This document shows, one piece after another, positions 1 through 47,852 of a DNA stretch of 47,852 nucleotides. Both the position numbers and the translations under genes were made by a program. The stretch comes from Syntrophus aciditrophicus. Lineage in GTDB: Bacteria; Desulfobacterota; Syntrophia; Syntrophales; UBA8958. The stretch covers positions 1 through 47,852 of the forward strand of contig DYRD01000012.1 in assembly GCA_020718905.1 (NCBI GenBank), read 5' to 3'. The stretch's first letter is position 1. Each line of letters begins with the position of its first letter. The notes beneath the pieces are model-generated. The model saw nothing but the letters and a program-made list of their open reading frames with translations, searched no databases and had not been told where the DNA came from.

Positions 1-7
1 ATGCCCT

Positions 8-43
8 GATGAATAACAAGAAAAATCATTTACACAAATTATC
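8..43. repeat. Diverged copy of the 3'-end segment at 5465-5500
   Basis: Positions 8-35 match 5465-5492 at 24 of 28 bases, and weaker similarity runs to about 43 and 5500. The second copy lies just after the stop of the sigma-54 activator and covers the convergent cobI stop codon. On the minus strand both copies read a short tail ending Cys-Lys-stop. This suggests that the sequence left of the window carries a related gene end. The match is short and could be fortuitous. Confidence 0.4.
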
Positions 44-125
44 TGACACCCCAGGACGACCCATGTGCATCAACACTCGGGACGTTAAGGACCTAGATGC
101 GGGCGGCATAACATGATTCTTAATG

Positions 126-166
126 ATTTTCATTGGGGGGGAACGAAGGCCCCCCCAAATGAAAAT
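126..166 (-). terminator. Strong hairpin downstream of the small secreted-protein gene
   Basis: The left arm at 126-141 (ATTTTCATT plus seven G) pairs with the right arm at 150-166 (seven C plus AAATGAAAAT), leaving one bulged base and an 8-base loop. The hairpin lies about 55 bases after the stop at 222 on the minus strand. A/T-rich arms flank the GC core, so it could terminate transcription from either side. Confidence 0.6.
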
Positions 167-221
167 CTGCTGCTCTTGTGTGCTGTCGATTTATGCAGCC
201 GAAATCTTGATCGCCTTTTAT

Positions 222-464
222 TTAACTTAGAGGCTTACCTGTGGTCGTGTTAGGCGCCGTATTTAGAGTTGAGTCATTCAGCAGTTCTTTAGCATCATTT
301 TTAGGGACTTGCTTTACAGTCACAGGAGCAGGACTTGCCTTCGTCTCCACTTGGGTCATAGGAGCAGGTCATTTCTTCGTATCGTCTGCGGCGACAGTGC
401 TTCCCGGTATGAGCAGCACCAGTCCCAAGAACAAAACCATGGTCAACTTTTTTAAAGATTTCAT
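222..464 (-). pseudogene. Small secreted protein split by an in-frame TGA
   Basis: The start at 464 follows a GGAGG ribosome site. The first 31 residues form a clear signal peptide: MKSLKK, a hydrophobic stretch around VLFLGLVLLIP, and an Ala-Ala cleavage region. A TGA at 369-371 then interrupts the frame. The same frame stays open for about 48 more residues to a TAA at 222-224. That tail is rich in Pro, Ala, Thr and Lys and carries a PAPMT / PAPVT doublet, as expected for an exported low-complexity protein. No family is recognised. The TGA is most simply a nonsense change or sequence error; selenocysteine is unlikely because no redox context or SECIS-like hairpin is evident. Confidence 0.5.
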
Positions 465-799
465 CTGAATTCTACCTCCATATGTATTTATTTCTCGTTT
501 ATTATCCAAATCCGGCTGATCAGACGGACACAGAACAGTCGCTGCCAACACCTCAAAAGCTGCGTGCCCGCACCCAGCTTTCCACTGGATATTGAGGGAT
601 ATTGAGAAAAAAGGCTTAGCAACTTGTATGCCATTGCATATCATCTATAATTACATTATGTTATGAAATACATTACCGGAATATTCCCCAAATAGGCCTC
701 TTACATTGGCAGGTGGTAATAGGCAGAGTTGGCAGTTGCCGTGAGATATGCAATTACTGTTTCTGCGGCGCCGCACGTTCCGTATCTCTGCAAACATGC
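465..799. other. Intergenic region with no gene recognised
   Basis: This stretch lies between the divergent start of the secreted-protein gene and the sigma-54 control region. It is fairly A/T-rich around 600-680 and should hold the promoter for the minus-strand gene, but I could not pick a convincing pair of -35 and -10 boxes. The repeated TTGGCAG words around 705-735 do not have sigma-54 spacing. No coding frame is convincing. Confidence 0.4.
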
Positions 800-815
800 C
801 AACTACTGATAGTTG
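800..815. promoter_or_regulatory. Candidate enhancer site for the sigma-54 activator
   Basis: CAACTACTGATAGTTG is a perfect inverted repeat with 6-base arms and a 4-base centre. Its centre lies about 95 bases upstream of the -24 box at 902, a usual distance for an enhancer-binding-protein site. A looser palindrome at 4016-4032 has a similar position relative to the second sigma-54 promoter. The role is inferred from symmetry and spacing. Confidence 0.4.
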
Positions 816-901
816 TCAGGCGGCATATAATTAGGCGGTAGGACTACCACTGAGGAGGCCCATGACTATGAATTGATCCGTAATCATTTATTTTATGCCG
901 C

Positions 902-917
902 TGGCACGATGATTGCT
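902..917 (+). promoter_or_regulatory. Sigma-54 (-24/-12) promoter of the VgrG module
   Basis: TGGCACG-ATGA-TTGCT matches the RpoN consensus TGGCACG-N4-TTGC[A/T] at every fixed position with correct GG-to-GC spacing. The predicted start of transcription is near 928, about 105 bases before the first gene at 1033. A sigma-54 activator encoded 3 kb downstream is the obvious candidate regulator. Confidence 0.8.
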
Positions 918-1032
918 ATCCCGTCGGGCAAGATTGCGGAAGGCAAAGGCAGTGAAACATCATAAGGAGAACGCAAGGGGGGCGATAGCGATGAAAGGTT
1001 CGAGGTCGAGAGGATTGTTCCATGGGGGATGC

Positions 1033-1350
1033 ATGAGCATCACCACACAACAAGCCATGATGTTTTCAGACGCCCCTCAAGAGATAGATGCGATATTGGC
1101 TCATTTAGCCGATCTTTGCGAGAATATATCCATGGGAAACGGCAAGGATGATGCCGAGCTTTTTGAGTTGACAAAAAAGGAGGCCTATCCGGAGATCGTC
1201 ACGAGACTTGCCGAAAGCTTCGGAATGATGTTGATCAGGTTAGAGGCGCGAGACCTCCACGCCCTTCAGATGACGGAAGACCTAAAAAAAATCGAAAGGC
1301 TACTATCCAGAAACGCTATTAGTACCTCCGGGCAGAAGAAATTGATTTGA
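1033..1350 (+). CDS. Small protein resembling the N-terminal domain of the adjacent sigma-54 activator
   Basis: This 105-residue protein starts at the ATG at 1033, preceded by a GGGGGA ribosome site. The same frame is open further upstream, but that would place the start inside the promoter. It has no known catalytic motif and looks largely helical. Its central part (about residues 57-80, around LAESFGMM-IR-EAR) closely matches residues 72-87 of the activator at 4158 (LAESFGMMIVRMEAR). An acidic/lysine-rich ELT[K/R][K/E] segment precedes it in both. It is the first gene after the sigma-54 promoter and lies 54 bases before vgrG. It may be a stand-alone copy of the activator's sensory or protein-contact domain, perhaps a VgrG partner or feedback regulator; that is inference. 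Confidence 0.7.
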   Translation: MSITTQQAMMFSDAPQEIDAILAHLADLCENISMGNGKDDAELFELTKKEAYPEIVTRLAESFGMMLIRLEARDLHALQMTEDLKKIERLLSRNAISTSGQKKLI

Positions 1351-1404
1351 AAATGCTGAACCGTATAGTGGGAAAAACCATATAAGATACGAGGGGCATA
1401 AGTG

Positions 1405-3705
1405 ATGATAGAAATTGACGAAGCAGGGACCAGACGTTTTACGCTGACCGTAGAGGGCCTGCCCCGGTCAGCGCTCACCGTGATCGAATTCTCCGGAACC
1501 GAGGAGATATCGCGGCCCTACAAATTCTCCATCATGGCCGTTTCGGACCGGGACGATCTCGAGCTCATGGACCGGGGGGCAACCTTCGCGATCCGGGGGC
1601 TGGCGGCCCGGGATACCCGTTTTAGCCATCACGGAGCCATTACCCGGTGTGAATGTCACCAATCCATGGCGAAACGCTTCTATTACCGGGTCACCCTGGA
1701 GCCGCGCATCACCCGGCTGGCCCGGACCCGGCATTCGGACGCCTATCTCGACGAGGAGACGATACCGGAGCTGGTATCCCGCATCCTCCGCGAAGCCGGG
1801 GCCGCCCACGCCCTTACCGGCCGCGACGTGGACATCCGCACCATCGGGACGGGGTACCGGCAGCGGTACGGGCACGGGTGAGCTCACCATCAGCGGCGAG
1901 AACTACCGCACCCCCGAGGAAGGGTGGCGCTACGCAAAGATAAGGGCCGAGGAGCTTGCCTGCCGGGGGCGTATCTTCTCCGGCGCCGGCACGGCCGTCG
2001 GCATTATGAGCGGCACCATGCTGAACATCGCCGGTCACGACCACAAAGCCTTCAACGGGGAGTACCTCGTCCTCACGGTGCACCATTCCGGCTCCCAGGC
2101 GGGGGCCGTGCTGACGGCCCCGGATGGAAAGAACGATCATTATACGGCCGCCTTCGCCTGCATCCCCGCCTCCGTCCAGTACCGCCCGGAAAGGATGACC
2201 ACCGTGCCCGTCATCTCCGGTTCTTTGACGGCGGTCATCGACGGGGACGGCTCCGGGTCCCATGCGGAGCTCGACGAGCACGGGCGGTACAAGGTCCGTT
2301 TCCCCTTCAAGGAGGAAAAGCAGGGGGCGCGGAACTGGGCCTGGATACGCATGGCCACCCCGATAATCCCGTCATCGCCGCAGCGGTACCAAACTCGGAA
2401 AGCAGGAGCGTCGTTACCGACAGGAACGCGATGACCCATGCCCTGCAGACGAACGCCGTCAACGGGCTGTTTATGACCAAAAGCGCAGAGGAAATATCGA
2501 TACGGAACCTCGGTCAGGACCCGCCTCCCCCGACGCGGAAAGAGGAGTTTCATTGGACCAAATACGTCACGGGAGATGAACAGAATATCATTAAGGGATC
2601 AAGCGCCACCGCCTATCTGAACAACCGGCTGACCCTCAACGGCGGCGCAAATGTGACCGTAAACGCGCTCACCATGGCCACGAATATCAATGCCGGCACG
2701 ACGATGAATCTCAACCTTGCCCCCAGCGTGACCTACCAGGTTGCCGATACCCTCACCACCGGCCCGGGAAGGGTTTACAGTGCCAATCGAAGCTACAAGA
2801 CCGTGGGGCTCGATTCCATAAAGTTTGTTGCCGGCCTGGACGGCGCGGAAAGGACCAAGTGCCTGCGGGGCTGGCAAGTGATTACCTCCGCCGCCGCCAC
2901 CCTCCTCGGCATGGCCGCCAGCATCGTTCCCCCCGTTTGGAATCACTACCACCCCAAGGAAGACCGCATGCAACCGTGGCACCAGGCCATTGGGGCTTAC
3001 GCGGCCAGTTCTTTCATGTTCTTGTCCTATTGGGTTGAGAGCCGGGCGTGGGACGCGTTCGACATGGCCGTTCTCAGAGATCACCGCGGGAGGATCGAAC
3101 CTTTTCATTGGGACACATCTAACAGGTTTGGTGCGACGGGGATGGATTTGAGTGATTTCGGATTTTCTGTGTTCGGACCCCGGAAAGTAAACCCGGAGCG
3201 ACACCTGACCGGCGCAGAAAGAGAAGGGACCCGACCGGGCATTATGATCTATGATGGCGACATTAGGATGGCAGCCGAGGAAGGACGGGGCGGGAGCGGA
3301 AACAAGTTTATGGAAGCGTCAATATACATGAGTCTAGGCCAGGTGTCCATGAAGGGGGGTTATTCCCAGGATCAAACTGAAATTAAAATGGATATAAATG
3401 CGTTGCAAACTATCCATAAAGACTGGGCGATCTGCCTTGATTCACAGTCATTGCGGCTGGGCGGACTTGGTCCTGTACTAAGAATCTCGAAGGAAACAGC
3501 GCCCCTAATAAAGATCGACAATGAAGCCATGGATGCCACTTGCCAAGCCATTCGACTTGATGCCAACGGCGCCGCGGCATCTTTCGACGCGAAAGGCGCA
3601 AGGATCGCTGCGGGCAACGTTTATATAGGTACGGAAGACAGCAACATTTCGATAACAGGAAAACAACTGGGGATCGATTCCGCTGGTCTTGTCCATTTGC
3701 GATAA
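1405..3705 (+). pseudogene. vgrG: VgrG-family spike protein, broken by two internal deletions, with a long C-terminal extension
   Basis: The reading starts at ATG 1405 after GAGGGG. It runs in frame 1 to about 1860 (gp27-like part), frame 2 to about 2350 (YRTPEEGWRYAKIRAEEL, then the gp5/OB part ending WAWIRMATP), and frame 1 again to 3705 (from PDNPVIAAAVPNSE). Family VgrGs have roughly 100 extra residues at the first join and about 30 at the second, so each join is an internal deletion that also shifts frame. The first join lies in repetitive GGTACGGGCACGGG-like sequence, and the second at a short ACCCCG match. The region after about 2600 continues as the usual beta-helix-like part and then a roughly 300-residue extension. 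The extension has two hydrophobic stretches near 2880-2940 and 2990-3040, so it might be effector or cargo-binding sequence. No other T6SS gene is present. As sequenced, the gene cannot make a full VgrG. Confidence 0.75.
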
Positions 3706-4015
3706 TGGCAGGGGAAAGCAGCTGCTCGCGATGAAGAAAGTAAAAGCGATAGACCGCACCTCAACCTTTGGTAACGTTGCATCCGCAGGACGAGCTGACC
3801 GGGGTATCCCTGCTTGTGCGTAATTGCACTTGTTGTGGTTCTGCATAAGGACGTTTCATCGCATTAATCATCTAATCCGAGACGGACTCTGGACGAATAT
3901 GATATAGTTTTGCAACATTTCCTTGTTTTTTTCCCGCTTTCCCGATCCGAGCTATTATCTCCTGGCAGGTTGTCTCGGCATTCATTCCGAACCTGGGATG
4001 CCGTAAATTTCTGCA
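3706..4015. other. Intergenic region between vgrG and the activator gene
   Basis: No convincing gene or clear terminator is visible here. The TGGCAGG near 3963 lacks a correctly spaced -12 box, so it is not counted as a sigma-54 promoter. Pyrimidine-rich sequence around 3910-3960 leads into the candidate enhancer and promoter of the next gene. Confidence 0.4.
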
Positions 4016-4032
4016 TACCTACTACGCAGGTA
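4016..4032. promoter_or_regulatory. Candidate enhancer site upstream of the activator gene
   Basis: TACCT-N7-AGGTA is an interrupted inverted repeat centred about 78 bases before the -24 box at 4102. It shares a CTACT core with the palindrome at 800-815, which sits at a similar distance from the other sigma-54 promoter. The resemblance is loose. Confidence 0.3.
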
Positions 4033-4101
4033 GAGAAAGTAGTTTTTCCTTGCCTCCGACGAATATTTTCTGTTAACCTTACTCGTTTGTTTTTTGCTCA
4101 C

Positions 4102-4117
4102 TGGCACGAATATGGCT
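4102..4117 (+). promoter_or_regulatory. Sigma-54 promoter of the activator gene
   Basis: TGGCACG-AATA-TGGCT has a perfect -24 box and one substitution (TGGC for TTGC) in the -12 box, with the invariant GG and GC correctly spaced. Transcription would start near 4128, followed by a GGAGG ribosome site near 4150 and ATG at 4158. A sigma-54 promoter in front of a sigma-54 activator implies positive autoregulation, or control by a related activator. Confidence 0.7.
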
Positions 4118-4157
4118 AACAATTGCGACGAAGGATAAACAAGGACTGGAGGATGAC

Positions 4158-5462
4158 ATGGATCAGTCAAAAGTATTATTCATCAATGGGGATGGGGACA
4201 ACAGACTCCTTCCCAACCTGCATAGAGAAAACAGATTTGCCGATGGCGGCGAAGAAGCCTTCCAGGAACTCACCAGAATTTGCCGGGAAATTGCAAGCGG
4301 AGAATACAAAGACGAGAAATACCTGTACGAGTTGACAAGGGAAGGAAGCTACCATCCCTTGATCAATGAACTGGCTGAATCTTTCGGGATGATGATCGTA
4401 AGGATGGAAGCCAGAGAATGCTTCCTTGAGCAGAACATGGAACGATTGAAAAGCATGGACAGGAACCGCTCGAGGACGGAAGGGCGACTGTCCCATGAGG
4501 ATAGCTACCTGAAGCAGGCACCTAAAAAATATTCAACCCATGTCAATATCTTGGGAACAAGCAGTCATATCCAGGCAATCATTAGGATGATCGATAATAT
4601 TGCTGATGCCCCCGTCAATGTGCTGATCACCGGCGAAACCGGCACGGGGAAGGAACTGGTCGCCAAGGCGATTCACCATAAAAGCAGACGCCGGGACAAC
4701 CCTTTTGTAGCCTTGAATTGCTTTGCAATCCCGGACAGCATCTTCGAGAGCGAGATGTTCGGTATTGAGCATGGCGTGGCAACGGGCATTATTAAGCGGA
4801 TGGGCAAGGTCGAACAGGCCAACGACGGCACATTATTTCTTGACGAAGTAGGCGATATGCGTCTCTCCAGCCAGGGTAAAATTCTGCGCATCATTGAAGA
4901 CCGGATACTGGAGCGCGTGGGCTGTAGAAAAAGCATGTTTGTCGATGTCCGGTTTATCGCTGCGACCAATAAGGACCTGAAGGTCGCCGTTGCCGCAAGG
5001 CAATTCCGAGAAGATCTGTTATACCGGCTTAACGTTGTTAACCTGCATATCCCTCCCCTGAGGGAGCGACGGGAAGACATTCCCGTCCTGGCTAACTTCT
5101 TCGCTGCCCGGGCCGCTAAGCGGATGCGCCGTTCACCCTTGGCGATCACCGCGAATGCGATGGAATACCTGACATCCTATTCATGGCCCGGAAACGTCCG
5201 GCAACTGGAAAACGAAATTGAAAGGTCCGTTGCCATGACATATACGGACGAGATCGCCGTCACCGGACTATCCGACGATTTGCGGTCATACTGCAAACAG
5301 GAGGGAAGACCGGAGAACAATACTTCCCTGGTTAAGAACGCGGAAAAAACACTGATTGAAGCCACCCTGCAGAAAACGGGAGGCAACAAATCGCAAGCGG
5401 CCCGTGAACTAGGACTCAGCAGAGAGGGGCTGCGCAAAAAGATGCTTCGTTATATTTTGTAG
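4158..5462 (+). CDS. Sigma-54-dependent activator (AAA+ enhancer-binding protein) with Fis-type helix-turn-helix
   Basis: This 434-residue protein starts at ATG 4158 after GGAGG. Residues 1-110 form a non-receiver N-terminal domain, part of which resembles the small protein at 1033. The AAA+ domain spans about 130-360: Walker A GETGTGKE at 159-166, Walker B FLDEVGD at 227-233, and a sensor-like arginine region around LRERREDIP. The C-terminus is a Fis-type helix-turn-helix (NKSQAARELGLS.. about 400-430). The sigma-54 contact loop, normally GAFTGA, reads GVATGI here (206-211); such variants occur in some enhancer-binding proteins. The gene has its own sigma-54 promoter and lies downstream of a sigma-54-driven VgrG unit, so it is the likely regulator of that unit, playing the part VasH-type activators play in T6SS loci. 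The signal it senses is unknown. Confidence 0.9.
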   Translation: MDQSKVLFINGDGDNRLLPNLHRENRFADGGEEAFQELTRICREIASGEYKDEKYLYELTREGSYHPLINELAESFGMMIVRMEARECFLEQNMERLKSMDRNRSRTEGRLSHEDSYLKQAPKKYSTHVNILGTSSHIQAIIRMIDNIADAPVNVLITGETGTGKELVAKAIHHKSRRRDNPFVALNCFAIPDSIFESEMFGIEHGVATGIIKRMGKVEQANDGTLFLDEVGDMRLSSQGKILRIIEDRILERVGCRKSMFVDVRFIAATNKDLKVAVAARQFREDLLYRLNVVNLHIPPLRERREDIPVLANFFAARAAKRMRRSPLAITANAMEYLTSYSWPGNVRQLENEIERSVAMTYTDEIAVTGLSDDLRSYCKQEGRPENNTSLVKNAEKTLIEATLQKTGGNKSQAARELGLSREGLRKKMLRYIL

Positions 5463-5482
5463 CGGATGAACGACAAGAAGAT

Positions 5483-6185
5483 TCATTTACACCCATTTTC
5501 CGCCCCTCGTATGTATTTTTTTCTCTCCTTCCCGGCATGTACGAGGATTATGGCAAGATGACCAGCCTCCGGATTAAGACCACGGAGTTTCTTTAGGTCT
5601 GTTTCGACGTGCTCACCTTCCAAGCCAGCACGGGAGATGAATACGCTATCTGCAATAAGTCCTGCGTCTTCAATGATGTCCAGAATATCCGGCAGTCGCC
5701 GGCCTATTTTCATGAGGACCACGGTGCTTTCCCTTGTCAGCGCATCCCGGACGGCTTCCAGATCCTCGGCAGAAACGGGTATTACCGTCACGGGCTCACG
5801 CCCCTTCCCAAGGGGAAACGACAGAACCGAGGCCGCCGCACTGAACGCAGTTACCCCTGGTATAGAGATGACCATCACGGCGGGGAGAATTTCTCTCACT
5901 TCGCGCAGGAGGTAAATGAAGGTGGAATAAAATAAGATATCGCCCAGAGTTATAAAGCAGGCATCCTCCCCGGATGCGAGTACTTTCGTCACGGCGCGGG
6001 CGTTATCCTGCCAACGGGAGGATTGCACACCTTCGTCTGCGGTCATGGGGAACGGTAGTTCATGAATCCCGGCGCCAGGCCCAACATATCGGTTTATAAT
6101 GGAGAGCGCCGCGCGTTCCGCGGTCACCCTGGATTTGGGCACGAAAACATGCGGACACCGGGATAGGATAGCGGCCCCTGGTCAT
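5483..6185 (-). pseudogene. cobI: Precorrin-2 / cobalt-factor II C20-methyltransferase (CobI/CbiL), N-terminal part deleted
   Basis: The open part (219 residues from 6142) carries the CobI/CbiL family features: PKSRVTAERAALSI near the start, GD-LFYSTFIYLL, the IPGVTAFSAAAS region and a terminal VHAGKERK-type tail. This family C20-methylates precorrin-2 or its cobalt form with SAM during corrin-ring synthesis. The frame continues upstream as AAILSRCPHVFV. The expected N-terminal SAM-binding GVGPGDPELLT segment is missing. An ATG at 6185 with AAGGAG about ten bases before it encodes MTRG and joins straight to that sequence out of frame, as if about 20 codons were lost at a GGGGCC join. The gene converges with the sigma-54 activator, stop to stop. 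Without the GVGPGDP loop the product would not bind SAM. Confidence 0.7.
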
Positions 6186-6581
6186 TTCAAAAACTCCTTG
6201 CCAAAAGAATGGACCCCAAAGAGAGGGGGGTCCCGCAAAAGCCCTTCCTGCGGTATCTCCCTTTCCTGCCCCGGAAAGGGTCAAATCCAGCCATGCAAAC
6301 GTGCGACTCAATTCTCCTTCGGGATGCTTCCTCCAAGGGCAGCATTCTTTTCGTCCGCGCGAATACGGAATTCTTGTTCACGGCCGGAAGAGTCTTAACT
6401 AATACTACATCGTGCGGTCCAGCGCAAGCAGACAAACACCGTCTGGAAAGAGCTCAAAAAAGAGCACGACTAAATAACCCAAGTTTTATGTCTGAACTTT
6501 GGACTTGATTAATTGGGTCAAGTGTTTTACCAATTTTAAAATCGTTTTTGTAGGTAGCTACGGATCTGGGGGAGGAAATAG
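6186..6581. other. Intergenic region between cobI and ahbC
   Basis: Minus-strand frames here (about 6187-6435) are open but I recognise no protein in them. A 7-base hairpin GGACCCC / GGGGTCC at 6211-6233, followed on the minus strand by ATTCTTTT, lies just upstream of cobI and might be an attenuator or terminator. I looked for a cobalamin riboswitch in front of cobI and found no convincing B12 box. AATTGG / CCAATT at about 6512-6536 is a small inverted repeat ahead of ahbC. Confidence 0.35.
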
Positions 6582-7766
6582 ATGATCGGAATATCCAAGC
6601 TGTATTGCGGCACGGTCAAGACAGCGGACGTTCTCCGGTACGGAGCGCATTCCGCGAAGCTTCCGTCGCACCTGCTGCAGTTCTCGGAAGACAAGAAGCC
6701 CGTCGTCGTCTTGAGCATGACGCGCTGCTGCAACCTGCAATGTGTCCATTGCTACTCGAACTCCCGCGATATCGAGTATCCGGGGGAGTTAGACACCGCG
6801 GAAGGCAAGGCGCGGATCGACGACCTGGCCGCATTCGGTGCGCCGGTGCTGCTCCTCTCCGGGGGCGAACCTCTGATGAGGCCGGACTTTATCGACCTGG
6901 CCCGCTATGCCGTCAGGAAGGGGATGCGGGTGTCCGTCTCCACGAACGGTACCCTGATCACGGAGGACATGGCCAGGGAGTTCCGTGAAATCGGGCTCGC
7001 TTACGTGGGCATCAGCTTCGACGGGGTCGGAGACACCCCCTCCCGGTTCCGCAGTTCCCAGGGGGCGTTCGAGACGGCGCTGCGGGGTTTGAGAATCTGC
7101 CGCGACCTCGGTATTAAGGTCGGCGTGCGCTTCGCAATCACAAAAAGGAACTTCCGAGAGATCCCGGCCATATTTGATTTCCTCGCGCAAGAAGACATCC
7201 CGCGGATCTGCTTCTACCACCTGGCTGATGCCGGCCGGGGCTGGAATCTCAGAGAAGAGGACCTCTCCAGAGAAGAGGCTCGCAATATAATGGACCTCCT
7301 CATCGACTGCACCCGCGAGCTCTTCGAGAAGGGCAGCGAAAAAGAGGTGATCACGGTGGATAACCACTGCGACGGCCCCTATATCTACATGCGCATGCTC
7401 AGGGAGAACGAGAGCAGGGCCGCGGATGTGCTGAAGCTTCTGAAGATGAACAAGGGCAACAATTCCGGCGTGGGGATCGGGTGCGTGAGCTGGGACGGCG
7501 AGGTGCATCCTGATCAGTTCTGGCGCAACCACTCATTCGGGAACATCCGCAAACGGCAGTTCAGCGAGATATGGATGGACACGTCGAATGACTTGATGGC
7601 CGGCCTGAAGGATCGCCGGCTCCGCCTAAAAGGCCGCTGCGAAAAATGCAAGTGGCTCGATATCTGTGGGGGCAACTCCCGGGCCCTGGCGGAGGCTTTC
7701 TACGATGATCCCTGGGCCCCTGACCCCACGTGTTACCTGACAGACGAGGAGATCGGGATTATATAG
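6582..7766 (+). CDS. ahbC: AhbC-like radical-SAM enzyme: 12,18-didecarboxysiroheme deacetylase
   Basis: This 394-residue protein starts at ATG 6582 after GGGGGAGGAAATAG. The radical-SAM cluster motif CxxxCxxC is at C50, C54 and C57, with GGEP at 94-97. The C-terminus has a SPASM-type cysteine set (GRCEKCKWLDICGGNSR and later C) for an auxiliary Fe-S cluster. The N-terminus (IGISKLYCGTV, LPSHLLQFSEDKKPVVV) and the phrase GIGCVSWDGEVHPDQFWR are typical of AhbC, which removes the two acetate side chains in the siroheme-dependent haem pathway of sulfate reducers and archaea. NirJ of haem d1 synthesis is the nearest alternative. It is the only haem gene visible, next to a corrin-pathway remnant, so the neighbourhood is tetrapyrrole-related. 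Confidence 0.85.
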   Translation: MIGISKLYCGTVKTADVLRYGAHSAKLPSHLLQFSEDKKPVVVLSMTRCCNLQCVHCYSNSRDIEYPGELDTAEGKARIDDLAAFGAPVLLLSGGEPLMRPDFIDLARYAVRKGMRVSVSTNGTLITEDMAREFREIGLAYVGISFDGVGDTPSRFRSSQGAFETALRGLRICRDLGIKVGVRFAITKRNFREIPAIFDFLAQEDIPRICFYHLADAGRGWNLREEDLSREEARNIMDLLIDCTRELFEKGSEKEVITVDNHCDGPYIYMRMLRENESRAADVLKLLKMNKGNNSGVGIGCVSWDGEVHPDQFWRNHSFGNIRKRQFSEIWMDTSNDLMAGLKDRRLRLKGRCEKCKWLDICGGNSRALAEAFYDDPWAPDPTCYLTDEEIGII

Positions 7767-7969
7767 AGTCGGAATTGTACCACCGTCGATAATGGCCCAT
7801 GGGACTGATTTAGGACCCCTTAATCTGAAATGATTATAGAGCTTGCCGTTTTTTTCTGAATAGGAATGTACCAGCCTTCGCCCGGACTCATGGAAAATGT
7901 TCCCTGCCATAATCTTGCGTGTGATTAATCTTGGATAAGACCGGAACTCGGAAGGATTTTCCCGGCAGG

Positions 7970-9174
7970 ATGTCCGACTGGAAAAGGAACCTCTACGTCA
8001 TCTGGATGGCCCAGTTTGTCTCCTCAGTCGGCCTGAGCATGGTCATGCCCTTTCTTCCCTTTTACATCAGGGAGCTTGGGGTGACGGGCGCTGATGAGGT
8101 CAAGGTGTGGAGCGGGATCATAGTTGCCGCCCCTCCCCTCGTCTCGTCTTTAATGCAGCCGCTCTGGGGTGTTCTCGGTGACCGGTACGGGCGCAAGCCC
8201 ATGGTGGTCCGGGCCATGCTGGGATTGGGCCTGGCGAATGCACTGATGAGCTTTGCGGGCAATATCTACCAACTGCTCACCCTGAGAGAATCTTCCAGGG
8301 TTTCCTATCGGGTTTTTCGCACCCTCCATGGTCCTATTGGCCTCGGGCACACCCCGGGAGCACATCGGCTTCGCTCTCGGCACAATGCAGTCGGCCTTCA
8401 TCTCAGGGATGATTGTCGGGCCGTTGATAGGCGGGGTCCTGGCTCATTTCAGCGGCTGCCGCGCCAATTTCCTCTGGACGGGGATCTGCTGTCTCTCGGG
8501 TGCCCTGATAGTGGTCTGGTTCGTCCGGGAGACCTTTGTCCCGGTGGAGAACAAAAATAACTACACCGACCTGAAGAAGAACATCAGATCGGTCTTCAGG
8601 TCCTCGGACCTGCGCGCGCTGTTTCTTATCATGCTGATGGTCCAGTTCTCGGTCCATTTCGTGGCGCCTTTCCTGAGCCTGTATGTCGAATACCTGGACT
8701 TTACTCCCGAATATTTGGAGATAATGACCGGACTTGTTTTCGGAATTACCGGAATCACCAGCACCATAGCATCCCCGATGTGGGGCAAGAAAGGGGATGA
8801 AATAGGTTTCAGCAAGGTGCTCAGGATCTCCCTGGCGGGCATCTTGATTTTCATGCTGCCCCAGGCATTCGTGACCAGCGCATATCAATTGCTGTTCCTG
8901 CGTGCCGGACTCGGCATCTTCATCTCAGGAAGCTGTTCCAACCATCAATGCGTTCGTTCAACGGTCAACCCCTGAGGGCCACCGGGGCGGGATCTACGGT
9001 ATATTCCAGAGCGACTTCATTTTCGGCAGCATGGCCGGGCCGCTTTTAGGGGGAGTCTTGGCGGCTGTTTTCGGCCTGAGGGCGATATTTATCATCACCA
9101 CCGCTTTCCTTTGCGTCACGATGTTCCTGGAACGAAGACACACCAAACGAATAGCCAAGCACGCCTCAAAGTAA
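7970..9174 (+). pseudogene. Major facilitator superfamily drug/multidrug exporter, split by three small indels
   Basis: The protein reads through three frames. It starts near MSDWKRNLYVIWMAQ (7970; a TTG at 7931 is an alternative). The cytoplasmic loop motif GDRYGRKPMV is intact. Three indels restore a continuous MFS: two extra bases in AGAGA near 8288, one missing T in the T run near 8315, and one extra A near 8933. Reading across them gives RIFQGFLSGF, APSMVLLASGTPREHIGFALGTMQ and ISGAVPTINAFVQRSTPE, the usual signatures of 12-helix DHA1-type exporters. The net frame changes agree with these indels. The substrate is unknown. It is either a recently inactivated gene or a region of poor sequence quality. 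Confidence 0.75.
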
Positions 9175-9314
9175 GGAGGACCCCCGCCATGATGCCCTCT
9201 AAAGACTCGGGGATAATGAAGCCTCCCGCAGCGGTCTTCTTCAAACTCTCCCTGCATAAATGATCGACAAATAGCAATTCCTATTGTAGATTACCACCGG
9301 AGGATGATCTTACT

Positions 9315-11012
9315 ATGGGTATTGCTGGAGACATAGCCATCATTGTTACCGCCGCTCTTTTGGGAGGTTTCATGGCGCATATATTAAAACAACCCCTGAT
9401 CATAGGATATATCTTCGCCGGGGTGGTTGTGGGACCACATACGGGAGGGGTAACCGTTTCTGACGTTCACAATATTGAGAAGCTTGCAGAAATAGGAGTG
9501 GCGCTGCTGCTCTTCGCCCTGGGGCTGGAATTTTCCATCCGGGAGTTGAAGCCTGTCCGCAAGATTGCCATTATGGGAACCCCGATCCAAATAGCTATTA
9601 CGACAGCATTCGGATTTGGCGTCGGCAGACTGCTGGGCTGGGAGTGGGTTCCATCGCTATGGTTCGGCTCTCTCATCTCGCTTTCGAGTACGATGGTAAT
9701 CCTGAAGACCCTGGAGAATCAGGGGATGATCGGCACCTTGTCGAGTCGCGTCATGATCGGCGTGCTTATCGTTCAGGATTTGGCCATCGTGCCGATGCTG
9801 ATCATTCTCCCACAGTTGAGCACCCCCCAAAGCGGCTTGCCGATGCTGGCCTTTGCCGCCATGAATGCGGTCATCTTCCTAATATTAATAATCGTTCTCG
9901 GTACCCGCATCATTCCTCATGCCATGAAATTAATTGCCAACTGGGGATCCAGAGAGTTATTTCTTGTCGCCATCACAGCCATGGGGCTGGGGATTGGCTA
10001 TGGCACATATCTTTTCGGTCTTTCCTTCGCCTTCGGGGCTTTTGTGGCAGGGATGCTACTCAGTGAGTCCGATTATGGATACCAAGCCTTGAGTGATATA
10101 ATACCATTGCGTGATATCTTCAGCCTGATGTTTTTTACTTCCATAGGGATGCTGCTTGACCCGAAATTCTTGTTTCATAACCTGCTGATGATTCTCTTTT
10201 TAGTAGTCATCGTTATATTAGGAAAGGCTCTGATCTTCGCCGCCTTGAGTCGTACCTTCCATTATAAAAACGTCATTCCCCTGGCAATGGGATTGGGACT
10301 CTCGCAGGTTGGTGAATTTTCTTTTGTTCTCGGTCGTGTGGGTGTTGAAACACATTCCATTTCTGCGGAATTCTATGCATTGGTTCTGACTGTAACTATT
10401 GTCACCATGTTGCTTACACCGGTAATTTCAGGACTTACGGCGCCATTATATGCGTTTTTAAGGCATTGGCGAAAGCCATGGCCGTTAGAACCGCTCCATT
10501 TCCCAAAAACAACTATGCAGGATCATTTCGTCATTGCCGGCGGAGGAAGAGTGGGCAGGTATGTAGCCGATGTCTTACAGCGGATGAAGATCCCCTTCGT
10601 CATCGTGGAATATGATTCCCTCAAAGTTGATGCCTTGAAGGAGTCCGATTTTCCTGTCCTTTTCGGAGACGCACAGAAGGAGATCATTCTTGAGGCGGTT
10701 GCATTGGGGCAGGCAAGGATGATTGTCATAACGACACCAGTAACCATAATTTCAAAAACAATCGTCATTGCGGCAAAAAAACTGAATCCGACTATCCATA
10801 TAATTGCCAGAGCGGAAGAGATTGAATCAATGCAGGTTTTGCACGATTTAGGCGTCTCTCTTGTCATACAGCCGGAATTTGAAGCAAGCCTGGAATTTGC
10901 CCGCCAAGCACTCCTCCATCTTGGTATTCCCGTCACTCAAATAGAACAATATACGGACAGGGTGCGCACTGAACTATATCGTCCTCTCTATGCTGCGGAT
11001 GAGGCAGAATAG
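9315..11012 (+). CDS. CPA2-family cation:proton antiporter (KefB-like) with RCK/TrkA-N domain
   Basis: This 565-residue protein starts at ATG 9315 with GGAGG upstream. Residues 1-390 form about 12-13 hydrophobic helices with CPA2 signatures ([54 protein letters not shown]). The last carries the Gln-Asp pair typical of ion binding in this family. A Rossmann TrkA-N domain follows from about residue 400 ([17 protein letters not shown]), binding NAD(H) or another nucleotide to gate transport. Length and order match KefB/KefC- or YbaL-like antiporters. It exchanges K+ or Na+ for protons at the inner membrane. No KefF/KefG-type ancillary subunit is adjacent, so glutathione gating is unlikely. Confidence 0.9.
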
Positions 11013-11197
11013 ATTTGCCTCCCCCCTGGGGAGCGAGGGTTATGAAATGGCAGTTCATCGTGTATTGCGGTTTTGCGATGTCGCCACGCCTTCTCCTGGT
11101 CAATCATAAAATCCGGTTTATCGATGCGGTGACCGGGGGGGGCGCTCAAGGACGGTCATCGCAAACAGGGACCGGAATAGTGACCAAGCCCAAAAAC

Positions 11198-11232
11198 CAA
11201 AACAAAAGGGTTAGCCGGTTTCCAAGCTAACC
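11198..11232 (-). terminator. Rho-independent terminator downstream of tRNA-Leu, possibly bidirectional
   Basis: GGGTTAGC (11208-11215) pairs with GCTAACCC (11225-11232) around a 9-base loop. On the minus strand the stem is followed by TTTTGTTTTGG, so it ends the tRNA transcript. On the plus strand it is followed by CCTGTTTTTCTT and could also end the antiporter transcript. Confidence 0.8.
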
Positions 11233-11246
11233 CCCTGTTTTTCTTA

Positions 11247-11333
11247 TGGTGCCGAAGCCCGGATTTGAACCGGGACGAGCGTACACCCACTAGACCCTGA
11301 ACCTAGCGCGTCTACCAATTCCGCCACTTCGGC
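11247..11333 (-). tRNA. tRNA-Leu(CAG)
   Basis: The minus strand folds as a class II tRNA with acceptor stem GCCGAAG / CTTCGGC, an encoded CCA end (11247-11249), T-loop GGTTCAAATCC and a long variable arm as in tRNA-Leu. The anticodon loop TTCAGGG (11295-11301) places CAG at 34-36, reading CUG. The gene is single, with its own terminator. No integrase or attachment duplication is visible beside it. Confidence 0.95.
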
Positions 11334-11392
11334 ATATTGTTTACGGGTGCCTTTTACACTTGTCGTCCTTGCCTTGTCAAGCAAAAATGATC

Positions 11393-11420
11393 TTGAAAAT
11401 TAACGGATTCGTGCTATGGT
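11393..11420 (+). promoter_or_regulatory. Possible sigma-70 promoter immediately before ribF
   Basis: TTGAAA (11393-11398) and TATGGT (11415-11420) are 16 bases apart. Transcription would start about two bases before the ribF ATG at 11429, giving an almost leaderless mRNA. Support is the box match only. Confidence 0.4.
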
Positions 11421-11428
11421 GGCGTCCT

Positions 11429-12352
11429 ATGAAAACAATCCTGCAAATTGACAATATTCCCGAAGAATTAACTGGCTCTTACCTGACCATAGGTAACTTC
11501 GACGGCGTCCACAGAGGACATCAGTACCTCTTCCGGCACCTTGTCGATCAGGCCCGGAATGCGGGGCGCCCGTCCGTAGTCCTCACCTTCGCCCCCCATC
11601 CACAGATGGTCCTCCACCCGGACCGACGTCCCTTCTATCTGATCACATCCATTGAGGAAAAGATCCGCCTCATTGAGGCCCAGGGCGTGGACGGGCTGAT
11701 CATCATTCCCTTTAATCTTGACGTCGCTAAAACGACGGCCCGGGAGTTTGTCTGTGATCTCCTGTGGGGAAAATTAAGGATAAAAAAAATCCTCATCGGT
11801 CATGATTATACCTTCGGCAGCGGCAAAGAAGGGAATGAGGATTTTCTTGTCGCTAAGGGGAAGAAACTGGGTTTTGACGTGGAGGTAATGAGGGCCTTCC
11901 AGGTTGGCGACACGATTATCAGCAGTACAAGGGTGCGGAACGCCATCCTTGACGGCGACGTCAAAACGGCGGCAGCCTGGCTGGGACGACCCTATAATCT
12001 TGTGGGCAGGGTTGCCGTGGGCCATAATCGCGGCGCCGGCCTTGGTTTCCCGACCGCCAATATCGAACCTGAAAAGGAACTTGTTCCCGCCCGCGGCGTT
12101 TACGCAGCCCTGGCCAGAGTCGACGATCATACCCATGGCAGCGTTCTTAACATCGGCATGAACCCGACCTTCGCCGACAATCAACGGTCAATTGAAGTCC
12201 ATATCCTCGATTTTAAAGGAGACATCTACGGGAAAAACCTGGAGATCCTGTTCATGGAGAAACTCCGGGACGAGAAAAAATTCAGTGGTTCGGAGGAATT
12301 GATTGTCCAGATCCGGAAGGATGTGGAGGAGGCCCGCAAGCTATTGTCCTGA
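11429..12352 (+). CDS. ribF: Bifunctional riboflavin kinase / FAD synthetase
   Basis: This 307-residue protein converts riboflavin to FMN and FMN to FAD in the cytoplasm. The N-terminal nucleotidyltransferase half begins with TIGNFDGVHRGHQYLF, carrying the adenylyl-transfer G-x-F-D-G-V-H-x-G-H motif. The C-terminal flavokinase half carries GLGFPTANI and later NIGMNPTF. The start chosen is ATG 11429 (MKTILQID); the longer frame upstream has no family support. The ribosome site is weak (GGTGG), consistent with the near-leaderless promoter proposed. Length is normal for the family. Confidence 0.92.
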   Translation: MKTILQIDNIPEELTGSYLTIGNFDGVHRGHQYLFRHLVDQARNAGRPSVVLTFAPHPQMVLHPDRRPFYLITSIEEKIRLIEAQGVDGLIIIPFNLDVAKTTAREFVCDLLWGKLRIKKILIGHDYTFGSGKEGNEDFLVAKGKKLGFDVEVMRAFQVGDTIISSTRVRNAILDGDVKTAAAWLGRPYNLVGRVAVGHNRGAGLGFPTANIEPEKELVPARGVYAALARVDDHTHGSVLNIGMNPTFADNQRSIEVHILDFKGDIYGKNLEILFMEKLRDEKKFSGSEELIVQIRKDVEEARKLLS

Positions 12353-12419
12353 CGGGTGATTTTGTTCATTCTCCGGGGCAGGCAGGAAAACGGCGGCACC
12401 ACGGCCGGGAAAGGAACCC

Positions 12420-13102
12420 TTGCATTTGCGTCTTCTTCATCCCTGGGACGTTGCTTATCAAGAAGCCGTATCTATCCAGAATACCATAAAAAAGACCTTA
12501 TCCTGCACGACGGGGTTAAAATCGGGCCGGCAGCTGTAATCGCCGGCGCGGATATTTCCTATATCCGCGGGAGCGATTTGTTTTTTGCCGCCGTCGTCCT
12601 GCTGTCCGATCCGGACATGCAGCCCCTCGCAGAGGTCCACGCCGTGGGAAGGGTCTCTTTTCCTTATATTCCCGGGTTGTTGAGCTTCCGGGAAGGGCCG
12701 GTTTTATTGAAGGCTTTTGAAAATCTGCAACAGGTGCCGGATCTTGTCATCTTTGACGGCCAGGGTATCGCCCATCCCCGGGGTGTAGGCCTCGCCGCAC
12801 ATCTGGGATTGTTTCTCGATATTCCGGCGATTGGTTGTGACAAATCGCGTCTGTGCGGAGAGTACCGGGACCCGGGGCCTTGCCCGGGAGACCATGAAGA
12901 CCTGCTTTATCAGGGGCAGGTGATCGGGTCCGTCATGAGAACCAAGGCCCGAGTGCGCCCGGTTTTCGTCTCTCCGGGACATCTGATCAGTCTGGGGAGA
13001 TCCCGGGAGGTCACCATGAGGTGCTGCCGGGGCTATCGGCTGCCGGAGCCGATCCGGCAGGCCCATCTGGCCGTGAACCGGCTGCGGATAGCTTCTCAGT
13101 AG
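12420..13102 (+). CDS. nfi: Endonuclease V (deoxyinosine 3'-endonuclease), frameshifted in an A run
   Basis: Endonuclease V nicks DNA or RNA near deaminated adenine. The N-terminus reads from TTG 12420 after AAAGGA as LHLRLLHPWDVAYQEAVSIQ. The rest lies in the next frame from about 12491 (LILHDGVKIGPAAVIAGADISYIRG, FDGQGIAHPRGVGLAAHLG, IGCDKSRLCG). The family Asp in AGADISY and the FDGQG / HPR-GLA-H active-site residues are present. The break falls in a run of six A (12486-12491), a common site for one-base indels or for slippage. If the run really has six A, only ribosomal slippage would give full-length protein. The gene ends in a 7-base convergent overlap with the AsmA gene. Confidence 0.8.
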
Positions 13103-16100
13103 AGGACCTCCCCCGTATCGGTAATAAGTTTTTGGGGAAGCTTGAATACCCTTTTAACCATGTCGAGGCCTTCTGCCGACAACTCCCTTCCCGGGATGGC
13201 CTTGACCTCGGGATCTGCCACCGGCCCTTTAACTTCAAAATAGACGGTAATAAACCTTCTATCCTCATCCGTCAGGATCCAGCCCATCACCGGGATCGTG
13301 CTGATAATCTTATCCAAGGTTTGCAGGGGTTGCAGACCGACTCTGAGGTCAACCTTTTCCTGGATAATGTCCATACTGCCCATGGCGAGGATATTAATGG
13401 CTTCGCTGTCAATATAGAAATCTTTGCTCGTCATGATCCCGTTCTTCAGCAGCAGGGTAGCCGTAATGGAATTATAGGGCATCCCGTCCGCAGTCAGGTC
13501 GGGAAGTTTAAGTTTTAATAGCTGGGACATATTGAGGACGGAAAATATTTTATATAAGGTATTGACCTTGCTGATTGTTCCCTTTTCGATCCTCATCTTT
13601 ACCATGCCAGCGGCGGACGCTTTCAGCTCGGCGGCGGTTTTTCCCGTGGCCGTAAGATCGCCGCTTGCCGTTAGCATCCCCCTTACCCGCCGGTCTTTCT
13701 CCCCAGTCCATAACAGGGACTCCGCCGGCACTCGCTCAAGTTGGAACTGGTAATGGTGGCGCGGGGAACTTGCCGCTGGCAGCCGAGTAGTACCTTTGGC
13801 CGTGCCGCGTCCGGTCCCCATGGCCCAGGTAAGGGACGAAAATTCGCTAGTCTGCATGATAGCCGAGTTCGGCGCGAAGGTCAGCAAAAGGCAGCTCCCC
13901 AATCTTGCCCGCCGCCACCCGGACCCTGGCCTGCACGGATATCGGGGAAGCGCCTGTTTTCCTGGCTCCGGCGCTATTCAATTTCAGCAGCGCCGCCAGC
14001 TCCTCCCCCTTGAGGTAAGAGAAAGCAACGTCGCCGTTGATGACCCTTTCCCGGCCATCCCGAATAGACCCCCTGGCCGTCACGACGGCATCGTTCAGCC
14101 GGGCGGACAGCGAGCGGACCTGCCAGAGATCCTTCCCGAAGGAGATATCGCCGCTTACATCCCTTAGCTGATACCCTGCCGGCAGGCTTTGATAACCGAA
14201 TTCCTCGGGATGGAAAAAGGGAAGGGGAAAGGACGGGGTTTTAAAGCCCGTAACCGCACCGGCCACGGTAAAGGGTGTCTCGCCATAGCGTCCCGACAAC
14301 GGGGAAAAGGTTATTTTCTCGCCTTCCAGGTGTGCCAAGCCATTTACATCCCTAATTTGCCTCATCTTTTCCGCGAGGCGGAAGGACGTTCCCTGCAGGG
14401 AAATATCGCCGCGCCAACGGTCGGGAGCCCCTGTTTTTACCGCCCCTTCGCCGCTCATAACGGCCTGAGCCAAACCTTCTCCCTGACACCGTTTGACCTC
14501 GGGGAAACTGGCCTGGAGATCCCGGAGATTAACGGTGTTCGTGCGAAAAGAGATGGAGTATGTCTGATTTGTATCCTGGCGGGGGGGCGTCAAGGTTCCT
14601 GACAGCACCAGGGACCCCAAAGAATAATTAAACGGGTCTATCTGCAGCCTCCCGTCTCTGATCGCCGCTACGAAATCCAGACGGTTTTCCTGTCCGGCCG
14701 TCTTGATCATGATGTCGCCATAGCGGTAGTGGGCCGGCGTCAGGTTCCATTCGCCCTGCAGGCGATAATTGGCCCATGGTCCCATGCCGTTCAACTTCAG
14801 GGTGGTATTGCCTCTAAAAGATAGTATTTTTGACAGATCTTCCCCGATCAGCCAGGCCAGCTCGCGGTTTGTCGGTTGGACCGTAGCGTTGAAGGGATAG
14901 GTGGCAGGTTCAGCGAGGGAATACCCGGCAATTCTTCCCGTCAGGGTGACGGGTGAGGTTCCGAAATATCCCGTCAGCTGATTGAACAAAATATCCCGTT
15001 CCATAAACACCAACTCACCCTTGACGCCATTAAAGAACGGCGCTGATCCGCCCTCCGGGTTCACAACTCCTTTCTCCACGGATGTTTTCACAAAGAGGAG
15101 ATTGTCGTGGCCTGCTTCTCCCCACTTTCGCAATTGACTCAACCGGCCTTTCAAAAAAACCTCCTCCACGTTGAAAATGCCGGCCCGAATATGTTCTTTG
15201 ATAAACGCCGACGCTATCCGAGTGATAATGCCGTGAGGGAGGTATTTCCCGTGTCTTTCCAGATCAAATGGTCCCAGCGTGGCCTTTATATCCAGGAAGG
15301 GATCTTCTTTTCCCAAGTCCCTGATCGCCCCCTGCCCTTTAATCCTGACATCATCGAAGGCAAGATCGGCTTTGCTCAGGGAAATATCCTCGGCGGTACG
15401 CTTCAGATCATAGACCAGGCGCACCGAGGACGGCGCCGGCGGATCTGGAAAAACCTTGGAATATTGTAATCTTACGTTATTAAGTGTTATGGCCCCGGAG
15501 GAGGTGAAATCCTGCTTCCGGCCTTTAATGACCATATCGGCATTCAGCAGACCGGCTAATTGCTGGAAGGGAACTTTACCGCGGTAATAGGGCCATGAAG
15601 TGGCCAGATCGAGGTCCTGAATACGGAGCGGGACATCGATCCGGCTATTAATGATCGGCTCCGGATACCGGGGAAGATAAAGAGCTCCTTCCACCCCCAG
15701 CCTGGTCTTCCGGGTCTTTTCCGCAATGACCGCTTCCAGCTGCAAGGCTGTCTTCCCTCCCCGCTGCCATTGATCGATTTTGAGGCGGACCTCCTTAAAA
15801 TCGGTTTGCCTTCCTTCCGGGCTTATCCATAGATCCCGGAAGGTTACGGCGCCTCCCTGAACGGTCAGACCGCCGAGTTCCACGGGTGGCTCTTTTTTCG
15901 TTTCTATCAGATCGTCAATATTCCACTTTCCCTGTTCATCCCGGATAATGACGATATGCGGCTGTTGCAGAGTTATTTCCTTCACGATGATTTTCCGCTC
16001 CAGCAGATAGGGCAGCAGGGCAACCCTGACGGTGAGCCGCGCCGCGGAGGCAAAAGAATCGCGACTATTCTTCTCCCTGATCCTTACCCTGTCAAAGGTC

Positions 16101-16300
16101 AACAGCGGCCCAAAACCGCAAGAGACATGGCCCGATGCATATTGCACATCCCGATTCAGGGCCTTTTTCGCATAGGTCACAATGGCCGGCCGGTAGGACT
16201 CAAGGTCTTGGATATGTCGATAGAAATAAACGGACAGGCCGCCCGCCATGAAGATGATGACAAGAGCGGCGCTGAGGATGAGGGGGATTCTTTTTTTCAT
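13096..16300 (-). CDS. AsmA-family envelope protein with a one-base frameshift near the C-terminus
   Basis: The full product is about 1,065 residues. The start chosen is MKKRIPLILS at 16300, which begins an N-terminal membrane anchor (LILSAALVIIFMAGGLSVYFY); the longer upstream frame overlaps the DUF3047 gene. The rest is a repetitive beta-rich periplasmic body, with a C-terminal AsmA/DUF3971-like part (LDLRVGLQPLQTLDKI, IPVMGWILTDEDRRFITVYFEVKGPVADPEV). AsmA-type proteins act in the periplasm on outer-membrane assembly or lipid transport. The first frame ends at 13847 (ELGYHAD, stop), and the C-terminal 250 residues continue in the next frame, so one extra base near 13848 breaks it. It lies 8 bases after the DUF3047 gene, suggesting a two-gene operon. 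Confidence 0.8.
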
Positions 16301-16308
16301 CAGTTTTT

Positions 16309-17022
16309 TTACTGTTTGCTGAAGGACATCTCCCCGATATAGCCTTCGGCATTGCTTCCCGTATTCTGGGAATTGATGTAAAAACGGACGCCATGGATCG
16401 CCCCCATGGGTTCTCCCCCATGGATATCCCGGAAAATACGTTTGTAATCTTCGTAAACATTTCTCTTCTCCGTGTACCAGTTCCCCAATTGGTCTGTTTT
16501 GTTCCGGAGGACGAGGTAACGTATCCGCTTCAGGAAGGGCTTCGGGCTCCACGCCGACAGGCCCTTCGGGGCTTCATTGTCCCAGATATAAGTCAGGATC
16601 GGGGTATTGAGTTTTTCAGGAAAAACCGTGGATGGAAAAACCACATAGACCTGCAGCACCTGATCGTCCGTTGCAGACTTGCGGACGTCCCCTCCCTGGG
16701 GAAGTTTTGTCGCCCGCCATGTCCAATTGAGATAGGGATATTCCTTCAGATCAACCCGCACGGTCCTTTCGATGCCGAATCCCGACCGGGGATCGCTTAT
16801 CATCCGGACATAGTAGGCATCTCCCGTCCTGACCAGATTTATATTCGGGGTGCCACTATGCTTCATCAGGGTCCAACCTTCCGGGACGCCATTTACCAGC
16901 CGGGAAGACCGGTATTTAGCCACCACCACGGATTCTTCCGCGAGGGGAAAGAGCTCTCCCGCCAACATGACGACCGTAAGAAGTACCAACAATATTAAAG
17001 ACAAAAGCCTTTTGTTGAGCAT
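16309..17022 (-). CDS. DUF3047 secreted protein
   Basis: This protein of about 237 residues starts at ATG 17022 (MLNKRLLSL) with AGGA four bases before it; an ATG at 17037 lacks a site. It has a signal peptide with a long hydrophobic core (LLSLILLVLLTVVMLAGELF). The mature part carries the DUF3047 pattern: YLNWTWRATKLPQGGDVR, DDQVLQVYVVFP, ILTYIWDNEAPKG and a terminal GEMSFSK. The function is unknown. In this family it commonly lies in envelope-related contexts, and here it directly precedes the AsmA gene, so a shared periplasmic role is likely but inferred. Confidence 0.85.
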   Translation of the reverse strand: MLNKRLLSLILLVLLTVVMLAGELFPLAEESVVVAKYRSSRLVNGVPEGWTLMKHSGTPNINLVRTGDAYYVRMISDPRSGFGIERTVRVDLKEYPYLNWTWRATKLPQGGDVRKSATDDQVLQVYVVFPSTVFPEKLNTPILTYIWDNEAPKGLSAWSPKPFLKRIRYLVLRNKTDQLGNWYTEKRNVYEDYKRIFRDIHGGEPMGAIHGVRFYINSQNTGSNAEGYIGEMSFSKQ

Positions 17023-17080
17023 TTTTCCTGCATCCATATATGATGAACTCGTAAAGAGTCAAAAAATGGTCATAATCGAC

Positions 17081-17199
17081 GGCATCGTAAAGAGATTCGC
17101 AGGCAAGGCGCGCAAATCATGAATAATGAGAATTACTTGGCGTACACCGCAGTGATGGAGGAAACAGTGCAACGCCGCAGCCGAACTTTTTACGATGCC
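17081..17199. repeat. REP/MITE-like intergenic element with terminal inverted repeats
   Basis: GGCATCGTAAA at 17081-17091 is exactly inverted as TTTACGATGCC at 17189-17199. The interior holds words such as GGCAAGGCGCGCAAAT and GGCGTACACCGCAGTGATGGAGG, which I associate with short dispersed intergenic repeats in deltaproteobacteria. ACTCGTAAAGAGTC just outside (about 17047-17060) is a second small palindrome of the same style. It has no coding potential. Confidence 0.6.
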
Positions 17200-17243
17200 G
17201 CCATATCCGGATTCCGGCGCTGCCTTAATCTCAGCTCGAGCGG

Positions 17244-17825
17244 TCAGGCAAGACCTTTTTTATAGACCGCCATGATTTCCGAACGTGTCACTAAGGCATC
17301 CACCCTCGGGATATGGGCGAGGATGTTCTCCCTTCCCCCTTCTTCGCGATCGACAAGGGCGATCACCCGTTCGATGATCAGTCCCGCCTCTTTTGCCTTT
17401 TCTATGGCCGTAATCGTGGAGCCTCCCGTCGTGATGACGTCGTCGATGATCACCACCCGTTCCCCCGTCCGGACGCTCCCCTCGATGGCACTCTTTGTAC
17501 CGTGGTCTTTCACATCTTTCCGGACAATAAAGGCCTTGATGGGTTTACCATGCTGATAGGAAATCACGGCCAGGGCATTGGCTAAGGCATCGGCACCCAA
17601 AGTCAGGCCGCCGGCGGCGGTGACATCGGTATGGGCAAGCATTTGAAAGAGGATTCCTCCGATGAGGTTCATCCCTTCGGGATCGAGGGTCGTTGGCTTG
17701 CAGTTGAAATAGTAGTTACTCCTTTTCCCCGAGGCCAGGGTAAAAGGTGGATTATCACGGTATTGAAAAGACTTGTCGATAATAATCTCCATGAGACGGG
17801 CCTTCATTTTATCTATTGTCATCAC
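17244..17825 (-). CDS. pyrE: Orotate phosphoribosyltransferase
   Basis: This 193-residue protein joins orotate to PRPP to give OMP in pyrimidine synthesis. The PRPP-binding signature VVIIDDVITTGGST lies at about residues 120-133. FTLASGKRSNYYFNCKPTTLDPEG is the usual N-terminal substrate loop, and FIVRKDVKDHG the catalytic Lys loop. The start is GTG 17825, or the ATG three bases later. It begins 5 bases after the metH stop, with GGAG about ten bases upstream, so the two are probably cotranscribed. It appears intact. Confidence 0.93.
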   Translation of the reverse strand: MMTIDKMKARLMEIIIDKSFQYRDNPPFTLASGKRSNYYFNCKPTTLDPEGMNLIGGILFQMLAHTDVTAAGGLTLGADALANALAVISYQHGKPIKAFIVRKDVKDHGTKSAIEGSVRTGERVVIIDDVITTGGSTITAIEKAKEAGLIIERVIALVDREEGGRENILAHIPRVDALVTRSEIMAVYKKGLA

Positions 17826-17829
17826 AGCG

Positions 17830-20164
17830 TCAGTTCTCCATATTTTTATTTGGGCAAAGCGTTTCTATGACCCGCACCGCCTCGACGCCGTCCCGGGCAT
17901 AGGACGCCCCCAGGGACGCCGCATAGGCTTGGGTGACAACGGCGCCGCCAAGGATAAAGGGCGTGGTCAAACCTTCCTGGCGGGCCAGCATCATAACATT
18001 CTGCATGACGGTCATCGTCGTCGTCATCAGGGCCGACAGGCCGACTACGGCGGGCTTGTGCTTTTTCATATGTTCGATAACGGTCTTGGTCGCCACATCC
18101 TTCCCTAGGTCAATGACGTCATAGCCGTAGTTTCTCAGCATCAGGGCGACAATGTTTTTTCCGATATCGTGGATATCGCCCTGGACCGTCGCCAGGATGA
18201 CGACCCCCTTACTTGTCCCCCGGGACTTCGCAGCCCCGAGCAGGGGCTCCAGGTGGTCAAGGCCCTTCTTCATGGCCTCGGCGCTGGCAATCAACTGGGG
18301 AAGGAAATAGGTCTTCTGTTCATAAAGCTCCCCCACCCTGAGGATGGCCGGGATCATTAATTCCTCGACAATCCGGGCCGCGGGCAGGCCGGTGCCACTC
18401 TTCATAAGCCCCCCAATGAGACCGACGATATCATCGCGATTGCCGGCGAGGATCGCCTGACGAACCTGTTCGGAAGGGGTGAGGGATACTCCCCCGGCAG
18501 GTTTCTTTGCGGTTTTTTCCCCGTCCCGGAAGGATTCGATATAGATCGCCGCCCCCCCGGTCTTTACCCAAAAAGACGTCGGCCGCCTTCTTCATGGCTA
18601 TCAATTCGATATTGGCGGGATTGACGATAGCCACCGTCAGCCCCGCAACTTGGGCCATGTTCAGAAAAGTTGCATTCAGCCATTTACGCTACGGCATCCC
18701 GAAGGACACGTTGGACACCCCCAGCACCGTCCGGCAGCCGAAGGAGCGGGAACACCAGGAAACGGTTTTCAACGTCTCGACGGGGCGTCGGGATTGGCGG
18801 CAACGGTCATCACCAGTCCGTCGACGATGATATCCTCCTTGGTAAAACCATGGCGCCGCGCCGCCCGATAAACCCCGGACAACCTTGCCGCGTCCCGCCG
18901 CTGTCTCCGGAATCTCCCCGTCGAGGAGGGGAAGGAGAATGAACATGGCCCCGTATCGCGCCGCCAGGGGCAGGAGCTTCTCCATCTTTTCCCGCTCGCC
19001 GGAAATGGAATTGAGGAGGGCCCGTCCCGGGTAGAGTCGCAGGGCCGCCGGCTCGTCAATGCCGGGGACACCGACGTTAACATCGAGAAGATCGGCGCCC
19101 TGATCTTCCTGCTCCCGCGCCATTTGCCGCACCAGGGAAGTCTTGCCTTCCCGTAGTTCCTCCTGGAGGGCCTTCTTGCCCGTGGGATTGATCCGCTCGC
19201 CGATGACGAACAGGGGCTTCTCGCGAGCGAGGACGGCATGCCCGCGAGCGGAACTCACGGCGGCCAGGGATTTTCTTCGCGGCAACACGGGAGGCATCGC
19301 CGCCAGTTCCCGTTTCAGCGCGCCGATATGATCGGGCGTCGTTCCGCAGCACCCGCCCAAAAGGTTTACGCCGGCAGCGGCAAAAGGTTTGCTGAAAGCG
19401 CCGAGAGCGCGGGCATCCATATCAAAAGTCGTGGTTATCCCCACCAGACGGGGAATCCCCGCATTGGGTTTGGCCGCCAGGGGGACCGTTGCGTAGGGCT
19501 TCATCGCGGAGATCCATTCCATCATCGCCTCGGGTCCCGCCGAGCAGTTGCAGCCCACGGCATCGGCTCCGAGGCTCTGGAGGGTAATGAGGGCCGTAAC
19601 CGGGTCCGTGCCGTTCAGAGTGCGCCCCTCCGGTTCGTAGGTCATCGTGACGATGGTAAAATAATCGCCCGTCTCCTTTACTGCGAGGAGGGCCGCCCTT
19701 GCTTCCTGGATGTCCATCATGGTCTCAATGACGAAAAGATCCACGCCGCCGGCCACAAGTCCCTCTACCTGTTCCTTGAAAATCGTCACGGCTTCTTCGA
19801 AGGGAAGATCGCCAAAGGGCTCGACAAACCGGCCCGTAGGGCCGATATCTCCCGCTACGAGTACCCCGGACCCAACCGCCTGCCGGGCAAGGACGGCCAG
19901 TTTGCGGTTAGTTTCTTGAACGTCGTCGATGCCGTATTCCGACAATTTCGGGCGGTTGCCGCCAAAAGTGCAGGTATAAACCATGTCCGCCCCCACCTCC
20001 CGGTAATCCCGCTGGACCGCCTGGATAACTTCCGGATTCTCCGTGCACCACCGCTCGGGACAGACGCCGGCGGGCATTCCCCGCTTCTGCAACTCCGTCC
20101 CGGTGGCGCCGTCAAGAATGAGGATCCTCTTCTTGAGCAATGTCTTTATCCTGGTTTTGTTCAC
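17830..20164 (-). pseudogene. metH: Cobalamin-dependent methionine synthase (short form), broken by frameshifts and an amber codon
   Basis: The gene starts at GTG 20164 after AGGAGG and is about 2.33 kb, the size of short MetHs that lack a fused activation domain. Order: homocysteine-methyltransferase domain (LDGATGTELQKRG, zinc ligands in GCNCSAG and GGCCGTTP), pterin-binding domain (FVIGERINPTGKKALQ, LLDVNVGVPGIDE), and a cobalamin cap and Rossmann domain with the B12 motif GDIHDIGKN. It transfers methyl from methyltetrahydrofolate to homocysteine. Breaks: the frame changes near 18880 and back near 18790, a TAG lies in frame at 18689-18691 (VSFGMP-stop-RKWLNATF), and a G7/C7 run near 18550 shifts the frame. 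Every domain is still recognisable. It is either recently inactivated or misread. Confidence 0.85.
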
Positions 20165-20288
20165 CGTAATCCTCCTGATGAAACCGTTGATTCACCAACC
20201 GTCAAGGTCAAAGATATACCGATTCTTATAACATGCCGGGCTTAAATGACAACAAAAATCATGGCGCTTTCCATATCGGTATGCCCGT

Positions 20289-20344
20289 AACGGACCTGCC
20301 TTTCCCCACCGCGGCCATCCCTTTGAGGGAGGGGGCGGTCCGTT
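20289..20344 (-). other. Hairpin in the leader between the MetH-activation gene and metH
   Basis: AACGGACC(T)GCC at 20289-20300 pairs with GGCGGTCCGTT at 20334-20344, and the loop contains a smaller TCCC / GGGA hairpin. It lies directly after the activation-gene stop and 125 bases ahead of metH, so it could be a terminator or part of a metH leader RNA. No U tract and no recognisable SAM, SAH or cobalamin riboswitch core is visible. Confidence 0.35.
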
Positions 20345-20350
20345 TACAGC

Positions 20351-20952
20351 TCAAACTATCCCCGTAACGGCGGTCACGGATTTCTCCGGAACGAGGAGAC
20401 AGTTTTCCGTAATGGTTACATTCAATCTGTCCATTTGCAGGAGCCGATGCATAAGCTGTTGATTTTCAAGATCAAAGTCACCGTAACCAGCTGAAAAACG
20501 GCTATTTAAAAGTGTTTTCCCTTCCCGCCGCAGGGACTGGCGGAAGTAGCCCGTGATCCAGTCGAGAGCTGCATCCACAACCTCACTGGCCGTGGCATCG
20601 AGAACCACGCCCCGGGTCGCATTCCCTCCTTCGATGTCGGCCTGGATAGCCTCCATGATGGCCATTCCCGCCGTCGCCCCCATAAGGATTAGCTCGCGAG
20701 CGTCTTTGAGGAACCGGGCCAGCTTCCGGCTGGCAAAGGCGTCCCCCTCGGGCAGCCTGATCAGCAGGGTGTTTTCAATTTCGATGGGCAGGCGCAGGGC
20801 GCTCCCTTGCAATTGGACCAGGGGCAGGGCGGCCGCGATATAACCTTCAATTTCCTGCCCCTGCCCGGGACTGATCCGGGTAGCTCCCTTCCGGTAGCCG
20901 AGACGCCTGTAGATGGCAGGACGGGGATGGATTCAAAAAACAAAGGGGCCAT
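20351..20952 (-). CDS. Stand-alone MetH activation-domain-like protein, with one frameshift
   Basis: This protein of about 200 residues starts at ATG 20952 (MAPLFFESIP) after AAGGA. A one-base slip near 20920 shifts it into the frame PAIYRRLGYRKG. The C-terminal half resembles the SAM-binding reactivation domain of MetH: FSAGYGDFDLENQQLMHRLLQ, then NVTITENCLLVPEKSVTAVTGIV, matching the family's R-x-S-x-GY and P-x-KS-TA motifs (the usual Arg-Ser is RFSAGY). Such separate proteins, next to a short metH, are thought to supply the reductive SAM-dependent rescue of cob(II)alamin. Adjacency to metH supports that reading. The frameshift would truncate it as sequenced. Confidence 0.75.
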
Positions 20953-20989
20953 GAATATGTCCTTACGGCACTGATGGTAATGGTTCTGC

Positions 20990-23940
20990 CTATTGCCGGT
21001 CCAGTTACTTTCTGACGGCAAGACCGATCTTCTCCAGAACATAGGGTTTGCGGACAAAGGCGCCAGCGCCGATTTCCTGGGCCCTACGGACGCGGTCCGT
21101 CTCCGAAAAGCCGCTGACAATGACCGCCCGCTGGCGGGGGTTGCTTTTAATGATGTGCTGGCAGGTCGGCCTTTTTGCCGTCCAAGTAACCGATCGCCCC
21201 TTCCCCGCTGGCAACAGCCTCTACCTCTGCCCACCTCACTGCGGACATCGACATATCCGTTATGATCCTTCACCGTCCCCCAGACTACGGCCCGGCCCAA
21301 CCCCGTGCCGCTCCTTCCCATGATCTTCCTCCTATAGAATGGTTCGGATATCTTTCCCATGTCCTTGGCAGGTATCCCCTTGCCCGTATCGGAGACGGTC
21401 AAAACGGCATAATCCCCTTCCTGCATATCGTCATACCCCTGGATGGGGACATCCAAATAACGATTCTCCGTCTTAATCGTTATTTCCCCGCGGCCCGATA
21501 TGGCCTCGGCAGCGTTAGCGACAAGATTAGCGAGGGTTTTGCTCAAATGGATGGGCGATCCCTTGATATTCAACAATCCTTCCGTAAGCTCAATATGGAC
21601 CTTCACTTCTCCGTATTCTGACCTCAACAATTCAAATTCGGGCGCCTTGAGATAATCGGAAACAATCCTGTTCAGATCGACAATTTCCGCAACGGCCACT
21701 CCTCTTCTGGCCAGGGTCAGCAGATCCTGGATGATTGCCGCGCCCCGCAAACCGGCCTGCAGGATATTAGCGGCATATCTCTTTAAGGGGCTGTCTTGGG
21801 GGAGCTTTTCCCCCAGCAGTTCCGAGTATCCAACCAATACCCCCAAAATATTGTTCAGATCATGGGCTACGCCCCCGGCCAGTCTTCCGAGGCCTTCCAT
21901 CTTCTCCGCACGATTTAACCGCTCCGCCAACCTTTTACGCTCCGTATTATCGCGGATACACTCTATGGCGGCAATAATTTTCCCTTTGGAGTCGTGAAGA
22001 ACGGACGCCCTGGCATACAAATGCATGTCACCGGGGGGCAGGTTGGGAGCGAAGGCTTCACCAAGAATAATGTCTCCCACTCTTCGAGTGGCCGTGTATT
22101 GCCTTTCCATCACCTTATCGGGATGCAGGGCATAATCAATGAGGATAGGCCTTCTGATTCCATAGAAGGGGATGGCATACTCGTAATCGCCCTTTCCGAG
22201 CATATCTTCCTTTCTGACGCCGGTCATTGTTTCCATAGCCCGGTTCCAGGTAATCGCCTTCCCTTCCTGGTCGATAACCAGGGTGGCATCGGGAAGAAAC
22301 TCAATGATGTCTTCCAATCTCCTGCGGGATTCGGACAGTTCCTCCTCCGCCTGTTTGCGGGCGGTAATATTACGGATAAAACCGCCCACGCCAACCCTGT
22401 TCTTCCCAAGTTCGACGGGGAATTTGAGCGTTTCATAGACATGGCCTCCGACAATCTCTTCCGCAATAACAACAGACAAACCAGACAGGGCTGCCAGGTC
22501 CGTACGACGGCAATTTTCTGCGGCTATTTGCGGCATCAGCTCAAAGTCGCTTTTACCGATTATCTCTCCTTCGGGTTTGCCGAAGAATACCGCCATTGTT
22601 TTACTTACCACAATGTTGCGTAATAGGTCATCCTTCAGGAACACCATGTCCGAGGTGGCATTTATGAAGGTACGATAAAGCTCCTCACTTTCCCTCAGAT
22701 CCTGCTCCGTCCGCCGGTACTCGGTAATATCCCGGATGACTCCGAACACTACTTTCCGGTGGCGATCATACTCGGCTACAGAATGGATGTCGACAATCTC
22801 GCCCGTGTCGGGTCGCCGTATCTTGAATTCTAAATTATACGGGTGATTTTCATTGATCAATCCCCAGAGCGCTTGGTCGAGCATATCCCGGTACTCCGGG
22901 AGCGGTATCTTTTGTACTTCCGGTATGGTCCATTCCGCATCGAGAAACCCGTATATCCTCCGCGCCCCAGCAGACGCAAATACCCGGTTAGCTTCCAGAT
23001 CGAACGCCCAATTACCGGAACGGGAAATGATCTCGGCCCTGGACAGGCGGTTCCTGCTGAGGCCGAGTTCTTCTTCCACCGCCTTGCGGGCCGTTATTTC
23101 GGTGATCATCCCGCATATGCCCCTGATCACCCCGTCATCGCTGCGCAGGGGGAATTTAATGGAGATAAAGGATCGCACCCCCTGCTCGTCGGCAAGGGTT
23201 TCCTCTTTTTCCTGCACCACTCCCGATTCCATGACCTCCAAATCATTGCGGCGGAATGCTTTGCCTGTTGGCCCGGGAAACAATTCTTCATCCGTCCTGC
23301 CGATAGTATCCCAGCGCGTCAATCCCGCTACTTCTTCCCACTTGCTATTGACCAGCTCATAACGCCCCTCACGATCTTTGACGCAGACGAGGGCGCCCGC
23401 ATTTTCGATCAGGTCGGATAGAAAACGGCGGCTTTTAAGCGATTCCTCCTCGACCTGCTTGCGCTCCGTGATGTCCTCAACGAAACCCTCTATCGTCAAC
23501 AGACGGCCATCTCCATCCCGTACCGGCCAGATGTGCAGATTCCCCGTGAAAGTGCTGCCGTCCTTGCGGCGATAAATATTCTCAACGCTTCTCAAATTTG
23601 GATTTTCCACAATGAGGCGCACAATTTCCAATCGGCGCTGCGGATCTACATACATGTCGGCGGCGATGTCTTTTACGGAGGAAATGACATCTTCAGGGGA
23701 TTCGTAGCCGAACATGCGGGCGAATTCGGGATTGGCGGTGATCACTTTTCCTTCCGGTGAAGACTGGAAGATCCCGATAGTCGCCATCTCAAAGAGCCGC
23801 CGGTACTTCGCTTCTCCATCATTGGGCAAGGAGTCGCCAGGGTCCGGCCCTGCTTTCAATCGCTCCAGCTTCGCAAGCCTCTGTTTCAGGGCGGCCAACT
23901 CCTGAAACAATTCCTTCACCGTCTGGGATTGGTTATCCAT
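20990..23940 (-). CDS. Hybrid sensor histidine kinase with five PAS domains; receiver damaged
   Basis: The product has a coiled-coil start (residues 1-40) and five PAS domains at about 45-160, 170-285, 300-410, 420-530 and 540-670, several ending in DITERK/NITARK-type PAC motifs. A HisKA domain follows with phospho-accepting His693 (GVAHDLNN), then an HATPase with N-box near 805-812, DTGKGIP at 851 and GRSGTGLG. No transmembrane helix is evident, so it is probably cytoplasmic. After SEVGRG (about 21240) the frame jumps into a receiver fragment (EAVASGEGAIGYLDGKKADL, then QHIIKSNPRQRAVIVSG, FVRKPYVLEKI). The first join lost the HATPase end and receiver start. The second removed the phospho-accepting Asp. 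A TAA at 21005 precedes the likely family end at 20990. The signal is unknown. Confidence 0.85.
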
Positions 23941-24012
23941 CAGGGTACCCTTCTGTGTTATTAAGCGAGATGATTTGCTGGTTATGCCATCATCATGGGT
24001 ATCAGGCTTTTT

Positions 24013-25073
24013 TTAAATATGTTTAAGCCGTTTGGCAACCTCGTTGCCCATCGCCGCCGTCCCGACGCAGGTTGTCCCTTCCCGGTGGATGTTCTTCGTT
24101 CTAAAACCGGCGCCAAGAACCTCTTTTACGGCCGCTTCTATACGGCGGGCTTCTTTTTCCATGGCGCAGGAATAGCGGAGCATCATGGCTACGGAAAGGA
24201 TTGTCGCCAGGGGGTTGGCAACGTCTTGTCCCGCGATGTCGGGGGCGGACCCGTGGATCGGTTCATACATGCCGCCCTTAGCTCCCAGGCTCGCCGAGGG
24301 CAGCATCCCTATGGAGCCGGTGATCATGGGCCGAAAAGGTTGGTAGTCACGATAACATCGAACTGGGCGGGATTAGCGATCAATTGCATGGCGCAGTTGT
24401 CAACGTACATATGGCAGAGGTCCACCTCGGGAAAGTCCCGGCTGACTTCCGTCATCACGTCCCGCCAGAGCTGGGTGCTCTCCAGGACATTTGCTTTATC
24501 CACGGAGACGACGCGCTTCCGGCGCTTCCTTGCCGTTTCAAAAGCCACCACGGCAATCCGGCGTATTTCCTCCTCCGTATAGACAAGGGTATTGACGCCT
24601 ATTCTTTGCCCATTTTCGACCCGGACCCCCCGGGGTTTCCCAAAGTAGAGGTCCCCCGTCAGTTCCCTGATGATCATGATGTCGATCCCCCGGACCACCT
24701 CCGGCTTCAATGGCGAGGCGGCCACAAGTTCATCAAAGACCCGCACCGGCCGCAGATTAGCAAAAAGTCCAAGCTTCTCGCGCAGGCCCAATAGGGCCCG
24801 TTCGGGGCGGACGCTATAGTCGAGGCCCTCCCATTTGGGTCCGCCCACGGCGCCAAGCAAAACCGCATCGCTGCCAAGGGCCAGCTCCAGGCTTGCGGCG
24901 GGGAAAGGAGTCCCCAGGGCGTCGTATGCCGCCCCACCAATGAGGCGGTGGGTCAGTTTGAAGCTTGCTCCTGAAGATTCGGAAATCACGCTAAGAATCT
25001 TCAGCGCCTCCCCCATAATCTCGACCCCGATGCCATCACCGGGAAACACCGCGATATTAAATTCTTTTTCCAT
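24013..25073 (-). CDS. leuB: 3-isopropylmalate dehydrogenase, with a short deletion at the metal site
   Basis: LeuB oxidatively decarboxylates 3-isopropylmalate with NAD+ and Mg2+ in leucine synthesis. The N-terminal 249 residues (from ATG 25073) carry [25 protein letters not shown], and the Arg-rich [13 protein letters not shown] loop, up to VTTNLFG. The C-terminal 104 residues continue in another frame ([35 protein letters not shown]). The expected DILSDEAA linking them is absent: about 22 bases are missing, leaving GGCCCATG at 24324-24331. That loop carries Asp residues that bind the metal, so the product would be inactive if the sequence is right. It is separated from leuD by 120 bases. 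Confidence 0.85.
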
Positions 25074-25118
25074 CTAAAAGTTAAACCTCATGTCTTTGCA
25101 TTCATTAATATAGGTATT

Positions 25119-25160
25119 CCCTCCCCTGCAAGGAGAGGGTCAGGGTGGGGATGGGGTTTG
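25119..25160. repeat. GC-rich REP-like repeat between leuB and leuD
   Basis: The segment CTCCCCTGCAAGGAGAGGG followed by TCAGGGTGGGGATGGGG resembles, when the other copy is read on the minus strand, positions 34313-34344 (CCCCTGCGAGGGTTGGGTTGGGGATGGG). Both lie in intergenic gaps and both contain a small C-run / G-run hairpin. They appear to be two members of one short dispersed family. Confidence 0.5.
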
Positions 25161-25196
25161 CTTAGCTCTTTTCAGCGCCTTTCGTAAAAGGGGGCA

Positions 25197-25700
25197 TTAA
25201 CTATTTCCCGTCCTCTTCTTCATCAAGTAGGGCAACAATCCTCCCGCCGCGACCAATTCCTGCATAAACGGAGGAATCGGTTCGATTTTGATCGGTCCGG
25301 TCTCTTTTCCCGCGATGGTGATTAAGCCGGCATCACCATCCACCTCGATTTCGTCGCCCTCGCTTATCAAACCAAAGATAGCCGGGGATTCAAAGATGGG
25401 CAGCCCCATATTGAAGGCGCTCCGGTAAAAGATCCGGGCAAAGCCGCCGGCCACAACGGCGGCAACGCCCACCGCTTTAAGGGCTATCGGGGCGTGCTCC
25501 CGAGAGGACCCGCATCCGAAGTTCTCTCCCGCCACGATGATGTCTCCCGGACGCATCTTCTTCACAAAATCCGGGTCGGCATCTTCCATGCAATGAGACG
25601 CCAGAAAGGCCGGATCGGAACTGTTGATGTAGCGGGCCGGAATGATCAAATCCGTATTGACATGGTCTCCGAATTTCCAGACTTTTCCTTTTAATTTCAT
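25197..25700 (-). CDS. leuD: 3-isopropylmalate dehydratase small subunit
   Basis: This 167-residue protein is the swivel-domain partner of LeuC. It starts at ATG 25700 ([12 protein letters not shown]) and carries the family phrases [29 protein letters not shown] and [15 protein letters not shown]. Its ATG overlaps the predicted leuC TGA by the ATGA arrangement, so translation is coupled. Because leuC is frameshifted upstream, the two read as one open frame in this sequence. Length and motifs are intact. With LeuC it isomerises 2- to 3-isopropylmalate. Confidence 0.93.
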
Positions 25701-26792
25701 ATCTTGTGCACTCCCTTGAGTTCTTCCGGGCCGGCGATCCGCCCCAGGACGGCGGTCGCCGCCGCCACGGCCCGCTCGCCGTCGGCCAGGATTCCCATGT
25801 GCCCTCCCAGGCAGGGCCCGCACGTAGGGCGCGACTTGCTTGCCTTTCAAAAGCCGGGCGGCCAGACGCAGATCCTCGATCCGGCCGTTGGTGCACGAGC
25901 CGATGAAAACCTGATCAACCTTGATGGAACCAACCTTGCTGAGTCCCCGAACGTTCGACGGCAGAGGGGGGAAGGCTACCTGGGGCTCGATCTTGCTGAC
26001 ATCAACCTCCAGGACGGAGGCATAATTCGCATCGGGATCGGATTCATGGCAGGTATATTCCCGTTCCGCCCGGTATTGTACGTATTCCCTCGTTGCATTG
26101 TCGGGGACGAAAATGCCGTTCTTGGCCCCCGCCTCGATGACCATATTGGCCATGGTGAAACGGTCCGCCATCGTCAGCTCTCCGAGGGTCTCGCCGGTAA
26201 ATTCCATCGCTTTGTAATTGGCCCCATCCACGCCGATCTGCCCGATCACGTAGAGGATGAGGTCCTTTCCCGACAGCCACTTGTTGAGCTTGCCGTGGAA
26301 GACGATCTTCATGGTCTCGGGAACTTTGAACCATAGTTCCCCCGTCAGCATGGCCGCCGCGAAATCCGAGCTGCCCACGCCGGTGGCAAAGGCCCCCAAC
26401 GCCCCATAGGTGCAGGTATGGCTGTCGGCGCCGATGATCAGGTCTCCGGGCAGGGCGATGCCCTGCTCGGGAAGGAGAACATGGCAGACCCCGGCATCGC
26501 CCCCCTCGTAATAATGACTGATTTTATGCTCCTTGGCGAAATCCCGCATGATCTTGACCTGCTGGGCCGACTGGATATCCTTGTTCGGTGTGAAGTGGTC
26601 GGCAACAAGGACAACCTTATTGCGGTCGAAGACCTTGCGGCCCCCGGCTTTCTTGAATTCCCCGATGGCGATGGGGGCCGTCACGTCATGCCCCATGGCA
26701 ATATCCACCTGGGCGCTGATCAACATCCCCGGATGTACCTCTTTTAGGCCCCCATGTTCGGCCAGGATCTTCTCGGTAATGGTCATCCCCAT
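25697..26792 (-). CDS. leuC: 3-isopropylmalate dehydratase large subunit, with an internal deletion
   Basis: The protein starts at ATG 26792 after AGGAG ([15 protein letters not shown]) and carries [36 protein letters not shown] and the first Fe-S ligand region [10 protein letters not shown]. After [14 protein letters not shown] the frame changes. The correct frame resumes at [33 protein letters not shown] and ends with TGA at 25697-25699. Family proteins have about 30-40 residues between these two points, so a deletion has joined a CCCTACGTGCGG-like sequence. The two downstream Fe-S cysteines (TCGPC) survive but in another frame. As sequenced this gives a false LeuC-LeuD fusion with a scrambled bridge. 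Confidence 0.85.
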
Positions 26793-27073
26793 TTGGCGAT
26801 TCTCCTTCTGATTTGACTACGCATAGCTAACATATGGATTTAAAAAAGATTAATCTAATTACACATCTCTCCCATCCTCTTGTTTTATTTTTACAATATT
26901 CTTCTTATCGATTCAATGAATAAATCGGATAATCCCGGTTATTACTTGCCAGGACAGGATTACATACACCGGATCAGGAACTTGCGGAGGTCATATTTTT
27001 TTCTTGATATGACCCCGTGAGGCTGCTATAGGGCGCAAGCTCGGCAGGCAGCCGGCAATCAGAGGATAGGTAT

Positions 27074-28105
27074 ATGGAAATGGGAATTATCGGCCTTCCC
27101 CAAAGCGGGAAGAGCTCTCTTTTTGAAATCATGACCAAGATCAGGAGCCGGGACGTCCATGGGGAAACCTGCGTCCGCGGCCAGGCGTCCGTCCCCGATA
27201 GACGCTTTGACCGCCTGGTGGCCATATTCCACCCCGCAAAGGTTTCTCCCGCGAAGGCACCCTTCGTGGATGTCCATGCCGAAGGAGAAAAGGCCTGGGA
27301 AACGGTTCGCCAGAGCCTCTCCGGGGCGGACGGTCTCCTGCATATCGTGGATGGTTTCTCCGCCGCCGACCTGCCGGAGATGGTGGAGCGGTGGCGCCGC
27401 CTTGAGGATGAGCTGATCCTGTCCGATCTCATGGTGGTGGAACACCGCCGGGAGCGTCTCCAGAGGGTGCCCCAAAAGGCCTTGAAACCAGCGGAGCTTC
27501 TCCAAGTGGAATTGATGCCCCGCCTCCAGACCCAGCTTGAACAGGGCCAGCCCCTGCGCGACCTTTCCCTGGCTTCCGAAGAGCGCCATATCCTGAGGAG
27601 CTTCTCTTTCTCGTCCCTGCGACCGGAGCTGGTGGTCCTCAACGTAACGGAAGAACGTCTCGGAACAGCGGCGGCATTTCAGAAGGAGGCCGGCCTGACG
27701 GATCATGTCATCGCCATCTGCGGGGAACTGGAAGGGGAAATGGCGGGGCTCTCCCCGGAAGAGCAGCAGGAATTCCTCGTTGCCCTCAATATGACCGAAC
27801 CCGCCTTCGTGCGCATCATCCAGGCCGCTTTCCGCCTGTTGGGAAGGATCACCTATTTTACCGTGGGGGAAGATGAGGTCAAGGCATGGGTCATTCCCGC
27901 CGGGGCCAAGGCGCCCCTGGCCGCCGCCGCCATTCATAAGGATTTTGAAAGGGGGTTCATCAAGGCCGAGGTAATCGGCTACGAAGAATTCATCCCTTGC
28001 GGAGGAACCATGGCCGCCGCCAAGGCTGCCGGGAAACTGCGCCTGGAAGGAAAGGATTACGTCGTTCAGGACGGCGATATAATTTCCTTCCGCTTCAACG
28101 TATAG
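27074..28105 (+). CDS. YchF/Obg-like GTPase-family protein with C-terminal TGS/DUF933 domain
   Basis: This 343-residue protein starts at ATG 27074 after GAGG. The P-loop is GLPQSGKSSLF (residues 6-16), with the Gln typical of the YchF branch. A helical insertion follows (LEDELILSDLMVVEHRRERL). The C-terminal DUF933/TGS part ends CGGTMAAAKAAGKLRLEGKDYVVQDGDIISFRFNV, as in YchF. Canonical YchF has NxxE in place of NKxD; LNVTEE here fits. It is shorter and more divergent than typical 363-residue YchF, so a YchF-like paralogue is safest. Family members bind ATP or GTP and associate with ribosomes. It is followed 11 bases later by an unknown gene, probably cotranscribed. Confidence 0.85.
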   Translation: MEMGIIGLPQSGKSSLFEIMTKIRSRDVHGETCVRGQASVPDRRFDRLVAIFHPAKVSPAKAPFVDVHAEGEKAWETVRQSLSGADGLLHIVDGFSAADLPEMVERWRRLEDELILSDLMVVEHRRERLQRVPQKALKPAELLQVELMPRLQTQLEQGQPLRDLSLASEERHILRSFSFSSLRPELVVLNVTEERLGTAAAFQKEAGLTDHVIAICGELEGEMAGLSPEEQQEFLVALNMTEPAFVRIIQAAFRLLGRITYFTVGEDEVKAWVIPAGAKAPLAAAAIHKDFERGFIKAEVIGYEEFIPCGGTMAAAKAAGKLRLEGKDYVVQDGDIISFRFNV

Positions 28106-28116
28106 GAGGCAGACCG

Positions 28117-28590
28117 ATGACGCTGGAAAACAAGCTCATTCCCATCCTGCGGGAAGGGATTCATCTCATCAAGATGGTCCTCTTCAAAACCGTAATAAAC
28201 GGCTTAGCAGCACGCTGTCCTCACCCGGAACGGACCTTTGTCAATCAACTGACCGGGGCCGTGATCAATGAGCTGTTCTGTACTCCGAATCATGAGGAGC
28301 CTTTTCTGTCCTTTGCCGTCACCAACCGGTCCCGCATTGAAGAGGAAATGAAGAGGATTGCCGATGACTTCCCCGAGCTGAAAATTCCTCTGACCGACGC
28401 CCTGCGTGTCCAGTTTCTCTGCGACAGCCAGGAAGGAGTGGACAATCCCACGATGCTCACCCAAGCCAGGGAACTCGGCATTCTGATCATGGACCGGGAC
28501 ACCCCCCTGCCCGACAACTTCATGACCCTGGCCCGCTCTCTGGGCGAAGGATCGGCGGTAACCCATCAAGCCCACATCGGATCGGCCTGA
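28117..28590 (+). CDS. Conserved-looking protein of unknown function
   Basis: This 157-residue protein starts at ATG 28117 with GGAGG eight bases upstream and 11 bases after the YchF-like gene, so it is very likely in the same operon. It has no signal peptide or membrane helix. It appears mixed alpha/beta, with a cysteine-poor acidic middle (RIEEEMKRIADDFPELKIPLTDALRVQFL) and an HPERTFVNQLTGAVINELF segment. I do not recognise a family. Normal codon use and a good ribosome site support it as a real gene. Confidence 0.7.
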   Translation: MTLENKLIPILREGIHLIKMVLFKTVINGLAARCPHPERTFVNQLTGAVINELFCTPNHEEPFLSFAVTNRSRIEEEMKRIADDFPELKIPLTDALRVQFLCDSQEGVDNPTMLTQARELGILIMDRDTPLPDNFMTLARSLGEGSAVTHQAHIGSA

Positions 28591-28621
28591 GAGACCTCAC
28601 CCGCTAAAATGGAACGTTGAG

Positions 28622-29326
28622 TTAGAATTGGACGAATAGCTCCGGCAGGGCCCTGCCCGCCGTGTCCCGAAGCGACTCGTCGTACAGGGACGACATTTCG
28701 TTCGCCTCGGGATTGATCTCGATACAGCGGGCATGGTTCTCTTTCGCGAAGCGCGGAAAGCCAGCCGCCGGATATACGACACCGGATGTCCCGATGCTCA
28801 CGAAGAGGTCGCAGCGCCGGATCGCAGCGATGGCGGCGCTCATCACACCTTGATCGAGGATATCCCCGAACCACACAATATCCGGCCGCAGCCAACTCCC
28901 GCATTTTTCACACTTCCAGCCTTTATACTTTGCGCCGATATCCCCTGATATCCCATCGTCAGGGCACCGCAAGCGCCAGAGACTCCCGTGCAGCTCGATG
29001 ACGTTCCCGCTGCCCGCACGCTGATGCATCCCGTCGATGTTCTGGGTCACCACCATCACCCGCGGGTGCTGCTTCTCCAACGTGGCGATTGCCGCGTGTC
29101 CGGCGTGGGGCTGGCAGGCGAGGACCGCCGCCCGCCTCAATTCGTGGAACTTCAGAACCTTTTTCGGGTCGCCGGCAAAGGCATCTTCACAGGCATACTC
29201 CTCCCAGCGGTACTGGCTCCAGAGGCCGCCCCGTCCCCGGTAGGTAGGAACGCCGCTTTCCGCAGACATCCCGGCGCCGGTGAAAAAGACGATGTGCTCA
29301 TATTGCCGTGGATCGATTGTTTTCAT
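28622..29326 (-). CDS. cobB: NAD-dependent protein deacylase of the CobB sirtuin class
   Basis: This protein of about 234 residues starts at ATG 29326 (MKTIDPRQYEH). Sirtuin motifs run in order: FFTGAGMSAESGVPTYRG, TQNIDGMHQRAG, catalytic His in IELHGSLW, Cys residues RC then KCEKC for zinc, LRPDIVWFGD and SIGTSGVVYPAAGF. It removes acyl groups from lysine using NAD+. The zinc cysteine spacing follows E. coli CobB. CobB-type desuccinylases have a Tyr-x-x-Arg pair (FYNARR in E. coli); here the site reads FHELRR, keeping Arg but with His for Tyr, so acyl preference may differ. It is convergent with the unknown gene, about 30 bases away. Confidence 0.9.
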   Translation of the reverse strand: MKTIDPRQYEHIVFFTGAGMSAESGVPTYRGRGGLWSQYRWEEYACEDAFAGDPKKVLKFHELRRAAVLACQPHAGHAAIATLEKQHPRVMVVTQNIDGMHQRAGSGNVIELHGSLWRLRCPDDGISGDIGAKYKGWKCEKCGSWLRPDIVWFGDILDQGVMSAAIAAIRRCDLFVSIGTSGVVYPAAGFPRFAKENHARCIEINPEANEMSSLYDESLRDTAGRALPELFVQF

Positions 29327-29506
29327 ATTTTCACATCCTGGCAAAGGAGATTACCATGAGTTTTCATCCCTCGCAATCACAACCTGATCAATGTTTAACA
29401 CTGATTTTTGGTTTCAGCCAAGTTAATCAAATTCATCCGCTGCGACGGTCGGCAACCTCGGATTTCGGGGTTGAGAAGCGAAATACTATCAACGAGAGGA
29501 ATACCC

Positions 29507-30729
29507 ATGGGATTCCCGAAGAATCATCTCCATTCACCGCTCCTAGGGATAATTTTCCTCGTGACGCTTGCCGCAGGCGGAGTAAATGCCTCGGATGATC
29601 CCTCCCGGAAACCGGATATCGGCAAGTTTGATTTAAATATACGTTCATATTACCTGAAAAGTTCATATGGCATTGCCTCTCCCCAGGAATCCCTGGCCCT
29701 CGGAGGGTCCCTGGACTACCGGACCCCCTGGTGGCATAATCTGATGGTCGGCGTGACGGTGTTCACGTCCCAGGGCCTGATATGCACCGATCCCGATAAA
29801 GGCGGCACCGGCATCCTGGGACCGCAGCAAAATGGCTATACGGCCCTGGGCGCTGCCTACCTGAAGGGAAAGGTCTCCCAAACGGAACTGACTGTCTTCC
29901 GTCAAGAATTGGATACCCCCTTTATCAACCCCCACGATAGCAGCATGACTCCCAATACGTTTGAGGCCTACACCATCACGAGCCGGGACCTCCCGTTCCT
30001 TACCCTCCTTGCCTCCCATGTCACCAAAATCAAACCGTGGACAGACACCTCCTTCGAGGGCATGTCCGCAGCAGCAGGATTTACAGGTACTAATGAACCC
30101 GTAACCATGGCGGGCGTGGTATTTGAACCGGCAAAAAATTACAAGCTGAACTTATGGGAATATTACTGCAATAACCTTATGAATATTATTTATGCCCGGG
30201 GAGACGGCGAGTGGAAATACAGCGACGACCTTGCGTTCGTGACCTCCCTGCAATTCCTGAATCAACAGGACGTATGGCGGGATCGTTCAATAGGGGCATG
30301 GTCGGGGGGCAGGAAACCGTCAAATGGAAGGGACTGGGAGTGACCTTTGCCTACACATCCACTTCCGGCGCTCACGACATAATTAATCCCTGGGCGGGTT
30401 ATCCCGGATTCACCGCCATGATCGTGAAAGACAATGACCGGGCGGGGGAGAATACCTGGCTTGCCGGTCTCTCCTACGATTTTTCTTTCCTCGGCATAAA
30501 CGGGTTGAGCGCCTTTAGCAACTTCACCAATTCTTCCACCCCGCAGACAGGCCCCCAGGCGTCACCGTGTCAGAGCGAACTCGATTTTACCGTGGATTAC
30601 CGTTTTCAAAAATTTATGGCCGGATTGTGGATTCGGCTGAGAACGGCTTTTATCACCCAGGACAAAGCCATGGGCGGTCAGGATATGCAGGATTACCGGG
30701 TGGTCGTCAACTACCGAGTTCCATTTTAA
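29507..30729 (+). CDS. OprD-like outer-membrane porin, with one frameshift
   Basis: This protein of about 407 residues starts at ATG 29507 after GAGAGGA, with a signal peptide (LLGIIFLVTLAAGGVNA). The body is rich in alternating aromatic/polar strands (DLNIRSYYLKSS, ALGGSLDYRTPWWHNLMVGVTVFTSQG) and ends in VVVNYRVPF, the aromatic C-terminus used for beta-barrel insertion. It fits the OprD porin group that passes small organic acids or amino acids. The frame breaks at about 30299: SIGAW should be SIGAMVGGQETVKWKG, so one base is missing before ATGGTC. The second frame runs to 30729. It is convergent with plsC, three bases apart. Confidence 0.78.
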
Positions 30730-30732
30730 TCG

Positions 30733-31488
30733 CTAATCCGTTCCCGGCTTTTCCCGATGCTGGGCAAAGTACTCCTCCATTTGGGCCAGGCGGCGGACAA
30801 TCTGCCCCACCAGGTCCCGTTGCGCCCTTAGTCCCTGTCCCGCGGGAATGGCGGGCAGGAAGGCGTCCATGGTTATGGTGAATGTTTCGCCCCGGCCGGG
30901 CATGTCACCATACAATATCTGGGCGTCCCCGCGGAGATAAACGCAAAGGACCCGGCAGTCCCGATGGCCCTGGAGAAAACGGCCCACACCGTAAGAGAAA
31001 TTCTCAGTATCGACGCGTCCCGATCGGGAACGCCTTCCCTCGGGAAAGACCATGAGGACCTGTCGCCGCTCCAAGAGATAATTGCATCTGGCAAGGGTCG
31101 CCTGCATCTCTTCCCGATCGCCTCCCCGGCTGACGGGAATGCATTTGGAGAGATAGCACAGGATTACCATGAAAAGGTTCTGCTGGAAATTGGCCCGTTC
31201 CGGAAGATTCCAGGGGAGCCGCTGGAACCCCTTGATATGCCCTCCCAGAGACACGAGGGCATAGATCATGATGATGGAATCGATCAGGGTAAGATGATTT
31301 CCGCAGATCAGCCATGGTCCCCGGTGGTTTTTCAGCAGCCCGGCCCACTGGCGGCGGATCTTGTCCAGGTCCATGATCCGGTAGCCCCTGAATTTCATGA
31401 AGAGAAAATACAGGGGCGCCAGCAGCCCGGCGGTCAGAAAGCCCAGGGCGGACTGAAGGCGGAGATGGAAAGCCGTCGGAAGGGTCAT
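30733..31488 (-). CDS. plsC: 1-acyl-sn-glycerol-3-phosphate acyltransferase family protein (PlsC-like)
   Basis: This 251-residue protein starts at ATG 31488, overlapping the ACP stop (ATGA). It has an N-terminal hydrophobic segment (LGFLTAGLLAPLYFLFM), the acyltransferase HX4D motif as NHLTLIDS, and FPEGRRSRSG for phosphate binding. Family members move acyl chains from acyl-ACP or acyl-CoA to glycerol phosphate or other acceptors at the inner face of the membrane. Its position as last gene of a fatty-acid operon, coupled to an ACP, suggests that it unloads the product of this operon's own ACP. Confidence 0.85.
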   Translation of the reverse strand: MTLPTAFHLRLQSALGFLTAGLLAPLYFLFMKFRGYRIMDLDKIRRQWAGLLKNHRGPWLICGNHLTLIDSIIMIYALVSLGGHIKGFQRLPWNLPERANFQQNLFMVILCYLSKCIPVSRGGDREEMQATLARCNYLLERRQVLMVFPEGRRSRSGRVDTENFSYGVGRFLQGHRDCRVLCVYLRGDAQILYGDMPGRGETFTITMDAFLPAIPAGQGLRAQRDLVGQIVRRLAQMEEYFAQHREKPGTD

Positions 31489-31703
31489 AGCTTTTTCTTG
31501 ATCAGCTCCACGGCGTCGCCGATCGTAAGGATCTTGTCGGCCTCATCGTCCTCTATGATAATCCCGAAGATATCCTCGCACTTGATGATGACATCCAGAA
31601 GGCGGGCCGAATTCACCTTGAGATCATCGAGGATGTGGGTCGTCATGGTCGCCCGGTCCAGGTGGGTTTTATCCTTCGTATACAGCCGCAGGATCTCGAT
31701 CAT
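31485..31703 (-). CDS. Acyl carrier protein
   Basis: This 72-residue acidic protein has the four-helix ACP pattern. The phosphopantetheine site is Ser32 in LKVNSARLLDVI (usually DSL) followed by the helix-II acidic stretch CEDIFGIIIEDDEADKI. It is shorter than AcpP by a few residues and differs at the DSL motif, consistent with a dedicated carrier rather than the housekeeping one. The stop overlaps the plsC start by four bases. Confidence 0.9.
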   Translation of the reverse strand: MIEILRLYTKDKTHLDRATMTTHILDDLKVNSARLLDVIIKCEDIFGIIIEDDEADKILTIGDAVELIKKKL

Positions 31704-31753
31704 TTCCGTAAAAATCTTATTCTCTTCAGTTTTAAAACTCCTTTATTGTTAAT

Positions 31754-33035
31754 TTATTTTTCTTCCCATTTCTTAAAGATCAGACAACTATTCACATCGC
31801 CGAAACCGAAGCCGGCCTTGGCAATAACGCGCAAATCGGGCATGTCTATTGCCTGATGGGGGATCTTCGCTGCAAAGGCCGCAATATCCGGGTGGATATC
31901 TTCGCTGTTCACCGAGGGATGAATGAATCCCCGCTGAAGCTGAAGAACGACAGCAACCGATTCAATAGCCCCGGCGGCCCCCAGGCAATGACCGATCATG
32001 GACTTCGTTGAGTTGATGAAAGGGAAATCGGCAGGCGGTCTCCCCAGGGTCTCGGACCAGTTCTTCACCTCCATGGGATCGGCGTAGGTGGCCGTCAAAT
32101 GGCCGTTGATCGCCTGGATGTCATGGGGCGTTATCCCGGCCGTCGGCAATGGCATCCTGGATGCAGCGCCGCACTCCCGCAGGGTTCGGAGCGGTCATGG
32201 TCCCTCCCATTCGCTGGCCGCCGCAGTTCACCGCCCCCCCGGCAACCTCGGCATAGATCCTGGCTCCCCGCTGCCTTGCCTCCTCCAAATCTTCCAGGAC
32301 CAGGACCGCACCCCCGGCCCCGGGGACGAAACCGCTCGCCGTGGCGCTCATGGGACGGGAAGCCCGCTCCGGCTGGTCGTTAAATTTCCGGCAGATCACC
32401 CGCATGGCGTCGAATCCGGACCAGATATAGGGAGAGGCGCCTTCGGAACCGCCGGCGAGCATCCGTTTCGCCAACCCCATGCGGATTCTCCACATGGAAT
32501 CGATGATTGCCTCATTTCCCGTCGAGCAGGCCGAAGAATTGGACGTCGCCTGGTTTCCTAAAGCCAACAGTCCCGCAATGCGGGCGCTCGTGCCGCTGTT
32601 CATGACCTGTTCCACAATCCGGCTCCCCATGCGGCGCACCTTGCCCTCGTTCACCATGGGGACGACGCTCCGGGCGATGGTGTCCATCCCCCCGATTCCC
32701 GATCCGAGAATGACGCCCGTATCCCAGTGGACCCCGTCGTCATCGCCTCCGGGCACCTCAAATCCCGCATCCCGCCAGGCGTCGATGGCGGCTACTGAGG
32801 CGTAGCCGATGTTGTCGTTGATGGACATGAGTTTTTCATGATCGAAATAGCTTTTCCGTACGGTTTCGAAATTTTCCGGAATTCCCCCGACCTGGCAGCC
32901 GAAGTTCAGATCCTCCAGCTCCTTGATGTGACGGATGCCGGAACGGCCCTCTCGCAAGGCTTCGGCAAAAGCATCCAGTCCGTGTCCATTTGGGGCGGCG
33001 ACGCCCATGCCTGTAATGACAATCCTTTTTTTCAT
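31754..33035 (-). CDS. fabF: 3-oxoacyl-ACP synthase II-type (FabF/FabB), with a one-base frameshift
   Basis: The start is ATG 33035 (MKKRIVITGMGVAAPNGHG), with GAGG upstream. The condensing-enzyme triad is present: Cys170 in SNSSACSTG, His in NGHLTATYADPMEV and His in KSMIGHCLGAAGAIE, so it should elongate acyl-ACP by decarboxylating malonyl-ACP. The frame breaks near 32140: ...IQDAIAD continues as AGITPHDIQAINGHLT in the next frame, consistent with one extra G in GACGGCC. It lies between fabZ and the ACP. Its product would lack both active-site His if the frameshift is real. Confidence 0.88.
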
Positions 33036-33082
33036 CTGACTGTTTACCTCAAAATGTTTTATTATCCCCGTCGGCCGGCCAA

Positions 33083-33556
33083 TTATCCCGCAAGAACTCC
33101 CTTGCCGGCCAGGCCCCCCCGACAGACGACTTCTCCGTCTTCCGGCTCGCCGGTAACGGCCGCTTTCAGACTTCCCTGGCGGAAATAGACTTTCCGTCCC
33201 CGGAAAACGATCTGCTCCCCCGGGACGACGATCCCCAGAAACTCCACTTCCTCAGCATAAGTAAACAGGGTTGTTATCTTCTTTACCTCGGTGACGGACG
33301 CCCCCGTCTTGATCAGGGACAGGTACAGGCCGTGGGCAACGATCCCTGTCTGGGCCATGGCCTCGATGAGGATCACCCCGGGGGTAACGGGGCGACCCGG
33401 AAAGTGACCGCGATAAAAATATTCGTCCCGGCGGAAGCGATAGGCCCCGGTGATGCACTCCCCGTCCATCTCCATGATCTCCTCGATGAAGCGAAACGGC
33501 GGTTCCTGGGGAACGGTCTTCAGGATCAGGGCGCGCATAGCGTCATCAGCCGCCAT
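33083..33556 (-). CDS. fabZ: FabZ-type 3-hydroxyacyl-ACP dehydratase
   Basis: This 157-residue hot-dog protein starts at ATG 33556 (MAADDAM), preceded by GGAGG inside the fabG end, so the genes overlap by 11 bases. The catalytic pair is His51 in RGHFPGRPVTPG and Glu65 in VILIEAMAQT, the FabZ arrangement, with PPFRFIEEI at the N-terminus. It removes water from 3-hydroxyacyl-ACP. It is intact. Having both this and a FabA-type dehydratase in one operon is unusual for simple saturated-chain synthesis. Confidence 0.88.
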   Translation of the reverse strand: MAADDAMRALILKTVPQEPPFRFIEEIMEMDGECITGAYRFRRDEYFYRGHFPGRPVTPGVILIEAMAQTGIVAHGLYLSLIKTGASVTEVKKITTLFTYAEEVEFLGIVVPGEQIVFRGRKVYFRQGSLKAAVTGEPEDGEVVCRGGLAGKGVLAG

Positions 33557-34274
33557 AGAGACCTCCGTTGACGTGAAGCACCGATCCGGTGATATACGTC
33601 GCGCCGGAGGCGAGAAAGGCAACGACCTCCGCCACCTCTTCCGGCTTCCCCATGCGTTTCAGGGGAATATTGGCCAGGAGCCGTTCCTGAACTTCTTCTG
33701 GCAGGCCTGCAGTCATCTCCGTGGCGATGAAACCGGGCGCTACGGCGTTTACGAGGATCTCGCGCCCCGCAAACTCCTTGCTCAGAGATTTCGTAAAGGC
33801 ATCGAGGGCGGCCTTCTCCATGGTGTAGGGGATCTGTCCGCCGTTGCCCGTATGGCCGACGACGCTGCTGATGCTGATGATCCGCCCCTGATTCCGGCGG
33901 AGCATGAATTGCCGCAAAACGCGCTTCATCAGGTACCAGACCCCTCTCGCCAGGGGGCGCTGGGCATCGAACTGCTCCAGACGCATAGAGTTGATGTCCA
34001 TATTTACCGAAAATCCGGCATTATGAACAAGGACATCCAGCCGGCCGGCAGCAGTCTTGATCTCCTCTACCATGGCGTCGATATCCCCGCTCTTAGTCAG
34101 ATTCACCTGGAGAAGAAAACCCTGCCCCAGTTCCGCCAAGAGTTCCCGGGCGGCCTGCTCGCTTTTTCGGTAGTGAATACCGACCATGAAACCATGCGCC
34201 CCCAGGGCCCGGGCGCAGGCGGCGCCGATTCCCGTGGCCGCCCCGGTCACAACGGCTACTTTGCTGTCTTCCAT
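33546..34274 (-). CDS. fabG: 3-oxoacyl-ACP reductase (FabG-type SDR)
   Basis: This 242-residue short-chain dehydrogenase starts at ATG 34274 (MEDSKVAVVTGAATGIG); the longer frame adds six unsupported residues. It has the NADP(H)-binding TGxxxGIG, VHNAGFS, Ser in ISISSVVG, the YTMEKAALDAF segment in place of the usual YxxxK (Tyr followed by Lys four residues later is kept) and PGFIATEM. It reduces 3-oxoacyl-ACP. It is intact, with translation overlap into fabZ. Confidence 0.9.
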   Translation of the reverse strand: MEDSKVAVVTGAATGIGAACARALGAHGFMVGIHYRKSEQAARELLAELGQGFLLQVNLTKSGDIDAMVEEIKTAAGRLDVLVHNAGFSVNMDINSMRLEQFDAQRPLARGVWYLMKRVLRQFMLRRNQGRIISISSVVGHTGNGGQIPYTMEKAALDAFTKSLSKEFAGREILVNAVAPGFIATEMTAGLPEEVQERLLANIPLKRMGKPEEVAEVVAFLASGATYITGSVLHVNGGLYGG

Positions 34275-34312
34275 GTTAAAGATCGTCCTCATAAACGTAA
34301 TGAATCATTATC

Positions 34313-34344
34313 ACCCATCCCCAACCCAACCCTCGCAGGGGCGG
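34313..34344. repeat. GC-rich REP-like repeat between fabG and fabA
   Basis: Read on the minus strand this is CCCGCCCCTGCGAGGG, then TTGGGTTGGGGATGGG. It resembles the copy at 25119-25160. It fills the only non-coding gap between fabG and fabA. Confidence 0.45.
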
Positions 34345-34368
34345 GAATACGATACCGATTAGAATTCA

Positions 34369-34953
34369 CTACCCTGTTCCGCCCGCATTGTTTTTCGACG
34401 GCCACGGATAATCGTCGTAGACGATGCCCCGGAAAAGGCCGGTCCGGGCCTGGTGAACCTCGGCAATACACTCCCCGTCCACGGAGATGGTCCCGTCGCC
34501 GATGATGACGCTGGCCCGCGATTCCGTAAGGGAGGAATAACGGCAGATCTCGATCTCGTAGCGGACAACGCGATGATAGGGACGGACCTGCCCATTAAAG
34601 GTCACCCCGTCACATCCCAGGGCCCGCCCCGCCCCCAGGCCGCCGCGCCAGACGCCATAAAATCCCTGCAGCTGCCAGATGGCGTCCACGCCGAGGCAAC
34701 CGGGCTGCACAGGATCGCCGGGCATGTGACACTGGAAATACCAGGCATTCAGATGGATATCCTGCTCGGCAACGATCTTCCCTCTCCGGCCATTTATCTC
34801 CAGGGAGAGGATGCGATCGATCATGAGGAAGGGAGGAGCGGGCAGACGGGCGTCAAAGCCCTAGGGAGGGTCCTCCACCAGCCGGCCATAGGAAAAGGCG
34901 ATCAAATCGGTAAGATCAAAGCTCTTACGGTTTTGGAACTCTTCATATTTCAT
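34369..34953 (-). CDS. fabA: FabA-type 3-hydroxyacyl-ACP dehydratase, interrupted by an amber codon
   Basis: The full frame starts at ATG 34953 (MKYEEFQNRKSFDLTDLIAFS) after GAGG. A TAG at 34861-34863 interrupts it. The frame then continues without shift as GFDARLPAPPFLMIDRI. The rest matches FabA: catalytic His in FQCHMPGDPVQPGCLGVDAIWQLQGFY, with the paired Asp in GVDAIWQL, and GQVRPYHRVV. FabA can both dehydrate and isomerise to the cis-3 product, which starts unsaturated chains. If the TAG is real, translation could restart only at an internal start such as ATG 34824, losing about 43 residues but keeping the active site. Confidence 0.85.
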
Positions 34954-35067
34954 TCAAAAATACCTCATATCAACGGTCAGCTATTTCCGTCCCCCTGAAG
35001 ACAAGTTCGGGCGGGCGATTCCCCGCCGATATCTCCCTCCCTCTCCTTCCAGGGAAATTTCTTCACA

Positions 35068-36078
35068 TCATGTCATCTGCCACATGAGGGTGGACCACGT
35101 CAGTCCCGCCCCGACCAGAGCCATGACCAGGCAATCCCCCGGCTCAAGATCCCGCCAGTGCTGACTCACAACTGCCGGGCCGCCGGAACAACCCGTATTG
35201 CCGAACATGGTCACGTTGTGCCAGTGGCAGTCATCGGGAATGGCCGACCGCTCGCAAACCGTGCTTAGGACACTCAGATTTGCCTGGTGGCCGACAAAGA
35301 GCAGACGCCGGCCATTATGGCCGTCCCCTCCTTCCCCTTCCTGCCTCCCTCCATAGGTTTCCTGAAATGTCCGCACGGCCTCCGTCATTTTACGGATGGC
35401 AAAACCCTGCACGGCATTCCCGTCCTGCCGGAAATAACCCGTCCGGGGAATAATCGCCTTCTGCCATGACGCCGGTCTCGAGGCGCAATCACTTGCCAGC
35501 AGGCGCATCCGTGACGGTACGGTCGCCGAAACTACGGCGGCCGCGCTGCCGTCTCCGAAGAGGACCGCCGTATTGCGATCCGAATAGTCGATACAACGGG
35601 TCACATTTTCCTGGTTCACGACCAGGACGAAGGGAGGCAGCGCCTCCGGCCTCATCTTGCTTAAAAATGACAACTGGACCCCGAAGGTCGAGCAGGCGGC
35701 GTTGATGTCAAAGCACGGCGCCTCGATTTCCAGTTCCGCCGCCACGGCGGCCGCCTCGGACGGGGTGACATGGTCCGGGGCTGAACTGCCGGAAATCACC
35801 AGGCCGATGTCTCCCGCAACGATCTCCGCCCGGGCAAGGGCCTGCCTTGCCGCCACCCCGGTCTGGGCGTTGGTGTACATACCGGCTTCATAAGCCGCCC
35901 GGGTGTCGCTGTTCTTCGTTTCCCGGATGTAATCAAGGGGCAGAGAGGTCCGGCGCTCCCGGATTCCCACCCGGTCCAGGACCCAGTCGTTACTGGTCCC
36001 GATATCGAGATCCTCGAGGAACCGATTGGTAATGACGTTTTCCGGGTGGAAGTGTCCCAAGCCGTGCAGATACAGCAT
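35068..36078 (-). CDS. fabH: FabH-type 3-oxoacyl-ACP synthase III
   Basis: This 336-residue protein starts at ATG 36078 (MLYLHGLGHFHPEN), three bases after the acyl-CoA dehydrogenase stop. The KAS III triad is present: Cys129 in NAACSTFGVQLSF, His in VGHQANLSV and Asn in MFGNTGCSGG. LFGDGSAAAVV is also typical. FabH primes chain synthesis from an acyl-CoA. The sequence is more divergent than housekeeping FabH, so a branched, aromatic or longer starter is possible. It is intact. Confidence 0.9.
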   Translation of the reverse strand: MLYLHGLGHFHPENVITNRFLEDLDIGTSNDWVLDRVGIRERRTSLPLDYIRETKNSDTRAAYEAGMYTNAQTGVAARQALARAEIVAGDIGLVISGSSAPDHVTPSEAAAVAAELEIEAPCFDINAACSTFGVQLSFLSKMRPEALPPFVLVVNQENVTRCIDYSDRNTAVLFGDGSAAAVVSATVPSRMRLLASDCASRPASWQKAIIPRTGYFRQDGNAVQGFAIRKMTEAVRTFQETYGGRQEGEGGDGHNGRRLLFVGHQANLSVLSTVCERSAIPDDCHWHNVTMFGNTGCSGGPAVVSQHWRDLEPGDCLVMALVGAGLTWSTLMWQMT

Positions 36079-36080
36079 AA

Positions 36081-37244
36081 TCAGCAGATCTCCCGGCCGA
36101 TGATCATGTCCTCCACTTCCCGAGTCCCCTCGTAGATTTCGTACTCCTTCATAAACCTGTAGCCGCCGTGGAGATGGAGCCCCTCATTGGCGCAGAAGAG
36201 GGCCGCCTCGGCGGCGGTATTCTTGGCCAGGGACGCATAAAGCCCGTGGTCTTCGGTCTTCTCATCAAGGGCGCAGGCAGACTTCATGAGGGCCAGCTTC
36301 GCCAATTCCACTTTTTTCCACATGGTCGTCAGGGTATCCCTGGCCACGGGAAGGTCGCAGATCCGCTGACCGAACTGCTTGCGCTCCCGGGTGTAGTTCA
36401 GGGTTACATCCAGGGCCCGTCGGGCCAGGCCCACGCCGATGGCCGCAACCATGGGCCGGGCATAATCGAGGACATCGATGACGTACCGGAAACCGAGACG
36501 CCGGTCGCCGATGATCTGCTCGGGGGCGATAACGACGTCTTCAAAGGTCACGGCGGCGGCATTGGACAACCGTTGGCCCAATTTGTCTTCCCCCTTGCCG
36601 ACGACGATATTCCCGCCGGTGGACATGGCTATCTTTCGCCCCTGCTCAAACCCGAAAGCCAGCTCCTCCGGGGAAGGCGCCGGGACGGGAACGATGACGC
36701 AGGCCATAAAATTGCCCGTCGGCTTCCCCACCTTGCAAAAGACGGTAAACTGGGCGGCGTAGGAGGCGTTGGTAATGAAGCACTTGGCCCCGTTGAGTAA
36801 ATAGGTTCCGTCTTCCCGGCAGCTCATGAACGTCGTCATGGCGCTGTTGTCGGAACCGGCCCCCGGTTCGGTCAGGCAGAAGGAAGCGAGGAGGGGATTA
36901 TCGACAAATGGTCTCAGGAAGGCCTCCTGTTGTGGACCGGATCCGTGCTGGGCGATGACGGAGTTGGCCAGGTCGTTGCACATGGCCGAAGTGGCAATCC
37001 CCGAATCGCCGTAAGCGAGCTCCTCGATAATCAGGGCAGCGGACACGGCATCCATTTCATATCCCTTGATGGCACCGGGAATGCTCAGATTCAGAATTCC
37101 CGTCTCCCAGGCCTTGCGGATAATCTCGCCGGGGAAGGCATGTTTCCCTTCCAGCTCCAGGATCCGGGGCAGGATCTCCGTTTTAACGAAGCGTCGGACC
37201 GTCTCCACGTACATGCGTTGATGATCGGACAAATTGAACTCCAT
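36081..37244 (-). CDS. Acyl-CoA dehydrogenase family flavoprotein
   Basis: This 387-residue protein starts at ATG 37244 (MEFNLSDHQRMYVE). It has the FAD- and substrate-binding segments SFCLTEPGAGSDNSAMTT and KCFITNASYA, the RKQFGQRI helix, and a catalytic Glu in IYEGTREVEDMIIGREIC (normally YEGTTE). Family enzymes usually oxidise acyl-CoA to enoyl-CoA; a few act on carrier-bound acyl chains in biosynthetic clusters. It lies between fabD and fabH with gaps of only 2-3 bases. No FabI, FabK, FabL or FabV is present. It may act as the redox step on the enoyl intermediate or as a desaturase; that is inference. No ETF genes are nearby. Confidence 0.9.
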   Translation of the reverse strand: MEFNLSDHQRMYVETVRRFVKTEILPRILELEGKHAFPGEIIRKAWETGILNLSIPGAIKGYEMDAVSAALIIEELAYGDSGIATSAMCNDLANSVIAQHGSGPQQEAFLRPFVDNPLLASFCLTEPGAGSDNSAMTTFMSCREDGTYLLNGAKCFITNASYAAQFTVFCKVGKPTGNFMACVIVPVPAPSPEELAFGFEQGRKIAMSTGGNIVVGKGEDKLGQRLSNAAAVTFEDVVIAPEQIIGDRRLGFRYVIDVLDYARPMVAAIGVGLARRALDVTLNYTRERKQFGQRICDLPVARDTLTTMWKKVELAKLALMKSACALDEKTEDHGLYASLAKNTAAEAALFCANEGLHLHGGYRFMKEYEIYEGTREVEDMIIGREIC

Positions 37245-37247
37245 CTT

Positions 37248-38198
37248 TCAGTTATCCTCACAAATGCGCGCCGCCGCGGAGAGGGTAGTCACGGAGAGGC
37301 AGTTAACACCGATGGTCTTGAAGAAATCCCGCAACGGCCGGCTCGGTCCGATTTCATATATCGTATCGGCCTCGGCGGCGATGGCGTCCATATTATCCCG
37401 CCAGCGAACCTTGCTCCCCAGCTGATAGGTGAGATAGCACAAGAGATCCTCCCGATGGCGGGTATGGAATTTTCCGGTATAATTCGAGGTTACCGCCATG
37501 GCCTTGTGGGCATCGACATCATCGCCCAGGGTTTGCAGGAGGTCGGAGAATTCCCACTCGATAGGGCGCATGAAGCGGCTATGAAAAGGGGCGCTAACAT
37601 TTAGGGGAACAAAACGTAAATCCCCGCCCGCTTCGACGACATCGGTGATCCTCACCGCCGCGTCGGGCAGGGCGCTGGCGTGGCCGCTGATGACGATCTG
37701 CCGGGAAGAATTCACGTTGGCGATATCTACGGGCAGATCGGACAGGGCCCCCTCCAATGCCTCCACATCGAGATCGGCGGCGATCACCGCCGCCATGCCA
37801 CCCAAACCCACGGGAACGGCTTCCTGCATCAGGCGGCCCCTCGCATGGACGACCTGCACGGCATCGCCCAAGGGCAGGACGCCCGCGGCCACAAGGGCCG
37901 TGAACTCGCCGAGACTGTGACCGCCGTAAAGGCGGGGCGACAGATCATAAAGGGCGTCCAGGCCGCGGAGCATGGCGATCTCCGTAGCCAGCAGGCAGGG
38001 CTGGGTGAATTCGGTCTGATCCAGCCGCTCGTCCGCCCCGAAACACATTTCCGCAACATCCCATCCCAGGGCGTCGGGGGCCTCTTCGTAAGCCTTCCGG
38101 CAAACTTGCAGTTGCTCGTAAAAATCCTTCCCCATCCCCTGGCGCTGAGCGCCCTGCCCGGGGAAAACGACGCCGACGGTTTTTTCTGAATTTGGCAT
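37248..38198 (-). CDS. fabD: Malonyl-CoA:ACP transacylase
   Basis: This 316-residue protein starts at ATG 38198 after GGAGAGG. It has FPGQGAQRQGMGKDF, the nucleophile Ser in GGHSLGEFTAL, catalytic His in SAPFHSRFM, and a Gln-rich QTEFTQPCL region. It loads malonate onto ACP. It is the first gene of the nine-gene minus-strand run and so defines the operon start, with the promoter expected in 38200-38300. It is intact. Confidence 0.92.
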   Translation of the reverse strand: MPNSEKTVGVVFPGQGAQRQGMGKDFYEQLQVCRKAYEEAPDALGWDVAEMCFGADERLDQTEFTQPCLLATEIAMLRGLDALYDLSPRLYGGHSLGEFTALVAAGVLPLGDAVQVVHARGRLMQEAVPVGLGGMAAVIAADLDVEALEGALSDLPVDIANVNSSRQIVISGHASALPDAAVRITDVVEAGGDLRFVPLNVSAPFHSRFMRPIEWEFSDLLQTLGDDVDAHKAMAVTSNYTGKFHTRHREDLLCYLTYQLGSKVRWRDNMDAIAAEADTIYEIGPSRPLRDFFKTIGVNCLSVTTLSAAARICEDN

Positions 38199-38602
38199 AA
38201 GATCCTCTCCTTTTCAGGCTTGTCAACCGCCCATAAGCAGGATTCATGCCAACACCGCATAAAGCGAGGGTAATGAAGTTTATCTATCTGAAATAAAAGA
38301 TTGTTTTATTTTCAAGATCCGGCTTGCCGGCGATCATCGTGACGGTGAAAAAGGAGAGTGTTTGGGTAGGTAAGTTTACAGTGCGAAGGGCACTTCGCAT
38401 TCATAAGCACAAAAACTGAGAGGGGTTTATTGCGGGTCTTGGCATTCCCGTTGCTTTCCACTCCTAAAAGCAGCAATTCCATCGATGACCAGCCCTGGGA
38501 AGAATTAGATCAACTGCTTGCCGGCGAGCCTTCGTAGACCCAGCATGAAGCGCCTCATCAACGTTATGGCAGATTAACGAAAAGGTAAACAGTCCTAACC
38601 GG
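38199..38602. other. Intergenic region upstream of fabD
   Basis: This 400-base gap between hicB and fabD has no supported gene; short frames here (for example about 38464-38658) lack family matches. The fabD ribosome site is at about 38203-38212. A/T-rich sequence at 38275-38310 could hold the operon promoter, but no pair of boxes is clear. I see no FabR- or FapR-like operator that I could identify by eye. Confidence 0.35.
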
Positions 38603-38932
38603 TTACGTAGAAAGACGAGACCGGATAAACCGGTTAAGTGAAACCCCTTCCTCGGCACAGCGGATAGCCAACTCCCGGTGCTTTTCAGGAGGGATTCTCA
38701 AAGTGAGATGTCCTTTGAATTTCTTGATCCCCAATGGCTGGGGTACTGTTTCACCCTCTTCCTGCATCCACTTGACGGATTCAGCGACAACATATTCAAT
38801 TTCCCGCAACGCTTCCTCAATCGTCTCCCCATGGGCAGCCAGGGAAGGGAACTCCAGGCATCTGGCCACATGACAATTGTCATCTTCCGACCACTCGATC
38901 CGGTAGGTATATTTTTCAATGTCACTCTGCAT
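38603..38932 (-). CDS. hicB: HicB-type antitoxin with ribbon-helix-helix domain
   Basis: This 109-residue protein has the HicB fold (YTYRIEWSEDDNCHVARCLEFPSLAAHGETIEEAL), which binds the toxin, then a C-terminal DNA-binding ribbon-helix-helix part (GHLTLRIPPEKHRELAIRCAEEGVSLNRFI). The start overlaps the hicA stop by 11 bases, toxin first, which is the usual HicAB order. The DNA-binding part should repress the palindrome in the hicA promoter. Confidence 0.9.
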   Translation of the reverse strand: MQSDIEKYTYRIEWSEDDNCHVARCLEFPSLAAHGETIEEALREIEYVVAESVKWMQEEGETVPQPLGIKKFKGHLTLRIPPEKHRELAIRCAEEGVSLNRFIRSRLST

Positions 38933-39161
38933 TTGCCTTCGCCTCCATTTTCCCGATGGCCCTCTTTACGTCTCTCACCTGATAGGATTTAGCCATCTTA
39001 TCAACTTCTTGCAGGTTTATCCTCGGATCGCCTTTCCAGGGCGTCTTGAAGATGTAATGACTCCCGCGTATCCTCGGTTTGCCGAAATATTTCGTACAGA
39101 TCTTCAGCAGATCGGCAAATAAGACATTCCGGGGATTTTCCAGGTAACCCCTGTCTTTCAC
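38922..39161 (-). CDS. hicA: HicA-type toxin (mRNA interferase)
   Basis: This 79-residue protein has a dsRBD-like fold with the catalytic His in RGSHYIFKTPW and a basic C-terminal helix (QVRDVKRAIGKME). It belongs to the longer HicA branch that starts with a LENPRNVLFADLLKI segment. The start is GTG 39161, directly after the promoter, with no ribosome site, so the mRNA may be leaderless. HicA cleaves mRNA, and the overlapping HicB should neutralise it. Confidence 0.88.
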   Translation of the reverse strand: MKDRGYLENPRNVLFADLLKICTKYFGKPRIRGSHYIFKTPWKGDPRINLQEVDKMAKSYQVRDVKRAIGKMEAKANAE

Positions 39162-39168
39162 GGGTCAT

Positions 39169-39197
39169 ATGATAGCGTATGCGCTATCGTCTGTCAA
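39169..39197 (-). promoter_or_regulatory. Strong sigma-70 promoter with embedded HicB operator
   Basis: On the minus strand TTGACA (39192-39197) and TATCAT (39169-39174) are exactly 17 bases apart. The spacer and -10 carry the perfect palindrome GATAGCG-N4-CGCTATC (39171-39188). Transcription would start at about 39162, one or two bases before the GTG at 39161. The placement fits autorepression by HicB. Confidence 0.85.
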
Positions 39198-39261
39198 GAA
39201 GAGAAATAGGAGGCAGCCACCGCTTATCATCCAGAAACAGCCGAATGGAGCTCCCTTTGTA

Positions 39262-40611
39262 TCATCTGACCTTCAGTCCCTCGTCGAGATAGCGGATTAC
39301 CGGGAAGAGAAAGAATTCGATCACGCGCCGTTTGCCCACATTGATTTCCGCCGTGACCGACATGCCCGGTTTTACGCGATAGACCGTCCCGTCGCTGGTC
39401 TTCAGGGCATCGGCGAGCATTTTCAGCCGTACGGGATAGCCGCCGGCCTCCGTTTCCGGACCTCTTTCCTTATCCCGGCCGCCTTATTTCTCTTCCAGAC
39501 TGAAAGGATTGATGGTCTGCACCGTTCCCTCTATGGTTCCATACTTCTGGAAGTCATGGGCATCAACCTTGATGACGCAGCGCTGCCCTTCCTTCACGAA
39601 GCCGCTGTCTTTGTTAAACACGACGGCATGGACAACCAGCGGCGTATTTTCCGGCACCAGGGTCGCCACGGGCTGGGCCGTAGTGACGACACCGCCCACC
39701 GTCTTGACGGGCAACAGATGGACATAACCGTCCACCGGCGAGACGATAAACCTTTTCTCCTGTTTGAATCTGATGCTGCTGACCTCGGCGGCCAACGTGT
39801 TTTTGCTTTGCATGTTCGTGGCATACTCGGTGAGCAGCTTCTCATGGAAGGTGTTTTTGAAGGTCAAAATCTCGTCCCTGATGCGCTCCAACCGGGTCGC
39901 CGTCTGCTCGAATTGACCCGTTTTGACACCGTATTCCTTCTCCAGGTTCATCCTTTCTCGCATCTTTTCCCGGTAACGGTTCTCGGCAAGGGCGCCCACC
40001 TCCACCAGGTCCCGCTGGCGACGCTCATCCTCGCGCGTGACCGCGACCAATTCCTTCAAACTGCGGATCTCATTTTTCAAGGTAGCGAGGGCGCTTTGGG
40101 TCTCCCCGTAAGCCTTCTCCTTCTCCTGGAGGGTAGAGAAATACAAATTCCGCTGGGCGCGGTATTGAGCCCGCTGCGTCTCCACCGTTTCGCCGGGGAC
40201 GCCTTGCCCGCGAGGTGCAAATCCCCGGTTTTCCAGCACCGCGTGGACCCGTTCCATGGCCATGCTTGAGTTCTGGAGATTCTTTTCCTTTCCTTCGAGA
40301 TCGGCCTTGTCGATGGATGGATCGATTTCCAGGAGGATGGCCCCTTTCTTCACCAGGTCCCCTTCCTTGACATGAATCCCAGTGATCACGCCTGTATCGA
40401 GGGGCTGTACGATCTTGACATCACCCACAGGCACGATCTTCCCCCGCACCGTAACGACGACATCGACCTTGACCAGGAACAAGCCGAGCAAAACGACAAC
40501 CATGAGGAAGATTATCGTCCACAGGAAAAGGGTCCCCAGGGGATTCGGCGGCCGCTCCTCAATCTCCGCCAGGATGGGCTTAAAATCATGCTGGTCGTTG
40601 TTCTTCTTCAA
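39262..40611 (-). CDS. HlyD-family membrane fusion protein of type I secretion, interrupted by a TAA near its end
   Basis: The protein starts at TTG 40611, overlapping the ABC gene stop by ATGA-like coupling. It has one N-terminal membrane helix ([20 protein letters not shown]), a lipoyl/barrel-sandwich part ([25 protein letters not shown]), a long coiled coil (about residues 110-260) and a second barrel half ([13 protein letters not shown]). A TAA at 39484 ends the first frame after FSLEEK. The same frame continues for 73 residues ([52 protein letters not shown]) and is needed to complete the family C-terminus. It bridges the inner-membrane ABC exporter to a TolC-type channel. No substrate gene is in view. 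Confidence 0.85.
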
Positions 40612-40997
40612 AGGCGATGCTGCTGATAAAGATAGGCGTAAAGTCCGTTTTGACGCATCAGGGACTCATGATTCCCCATCTCGGCGATCTTGCCGCGGTC
40701 AAGAACGATAACCAGGTCGCAATCCCGCATTACGGACAGGCGATGGGCGATAAAGATTACCGTCCGGCCTTTGCGGATCAAATTCAGATTCTTCTGGATA
40801 ATCCATTCCGATTCATAGTCCAGGGCGCTTGTGGCTTCATCGAAGATGAGGATGTTGGGATTCGTAATCAGGGCCCGGGCAATGGCGATCCGCTGCTTTT
40901 GCCCGCCCGACAGTGACGATCCCCGTTCTTCCACATAGGTGTCATACCCCATCGGCATTTCGGAGATGAAATCGTGGGCTCCGGCAATACGGGCCAC
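40608..40997 (-). pseudogene. C-terminal fragment of a type I secretion ABC ATPase (HlyB-like)
   Basis: Only the last 129 residues remain. They hold the signature [17 protein letters not shown], Walker [12 protein letters not shown] and H-loop IFIAHRLS, but no Walker A and no membrane domain. The frame begins with [14 protein letters not shown], the point where a family HlyB continues upstream for about 580 residues. Just beyond 40998 the sequence becomes A/T-rich and unrelated. So the gene was cut there, most simply by the insertion or rearrangement that brought in the neighbouring defence island. It sits directly upstream of its HlyD partner. Confidence 0.85.
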
Positions 40998-41190
40998 TCT
41001 TTACCCTATAATTTTATCAAGAGGTCTCAGATATTTATTGAAAGCGTTAATTTGATGGAATGGCCTTGTGTAGCAACTTTCGACCCGAAATTCGCAAGAC
41101 CATAAATATATCGATCCTCACTTGATTGAATGAATTGAAGGTTCTCTGTTCCTCTGTAGCGATGACCACAGTTGGTTCCTCCTAATTTTG

Positions 41191-41973
41191 TCACATCACG
41201 CCAAGTATCCAGCCCTCAACTTGGGAAAGCGTCCGTTCCGCGGGAGTTAGCGATGGCGACAAGAATGCTGATATGCTGCCATCTAGATCAGCTTGGCGCA
41301 GCCATCTGGCTACTGAATATGCGTCATGCTGGTCCTGGTTTCGCTCTTCGCGGGCAAAGCCCCGACTCCATAGAGATGGGTAAACCTCAACGATGACCGA
41401 TCGACCCGGTGGAAATTCCCAGCCATCGAAAGGCCAGAAGTGTACCTTGTCCGTCAGCTTCTGGCGAAGGTATATTAACCAAGGGATTCCGGAATGCGTC
41501 GATTTGGCAACCGAACCCTGTACGTCGAAGTGAAAGACCGATTTGGCGGAGCCGGCTCTTTCCTCGGTCAAGCGACGCCAACGGGCATTGTCCATACGAT
41601 CGGCGCCATTCCCTCTCAGACCATCCCGAATGAAATCCACATAGACATGATCATCATCCGTCGGCCAATGGCGCTGGAAGTCGTCGGGGAACGATGGCCA
41701 GTCGGGCAGAAGGCGGTGAACTTCAAAGTAACGGATGGGAAAGGAAAAACCGTGGTCTATGCCGACAATCGTATCTTGATCTCCTTGAAGCTCTTCCACC
41801 AGCCACTCGGCAATACCCCTTCTAGTCCAATATTTACGTGAGCTCGGCGGCGGTTGTACCTCCACCGGAAGGGAGACTCGATCAGCCCTATAAACCTGTA
41901 AAGCTTTTAGGCTTGCTGTCGGCGTTTGAGCGCCTGAATAATCTATTCCGATATAGCGGTAAAAAAATGACAT
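41191..41973 (-). CDS. DUF429-like protein with predicted RNase-H/RuvC-type fold
   Basis: This 260-residue protein has acidic residues in the order expected for an RNase-H-like core: Asp in YIGIDYSGAQ (about residue 11), Asp in TIVGIDHGFSFP, Glu in SVIVEVYPSLW and Asp in DQHDAYSVARWLR. This pattern, with VEVYPS and a C-terminal HDA helix, is shared with DUF429-type proteins of unknown function. It has no signal or membrane segment. It lies 42 bases after the hsdR end in the same direction and inside a defence island, so a nucleic-acid role in defence is possible but unproven. It is intact. Confidence 0.7.
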   Translation of the reverse strand: MSFFYRYIGIDYSGAQTPTASLKALQVYRADRVSLPVEVQPPPSSRKYWTRRGIAEWLVEELQGDQDTIVGIDHGFSFPIRYFEVHRLLPDWPSFPDDFQRHWPTDDDHVYVDFIRDGLRGNGADRMDNARWRRLTEERAGSAKSVFHFDVQGSVAKSTHSGIPWLIYLRQKLTDKVHFWPFDGWEFPPGRSVIVEVYPSLWSRGFAREERNQDQHDAYSVARWLRQADLDGSISAFLSPSLTPAERTLSQVEGWILGVM

Positions 41974-42015
41974 GCCTTCATCCGGAACGGGTACGACTAC
42001 CTACCTTTACCTGAT

Positions 42016-45000
42016 TCACTGTGTTGCGGCCTGATAATAAGGCGACGGCAATTGTGGATACACACGATATACGTGTCGATAAACTTCGTCCGCACGGGAC
42101 TGCACTTCACCTTCCGAGTACTGGTCCACTGGCAGGCCTGTTGAATCGTTCCACAGGAAATCCAAAATAGCCTGTCTCACGGCGTCGCGTGTGGTTTCCT
42201 TATCTTGCCAGCGGGTGATGCGCAACTTCTCTGCCTTGAGTCTCTGGAGCAATTCTACCGCAATTGCCTTGACCCGTTTGGCCTCTCCGGCGGCAAGGTC
42301 CTGCTTTTTTAAAAGGTCAAAGACCGCCAGCGCTTCCTCATCGAGTCCTTCCCGCACAGCGCGTCTTTCTTCATCCGTCATCTCATCAATAAAACGCAGC
42401 AGCCCTTCAAATGTCTGCTCAATGGTTACCCGGTCTTTTTCGCGGTTGTATTCGGCCACGATCTGCTCATAATGGCGCTGATAATCCGTGCGCAACGGGT
42501 TCTGTTGCAGCAGCCGCTGAAGGCGTATTTCAATAGCCGTCTTGAGATTCTGGACCGTTGTGCGTTTGGCAGGGCTCCGCTCGAATTCCCGCCGCAGCCG
42601 ATCAAAATCAATCCGGCTGATGTCGTACGGTCCCAGGTCTTCTTTACCAACGACATATCCCCGTGTCTCGATTGCCTCGTCCACCACCTGATGCAATTGC
42701 CGGATGATGTCGCTGATGTCCGCCTGTTCACGGTCCTGCTGGAGGCTCTTGTAAACAGCGTTGATCGCCTCGTAATCCCGGCGGTAATCATTGACACCCG
42801 AAACCGTGAGACAGGCCTTAAATTTCGAGAATACCGCCCGGCACATCACCTCGAAGCGTTTCCGCGTCTCGTCATTCTCGTTGGCTGCCTCCTTCGCAGC
42901 GGCAATGGCCGCGTTGCGTTCAAAACCCTTCCGGTTGATGATGTTTGTCCAGCGACGCGCCCCGCTCGGTGAGAAACGCCCGTACAAACGCGATGGCCTC
43001 CGCCAGATCGGCCAGTAGTTCCTCTTCCGGTTTGTCCGGTTCCTTTTCACCACCCTCTCCCGGGCGTCCTGTGTCGCCTGTTCCGGCAAAGGTTGCCAGG
43101 GCCTTGCGCAGATGCTTGAGGATGCCGCAATAATCCACAATCATGCCGTTGTTCTTGCCTTCGTTCACGCGGTTGGAGCGGGCGATGGCCTGCATCAGCG
43201 TGTGCGCCTTGAGCTGCTTGTCCAGATAGAGCGTTGAGAGTGACGGCACATCGAAACCTGTCAGCCACATGGCACAGACAATGGCAATGCGGAACGGGTG
43301 CTCTTCTTCCTTGAAGGCTTTGTCCACTGCCATCCGCTACATGGTGCGGAACTGTGGTTTTTGACGCATGGCCTAAGGAAGATCCATGCCGTCCTTGATC
43401 AGGCGGCGATGCGGCGTAATATCCAGATCCCACTTGCGAAACTTGTCCACCTCGCCCTGTTCCTCGCTGACCACTACGGCCATTCTGGTTTCGCGCATCC
43501 AGGCAATCTGTCTTTCGCGATATTGCTCTTCCTGTTCGTCTTTGATCTCTGCCAGTTCGGCTGTCAGCTCTGCAATCCGTTTTTCCCAATAACGGGCAAT
43601 GAGATTATACATCTTCACGCAGGTGATCTTGTCGATGCACACCAGCATAGCCTTGCCGGTTTCCCAGGTCTCGGAATAATGATCCATGAAATCGCGGGCC
43701 ACCTGATCCAGCCGTTTGTCGGCAGTGATGATGTGGTAGTCGCGCTTGAGCTCCTGTTCGAGCCTCTGGGCCACATCGATGTCGGCGGTTTCAAGCTCCT
43801 CCAGTTTCGCGGCGATGCGCTCGTTGAGATCGCCCACCGAGATGCCGAGCTTGTCGCCACGGGCGTAGTAGTAAAGGGGTACGGTGGCCTTGTCCTCCAC
43901 CGCCCGCTGGAAGTCATAGGTTGAAACATAGTCGCCAAAGACCCGCTTGGTGATCTCGTCGTCACTGAAAAGCGGCGTGCCGGTGAAGCCGATGTAGGAG
44001 GCATTGGGCAGGGCGTTGCGCATGTTCAGCGCGAGCGTTCCATACTGGGTTCGGTGCGCTTCGTCCGTAATGACGATAATGTCGCCCCGTTCCGAATAGG
44101 GCTGGTTGGGTTCCACCTCCCGGTTGAACTTGTGAATTAGAGAAAAGATATGCGTCTTCTGAAGCGCCAGAAGCCTGCTCAGGTTCTCGCCGCTGGATGC
44201 CCGGCAGGGGTCGCGGTCGTTGTCCACGACGCCGCATCCGGCGAAGGTTTTATAAATCTGCGTATCCAGATCGTCGCGGTCCGTCAGCACCAGAAAGGTG
44301 AAATTGCCGCCCAGTTTACGGTGGACCTTTTGGGTGAATAAAACCATTGAGTAGCTCTTGCCTGCCCCCTGGGTGTGCCAGAAAACGCCCAGTTTGCCGT
44401 TGCGATTTTTCCGGTCGCGCACTGCCTCGATAGCGCGGTTCACGCCGAGGGACTGATGATTGCGGGCCAGAATCTTCTTGGTTGCACCCGTCGAGTCGTC
44501 AAAGAGAATAAAGTTTTCCACCAGATCGATGAAATTTGCCTTGTCGCAAACGCCCTTGAGCAGCGTTTCCATGTCCACCACGCCCGGCTCGTCCTCGGCC
44601 AAGCGCTTCCATTCGTGGAAATGTTCGAAGCGGCTGGTCACGGAGCCGATTTTTGCCTCTACGCCGTTGGCCAGTGCCACAATCGCGTTGTGGTGGAAAA
44701 GGTGCGGCACCGTATCCTTGTAATCCTTGAAGTTCTTCTCATAGGCGACACGGATGTCACGGTCTACGGTCTTGAGCTCCATGAACAGCAGCGGCAGGCC
44801 GTTGACAAACCCGACGATGTCGGCCCGGCGGCATTAGAGATCGCCCCGCACCCACAGTTCCCGAATGCATAGGAAGTCGTTGTCCGCGGGATGAATGAAA
44901 TCCAGTACTCGCAGGCGTTCCTTCACCCGCTCGCCCTTGCCGTTGCGGAAGGCGACATGCACGCCATCTCGGATAAGGTTGTATTTGTCACGATTCGTGG

Positions 45001-45274
45001 CAATGAGCGACTGCGTCGCCGTCATAGCCACAATTTGCCGCACCGCGTCGTCGTATGCCTCATCGGGCAGGCCGGGGTTGAGTTCCGTAAGCTTCTTGCG
45101 CAATGGCCTTGTGAGCACCACCTACCGGTCTGATGCCCAGCCCAAAAGGCTATTCGGTCCGAAGTCCTCGTTGTTGTATGCATAGACCGATTGCCATCCT
45201 AGCTTTTGCTCTAGGTAGTCGGCAGTCGTTTACTGAACGAGGGTGTCTTCAGTGTAGCCTGAAATCGGCGTCAA
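42016..45274 (-). pseudogene. hsdR: Type I restriction endonuclease subunit R, with five in-frame stops and one frameshift
   Basis: The start is TTG 45274 after AAGGAG (MTPISGYTEDTLVQ). The frame stays aligned with family HsdR but meets TAA 45230, TAG 45122, TAA 44834, TAG 43373 and TAG 43337, then a one-base slip in an A run near 42945. Conserved parts are all visible: nuclease segment GLPLLFMELKT, helicase Walker A FWHTQGAGKSYSM, DEAH box ITDEAHRTQYG, AMWLTGFDVPSLSTLYLDK, MQAIARSNRVNEGKNNG, and the alpha-helical C-terminal domain. At several stops the family residue is readily identified (Q, E, Y, E, Q). No hsdM or hsdS is present in the window, so even an intact subunit could not form the enzyme from this locus. 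Confidence 0.85.
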
Positions 45275-45294
45275 ACCGTTATCTCCTTAATCTA

Positions 45295-47229
45295 TTATAG
45301 TTCAATCCCCATTTCACGAAGGAACCTGGAAGGCTGTTTCGTCCATCCGAAAACCTGTGCTGAAAAAGTCATGGTTAGGCTTTCCTGGGCACGAGTGATA
45401 GCGACAAAGCAGTTCCTGCGCTCCTCCTGCATCTCAAGGGAATCATTGCCCTTCTTGACAGAGGCCCAACTGGGAAGCTGATCTTCTACCAACCCCATGA
45501 GATAGACGTGTCCGAATTCCATTCCTTTAGAAGCATGGATAGTGAAGCAGGGGATCGCATCGGGTGGTTTCGGCGGTGTTTTAGAGGTAAGGTCGAGTTC
45601 GTGAAGCAACTGATGCAGACTCACGTCATCGCCTTCAAATTTCTTGATTATTTCGGCCAGGAGTATTTTCCAGACCTCTCGCTCTTCCTCGAATTCATTG
45701 AAGGCGTTTTCATCAGGCTGCGAATCGGCTTGACAGGCTTCCGCCCAGTCAAACAATTTGTCCGCAAAACCACGGTAATTCAGCGAGTTCAAAAGCGGCC
45801 TAATGTCTGTTTCAAGCAGGCGTCGTGTTCGTTCCTCAAGGGTGTCGCGACGCTTCACCTCGTCAAGCCAGGAACGAAGCAAGTCCGTACCGTCGGCGGA
45901 TGCGCGGGAAAGAACAGGGCTCAACTCGATGCTGATGCCTTCGAGTTCGTAAAACGCCTTTGAAAGACGTGCGAGCGACCGCTTGTCTTCCTTGGAATTC
46001 ACTAGGCGAAGGATGGCGTGCAACATCCTCAAGGGGGAGCTTTTGAATTCGTCCTTGCGGGCAGCAAAATAAACCGGCACACCCACCTCTTCAAGTTTTC
46101 TCCCAACCAGATCAAGAAGCTTTTTCGTGCGGGCGAGAACTGCACAGGATGTCCTCTCTTCCAATTTCCTTTGTGATATGTCTTGTGCGATCCATGCGGC
46201 TTCCTCATCAACGGAGTTGAAACGGAACACCCGCACGACATCGTCGCTTTCACCCTGCTTAACTGCTTTCAAAGGTTTTTTCCCGGCTGAACGGTTCAGG
46301 TTCTTCTCAATCAGGGCGTTGGCCAGTTCAATGACCAGCGGTGGGCAGCGGTAGTTTTCCGGAAGCTGCAACTCGGACACCCCGAAGTCGTCCCGCAGCG
46401 CCTGTATTCTTTTTGGATTCGCGCCATTCCATTGGTAAATGATCTGGTCGTCGTCCGCCACGACAAACAGCGTGGAAGGGTCAGGTTGTGCGATAAGCAA
46501 GAGAATCCGGTATTGGAAATGATTGGTGTCCTGGAACTCATCGACAAGGATATGTTTGAAAACCTTGCGAACATGCTTGATCAGGAAGGGAAATTTACTC
46601 AGAAGTTCTAGTGACTCGGCGATCAGGCTCGGGAAATCAAGGGAATTCGTCCGGCGCAACGCTTCCCGGTAGGCGGCATAGACACGGGCTAGCGGGATGG
46701 CGTTTTCGATGTTGGCCTGCTGGAGTAAGATTTCCGCTTGATCCGGTGCGATGCATTGCTCAAGCAGACGGGTGACCGCCGGAAGAAGCTGGGCGGCCTT
46801 GAAGTGTTCGGGCAACGAATAGGCAAGATCCTTCCGAAGCTGACCAAGTGCATCGTCCAACAGGGCCTCCCGGTCTGCGTCATTGGAGAGAATCTGGAAA
46901 TCAGGGCGGAAGTTTATATGATTCCCATGCTGCTGGAGCAGCTCGGCTGCATAGGAATGAAAGGTTGTCAGCCGTACCCGGCCAAGCTCCCTTGGAACCA
47001 GTTCCTCGACCCTGCCGCGCATCTCCGCTGCGGCCTTATTGGTAAAGGTAAGGGCCAGAATCCTGAAATACTGACCTTCAGATTGCTCCAGAATCCTAGC
47101 GATTCGGCAGGTCAACACGCGAGTCTTTCCTGAACCCGGCCCAGCCAATACCAGGAGAGGCCCCTTGTCCCATAACACGGCTTCACGCTGGTTTTCGTTA
47201 AGTGATGATAAATCGATCATTTCTTTCAA
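45295..47229 (-). CDS. UvrD/Rep-family helicase, Gabija GajB-like
   Basis: This 644-residue SF1A helicase is intact: Walker A LAGPGSGKT (residues 25-33), motif Ia LALTFTNKAAAEMRGRV, Walker B ILVDEFQDTNHFQY, ADDDQIIYQWNGA, LPENYRCPP, and later the FTIHASKGMEFGHVYLMGL and FVAITRAQE motifs. The start ATG overlaps the upstream TOPRIM gene stop (ATGA at 47226-47229). An OLD-type nuclease gene followed by a UvrD-like helicase gene is the arrangement of Gabija (GajA-GajB) and class 2 OLD loci. The helicase is longer than reported GajB proteins (about 500 residues), so a Gabija-like assignment is cautious. A stand-alone repair helicase is the alternative. Confidence 0.85.
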   Translation of the reverse strand: MKEMIDLSSLNENQREAVLWDKGPLLVLAGPGSGKTRVLTCRIARILEQSEGQYFRILALTFTNKAAAEMRGRVEELVPRELGRVRLTTFHSYAAELLQQHGNHINFRPDFQILSNDADREALLDDALGQLRKDLAYSLPEHFKAAQLLPAVTRLLEQCIAPDQAEILLQQANIENAIPLARVYAAYREALRRTNSLDFPSLIAESLELLSKFPFLIKHVRKVFKHILVDEFQDTNHFQYRILLLIAQPDPSTLFVVADDDQIIYQWNGANPKRIQALRDDFGVSELQLPENYRCPPLVIELANALIEKNLNRSAGKKPLKAVKQGESDDVVRVFRFNSVDEEAAWIAQDISQRKLEERTSCAVLARTKKLLDLVGRKLEEVGVPVYFAARKDEFKSSPLRMLHAILRLVNSKEDKRSLARLSKAFYELEGISIELSPVLSRASADGTDLLRSWLDEVKRRDTLEERTRRLLETDIRPLLNSLNYRGFADKLFDWAEACQADSQPDENAFNEFEEEREVWKILLAEIIKKFEGDDVSLHQLLHELDLTSKTPPKPPDAIPCFTIHASKGMEFGHVYLMGLVEDQLPSWASVKKGNDSLEMQEERRNCFVAITRAQESLTMTFSAQVFGWTKQPSRFLREMGIEL

Positions 47230-47798
47230 CCTCCAGACAGCTTAACAACACTGCCGATAATGTCTCGGATTGATCGTGGTAAAGTATGAATTCCCCTCTT
47301 TTCAATTTCGGCCACCACTTCGAAAGTAAGCTCTGGCTTCGATCGCTGCGAGATGGCTTTATCGATAACAGCTTTAACGAACTCAGGCGAGCTTGCCGGA
47401 TGTTGTTTTTGCAAAGACCTCAAGTCAGACGATTTAACCGCGTTTTTATAGATATCATCGTATCCGGCTAACCAGAATTCATGTTCCAAATCCTTGCTTG
47501 ACAGTTGAAACATATGGTCGGCTTCTTGCTCATTTGCATCGAGGCACCTCTTTGCCTCTGTGTAATAGTTCGTACCGGCATTATCACCGTCAGCAACGAC
47601 AAACCACTCAATACCCAACGCCCTAGCTGTCTTTATGAATGGTGGAGGTCCCCCTCCCTGGCTGAACTCAATTATGGCAAAATTCTTTTCATCTATTGCA
47701 GCATTCATGAGCAATGCGATGCGCGGGAACAACCAGAATTCGCTTTGTCCCTCGACAAGAAGCCAGCATCGGGCAAAAAGATGAGCGCCTTTGGTCAC
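47226..47798 (-). CDS. OLD/TOPRIM nuclease domain, GajA-like C-terminal part, incomplete at the window edge
   Basis: The visible 190 residues start at GTG 47798 and hold a TOPRIM domain: Glu in CWLLVEGQSEFW, WFVVADGDNAGT with the DxD-type pair, and a C-terminal acidic region. The stop overlaps the helicase start. The frame appears to continue upstream (NNPHHLWVTKGAHLFARC), as in OLD-family proteins where an AAA ATPase precedes TOPRIM, but a TAA at 47838-47840 blocks it 14 codons before the GTG. It is either a stand-alone TOPRIM protein or, more likely, the C-terminal half of a GajA-like gene damaged by the same kind of in-frame stop seen in hsdR. The window ends at 47852. Confidence 0.7.
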   Translation of the reverse strand: MTKGAHLFARCWLLVEGQSEFWLFPRIALLMNAAIDEKNFAIIEFSQGGGPPPFIKTARALGIEWFVVADGDNAGTNYYTEAKRCLDANEQEADHMFQLSSKDLEHEFWLAGYDDIYKNAVKSSDLRSLQKQHPASSPEFVKAVIDKAISQRSKPELTFEVVAEIEKRGIHTLPRSIRDIIGSVVKLSGG

Positions 47799-47852
47799 CC
47801 AGAGGTGGTGGGGGTTGTTTGGACAGGATACAGGTTTTTATAAGTGGGAAAT

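What the first reader, a model, noticed from the sequence alone, without database searches (positions are those of the whole stretch)
30733..38198. Dedicated fatty-acid operon with an acyl-CoA dehydrogenase and no enoyl reductase
Nine genes (fabD, acyl-CoA dehydrogenase, fabH, fabA, fabG, fabZ, fabF, ACP, plsC) form a near-complete type II synthase with its own carrier and acyltransferase. Two different dehydratases are present and no FabI/K/L/V. The flavoprotein sits between fabD and fabH. The cluster might make unsaturated or polyene-type acyl chains, or the flavoprotein might act in the reducing direction. I know of no named pathway with exactly this order.
Basis: partly seen in the sequence, partly recalled or inferred. 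Interest (0 to 1): 0.65.

Follow-up and report, generated by a model that had tools for sequence, protein, structure and literature searches.

The report
Acyl-CoA dehydrogenase in fatty-acid synthesis operon
In a group of oxygen-free-living bacteria, the genes that build membrane fatty acids lack the usual enzyme for the last step of each cycle and instead carry a relative of an enzyme that normally breaks fatty acids down, probably run in reverse; this has not been tested in the laboratory.

Summary
The nine-gene cluster is real. It is not an oddity of this window: ACAD orthologues occur in 53 of 60 Syntrophales genomes, and the exact nine-gene order in 30 of 40 loci read. It looks like the main fatty-acid synthase, not a polyene side pathway: this genome's only two FabA/FabZ-family matches lie in it. 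FabI was found in 2 of 60 genomes (this MAG is one), FabK over its cut-off in 0 of 60, FabV in 0 of 60 without a positive control. In other Desulfobacterota, 54 of 89 fabD loci from FabI-negative genomes carry an ACAD upstream of fabD, against 2 of 48 from FabI-positive genomes. In 17 loci electron-transfer-flavoprotein genes sit there too. FabI or a FabK relative takes that slot in six others. Best reading: the ACAD, fed by ETF, is the enoyl-ACP reductase (about 0.66). No biochemistry exists. Against: 35 of 89 FabI-negative loci have no ACAD there, sub-cut-off FabK relatives exist, and the window's own copy is damaged (fabA stop, fabF frameshift, ACAD deletion, phosphopantetheinyl transferase missing), so sister genomes are the better specimens.

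The parts
37248..38198 (-). fabD, malonyl-CoA:ACP transacylase
   Evidence: PF00698 E 2.7e-29; TIGR00128 234.6 bits, below its cut-off of 260.9
36081..37244 (-). Acyl-CoA-dehydrogenase-type flavoprotein, proposed enoyl-ACP reductase; 12 residues shorter than its relatives
   Evidence: three ACAD Pfam domains; best NCBIfam hit acryloyl-CoA reductase 226.5 bits, far below its cut-off of 640; orthologues in 53 of 60 genomes; deletion seen
35068..36078 (-). fabH, ketoacyl-ACP synthase III
   Evidence: PF08545 and PF08541
34369..34953 (-). fabA, dehydratase/isomerase; interrupted by a TAG codon at 34863-34861
   Evidence: NF003509 159.3 bits, cut-off 124, for the part after the stop; PDB FabA matches; stop
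33546..34292 (-). fabG, ketoacyl-ACP reductase
   Evidence: TIGR01830 235.2 bits, below its cut-off of 297.75
33083..33622 (-). fabZ-like dehydratase
   Evidence: PF07977 58.7 bits, cut-off 23; NF000582 72.8 bits, below its cut-off of 113
31754..33035 (-). fabF-like ketosynthase, in two frames (32121-33035 and 31754-32155); most relatives carry SxACSTG, NGHLTAT and TKSxxGH motifs
   Evidence: PF00109 and PF02801; frameshift; motifs
31485..31703 (-). Divergent acyl carrier protein (NSAR at the place where the usual carrier motif has DSL; usual motif recalled)
   Evidence: NCBIfam ACP models below cut-off, best 46.6 bits; NSAR motif seen in most relatives
30733..31488 (-). plsC-like acyltransferase
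   Evidence: PF01553 E 7e-13

Best explanation
The cluster is the main type II fatty-acid synthase of Syntrophales. The ACAD takes the place of FabI/FabK: it reduces trans-2-enoyl-ACP to acyl-ACP, with electrons passed from NADH by an electron-transfer flavoprotein (ETF) encoded elsewhere. Shown here: gene content, conserved order, near-absence of FabI, absence of FabK over its cut-off, preserved ACAD fold and active-site motif, and a parallel arrangement in other Desulfobacterota where an ACAD, at times with its own EtfB and EtfA, sits beside fabD. Inferred: direction, ACP as the carrier, ETF as the donor. The window's own copy is damaged and may be decaying or mis-assembled, so the claim concerns the family.
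For: (1) Orthologue in 53 of 60 relatives at E<=1e-60; exact nine-gene order in 30 of 40 loci, the other 10 partial. (2) In a phylum sample 16 of 395 genomes have it at E<=1e-85, all of this order. (3) The only FabA/FabZ-family matches of the genome are here; the same in 23 of 53 ACAD-bearing genomes, this one included (hand count). (4) FabI at E<=1e-30 in 2 of 60, FabK over cut-off 0 of 60, FabV 0 of 60 (no positive control). Eleven ACAD-bearing genomes have no FabI at E<=1e-30, no TIGR03151 match at E<=1e-60 and no FabV match; 8 of the 11 are rated at least 90% complete, among them G044, a single contig of 3,179,300 bases. (5) Of 137 judgeable fabD loci from non-Syntrophales, ACAD lies within 4 kb upstream on the same strand in 54 of 89 FabI-negative and 2 of 48 FabI-positive; by family 14 ACAD only, 17 FabI only, 1 both, 13 neither. 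Without G070, whose FabI match is weak, 2 of 47; without family f62, 45 of 80. (6) Same slot next to fabD: FabI in two loci (L205; L250), a FabK relative in four (L266, L315, L316, L317). (7) 17 loci carry ACAD and EtfA at the FAS genes; the EtfA in L185 matches CarE of the caffeyl-CoA reductase-Etf complex over residues 1-393 at 467.1 bits. (8) The FAS-linked ACAD of L189 is nearest by sequence in the PDB to 5ol2_C, 426.7 bits, an entry that also holds an ETF. (9) AlphaFold model of an intact orthologue: pLDDT 87.0, pTM 0.89, TM about 0.88 to medium-chain ACAD; the IYEG motif is in 40 of 40 orthologues.
Against: No biochemistry. 35 of 89 FabI-negative loci have no ACAD beside fabD; three of these have a FabK relative there, the rest solve the step in another, unidentified way that Syntrophales might share. 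47 of 60 Syntrophales genomes carry FabK-family (NMO) proteins at E<=1e-60, all below the FabK cut-off, up to 343.1 bits; a divergent FabK cannot be excluded there. The FabV search had no positive control. SDR-type reductases were sorted by NCBIfam for four of the 12 own-genome matches only, so FabL-like ones are not excluded in relatives. FabI was sought with one protein only. The Syntrophales ACAD is only about 31% identical to the FAS-linked ACADs of other orders, so the parallel may be two recruitments or coincidence. No ETF gene lies in the Syntrophales clusters read (the ETF hits in L119 and L108 lie outside), and ETF was not searched genome-wide. Nothing in the sequence was shown to prefer ACP over CoA. 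Two FabI-positive genomes (family f74) also have the ACAD. Nine of the 54 (family f62) differ: plsX stands between ACAD and fabD, and the one read in full, in L190, is 580 aa. Some Syntrophales have more than one fabD (4 of 16, this MAG three), so a second synthase may exist there.
Confidence: 0.66

Rival explanations
1. The ACAD runs in the oxidising direction: it dehydrogenates acyl-ACP to enoyl-ACP to feed unsaturated-chain formation, as FabX does in Helicobacter, and the enoyl reductase is an unrecognised FabK-like protein.
For: FabK-family proteins below cut-off in 47 of 60 genomes at E<=1e-60; carrier-bound dehydrogenases of this superfamily exist (prolyl-ACP dehydrogenase 4irn among PDB hits).
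Against: A FabA passing an NCBIfam cut-off is in the same cluster and could make the cis bond itself; 13 of 60 genomes have no FabK-family match at E<=1e-60, 11 of them with the ACAD and without FabI.
Confidence: 0.12
2. The ACAD is a beta-oxidation enzyme for acyl-CoA that only happens to sit in the operon, for instance for lipid turnover.
For: Syntrophales live by beta-oxidation (general knowledge); the fold is an ordinary ACAD; Smithella strain M82_1 has 16 ACAD genes (PMC5606693, passages seen).
Against: Position beside fabD and fabH kept across the order, a parallel FAS-linked ACAD in 15 other families, and its association with FabI absence.
Confidence: 0.12
3. A side pathway for special unsaturated or polyene lipids with its own carrier, acyltransferase and phosphopantetheinyl transferase.
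For: Divergent ACP, phosphopantetheinyl transferase after plsC in 38 of 40 loci, divergent ketosynthase motif NGHLTAT (usual motif recalled).
Against: No other FabA/FabZ-family match in 23 of 53 of these genomes and a single fabD in 12 of 16, so this would also have to serve bulk fatty acids.
Confidence: 0.08

Closest known systems
Classical FabI/FabK type II fatty-acid synthase
   Same: All other activities present (FabD, FabH, FabG, FabA/Z, FabF, ACP), with PlsC.
   Different: No FabI/FabK in the cluster; an ACAD stands next to fabD. The enoyl-ACP reductases named in the 2022 review PMC9260719 (FabI, FabK, FabV, FabL) are SDR-type or, FabK, an FMN TIM-barrel enzyme (abstract start and passages); a term search of its main text found 'acyl-CoA dehydrogenase' 0 times.
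Butyryl-CoA dehydrogenase-Etf and caffeyl-CoA reductase-Etf (CarCDE) complexes
   Same: ACAD fold used in the reducing direction with ETF (recalled); EtfA in a FAS operon of family f59 matches CarE over residues 1-393.
   Different: Those act on CoA esters in fermentation or respiration (recalled); here the genes sit in fatty-acid synthesis, substrate presumed ACP-bound. In Syntrophales the ETF is not in the cluster.
Helicobacter FabX
   Same: A flavoenzyme other than FabI working on acyl-ACP in fatty-acid synthesis (PMC8626469, abstract start seen; flavin recalled).
   Different: FabX is a dehydrogenase/isomerase of the NMO/FabK family (family recalled); the enzyme here has the ACAD fold.

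Membership tests
Acyl-CoA dehydrogenase superfamily | N-terminal, middle and C-terminal ACAD domains | tested here: met
   PF02771, PF02770, PF00441 over their cut-offs; fold match of an intact orthologue TM about 0.88
Acyl-CoA dehydrogenase superfamily | Catalytic glutamate in the YEG motif (position recalled) | tested here: met
   IYEG in 40 of 40 orthologues; present in the window copy next to its deletion
FabI enoyl-ACP reductase | SDR sequence over an NCBIfam FabI cut-off, inside the cluster | tested here: not met
   The only SDR of the cluster is FabG-like. A FabI exists on contig C250 of this MAG
FabK enoyl-ACP reductase | TIGR03151 over 453.1 bits | tested here: not met
   0 of 60 relatives; best own hit 248 bits
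FabV enoyl-ACP reductase | PF12241 match | tested here: inconclusive
   0 of 60, but no control genome rang
Enoyl-ACP reductase (as a function) | Reduces trans-2-enoyl-ACP | not testable with these tools
   Inferred from genome context only
Etf-coupled reductases (Bcd-EtfAB, CarCDE) | ETF partner | tested here: inconclusive
   ETF genes in the FAS locus with ACAD in 17 of 137 non-Syntrophales loci judged; none in the Syntrophales clusters read; ETF not searched genome-wide
Polyene / aryl-polyene cluster | Extra ketosynthases, thioesterase, adenylation enzyme (recalled) | tested here: inconclusive
   None among the nine genes nor among the 20 other window ORFs scanned; the remaining window ORFs and the relatives' flanks were not scanned for them

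The most novel reading that the evidence does not exclude
Across much of Desulfobacterota, textbook FabI has been replaced by an ACAD working with ETF, some with a ferredoxin-type EtfA, so that fatty-acid elongation is tied to flavin-based electron transfer and perhaps to electron bifurcation with ferredoxin. In Syntrophales the whole synthase was remade into a compact cassette with its own divergent ACP and phosphopantetheinyl transferase. The ACAD type would be a new class of enoyl-ACP reductase.
Probability: 0.35. Interest if true: 0.85.

Novelty: new variant of a known kind. Interest (0 to 1): 0.7.

Why it matters
Enoyl reduction is a key step of bacterial fatty-acid synthesis and a known drug target. 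If an ACAD does it in a large anaerobic lineage, there is a further enzyme class, a different electron donor, and a gap filled in models of syntrophic and sulfate-reducing bacteria in which no known enzyme for this step is found. It would also show one fold serving both breakdown and synthesis in the same cell, separated by carrier.

Tried and rejected
Rejected: cluster unique to this window; polyene side path. 'No FabI in the genome' had to be corrected for this MAG. Whether the C250 FabI is contamination was not settled: base composition does not set C250 apart, the seven other members of the genus searched lack it at E<=1e-30, and the MAG is rated 3.05% contaminated. Damage to the window copy: dN/dS against two sister loci is 0.075 to 0.32 over seven genes, so past selection was purifying and the lesions are recent or are assembly errors; the neighbouring OprD gene is also split. 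Long fabD frames in family f48 were checked for a fused reductase; no second domain was found.

Literature: ten searches. Searches returned no paper. The others gave listings, some capped (30 of 32, 20 of 1,862, 25 of 80, 3 of 3, 15 of 36); no listed title or abstract start proposes an ACAD as enoyl-ACP reductase. Only open-licence PMC papers are held, so this is weak evidence of absence. PMC2649909, PMC5606693, PMC4916218 and PMC9260719 were seen by passages only; PMC2649909 says that Desulfotalea psychrophila has FabI in another cluster.

Limits: the 140 fabD loci are from rows that one search printed (highest fabD scores of 373 genomes with a match); the rest were not read. Sets were chosen by hand for FabI status and family spread. 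Three loci were dropped because the contig ends just upstream of fabD (L184, L299, L305); L184 has an EtfA piece there. Genomes in a family are not independent; the family-level Fisher p is 0.0013.
Full report
What is there. On the minus strand from 38198 to 30733 lie fabD, an acyl-CoA dehydrogenase (ACAD), fabH, fabA, fabG, a fabZ-like gene, fabF, an ACP and plsC, with gaps of 3 and 2 bases between the first three. Pfam and NCBIfam support the assignments, the ACP weakly. Three genes are damaged: fabA has an in-frame stop, fabF a frameshift and the ACAD a 36-nt deletion. Intact copies exist in sister genomes. A phosphopantetheinyl transferase gene directly follows plsC in 38 of 40 relatives but has no match in the window; against L034 the alignment jumps at that place. 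The neighbouring OprD gene is also split, so either this region decays or the assembly has errors.

Whose cluster it is. Many titles of matching records name Syntrophus, Smithella, Syntrophaceae or Syntrophales; others say only Deltaproteobacteria or Pseudomonadota. ACAD orthologues at E<=1e-60 occur in 53 of 60 relatives. The exact order of all nine genes is found in 30 of 40 loci read. The other ten are partial: L033 and L042 lack the downstream genes, and L038, L039, L040, L041, L048, L057, L058 and L066 miss one or more of fabD, fabH, fabA, fabG and fabZ. In L048 and L058 an HMGL/carboxylase-like gene lies between fabD and the ACAD. In a sample of 395 genomes of the phylum the orthologue at E<=1e-85 was found in 16, all of this order.

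Main synthase, not a side path. In the window's genome (97.78% complete) the FabA/FabZ family has two matches, both in this cluster. By hand count the same is true in 23 of the 53 ACAD-bearing genomes. The other 30 have further or fewer matches; some of the extra ones are short and weak, while Smithella-type genomes such as G023 and G059 have a FabA on another contig. Of 16 Syntrophales genomes in the phylum sample, 12 have a single fabD at E<=1e-45. In six of the 12 (G008, G009, G014, G020, G023, G059) I read a fabD in the cluster; in G022 the cluster stretch shows none, so its single fabD lies elsewhere; the other five were not read. The window's own genome has three, so it may hold parts of another synthase.

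Where is the enoyl reductase? FabI at E<=1e-30 was found in 2 of 60 genomes: this MAG (contig C250; 429.3 bits against a cut-off of 337) and G027. FabK over its curated cut-off was found in none of 60; 47 of 60 have weaker relatives of that family at E<=1e-60, up to 343.1 bits. FabV was found in none of 60, but no control genome rang. Eleven ACAD-bearing genomes lack all three at these thresholds; 8 of them are at least 90% complete, and one, G044, is a single contig of 3,179,300 bases, the size I recall for S. aciditrophicus SB.

The wider phylum. Lack of FabI is not special to Syntrophales: only 84 of 395 genomes have it at E<=1e-30, and FabK-family matches at E<=1e-100 occur in 18 of 395, 4 over the cut-off. 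I therefore read 140 fabD neighbourhoods outside the order, 92 from FabI-negative and 48 from FabI-positive genomes. Three could not be judged. Within 4 kb upstream of fabD on the same strand an ACAD lies in 54 of 89 loci from FabI-negative and 2 of 48 from FabI-positive genomes (Fisher p 7.7e-12). By family: 14 ACAD only, 17 FabI only, 1 both, 13 neither (p 0.0013). Nine of the 54 (family f62) are a different arrangement, with plsX between and a 580-aa ACAD in the one read in full (L190); without them the count is 45 of 80 (p 3.1e-10). One FabI-positive genome, G070, has only a weak FabI match (33% identity) and a FabK over the cut-off; without it the count is 2 of 47. In L205 and L250 FabI, and in L266, L315, L316 and L317 a FabK relative, occupies the place next to fabD; three of these four (in G070, G089 and G125) are over the FabK cut-off. 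So that slot can hold the enoyl reductase. In most FabI-positive loci it does not: no FabI was seen there, so FabI lies elsewhere.

The electron donor. In families f59 (7 loci) and f43 (1 locus) the order is plsX, ACAD, EtfB, EtfA, fabD; in f62 (9 loci) EtfA precedes ACAD. The EtfA in L185 and L235 has a ferredoxin-type N-terminus, and that of L185 matches CarE of the caffeyl-CoA reductase-Etf complex over residues 1-393 at 467.1 bits. The ACAD of L189 is nearest by sequence to 5ol2_C (426.7 bits). I recall 5ol2 as a butyryl-CoA dehydrogenase-Etf complex. In the Syntrophales clusters read no ETF gene was found, so a shared ETF must be assumed.

The enzyme. The Syntrophales ACAD is a distinct branch, about 31% identical to the FAS-linked ACADs of the other orders, which are 69% identical among themselves on average (19 proteins from the loci, the outlier of L190 included). 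A model built from 30 orthologues has pLDDT 87.0 and pTM 0.89 and matches medium- and short-chain ACADs with TM about 0.88. The IYEG motif is in 40 of 40. Among NCBIfam models the best hit for the window protein is acryloyl-CoA reductase, 226.5 bits, far below its cut-off of 640.

Conclusion. The context points to the ACAD as the enoyl-ACP reductase. Direction, carrier and donor are inferred, and 35 of 89 FabI-negative loci without an ACAD beside fabD show that other solutions exist in the phylum. The parallel in the other orders may be a separate recruitment. Novelty in print: ten searches of the held library showed no such proposal in the listings seen; several listings were capped and subscription papers are not held.

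Noticed in passing
G000 contig C250:17156-17926: A FabI of the NF005717 type lies beside an RND-efflux-like operon (naming from the translated ORFs, not scanned) in this MAG; the seven other members of the genus searched lack it. Contamination or recent gain was not settled.
   Followed up: partly
window 29408-30729: An OprD-type porin is split into two frames, like fabF in the operon.
   Followed up: partly
window 42016-44782: Type I restriction R-subunit domains in two separate frames, possibly another broken gene.
   Followed up: no
window 38603-39161: A HicB-family gene with a 79-aa ORF before it on the same strand, perhaps a HicAB toxin-antitoxin pair; the partner was not tested.
   Followed up: no
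window 31485-31703 and 31754-33035, and relatives: The ACP has NSAR where the usual carrier motif has DSL, and the ketosynthase has NGHLTAT where NAHGTST is usual; both are kept in most relatives (usual motifs recalled).
   Followed up: partly
L048:8165-9607, L058:7677-9149, L100:17008-18495: An HMGL/carboxylase-domain gene (PF02436 and PF00682 in L100) lies in or beside the cluster in 4 of 40 Syntrophales loci.
   Followed up: partly
G000 contigs C263 and C284: The same 279-aa SDR protein on two contigs suggests redundancy in this MAG assembly.
   Followed up: no
35 loci among L179-L318: FabI-negative Desulfobacterota with no ACAD next to fabD; apart from three with a FabK relative there, their enoyl reductase is unidentified.
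   Followed up: no
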